This document shows positions 1 to 10,070 of a stretch of 10,070 nt of DNA, one piece after another. Both the position numbers and the translations under genes were made by a program. Origin of the DNA: Candidatus Peregrinibacteria bacterium (lineage in GTDB: Bacteria > Patescibacteriota > Gracilibacteria > UM-FILTER-43-11). The notes beneath the pieces are model-generated. The model made no database searches and had not been told where the DNA came from. It was given only the letters and a program-made list of their open reading frames with translations. Positions within the stretch are counted from its first letter, which is position 1, and each line of letters opens with the position of its first letter. The stretch covers positions 1-10,070 of the forward strand of contig DAOWGG010000043.1 of the NCBI GenBank assembly GCA_030637565.1. Reading direction: 5' to 3'.

Positions 1-29
1 AAGCCGATTTCTTCTTGGATAATATGCAT
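1..29 (-). CDS. rpoA: Possible start of RNA polymerase alpha subunit (partial)
   Basis: The ATG at base 29 opens nine visible codons, MHIIQEEIG. Gene order predicts rpoA directly after rpsD in alpha operons, and this short stretch is compatible with an RpoA N-terminus, but nine residues cannot prove it. It lies in the same frame as rpsD with no stop between, so it is either a separate gene whose upstream neighbour lacks a stop, or the second half of an S4-alpha fusion. No Shine-Dalgarno sequence precedes it, as for nearly all genes here. The call rests mainly on synteny. Confidence 0.4.
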
Positions 30-668
30 AAGATATAAGTTAAGGGTGATAAGGTTTTCTCGTGAGTAGAACTCAACAATAAGTTGGCTTTCGATACTTT
101 TTTCAAGCTCATCCTTTTCAGGAGGAGAGGCAATCTCAGCCGATACTTTCTTCAAATCAACAGAAAGCCATTTTGGAGAATAGTCTTTTAATTTTCCAAG
201 CTCACCGTACAACGAAGAATCTTTTAATTTAGGAACAATTTCAATCTTATCGCCAGGACGAACTGAAATAGAAGGAACATCCACACGACGACCGTTTAAG
301 CGGAAGTGACCATGTGAAACCATCTGACGAGCCTGCATACGAGTCACGGCAAACTGAGAAACATAAACAACATTATCTAAACGTAGCTCAAGAAGACGAA
401 GAAGGTTTTCACCAGTCTCACCTGGCATTTTAGAAGCTTTTTTGAAGTAATTTCTGAATTGTTTTTCGGAAATACCGAATAAAATACGAGCCTTTTGCTT
501 TTCGCTAAGCTGTTTACCATATTCACTCACTTTTCCAAAAGACATCTTTCCACCATGAGCTCCTGGCTTTCCAGGTCGGCGCTCTAATATTTTATTGTAC
601 TTTTCAGTTCCAAATAAATTGGCTCTATGACGTCTACAAAGTCTAGCTTTCGGTCCTGTATATCTCAT
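1..668 (-). CDS. rpsD: Small-subunit ribosomal protein S4 (uS4); frame stays open to the window edge
   Basis: S4 binds 16S rRNA early and nucleates assembly of the 30S body; in some bacteria it also represses the alpha operon. The reading frame opens at ATG 668 with MRYTGPKARLCRRH, typical of S4. Only one cysteine lies in the N-terminal part, so this is the zinc-free form. The S4 RNA-binding domain covers about residues 92-145 (RLDNVVYVSQFAVTR, then HGHFRLNGRRV). The canonical C-terminus IVEFYSR ends at residue 203 (base 60). Oddly, no stop follows: the frame continues for 10 residues to a Met at residue 214 (base 29) and then leaves the window. The S4 part is therefore 60-668, and the rest may be spacer plus rpoA. 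Identity as S4 is certain; the true 3' end is not. Confidence 0.95.
   Translation of the reverse strand, partial: MRYTGPKARLCRRHRANLFGTEKYNKILERRPGKPGAHGGKMSFGKVSEYGKQLSEKQKARILFGISEKQFRNYFKKASKMPGETGENLLRLLELRLDNVVYVSQFAVTRMQARQMVSHGHFRLNGRRVDVPSISVRPGDKIEIVPKLKDSSLYGELGKLKDYSPKWLSVDLKKVSAEIASPPEKDELEKSIESQLIVEFYSRENLITLNLYLMHIIQEEIG
27..54. repeat. Four degenerate 7-base units between the S4 C-terminus and the next ATG
   Basis: On the + strand, 27-33, 34-40, 41-47 and 48-54 read as heptads sharing ATAAG at the same offset in three of four (CATAAGA, TATAAGT, GATAAGG). This matches the heptad build of the other spacers and suggests that the stretch is spacer in origin, although it is now readable in the rpsD frame. 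The array is short and AT-rich, so chance is a real possibility. Confidence 0.45.
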
Positions 669-721
669 GTAAGGTTAAAGTTAAGATAAATAATGTATTT
701 ATCCTGATTGATAGTAAAAAA

Positions 722-1111
722 TTAAACGCGCCTAGGTCTTTTCTTTCGGCAGCCGTTATGAGGCATTGGAGTTTGATCAAAAATAGCCTCTAACTCAAGA
801 CCAGCAGCATGTAAACCTCGAATAGCCTGTTCACGACCAGTTCCTACTCCTTTTACAAAAACCTTCACTCGCTCAACTCCATAAGGAGCCACTTTTTCAA
901 CCACTTTTTCAGCAGTAATAGTTGCCGCGTAAGGAGTGGATTTACGAGTCCCCTTAAAACCATTCGCTCCAGCAGAAGCCCACACAAGTACATTCCCGCT
1001 AGGTTCAGCAATGGTGATCATTGTATTGTTGTAGGTTGCTGTTACGTAAGCATGTGCCAACGGAACACTCTTCCTAATCTTCTTCTTATTTTTAGTCGTT
1101 TTATCTGCCAT
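722..1111 (-). CDS. rpsK: Small-subunit ribosomal protein S11 (uS11)
   Basis: S11 sits on the platform of the 30S subunit near the mRNA exit (E-site) region. The product has 129 residues, the usual bacterial length. It begins with a lysine-rich extension (residues 5-14), followed by the family core: HAYVTATYNNT, SAGANGFKGTRKSTPYAA and VKVFVKGVGTGREQAIRGL, ending with TPMPHNGCRKKRPRRV, which is almost invariant in bacterial S11. The start is the ATG at 1109-1111; its leader (ATTAAATTTAATTTTT) has no Shine-Dalgarno sequence. It lies between rpsM (55-base spacer with a heptad array) and rpsD (53-base spacer), the standard alpha-operon order. Nothing in the protein is abnormal. Confidence 0.98.
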   Translation of the reverse strand: MADKTTKNKKKIRKSVPLAHAYVTATYNNTMITIAEPSGNVLVWASAGANGFKGTRKSTPYAATITAEKVVEKVAPYGVERVKVFVKGVGTGREQAIRGLHAAGLELEAIFDQTPMPHNGCRKKRPRRV

Positions 1112-1127
1112 AAAAATTAAATTTAAT

Positions 1128-1169
1128 ATCTGAGATCTGAGATCTGAGATATTTAGAGATTAAATATTA
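1128..1169. repeat. Heptad array in the rpsM-rpsK spacer (3 exact ATCTGAG copies)
   Basis: On the + strand ATCTGAG occurs three times without a mismatch at 1128-1134, 1135-1141 and 1142-1148. Degenerate AT-rich heptads follow in register (ATATTTA, GAGATTA, AATATTA), the last ending exactly on the rpsM stop codon complement at 1167-1169. The array fills most of the spacer and enters neither gene beyond that stop. Confidence 0.85.
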
Positions 1170-1547
1170 TTTCTTGGTTGCTTGTAGTTTTCCACTTCCC
1201 ATTGTCTGCTTTTTACCACGTTTGGTTCGAGCGTTCGTTTTAGTACGCTGTCCACGTGCAGGAAGATGTCGTCGATGACGGAATCCACGGTAAGTGCCGA
1301 TCTCCTGAAGACGTTTTACATTACTGGTAACAACACGCTTCAAATCTCCTTCAACAATCATCTTGTTAACCTCATCACGGATTTTTTGTTCATCCGCAGA
1401 AGAAAGGTCTTCAACCTTAGTGTCTAAGTTAATTTTTAACCTCTCAAGAAGCTCCTGACTTGAACTTCGTCCAATACCATAGACATAAGTTAGAGCCACT
1501 TCAATACGTTTTCCTTTTGGGAGATTAACACCTGCTATTCTTGCCAT
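1167..1547 (-). CDS. rpsM: Small-subunit ribosomal protein S13 (uS13)
   Basis: S13 is in the head of the 30S subunit, forms bridges to the 50S subunit and touches P-site tRNA through its basic tail. The product has 126 residues. Family features in order: [21 protein letters not shown] at the N-terminus, the [13 protein letters not shown] helix-hairpin region (about 23-35), a central helical part, and the signature [22 protein letters not shown] (about 88-109), followed by a lysine-rich tail ending KLQATKK. The start is ATG 1547 and the leader is AT-rich without Shine-Dalgarno. It lies 40 bases after rpmJ and 55 before rpsK, as in most alpha operons. No anomalies. Confidence 0.98.
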
Positions 1548-1587
1548 ATCAAATAAAAATTGAAAAATTAAAAGTCATATATTTCAA

Positions 1588-1704
1588 CTATCCTTGTCTT
1601 TGTTTATGTTTTTTAGAAGATGGACAAATAACACGTACCACCCCTCTTCGCTTAATAACGCGACATTTCTCACACATTTTTTTTACAGAAGCTCTTACTT
1701 TCAT
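1588..1704 (-). CDS. rpmJ: Large-subunit ribosomal protein L36 (bL36), zinc-ribbon type
   Basis: This gene encodes 38 residues from ATG 1704 to TAG 1588-1590. L36 is the smallest bacterial ribosomal protein and binds 23S rRNA near the L6 region. It starts [14 protein letters not shown] and ends KKHKQRQG. All four zinc ligands are present (Cys11, Cys14, Cys27, His33), so this is the zinc-binding C+ form. It lies 48 bases after infA and 40 before rpsM, the standard position. It is one of two genes here that stop with TAG. Its leader has the only purine-rich block in the window that could act as a Shine-Dalgarno sequence (GAGGGG, minus strand), although 12 bases from the ATG is rather far. Confidence 0.96.
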
Positions 1705-1752
1705 AGTGAGTTGCAACCCCTCTATCGGGATCAAGTTAGTTAAACAATTAGT
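1705..1752 (-). promoter_or_regulatory. GC-richer leader of rpmJ with a possible distant Shine-Dalgarno
   Basis: Unlike the other spacers, this one has a G/C-rich core. On the minus strand it contains CCCGATAGAGGGG followed by GTTGCAAC, a perfect 8-base palindrome, then CTCACT and the ATG. TCCC can pair with GGGG across a GATAGA loop. GAGGGG (1717-1722) lies 12 bases before the start codon. No heptad register is visible. Whether it is a ribosome binding site, a protein-binding hairpin or neither cannot be decided from one sequence. Confidence 0.35.
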
Positions 1753-1980
1753 CTATTTATGGCGATAAGTAATACGCCCTTTAGTTAAATCGTACGGTGT
1801 CATCTCGATAGTCACAAGGTCACCAGGGAGAATGCGGATATAGTTCATACGAACCTTTCCAGAAACGTGAGCCAAGATGGTATGCCCCTTATATTGCTCT
1901 CCGATCAATTCCACCTTAAACGTGGCATTGGAAAGAGTTTCTACAATTCGACCTTCTACCTCTATAACTTGTTTCGCCAT
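1753..1980 (-). CDS. infA: Translation initiation factor IF-1
   Basis: IF-1 binds the ribosomal A site during initiation and works with IF-2 and IF-3 to place initiator tRNA. The protein has 75 residues; most bacterial IF-1 have 71-73. It is a single S1/OB-fold domain: [16 protein letters not shown], then [20 protein letters not shown] and [14 protein letters not shown], all diagnostic. The few extra residues lie in the loop GEQYKGHT (about 27-34). The start is ATG 1980, without Shine-Dalgarno. The stop is TAG. It follows the longest gap in the window, which has a candidate promoter, so infA may head a separately transcribed alpha operon. Confidence 0.98.
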
Positions 1981-2006
1981 ACTATAATTTTAAACAAAGC
2001 GGTAAG

Positions 2007-2035
2007 AGTTTACACGATACAATGACTCAGTGCAA
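2007..2035 (-). promoter_or_regulatory. Candidate sigma-70-type promoter upstream of infA
   Basis: On the minus strand TTGCAC (2030-2035) could be a -35 box and TAAACT (2007-2012) a -10 box, separated by exactly 17 bases. Matches to consensus are 3 of 6 and 4 of 6. A transcript from here would start near 2000, giving a leader of about 20 bases before the infA ATG. It lies in the 97-base map-infA gap, the largest in the window and the clearest one without heptads. The match is modest. Confidence 0.35.
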
Positions 2036-2077
2036 GGGATTTTTTAGGGTTTTTTTTAAAGGCAAAAGAGACACTTT

Positions 2078-2833
2078 TTAAGCCAAAATTTCAAACCCAT
2101 TTTGCGTCACTAAAACCGTATGCTCAAAATGAGCGGAAAGGCTTCCGTCTGCGGTTAAAACCGTCCAACCATCTTCATCTGTTACCACGTTACGTTGACC
2201 CATGGAAGCAATGGGCTCGATGGCGAAGATCATACCCGCTTGTATGACAGGACCTGCGCCTTTCTGTCCAACATTGAGAATCTCGGGTGGTTCATGCAAA
2301 TCAACCCCCACTCCATGCCCTGTACATTCAACAATTGGAGAGTAACCTTGGTCTTCAAGTGTTTTTTGGATCGCTGCAGAGATATCACCAATATGACCAT
2401 TGGGGCGAACCTGTTTAACGGCATTTTTAAGAGAAACCTTTGTTGTTTTGACAAAATGACGAACTTCAGGAGGTACATCTCCTACTAAAGCGGTAATACA
2501 AGCATCCGTATAGAGACCTTCATACAAAACACCGCAATCGATTCCAACAATGTCTCCCGATTCCAAAACCAATTCCTGAAGAGGAATCCCATGGACTACC
2601 TCTTCGTTAACAGAAGTGCAAAGCGTTGCTGGAAAACCATGATACCCCTTAAATCCAGGAGTTGCCCCCTTGTGACTTCGGATAAACTCCTCAGCCAATT
2701 GATCTAATTCCAGGGTAGTAATACCAGGACGAACAGCCTCTTCCATTTTTTTAAGTGTCTCCCTCAAAATAGCACCCCCTTTTCGCATCGCTTCAATTTG
2801 CTCTGGTGTTTTAATAGGGATATCTCCTTGCAT
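2078..2833 (-). CDS. map: Methionine aminopeptidase, type I
   Basis: This cytoplasmic metalloenzyme removes the initiator methionine from nascent proteins. I place the start at ATG 2831-2833 (MQGDIPIKTPEQIEAMRKGG), giving 251 residues, rather than at a TTG two codons upstream. It has the pita-bread fold with all five metal ligands: Asp99 (GIDCG), Asp110 (TDAC), His173 (GHGVG), Glu206 (AIEPI) and Glu237 (FEHTV); His81 of VVHGIP is the conserved substrate-side histidine. There is no N-terminal zinc-finger extension and no type II insert, so it is the ordinary bacterial form. It sits between adk and infA, the common order in many bacteria. The leader lacks Shine-Dalgarno. Confidence 0.97.
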   Translation of the reverse strand: MQGDIPIKTPEQIEAMRKGGAILRETLKKMEEAVRPGITTLELDQLAEEFIRSHKGATPGFKGYHGFPATLCTSVNEEVVHGIPLQELVLESGDIVGIDCGVLYEGLYTDACITALVGDVPPEVRHFVKTTKVSLKNAVKQVRPNGHIGDISAAIQKTLEDQGYSPIVECTGHGVGVDLHEPPEILNVGQKGAGPVIQAGMIFAIEPIASMGQRNVVTDEDGWTVLTADGSLSAHFEHTVLVTQNGFEILA

Positions 2834-2845
2834 AATCAATATAGA

Positions 2846-2915
2846 ATTTTTAATTCTGAATTCGAATAATTAAACATTCTTTGGAAATTGGTTATTTGAA
2901 ATTCAGAATTGGAAA
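2846..2915. repeat. Heptad spacer between adk and map, with an 11-base inverted repeat
   Basis: From 2881 to 2915 the + strand divides into heptads: TTGGAAA (2881-2887), TTGGTTA, TTTGAAA, TTCAGAA and TTGGAAA again (2909-2915), ending directly against the adk stop codon complement. The part from 2853 has ATTCTGA and ATTCGAA side by side. AATTCTGAATT (2852-2862) and AATTCAGAATT (2900-2910) are perfect reverse complements 37 bases apart. Confidence 0.7.
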
Positions 2916-3554
2916 TTAGCTAAAAAGGTAGTCTACCTTTTCAACCATCTCCTCGGTCACCTTTTCAACCACTTGCTCTCCATCCACCTCAACCAAACGA
3001 TCCTGCTCATAAAACCCTTTAATAACCGGAACGGTTTCTTTTTGATAGTTCTCAAGCCGCTTTTGAATACTTTCGAGGTTGTCATCATGACGAACCACTA
3101 GCTTTCCTCCACAATGCTGACATTCATCAGCTTTATAAGCAGGTGGATAAACTCCCTTGCAACCTTCGCAAACTCGCCGTTGAGTTAAGCGACTGATCGC
3201 CTCTTGTTCAGAAATCTTAATTAAAACAGCAAAAGCAGACCGACTGTATTCTGAAAGTAAATTTAAAAGTTTTTCAGACTGATGAAGAGTTCGAGGAATC
3301 CCATCAAAAAGGATGGAATCTTCTGGATTAACACCACTTAAAAAATCACCAATCACTTCGACAATCGTATCGTCATCTACCAAGTTACCTGCTTCCACAA
3401 TAGTTTTAACTTTTTGACCAAGTTCAGAACCCGATTCAATCATCCGACGAAGCTCCCCTCCCATTTCAAAGGTTTTAAGATTGTATTTCTCAGCCAAAAA
3501 CTTACCTTGAGTCCCTTTCCCAGACCCTTGCATTCCAAATAGTATGATATCCAT
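2916..3554 (-). CDS. adk: Adenylate kinase with zinc-binding lid
   Basis: Adenylate kinase catalyses ATP + AMP = 2 ADP and keeps the cytoplasmic adenylate pool in balance. The product has 212 residues, close to the usual 210-220. The Walker A loop is GMQGSGKGT (residues 7-15), with Gln where most bacterial enzymes have Pro. Residues 32-37 (GGELRR) correspond to the AMP-binding GDxLR region, and DGIPR (84-88) to the usual DGFPR. The lid carries Cys129, Cys132, Cys145 and Cys148, a four-cysteine zinc site typical of long-form enzymes. It lies between secY and map, the common spc order. Start ATG 3554, no Shine-Dalgarno. The small motif changes are conservative and I expect an active enzyme. Confidence 0.97.
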   Translation of the reverse strand: MDIILFGMQGSGKGTQGKFLAEKYNLKTFEMGGELRRMIESGSELGQKVKTIVEAGNLVDDDTIVEVIGDFLSGVNPEDSILFDGIPRTLHQSEKLLNLLSEYSRSAFAVLIKISEQEAISRLTQRRVCEGCKGVYPPAYKADECQHCGGKLVVRHDDNLESIQKRLENYQKETVPVIKGFYEQDRLVEVDGEQVVEKVTEEMVEKVDYLFS

Positions 3555-3564
3555 ATTTTTTATA

Positions 3565-3627
3565 GCGATAAGAATTAAGCAGTCAGAATTAAGCTTATTG
3601 CTTATGGCTTACTGCTTATGGCTTTTA
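3565..3627. repeat. Nine in-register heptads in the secY-adk spacer
   Basis: On the + strand nine consecutive 7-base units all begin with G. GAATTAA occurs at 3572-3578 and 3586-3592. GCTTATG occurs at 3600-3606 and 3614-3620, with GCTTATT and GCTTACT as neighbours. The last unit, GCTTTTA (3621-3627), includes the complement of the secY stop codon. Two perfect direct repeats with a 14-base period result: AGAATTAAGC (3571 and 3585) and TGCTTATGGCTT (3599 and 3613). Confidence 0.85.
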
Positions 3628-4923
3628 ATAAAGTTTATCGTAATCGTGCATCACCAATTGAGCATCGATTTGACGAATAAGATCTAGAATTACACCCACC
3701 ATAATAATCAACCCCGCACCACTGATGATTAAATCTCCAGCAGTTAAAGTAGTATATTTGGTGAAGATGATCGGAACCACTGCAACCAAAGCAATAAAAC
3801 TACCACCAAATAAATTTAGATAACTAGAACTTTTTGCAAGGAAGTCAGCGGTCTGACTACCAGGACGAACTCCAGGAATAAATCCTCCACGCTTTTGAAT
3901 ATTTTCAGCAATGGTATCTGGATTAAAAGTAACACTGACATAGAAATATGAAAAAGCAACAATGAGCAGGAAGTAAAGAACAATATAAAAATAACTCGGA
4001 TTATTAGAATTAAGGTATGTCCCGATAAAGTCGGCAACACCCTGAAGCACAGTAGAACTAGAGACACTAAAGAATTGGGCGATAACCGATGGGAAAGTCA
4101 CCATAGAAATCGCGAAGATGATAGGGATCATTCCCGCCTGATTCACACGAATCGGCAGAACAGATTTTTCACCTTTTCCACCCGTTGCCCTTGTCGCATA
4201 AGTAATTGGAATATTGCGTTGCCCTTCAGTAATAAGTACAACGAAAACAAGCATAATTAAGGTGAGTGCAACGAACAGCAGGAAGTGAATAAGCTTTGTA
4301 CTGTCCCCCGCCTGAAAAGTTCCAAGCATTCGACCAAATACGGTCGGCATACCAGCAATAATTCCAGCGAAGATAATCAAAGAAATGCCATTTCCAATTC
4401 CATTCTCAGTGATCAGTTCACCCAACCACATCATAAAGATAGTACCTGCCGCAACAACAATCATAATAGGAAGTAATGTCATGAAATCGGCAGCCCCTGG
4501 AATCAGTTGACCTTGAGCGCTACGATTCAAAAGAAGAATCATTCCGTAAGACTGAAGAAAAGCGAGAGGGATGGTAAGCAATCGAGTGTACTTATTGATC
4601 TGACGTCGCCCTTCCATTCCTTCTTTAGAAAGTGTTTCTAATTTAGGAATAACCACTGTCATCAACTGCATAATAATCGATGCATTAATGTAAGGAGCAA
4701 GTCCCATCAAAACAATGGAAAAACTCTCCATCGATCCACCTGTTAAAGCAGAGAACACACCCAACAAACTATTCTGTTGGAAAACACTTGCTAACACCTC
4801 CACATTAACACCCGGAACTGAAATATGAGCGGCAACTCTGAAAACAAACAAAACAAAAAGAGTAAATAAAATTTTACGTCTTAATGCAGCAGACCGCCAA
4901 ATTTGATGTAAATATTTAAACAC
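3625..4923 (-). CDS. secY: Protein translocase channel subunit SecY
   Basis: SecY forms the inner-membrane channel of the SecYEG translocon, through which secreted proteins pass and membrane proteins insert. The product has 432 residues, normal for the family, and about ten hydrophobic segments. Recognisable blocks: MFKYLHQIWRS with the first membrane segment (17-34), RQINKYTRLL (107-116), GELITENGIGNGISL (168-182), IPITYATR (238-245), LPIRVNQAGMIPIIFA (256-271), the cytoplasmic NPDTIAENIQKRGGFIPG (334-351) and the basic/acidic C-terminal end. The start is GTG 4921-4923: an in-frame TAA lies six codons upstream and no ATG intervenes, so the N-terminus is well fixed. It is the only non-ATG start in the window and has no Shine-Dalgarno. 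Neighbours rplO and adk are as usual. Confidence 0.98.
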   Translation of the reverse strand: MFKYLHQIWRSAALRRKILFTLFVLFVFRVAAHISVPGVNVEVLASVFQQNSLLGVFSALTGGSMESFSIVLMGLAPYINASIIMQLMTVVIPKLETLSKEGMEGRRQINKYTRLLTIPLAFLQSYGMILLLNRSAQGQLIPGAADFMTLLPIMIVVAAGTIFMMWLGELITENGIGNGISLIIFAGIIAGMPTVFGRMLGTFQAGDSTKLIHFLLFVALTLIMLVFVVLITEGQRNIPITYATRATGGKGEKSVLPIRVNQAGMIPIIFAISMVTFPSVIAQFFSVSSSTVLQGVADFIGTYLNSNNPSYFYIVLYFLLIVAFSYFYVSVTFNPDTIAENIQKRGGFIPGVRPGSQTADFLAKSSSYLNLFGGSFIALVAVVPIIFTKYTTLTAGDLIISGAGLIIMVGVILDLIRQIDAQLVMHDYDKLY

Positions 4924-4925
4924 AG

Positions 4926-4988
4926 TAGATAGATTTTAGATCTCAGAACTCAGATATGAGATATGAGATATGAGATATGAGATATTAA
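4926..4988. repeat. Heptad array in the rplO-secY spacer (4 exact ATATGAG copies)
   Basis: On the + strand ATATGAG is repeated four times exactly at 4954-4981. Degenerate units precede it in the same register, all ending in AG: TAGATAG (4926), ATTTTAG (4933), ATCTCAG (4940) and AACTCAG (4947). The following unit ATATTAA (4982-4988) takes in the complement of the rplO stop codon. The array spans essentially the whole 61-base spacer. Confidence 0.88.
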
Positions 4989-5422
4989 AGGACCTTTCCT
5001 CCAGCAGCAACCACCTTGCTTCTTGCTGCAGTGGAAACCTTATGAAGTTTTATGGTTAGTTTTTTGGTGATTTTTCCGTTACCAAGCAACTTAACCGGTT
5101 GAATTTTTCGACGAACAAGACCTTTTTCAAGCAATGTCAATACATTCACTTCATCCCCATCATTGAATTGGTCTAAGTCTTTTACATTGATTACCTGGAA
5201 CTCAACTTTATTAGGATTTTTAAAACCTTTTAGCTTAGGAAGACGCATGATCAAAGGAGTTTGACCCCCTTCAAAACCAGCACGAACATTACCACTTTTA
5301 CGTTGACCTTGCCCTTTACACCCACGACCAGAGAAAGTTCCACGACCAGAGCCATTTCCTCGTCCAACTCGCCTTTTAGATTTAAGGGCGCCAGCCTTTG
5401 GTTTAATTGAATTTAACTGCAT
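4985..5422 (-). CDS. rplO: Large-subunit ribosomal protein L15 (uL15)
   Basis: L15 is a late-assembly protein of the 50S subunit whose long basic N-terminal arm reaches into 23S rRNA. The product has 145 residues, the usual size. The Gly/Arg-rich arm is plain: KSKRRVGRGNGSGRGTFSGRG (about 15-35), then KSGNVRAGFEGGQTPLIMRLPK (42-63) and KGF. The C-terminal globular part ends KVSTAARSKVVAAGGKVL, matching the family signature. The start is ATG 5422 in an AT-rich leader. Upstream is rpsE, only 24 bases away, where most bacteria carry rpmD; downstream is secY after a heptad spacer. Confidence 0.97.
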   Translation of the reverse strand: MQLNSIKPKAGALKSKRRVGRGNGSGRGTFSGRGCKGQGQRKSGNVRAGFEGGQTPLIMRLPKLKGFKNPNKVEFQVINVKDLDQFNDGDEVNVLTLLEKGLVRRKIQPVKLLGNGKITKKLTIKLHKVSTAARSKVVAAGGKVL

Positions 5423-5446
5423 AACAATACTTATAAATTTAAAAAA

Positions 5447-6061
5447 TTATTTCTTAGTAACTTCTTTATCTTTTGATTCTTTTTTAGGCTTTGCGTCCTG
5501 TTTTGAATCACCACCTCCCCTTTTTTCAGATCTTTCAGGCTTTTTAGCCTCTTTCTTTTCTTCCCTTTTCTTTTCCTTCCCTGCTTTAGCAGGTCGAAGG
5601 GTTTCCAAAGCCATAATCGCTGCCTGAGCCGTAACCAATTTATTATTGGTCCCGTGATTCTTACTCAATACATTCTTAACACCAGCCAAACCTAAAATCT
5701 TACGAAGCGCTCCACCAGCGATAACACCAGTACCAGGAGCCGCTGGCATAATAAACATACGAGCTGCCTTATGCTTAACGTGAACTTCATGAGGAATTGA
5801 ATCAGCATCCGTAATAGGAACGTTAACAAGAGATTGTTTAGCTCTAGTAACCGCTTTTTTAATTCCACTCACCACTTCAGTCGCCTTACCAACTCCAACA
5901 CCAACACGTCCTTTTTTATCTCCAATGGCAACCAAACAACGGAAGCGTAAACGACGCCCTCCTTTTACCACACGAGTTACACGATCAATCTGAAGCACTT
6001 CTTCTTCAAATTCTTTCACTTCTTTCTCGCGACGATGATTTTTATTGAATTTCTTAGCCAT
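5447..6061 (-). CDS. rpsE: Small-subunit ribosomal protein S5 (uS5) with a long charged C-terminal tail
   Basis: S5 lies at the mRNA entry side of the 30S subunit and influences decoding accuracy. The product has 204 residues against roughly 165 in most bacteria. The core is normal: VTRVVKGGRRLRFRCLVAIGD (28-48), the GRVGVGVGKATEV loop (51-63), IPHEV (89-93), MPAAPGTGVIAGGALR (105-120) and the GTNN block (137-140), up to about residue 156. The remaining 48 residues are almost all Lys, Glu, Arg, Ser, Asp and Gly and look disordered. Start ATG 6061, no Shine-Dalgarno. rplR is upstream; rplO follows directly because rpmD is absent. Confidence 0.97.
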   Translation of the reverse strand: MAKKFNKNHRREKEVKEFEEEVLQIDRVTRVVKGGRRLRFRCLVAIGDKKGRVGVGVGKATEVVSGIKKAVTRAKQSLVNVPITDADSIPHEVHVKHKAARMFIMPAAPGTGVIAGGALRKILGLAGVKNVLSKNHGTNNKLVTAQAAIMALETLRPAKAGKEKKREEKKEAKKPERSEKRGGGDSKQDAKPKKESKDKEVTKK

Positions 6062-6090
6062 ATTAGGAATTAGTAATTAGTAATTTAGTA
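6062..6090. repeat. Heptad array in the rplR-rpsE spacer (ATTAGTA word)
   Basis: The + strand reads ATTAGGA (6062-6068), ATTAGTA (6069-6075), ATTAGTA (6076-6082), then an eight-base variant with one extra T (6083-6090), ending next to the rplR stop codon complement at 6092-6094. The array starts at the first base after the rpsE start codon complement, so the whole spacer is repeat. Confidence 0.75.
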
Positions 6091-6091
6091 A

Positions 6092-6433
6092 TTAAAAGTT
6101 AAGTCCTCCCTCACGAGCTCCTTCAGCCAAGGCTTTTACACGCCCATGGTAAAGGTACCCACCACGATCAAACACACAAGTTTCGATTTTCTTAGTTTTG
6201 GCCATTTTAGCCAAAGCAAGACCAGATTCCTTAGCCGCTTCCACACCTTTCTTTTTTGCTTTCAAAGAAGAGGTTGAAGCCAAAACCAATCCTTTTGAAT
6301 CATCCACAAGTTGTGCGTAAATAGCGTTATTGCTTCTGAAAACAGAAAGACGTGGCCGTTTAGCCGTACCAATAATTCTGGATCGAACGCGTTGTTGTCG
6401 CCTTTTACGTAATTGTTCTTTTAATGCAGTCAT
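6092..6433 (-). CDS. rplR: Large-subunit ribosomal protein L18 (uL18)
   Basis: L18 binds 5S rRNA, with L5, and helps to anchor it in the central protuberance of the 50S subunit. The true start is ATG 6431-6433 ([20 protein letters not shown]), giving 113 residues, the normal length. The open frame runs on upstream, but that stretch is the opposite-frame shadow of rplF and is not L18. Family motifs: [21 protein letters not shown] (25-45), LASTSS (51-56) and the C-terminal [25 protein letters not shown] (87-111). The leader, 25 bases from rplF, is AT-rich and has no Shine-Dalgarno. Standard position between rplF and rpsE. Confidence 0.96.
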
Positions 6434-6458
6434 AATAAAAATTATAGAATTAACGAGA

Positions 6459-7013
6459 TTATGCGGCAGCTTTTGCAGCAGCCTTACCAGCTTTACGAGC
6501 AACATATTCATCAATATAACGAACTCCTTTCCCCTTATAGGGTTCAGGGGGCCGATATTTACGAATGTTCGCTGCAGCCTCACCAACCGCTTGTTTATCA
6601 ATGCCAGAAATAATAATAATATTCTTATTTTCTTTATCCATTTCAATCAAAACCCCTTCTGGAGCGGTATAATCGATAGGATGAGAAAAGCCAAGATTTA
6701 AAGTGATTTTTTGACCACTAGCCTGAGCTCGATAACCCACACCAATGATCTCTAAACGCTTTTCAAACCCTTTAGAAACACCAATAACCATATTATTCAC
6801 AAGCGCTCGAGTAAGACCGTGAATACTACGAGATTCTTTATCATCTCCAGGCCTTTTGATAATAATAGTATTGTCTTCAACAATAACTTCAACCTGAGGC
6901 AAGAAATTGTATTCTAATTCCCCCTTAGGACCTTTCAATTTAACATTGCGATCTGCAATAGTTACCTCTACACCACTTGGAATTTCGATGGGTTGTTTAC
7001 CGATTCTAGACAT
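6459..7013 (-). CDS. rplF: Large-subunit ribosomal protein L6 (uL6)
   Basis: L6 lies near the factor-binding region of the 50S subunit and is needed for its late assembly. The product has 184 residues, within the usual range. It is a duplicated domain protein: the first half starts [15 protein letters not shown] and holds [10 protein letters not shown] (24-33); the second has [19 protein letters not shown], then [31 protein letters not shown], the strong C-terminal signature of the family. It ends with an alanine/lysine-rich stretch ([10 protein letters not shown]). Start ATG 7013 with an A/T leader. Neighbours rpsH and rplR are standard. Confidence 0.97.
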
Positions 7014-7016
7014 TCT

Positions 7017-7051
7017 TTAAAAATTTAAAAATTACAAAATTGAAATAAATT
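7017..7051. repeat. Weak heptad register in the rpsH-rplF spacer
   Basis: The + strand can be divided into TTAAAAA (7017), TTTAAAA (7024), ATTACAA (7031), AATTGAA (7038) and ATAAATT (7045). The last unit runs into the rpsH stop codon complement. Because the sequence is almost pure A/T, the register is suggestive only; I include it because it agrees with the stronger spacers. Confidence 0.4.
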
Positions 7052-7433
7052 ACCAGATCTGACAAAGATATTCACCTCCCAATCCAACCTTAGCCGCTTC
7101 GTCACCAGTCATCACTCCTTTAGGAGTAGAAATAATAGAAATACCATAACCATTTAAAACAGGTCTGATATCGTTCTTTTTTAAGTAAATTCGTTGTCCA
7201 GGTTTACTGATACGCTTTAGGTTGATCTGGCTCAACTGTGAGTTAAATACAATCTCGATTTCATCAAAACGGTTATCTTTGACAACTTTATAGCTATCGA
7301 TAAAATTACGTTTTTTCATTACTTCGAGAACAGCTACCTTAACTTTTGAGTATGGAGCAACCGTTTTCTGCTGTCTAGCGCTGACAGCATTTCGAATCCG
7401 AGTTAGTAAATCTGCAATTGGATCAGTGTTCAT
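7050..7433 (-). CDS. rpsH: Small-subunit ribosomal protein S8 (uS8)
   Basis: S8 binds helix 21 of 16S rRNA and is a core assembly protein; in E. coli it also represses spc-operon translation. The product has 127 residues, close to the typical 130. It starts MNTDPIADLLTRIRNAVSA (positions 1-19, a firm family signature) and ends STPKGVMTGDEAAKVGLGGEYLCQIW, where the usual block is STSKGVMTDREAR. The conserved RISKPGQRIY lies at about 74-83. Start ATG 7433; the leader shows no Shine-Dalgarno. It follows rpsN after a heptad spacer and precedes rplF. Confidence 0.97.
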   Translation of the reverse strand: MNTDPIADLLTRIRNAVSARQQKTVAPYSKVKVAVLEVMKKRNFIDSYKVVKDNRFDEIEIVFNSQLSQINLKRISKPGQRIYLKKNDIRPVLNGYGISIISTPKGVMTGDEAAKVGLGGEYLCQIW

Positions 7434-7475
7434 ATTTGAATTTAAAATTTAAGACTTAAAATTTAGAAATTTGGA
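7434..7475. repeat. Six in-register heptads in the rpsN-rpsH spacer
   Basis: The + strand of the 43-base spacer divides without remainder into ATTTGAA (7434-7440), TTTAAAA, TTTAAGA, CTTAAAA, TTTAGAA and ATTTGGA (7469-7475), followed by one base before the rpsN stop codon complement. The units begin immediately next to the rpsH start codon complement. Similarity between units is obvious but composition is biased. Confidence 0.65.
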
Positions 7476-7476
7476 A

Positions 7477-7701
7477 TTACCAGCTTGATTTTTTAATACC
7501 CATAATCTCTCCCTTGGAGGCTAGCTCACGAAAACAAATACGGCAGATCTGAAAGTATCGAAGGTAACCACGAGAGCGACCACATAACTTACAACGATTG
7601 TAAGTACGAACCCACTTTGCAGGTTTCTTACCTTGAGCCAAAGCTTGTTTCATCTTTCTTTGACGCTTTTCCGTTTTAACAATAAGTGCTGTTCGAGCCA
7701 T
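7477..7701 (-). CDS. rpsN: Small-subunit ribosomal protein S14, zinc-binding type Z (uS14)
   Basis: S14 is a late-binding protein of the 30S head, near the A site. The product has 74 residues. It is the zinc form: Cys37 and Cys40 (CKLC) pair with Cys53 and Cys56 (CRIC), within [20 protein letters not shown], and ends [18 protein letters not shown], the standard zinc-type C-terminus. The family normally has 61 residues. The excess of about 13 lies before the first CxxC pair, in the stretch [16 protein letters not shown] (15-30), making it longer but still far short of the roughly 100-residue zinc-free form. Start ATG 7701. Flanked by rplE and rpsH, the usual order. Confidence 0.97.
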
Positions 7702-7731
7702 GAGATTTAAAAGTGATAATAATTAAAATGT

Positions 7732-8274
7732 TTAAAGTTCTTTTTTGAATGGGAAGCCAATTTTTTTCAAAAGAGCCATTCCTTCCTCATCATTCTTAGC
7801 AGTGGTAACAACAGTAATCTGAACACCATGTACATTAGTAACGTCATCTGGATTGATCTCGGGGAATACAAGTGCCTCCTTAAAACCAATGTTATAGTTA
7901 CCATTTCCATCGAAAGACTTAGTAGAAACACCACGGAAGTCGCGCACACGAGGGAAAACAACGTTAACCAAACGATCCATTAAATCATAAGCACGTTTCC
8001 CACGAAGAGTGGTGCTGATGCCCACAGGCATTCCTTTTCGAAGCTTGAAGTTAGAAACCGCAATCTTAGATTTCATCACCAATGGCTTTTGACCAGTGAT
8101 CTTTGTAATATTTTCAATCACTTCAGAAAAATCCTTGGTCTGTTTAGCCAAACTTCCGATACCCACATTCACTTTAACTTTAGCAATACGCGGAGTCGCG
8201 AGGTCGCTTTTTAGTCCAAGGTCTTTCTTAAGAGCGGGGATAATCTCTGATTGCATTCGATCGTATAAACTCAT
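7732..8274 (-). CDS. rplE: Large-subunit ribosomal protein L5 (uL5)
   Basis: L5 binds 5S rRNA in the central protuberance and contacts P-site tRNA. The product has 180 residues, the usual bacterial length. Signature parts: KVKVNVGIGSLAK (32-44), ITKITGQKPLVMKSKIAVSNFKLRKGMPVG (56-85), TLRGKRAYDLMDRLV, then RDFRGVSTKSFDGNGNYNIGF and the C-terminal FPEINPDDV followed by GVQITVVTTAKNDEEGMALL, ending GFPFKKEL. Start ATG 8272-8274; 30 bases separate it from rpsN and 57 bases of heptad repeat from rplX. No Shine-Dalgarno. Confidence 0.97.
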   Translation of the reverse strand: MSLYDRMQSEIIPALKKDLGLKSDLATPRIAKVKVNVGIGSLAKQTKDFSEVIENITKITGQKPLVMKSKIAVSNFKLRKGMPVGISTTLRGKRAYDLMDRLVNVVFPRVRDFRGVSTKSFDGNGNYNIGFKEALVFPEINPDDVTNVHGVQITVVTTAKNDEEGMALLKKIGFPFKKEL

Positions 8275-8330
8275 GATTTAATATTGAAATTTGAGATCTG
8301 AGATTTAAAATCTGAGATCTGAGATAATAA
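8275..8330. repeat. Eight in-register heptads in the rplX-rplE spacer (ATCTGAG word)
   Basis: The + strand units are GATTTAA (8275), TATTGAA (8282), ATTTGAG (8289), ATCTGAG (8296), ATTTAAA (8303), ATCTGAG (8310), ATCTGAG (8317) and ATAATAA (8324). The exact word ATCTGAG is the same as in the rpsM-rpsK spacer about 7 kb away. The array begins at the first base after the rplE start codon complement and stops one base before the rplX stop codon complement. Confidence 0.85.
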
Positions 8331-8331
8331 A

Positions 8332-8673
8332 TTATTTTTTCTTCTTATCAGCTTTAGCGATAGCCTGTTCAACCGATTCGTTACATTTCAGGCAAACACG
8401 GAATTTTTTACCAGTCTTTGGAATGCTGTATCCAACACGAGTGGTTTTGTTACAACTGGAACAGATAAGCATTACTTTAGAAGCATCAAAAGGAGCTTCA
8501 TATTTTACACGCTGACCAGCCTGTGTTGCTGATTTCTTAACGTGCTTCGTGCGAATGTTCACTTTCTCAACCGTCACACGGTCGGTTTTTTTAAAGGTAC
8601 GCATCACCACACCGGTTTTACCCTTATTCTTTCCAGCGACCACCAATACTTTGTCTTTTGCCTTGATTTTCAT
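8332..8673 (-). CDS. rplX: Large-subunit ribosomal protein L24 (uL24) with four-cysteine C-terminal motif
   Basis: L24 initiates assembly of the 50S subunit and later sits near the peptide exit tunnel. The product has 113 residues. The KOW motif occupies about 5-32 (KDKVLVVAGKNKGKTGVV). The C-terminal half carries two CxxC pairs, Cys71/Cys74 and Cys94/Cys97, flanking TTRVGYSIPKTGKKFRV, as in many but not all bacterial L24 proteins, so zinc binding is probable. It ends in a lysine-rich stretch. Start ATG 8671-8673, AT-rich leader without Shine-Dalgarno. rplN is upstream across a 38-base heptad spacer; rplE is downstream. Confidence 0.97.
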   Translation of the reverse strand: MKIKAKDKVLVVAGKNKGKTGVVMRTFKKTDRVTVEKVNIRTKHVKKSATQAGQRVKYEAPFDASKVMLICSSCNKTTRVGYSIPKTGKKFRVCLKCNESVEQAIAKADKKKK

Positions 8674-8679
8674 CTTAAA

Positions 8680-8714
8680 TATTTAGATATGAGATATAAG
8701 TTCTGAGATATTTA
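8680..8714. repeat. Five in-register heptads in the rplN-rplX spacer
   Basis: The + strand units are TATTTAG (8680), ATATGAG (8687), ATATAAG (8694), TTCTGAG (8701) and ATATTTA (8708-8714). The last unit includes the rplN stop codon complement at 8712-8714. The words are close to those of the rplO-secY spacer. Confidence 0.7.
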
Positions 8715-9080
8715 TAGTACTTCAGGGGCTAATGAGATAATTTTCTGATACCCCTTTGAACGAAGTTCGCGAGCGATAGGACCGAATACACGTGTCCCCT
8801 TAGGCTGTCCCTCCTTACTAACAATCACACACGCATTTTCATCAAATTTTAAGTAAGATCCGTCAGAACGACGAATGGATTTAGCAGTACGAACCACAAC
8901 AGCTCGTTCCACAGAGTGATTTTTTACAATTCCCTTTGGAGAAGCGTGCTTAACCGCGACAACGATTACATCACCAACGTGTGCATAGCGCCTCTTTGAT
9001 CCTCCAAGGACCTTAATACACATCACGCGCTTTGCTCCTGTGTTGTCTGCCACACTCAGCAGAGATTGAGTTTGAATCAT
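8712..9080 (-). CDS. rplN: Large-subunit ribosomal protein L14 (uL14)
   Basis: L14 forms part of intersubunit bridges with 16S rRNA and is the docking site of the silencing factor RsfS. The product has 122 residues, the standard length. Family blocks: [28 protein letters not shown] (1-28), the [16 protein letters not shown] region (36-51), then [18 protein letters not shown] and [14 protein letters not shown] near the C-terminus, all typical. Start ATG 9078-9080, only 12 bases after the rpsQ stop, so translation is probably coupled. No Shine-Dalgarno sequence fits in this gap or the end of rpsQ. Confidence 0.98.
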
Positions 9081-9092
9081 GGTATAAAATTA

Positions 9093-9332
9093 TTATTTAG
9101 CAGATACGTTTTCCACAACCTTCCATCTTTTTAGTTTGCTAACAGGTCTTGTCTCAGCAATTGTAACCTCATCACCAATCGCGAACTGAGAACTATCATC
9201 GCAATGAGCATAAAACTTTTTAGAAACCTGATAACGCTTCTTATATTTAGGGTGACGTTTGTAAGTAACAACAGTAACCACTAAGGTCTTCTCCATTTTG
9301 TTGCTGGTGATAACGCCGGTTTTGGTACGCAT
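9093..9332 (-). CDS. rpsQ: Small-subunit ribosomal protein S17 (uS17)
   Basis: S17 is an early-assembly OB-fold protein of the 30S body. The product has 79 residues, normal for bacteria. Recognisable parts: GVITSNKMEKTLVVTVVTYKRHPKY (6-30; the family has G-x-V-x-S-x-K-M-x-K-T), FYAHCDD (41-47), then FAIGDEVTIAETRPVSKLKRWKVVE (50-74), the strong C-terminal signature. Start ATG 9330-9332 with the leader TTTAATTTATTCCAC, lacking Shine-Dalgarno. It lies 26 bases after rpmC and 12 before rplN. Confidence 0.97.
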   Translation of the reverse strand: MRTKTGVITSNKMEKTLVVTVVTYKRHPKYKKRYQVSKKFYAHCDDSSQFAIGDEVTIAETRPVSKLKRWKVVENVSAK

Positions 9333-9358
9333 GTGGAATAAATTAAAGGGAAAATAAA

Positions 9359-9604
9359 TTATTTCTGTTCTTCTTTAGACTTTTTTGGTTCAGATGGAGC
9401 TTTAGTCGCCTCTTCTGATCCAGCCTCTTTTATCATTGTAAGAAGTTGGGCAATATAACGCTTGGTTTTTTTTGCCTTACTTAAGTTTTTATCGTGCTTG
9501 GTTCTAATGGTAAGTCTAACTTTTACCATTTCTTTACGCATCTTAGTAAGCTCTTGAAGGAGCTCTTTTACAGTCGATGATCTTAATTCTTGAATCGATA
9601 GCAT
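9359..9604 (-). CDS. rpmC: Large-subunit ribosomal protein L29 (uL29)
   Basis: L29 is a small helical-hairpin protein at the peptide exit of the 50S subunit, where it helps to dock the signal recognition particle and trigger factor. The product has 81 residues, somewhat longer than the usual 60-70. The two-helix core is seen in LSIQELRSSTVKELLQELTKMRKEM (2-26) and the KNLSKAKKTKRYIAQLLTMI stretch (39-58). The excess is a charged C-terminal tail rich in Glu, Lys and Ser (residues 61-81). Start ATG 9602-9604, nine bases after the rplP stop, so coupled translation is likely. Identification rests on position and the KxKKTKRYIAQ core. Confidence 0.93.
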   Translation of the reverse strand: MLSIQELRSSTVKELLQELTKMRKEMVKVRLTIRTKHDKNLSKAKKTKRYIAQLLTMIKEAGSEEATKAPSEPKKSKEEQK

Positions 9605-9613
9605 ATTGAATGA

Positions 9614-10027
9614 TTAGTGACGAGTAACAAATTTAGTTTTAACTGGCAATTTTGAATCAGCCAATCGGAAAGCTTCACGAGCAATATCTTCTGGTACTCC
9701 ATCCATTTCAAACAAAATTCGACCAGGTCGCACACGTGATACAAAGAATTCAACACTTCCTTTTCCAGATCCCATTGGAACTTCCGCAGGTTTGCGAGTA
9801 ATGGGTGTGTGTGGGAAAATACGAATCCAGATTTTTCCTCCACGCTTGACATAACGAGTCATGGCACGTCGAGCCGCCTCAATTTGTCGAGAGGTAAGCT
9901 CTCCGCCCGCTTGAGCCTTAAGGCCAAACGTTCCAAAGCTAACCGCATTCCCCACATGAGACTTTCCTTTCATCTGCCCTCTTCCTCGGTGTATTTTCCT
10001 ATATTTTTGCTTCTTAGGTTGTAACAT
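9614..10027 (-). CDS. rplP: Large-subunit ribosomal protein L16 (uL16)
   Basis: L16 helps to shape the A-site tRNA binding region near the peptidyl transferase centre. The product has 137 residues, standard length. It begins [21 protein letters not shown], followed by [29 protein letters not shown] (31-59), the [25 protein letters not shown] block (67-91) and [23 protein letters not shown] (102-124), then ends [11 protein letters not shown]. All of these are typical of bacterial L16. Start ATG 10025-10027; the leader has no Shine-Dalgarno. rpsC is expected upstream but its coding part is outside the window. Confidence 0.98.
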
Positions 10028-10070
10028 TATTGAAAGTTAATAACTTGTTGAAATATTAAATTAGTCTTGT
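10028..10070 (-). other. Leader of rplP; probable end of rpsC not resolvable
   Basis: These 43 bases are the region before rplP. On the minus strand the first triplets CAAGACTAA or AGACTAATTTAA could hold the stop codon of the upstream gene (rpsC by synteny), but too little is visible to choose a frame. No promoter, hairpin or Shine-Dalgarno sequence is evident. A faint heptad-like alternation of TTGAAA-type words is present and not convincing. Confidence 0.3.

Follow-up and report, generated by a model that had tools for sequence, protein, structure and literature searches.

Seven-base tandem arrays of many words in the spacers of a Peregrinibacteria-type ribosomal operon and of related genomes

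Several spacers of the ribosomal operon considered here contain repeats of seven-base units. This raises the question of how one step can be kept while the repeated word changes, and whether the arrays have a function. The window, which is the whole stretch of DNA analysed (10,070 nucleotides), belongs to an uncultured Peregrinibacteria-type (Patescibacteria) bacterium. The operon order is rplP, rpmC, rpsQ, rplN, rplX, rplE, rpsN, rpsH, rplF, rplR, rpsE, rplO, secY, adk, map, infA, rpmJ, rpsM, rpsK, rpsD. Ten of these 20 genes were checked with NCBIfam (rpsK, rpsM, map, adk, secY, rplO, rpsE, rplR, rpsH, and rplX), while the other ten, small genes included, are named from gene order and are therefore provisional. 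At gathering scores, Rfam gives no match in the window.

The operon has 19 spacers, of which two are too short; the 17 with at least 20 nt were tested by comparing self-similarity at each lag with 1000 dinucleotide shuffles. For the pooled 17 spacers the match at lag 7 is 0.519, compared with 0.329 ± 0.017 after shuffling (z 10.96), and none of the 1000 shuffles is as high. Harmonics appear at lag 14 (z 7.8) and lag 21 (z 5.6). Lags 6 and 8 are flat, with z of -0.06 and -0.04, and the window genes show no period (lag 7 z -1.35). Eight of the 17 spacers have an individual lag-7 z (z7) above 3, with p ≤ 0.002 each, the weakest being adk-map (z7 3.25) and rplN-rplX (z7 3.07). These are exactly the eight named in a preliminary description of this DNA. 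The outcomes which that description set as refuting, lag 7 no stronger than lags 6 or 8 and a pattern in only two or three spacers, are not observed. In the remaining nine spacers lag 7 is not significant, the lowest p being 0.068 (rpmJ-rpsM). Tandem Repeats Finder independently reports period 7 in the same eight places (Table 1).

Table 1. Coordinates of the host operon, the seven-base arrays and their inverted arms in the window
Feature	Position	Strand	Period 7, Tandem Repeats Finder	Evidence
Host operon, transcribed leftwards	3..10027	(-)		ORF list, NCBIfam, gene order
rpsM-rpsK spacer, heptad array ATCTCAG	1125..1153	(-)	1128-1150	core 1128-1150, 3.3 copies; z7 4.7
rpsM-rpsK self-complementary arms	1125-1137 + 1141-1153	(-)		inverted arms p 0.005
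adk-map spacer, weak degenerate heptads	2834..2915	(-)	2881-2917	period-7 row 2881-2917, 63% matches; z7 3.25
adk-map inverted arms	2852-2862 / 2900-2910	(-)		p 0.02
secY-adk spacer, array TAAGC + two variable bases	3564..3624	(-)	3593-3624	array 3593-3624; z7 5.3
secY-adk inverted partner	3564-3580	(-)		p 0.02
rplO-secY spacer, array ATCTCAT	4940..4985	(-)	4952-4985	4.9 exact copies at 4952-4985; z7 6.5
rplO-secY degenerate inverted partner	4940-4955	(-)		p 0.07, alone not significant
rplR-rpsE spacer, heptad array AATTACT	6062..6091	(-)	6062-6094	z7 3.9
rpsN-rpsH spacer, heptad array TTTAAAT type	7439..7472	(-)	7439-7472	z7 4.1
rplX-rplE spacer, heptad array ATCTCAG	8287..8331	(-)	8292-8325	z7 5.6
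rplX-rplE self-complementary arms	8294-8305 / 8309-8320	(-)		p 0.01
rplN-rplX spacer, weak heptad array ATATCTC	8685..8711	(-)	8685-8711	z7 3.1, p 0.002

Two points of the preliminary description need correction. The arrays were said to fill each spacer from start codon to stop codon, but in seven of the eight cases only part is covered, for example 23 of 55 nt in rpsM-rpsK. Each spacer was also said to have its own word. This is wrong because four of the eight arrays (rpsM-rpsK, rplO-secY, rplX-rplE, and rplN-rplX) share one word family, ATCTC plus two variable bases on the mRNA strand.

A wider set consists of 1,900 spacers from the source genome and related genomes, that is, 1,919 minus 19 duplicates (15 from overlapping calls of a spacer already present and four from a repeated contig). 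The main counts were redone on the 1,900 and are the same in kind; the folding comparison, the column test and the test of variant order in arms date from before the duplicates were removed. Gene calling relied on a simple in-house codon score and misses small genes. Spacers above 400 nt or below 20 nt were excluded, 15 of them in the eight-genome ribosomal comparison. The sampling was not blind: genomes G006 and G058 were picked for their many arrays, G001 was added when its arrays were already known, and the non-operon stretches come from the contigs with the lowest numbers and are no random sample. The counts given here exclude seven contigs carrying the window word or the G058 word, loci L049-L052, most match loci, and loci L053-L057, whose genomes were already represented.

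In this set 243 of the 359 tandem arrays have unit 7, compared with 1.8 expected from shuffles, and the pattern extends beyond the operon. The period is independent of the word. There are 134 distinct consensus words among the 243 arrays, and several unrelated words occur inside single genomes. Most arrays are degenerate, with 34 exact unit-7 runs of at least three copies among the 243. A protein reading seven-base steps had been suggested; with so many words a reader of one word is unlikely. A 50 kb stretch of the E. coli S10/spc region contains no array (lag 7 z -1.8).

The arrays are rare in genes. In 11 genomes, six unit-7 arrays occur in 778 kb of genes and 124 in 73 kb of spacers, and units 6, 9, and 12 make up 49 of the 61 in-gene arrays. 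A role as A/U-rich leaders replacing the Shine-Dalgarno sequence had also been put forward. This role is rejected because arrays are about as frequent in convergent spacers, where there is no start codon, as in co-directional ones (14/137 and 184/1562). In addition, arrays within 5 nt of a stop codon (78/212) are at least as frequent as those within 5 nt of a start codon (63/212). Divergent spacers with arrays are fewer: 13/201 in the 1,900 set, and 8/60 in the eight-genome sample (3/41 without G001).

Specificity for ribosomal operons was considered and rejected. In 11 genomes arrays occur in 57/239 ribosomal and 41/268 other spacers (p 0.018), but the difference is gone in eight of these genomes, where the co-directional spacers give 25/183 and 20/152, or 17/157 and 12/94 without G001. 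Relative to sequence length, arrays in the eight genomes are denser in ribosomal spacers, with 1.9 vs 1.2 per kb. Single genomes vary greatly: G003, a family genome, has the operon and arrays in 0/34 co-directional spacers, and the ribosomal contig of G058 has arrays in 12/20 compared with 0/35 in ten other G058 contigs.

The size of exact duplications in the 1,900 spacers jumps at seven and not at five, a new fact. For unit 7 there are 258 two-copy runs (28.2 expected) and 34 longer runs (0.05 expected). For unit 6 the two-copy runs number 116 against 93 expected, for unit 8 they number 36 against 9.8, and unit 5 has no excess (289 against 294). The units follow the order of local duplication. 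Adjacent units are more alike than in order-shuffled arrays, with 3617 matches compared with 3494 (sd 16, 0/500; 171 arrays of at least 28 nt). In the 19 arrays of at least 42 nt, unit identity falls with growing distance as 0.81, 0.77, 0.72, 0.69, and 0.66, while shuffled unit order gives 0.74 to 0.72. Two columns hold most of the deviations between units (0.81, compared with 0.66 at random; 105 arrays), since duplication copies changes. A grammar of five fixed plus two variable bases was rejected: the deviating columns lie side by side scarcely more often than after permutation (0.69 vs 0.67).

Related genomes keep the period and change the word, the array being mostly missing or of a different word in orthologous spacers. 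The rplO-secY spacer has 61 nt with its array here; in three relatives it carries other words and measures 43, 31, and 30 nt. The 12 cases without an array range from 10 to 70 nt (median 13.5), seven of them being 10-14 nt; the 70 nt spacer of G010 has no array. Fifteen gene pairs occur both with and without an array, and in 12 of them the spacers with an array have the larger median length. The congeners G001 and G012 both have an array at two places (with the same word at one) and only one of them has it at four. For three genomes of another genus, in three pairings, the numbers are one and eight. Loss of mismatch repair was considered as a cause and not retained: the mismatch repair family MutS_I was detected in 0/16 family genomes, array-rich and array-poor alike. 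Arrays occur in 4/14 loci with MutS_I and 29/46 without (p 0.033), a comparison confounded by kinship, as is that outside the family, where 16/30 loci without MutS_I have arrays (p 0.19).

These features make it probable, in our judgement, that the arrays are fast-turnover tandem repeats. They would arise by a replication- or repair-linked duplication of seven bases, be tolerated in spacers but eliminated from genes, and be mostly neutral filler. A single seven-base stretch would be copied twice, and later slips may gain or drop units. Point changes would build up and be copied too, so that the word drifts along the array while the step, seven bases or less often 8 to 12, stays constant. On this reading the copying machinery would set the period, and the word would depend only on where an array happened to arise. 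Many arrays may begin at or beside a short inverted repeat that favours slippage, the arms growing independently into a hairpin-like array pair. Of the three roles suggested in the preliminary description, only slippage-grown filler is retained, on the local-duplication signature, the gains into short spacers, the seldom inherited words and the near absence from genes. It is important to note that independent slips at each site do not predict word sharing within genomes. We also count against slippage the G-poor sense strand, the G058 contig dominated by one word family, the long array-free spacer of G010, the higher ribosomal density per kb, the fewer divergent arrays, the mismatch of arm order and the fact that slippage does not by itself account for a step of seven.

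The words are shared in a strand-specific manner. In the 15 genomes with at least five arrays, the same word occurs in 18.0% of 1692 pairs on the same strand, in 7.4% on opposite strands and in 6.2% after permutation; between different stretches of one genome the value is 14.0% of 1010 pairs vs 5.5%. This leaves some room for selection. On the sense strand of co-directional spacers, 5-11% of the bases in arrays are G. Single arrays there have C 0.161 and G 0.052 on the mRNA strand, compared with G 0.174 in array-free co-directional spacers. C exceeds G in 101 and G exceeds C in 23 of the 139 single co-directional arrays, and the bias is also found outside ribosomal loci (29 vs 9 of 46, any arrays). 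The G-poor mRNA strand hints at selection on RNA or at a strand-linked process.

Both the G depletion and the same-strand sharing would be expected if G-poor, weakly folding arrays held the intercistronic mRNA open, for ribosome standby, for binding of S1 or a cold-shock protein, or for avoidance of false Shine-Dalgarno sites. Slippage would then supply the raw material, and selection would retain the sense orientation and spread favoured words in each genome. MacGregor makes a similar proposal for TAACTGA repeats (PMC4679880). However, convergent spacers and the stop side hold arrays about as often as the start side, the eight genomes show no clear ribosomal preference, and the operon of some family genomes, such as G003, is nearly array-free. 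The folding of array spacers also resembles that of array-free spacers of like length. Mean folding z-scores, compared by length class with no formal test, in co-directional spacers with and without arrays are 0.03 and -0.18 (20-60 nt), -1.48 and -1.12 (60-120 nt), and -1.51 and -1.92 (120-300 nt). We consider selection of this kind rather unlikely.

A second new fact, missed in the preliminary description, is the inverted pairing of arrays. An inverted partner array lies in the same spacer for 89 of 182 testable unit-7 arrays, compared with 96 of 889 random pieces; the corresponding numbers are 49/85 for units 8-12 and 0/15 for units 4-6. The arms of a pair have a word in common, and the gap between them has a median of 25 nt (61 pairs). 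Direct copying from arm to arm is not supported (variant order matches 15.0 vs 14.5 by chance, with 28 of 62 pairs testable).

Such pairs may be selected stem-loops that end or protect transcripts, the tandem step being the way in which their length evolves. Half of the testable arrays have a partner, in the window significant arms accompany four of the eight arrays, and the spacers of three window arrays have folding z of -3.1, -2.9, and -2.4. Xanthomonas arrays pair likewise near 3' ends (PMC4692102). However, the variable letters of the arms agree no better than by chance, only 9/52 co-directional pairs have TTTT within the next 10 nt, and 4/61 pairs lie in divergent spacers, where no transcript ends. 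The mean folding z is again similar for co-directional spacers with and without arrays. RNA structure as a common principle was rejected on this similarity and on the lack of an Rfam match in the window, and a selected hairpin appears improbable. It is more doubtful still that preformed arrays or seeds were copied from spacer to spacer by ectopic recombination or from a mobile or template-borne source, which would account for the sharing of words within genomes and for the G058 ribosomal contig, with one word family (ATTCT plus two) in 12/14 arrays, but not for several unrelated words per genome or for the drift of words within arrays.

It is useful to compare the arrays with known systems. 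The statement in the preliminary description that no counterpart is known was too strong, as heptanucleotide repeats are reported in Beggiatoaceae, Xanthomonas, and Nostoc (PMC4679880, PMC4692102). A 2007 survey by Mrazek et al., cited in both, reported that seven-base repeats are over-represented in bacteria, and no settled explanation was found in the literature covered. One earlier proposal, as told in PMC4679880, is slippage with 7 nt as the polymerase contact length. Mrazek and Huang (2014) give unit 7 the highest index among 6, 7, and 8 in seven of eight classes of their Table 3 (PMC4060949). Literature searches on Patescibacteria, Candidate Phyla Radiation, and Peregrinibacteria found no paper on heptad arrays in these groups among the matches listed, although one may exist.

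The closest known systems are heptanucleotide simple repeats and the Xanthomonas GGGAATC arrays. Prokaryotic long simple sequence repeats are likewise intergenic with unit 7 leading, but show a weak excess in most genomes, and perfect repeats were counted (PMC4060949, PMC4679880, PMC4692102). Here most arrays are degenerate; their number is far above chance, a genome contains many words, and inverted pairs are frequent. The description of such repeats (units of 5-11 nt, 7 commonest, beyond chance; intergenic, with mainly multiples of three in genes) suits our counts of 243/359 vs 1.8, six in 778 kb, and 49/61. The Xanthomonas arrays, (GGGANTN)n, have fixed and variable positions, are mostly intergenic and vary in length between relatives; convergent pairs number 70 among 186 arrays in one species and 75 among 183 in another (PMC4692102). 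Fixed and variable positions, intergenic location and inverted pairing (89/182) are found here also. However, Xanthomonas has one G-rich word with quadruplex potential (PMC4692102), while here the many words are A/T-rich and G-poor: none of the 243 arrays has the GGGAATC consensus, one is within one mismatch, and the quadruplex-forming word GGGANTN is not a shared feature. The Nostoc word GGGGATT occurs in 2/243. The STRR elements of cyanobacteria are likewise built of specific heptanucleotide words; the host's named relatives belong to the Patescibacteria.

The TAACTGA direct repeats of marine Beggiatoaceae, some Cyanobacteria, and Bacteroidetes (MacGregor 2015, PMC4679880) are also heptads between genes, ribosomal operons included. 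Unlike the arrays here, they have one favoured word, mostly beside start codons, with related words rarely repeated, and their sets are 169 direct and one indirect (PMC4679880). No perfect TAACTGA doublet occurs in the 1,900 spacers, and 12/243 arrays are within one mismatch of this word. The tandem repeats of archaeal Borgs are similarly fast evolving, independently formed and biased in strand composition, but have perfect units, of 18-21 nt in the examples, with about half inside genes (PMC9879509).

Tentatively, and with a small chance of being correct, the arrays could represent a word-free patescibacterial element defined by geometry alone, namely a step of seven bases (at times 8 to 12) and a mirrored partner array. 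It would be made when, in a particular replication event, the copying strand folds back and moves on by a fixed length that the polymerase sets, so that the step and not the sequence is inherited, and the Xanthomonas arrays would result from the same process.

In these genomes the step is separated from the word, with more than 100 words at one step within one group, and therefore the question of why seven becomes directly testable. Arrays are gained between highly conserved genes, often in mirrored pairs. The spacers of such genomes should thus be viewed with caution and not be taken for regulatory sites.

The heptad pattern in the spacers of the window is real and strong, and it was correctly spotted in the preliminary description. 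In the 17 spacers of at least 20 nt, analyzed at lags 3 to 21 against 1000 dinucleotide shuffles, lag 7 alone stands out (z 10.96), accompanied by its harmonics at lag 14 (z 7.8) and lag 21 (z 5.6). Lags 6 and 8 give zero signal, so the proposed dominance of lag 7 over these neighbors is borne out. The same lag test shows the codon period and no other periodicity in the window genes, and Tandem Repeats Finder concurs with the lag-7 result. The eight spacers originally named are exactly the eight with signal. However, each does not have a word of its own, as was claimed, since ATCTC with two variable bases is the word in four of the eight.

The window spans one entire contig of 10,070 bases. 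The source genome, from an uncultured organism, consists of 167 contigs totalling 957 kb, with a completeness of 79%. The ribosomal operon in the window contains 20 genes, all on the minus strand, of which ten were confirmed by NCBIfam. The best 80 of 584 SecY relatives, considered with their names, are mainly Patescibacteria MAGs, and many of these 80 are labelled Candidatus Peregrinibacteria, Peribacteria or Gracilibacteria. The SecY genes of some class-mates have many internal TGA codons; TGA codons within genes are a trait of recoded Gracilibacteria. In many Patescibacteria, rpmD (L30) is missing between rpsE and rplO. Two contigs of one relative, G005:C144 and G005:C145, each carry a SecY-like gene; the second shares just 41% identity with the query and is either another SecY or contamination.

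Unit 7 accounts for 14 of 15 arrays in 16 stretches of the source genome including the window, 66 of 78 across 15 ribosomal loci from members of the family, and 86 of 123 in 75 further named ribosomal loci, where at least one such array occurs in 24 of the 74 loci yielding spacers. In 20 genomes drawn from 112 SecY-bearing genomes of the phylum, the value is 24 of 39, with such arrays in 7 of the 20 loci. The pooled set, with duplicates removed, contains 1,900 spacers (197 kb) and 359 arrays, 243 of them of unit 7 against a shuffle expectation of 1.8; the others are of units 8 (43), 9 (20), 12 (19), 10 (11), 4 (9), 6 (6), 5 (4) and 11 (4). The array load varies sharply within one family, from 28 of 65 co-directional spacers in genome G006, sampled for its many arrays, to 0 of 34 in G003. 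A 50 kb control from E. coli contained no arrays.

Of 1562 co-directional spacers, 184 contain unit-7 arrays, as do 14 of the 137 convergent and 13 of the 201 divergent ones. Among the 212 such arrays that lie in co-directional spacers, 78 start no more than 5 nt from the stop codon, and 63 finish no more than 5 nt from the start codon. The genes are nearly free of them (6 in 778 kb, versus 124 in 73 kb of spacers). By spacer count the ribosomal stretch is not special in eight genomes (25/183 versus 20/152 elsewhere; 17/157 versus 12/94 without G001, sampled after its arrays were known); per nucleotide, its spacers are array-denser (1.9 versus 1.2 per kb).

Orthologous spacers suggest array gain. 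The rplO-secY spacer, 61 nt long in the window, measures 43, 31 and 30 nt in three relatives whose arrays at this place have different words; in 12 relatives lacking an array it measures 10 to 14 nt in seven and at most 70 nt. Both states exist for 15 gene pairs, and in 12 of these the median length is greater for spacers with an array than for those without; congeners rarely have an array in common. Adjacent units within arrays are more similar than distant ones, a difference far larger than in arrays with shuffled unit order. In the 1,900 spacers, exact tandem duplications show no excess at units 4 and 5 (918 versus 973 and 289 versus 294 expected), a slight one at 6 (116 versus 93) and a ninefold one at 7 (258 versus 28), with smaller numbers beyond. 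After unit-7 arrays were cut out of the spacers, the excess is still maximal at 7 (54, versus 25 for each of units 6 and 8). The array gain, the neighbor similarity and this jump at 7 fit a process of repeated local duplication in seven-base steps. The arrays are most likely filler that duplication creates and turns over quickly, not a signal.

Pure independent slippage does not predict three observations. Within genomes, words recur more often than expected by chance, but only between arrays on the same strand; this excess sharing also links separate stretches of a genome. On the mRNA strand, G is strongly depleted in single arrays, and arrays outside ribosomal loci show the same lean. In G058, a genome sampled for many arrays, 44 of 53 genome-wide three-unit ATTCTNN matches (overlapping matches counted) lie within its ribosomal contig. 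Contributions beyond duplication may come from RNA selection, a process linked to the strand, or copying from one spacer to another. Loss of mismatch repair showed no clear relation to the arrays: MutS_I was detected in none of 16 family genomes, whether rich or poor in arrays. Arrays occurred in 4 of 14 loci from genomes with MutS_I and in 29 of 46 from genomes lacking it (p 0.033), a contrast confounded by kinship, and in 16 of 30 loci lacking it outside the family (p 0.19).

The reverse complement of each array was sought in the remaining spacer and had to beat all 20 shuffles. Such an inverted partner was found for 89 of 182 unit-7 arrays (8.7 expected); direct partners are rarer (27 of 182). 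The corresponding values are 15/32 for unit 8, 15/20 for unit 9, 4/11 for unit 10, 2/4 for unit 11 and 13/18 for unit 12, while this search found none in 15 arrays of units 4 to 6. Control 30-nt pieces taken at random from array-free spacers gave 96 of 889. Significant inverted arms are present in four of the eight array spacers of the window. The median gap between arms is 25 nt in 61 pairs, and the partner arm is also 7-periodic in 44 of these. In 28 testable pairs the arms agree in their word but differ in how its variants are ordered, which fits an inverted seed with separate arm growth better than copying of a whole arm. A short inverted seed would arise, and each arm would then grow separately. 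Template switching at quasi-palindromes, described as established in E. coli (PMC7202029) and proposed as an origin of hairpins (PMC8794818), might by analogy act at these arrays. Array spacers on average fold no better than other spacers.

Other elements are listed in the table. The CCCGCCACAGGCGGATTTATAAC insert looks like a small dispersed palindromic element, and the GATT inserts are a nine-base cousin of the heptads. Genome G069 seems to use step 8. Many unit-12 arrays have an inverted partner; some may be misread coding repeats.

Features of the window and related spacer elements (G, genome; L, locus)
Feature	Position or loci	Genomes	Spacers
GTG, apparent start codon of secY	window 4921-4923		
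24-nt spacer, too small for rpmD	window 5423-5446		rpsE-rplO
Hairpin-like insert around CCCGCCACAGGCGGATTTATAAC, with variants	L035, L038, L042	G012, G005, G011	rplR-rpsE, rpsN-rpsH, rplF-rplR (ribosomal)
Inserts with GATT at about nine-base spacing	L034, L036, L037	G001, G002, G006	rpsM-rpsK, adk-map, rplR-rpsE, rplX-rplE
Seven arrays of units other than 7 within a single ribosomal stretch; six have unit 8 and related A-rich words	L282	G069	
Unit-12 arrays, cores such as CCAATTGTGG	L036, L146, L183, L224, L225		

Heptanucleotide repeats are the commonest long simple repeats in many bacteria according to a 2007 survey, as cited in PMC4679880 and PMC4692102, and among units 6, 7 and 8 the index of unit 7 is highest in seven of the eight classes in Table 3 of PMC4060949. 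The Xanthomonas (GGGANTN)n arrays, as described in PMC4692102, resemble the present ones in step, in their intergenic location, in having variable positions and in pairing convergently, but have a single G-rich word. The Beggiatoaceae TAACTGA arrays, as described in PMC4679880, share the seven-base step and the presence in ribosomal operons; however, they have a single word, lie mostly by start codons and include one indirect repeat. The TAACTGA doublet occurs in none of the 1,900 spacers and the GGGAATC doublet in one. Compared with these single-word arrays, the present ones are a many-word, mirrored, high-load form of known heptanucleotide repeats. Their value is that the step is separated from the word, and that tandem growth is tied to inverted pairing.
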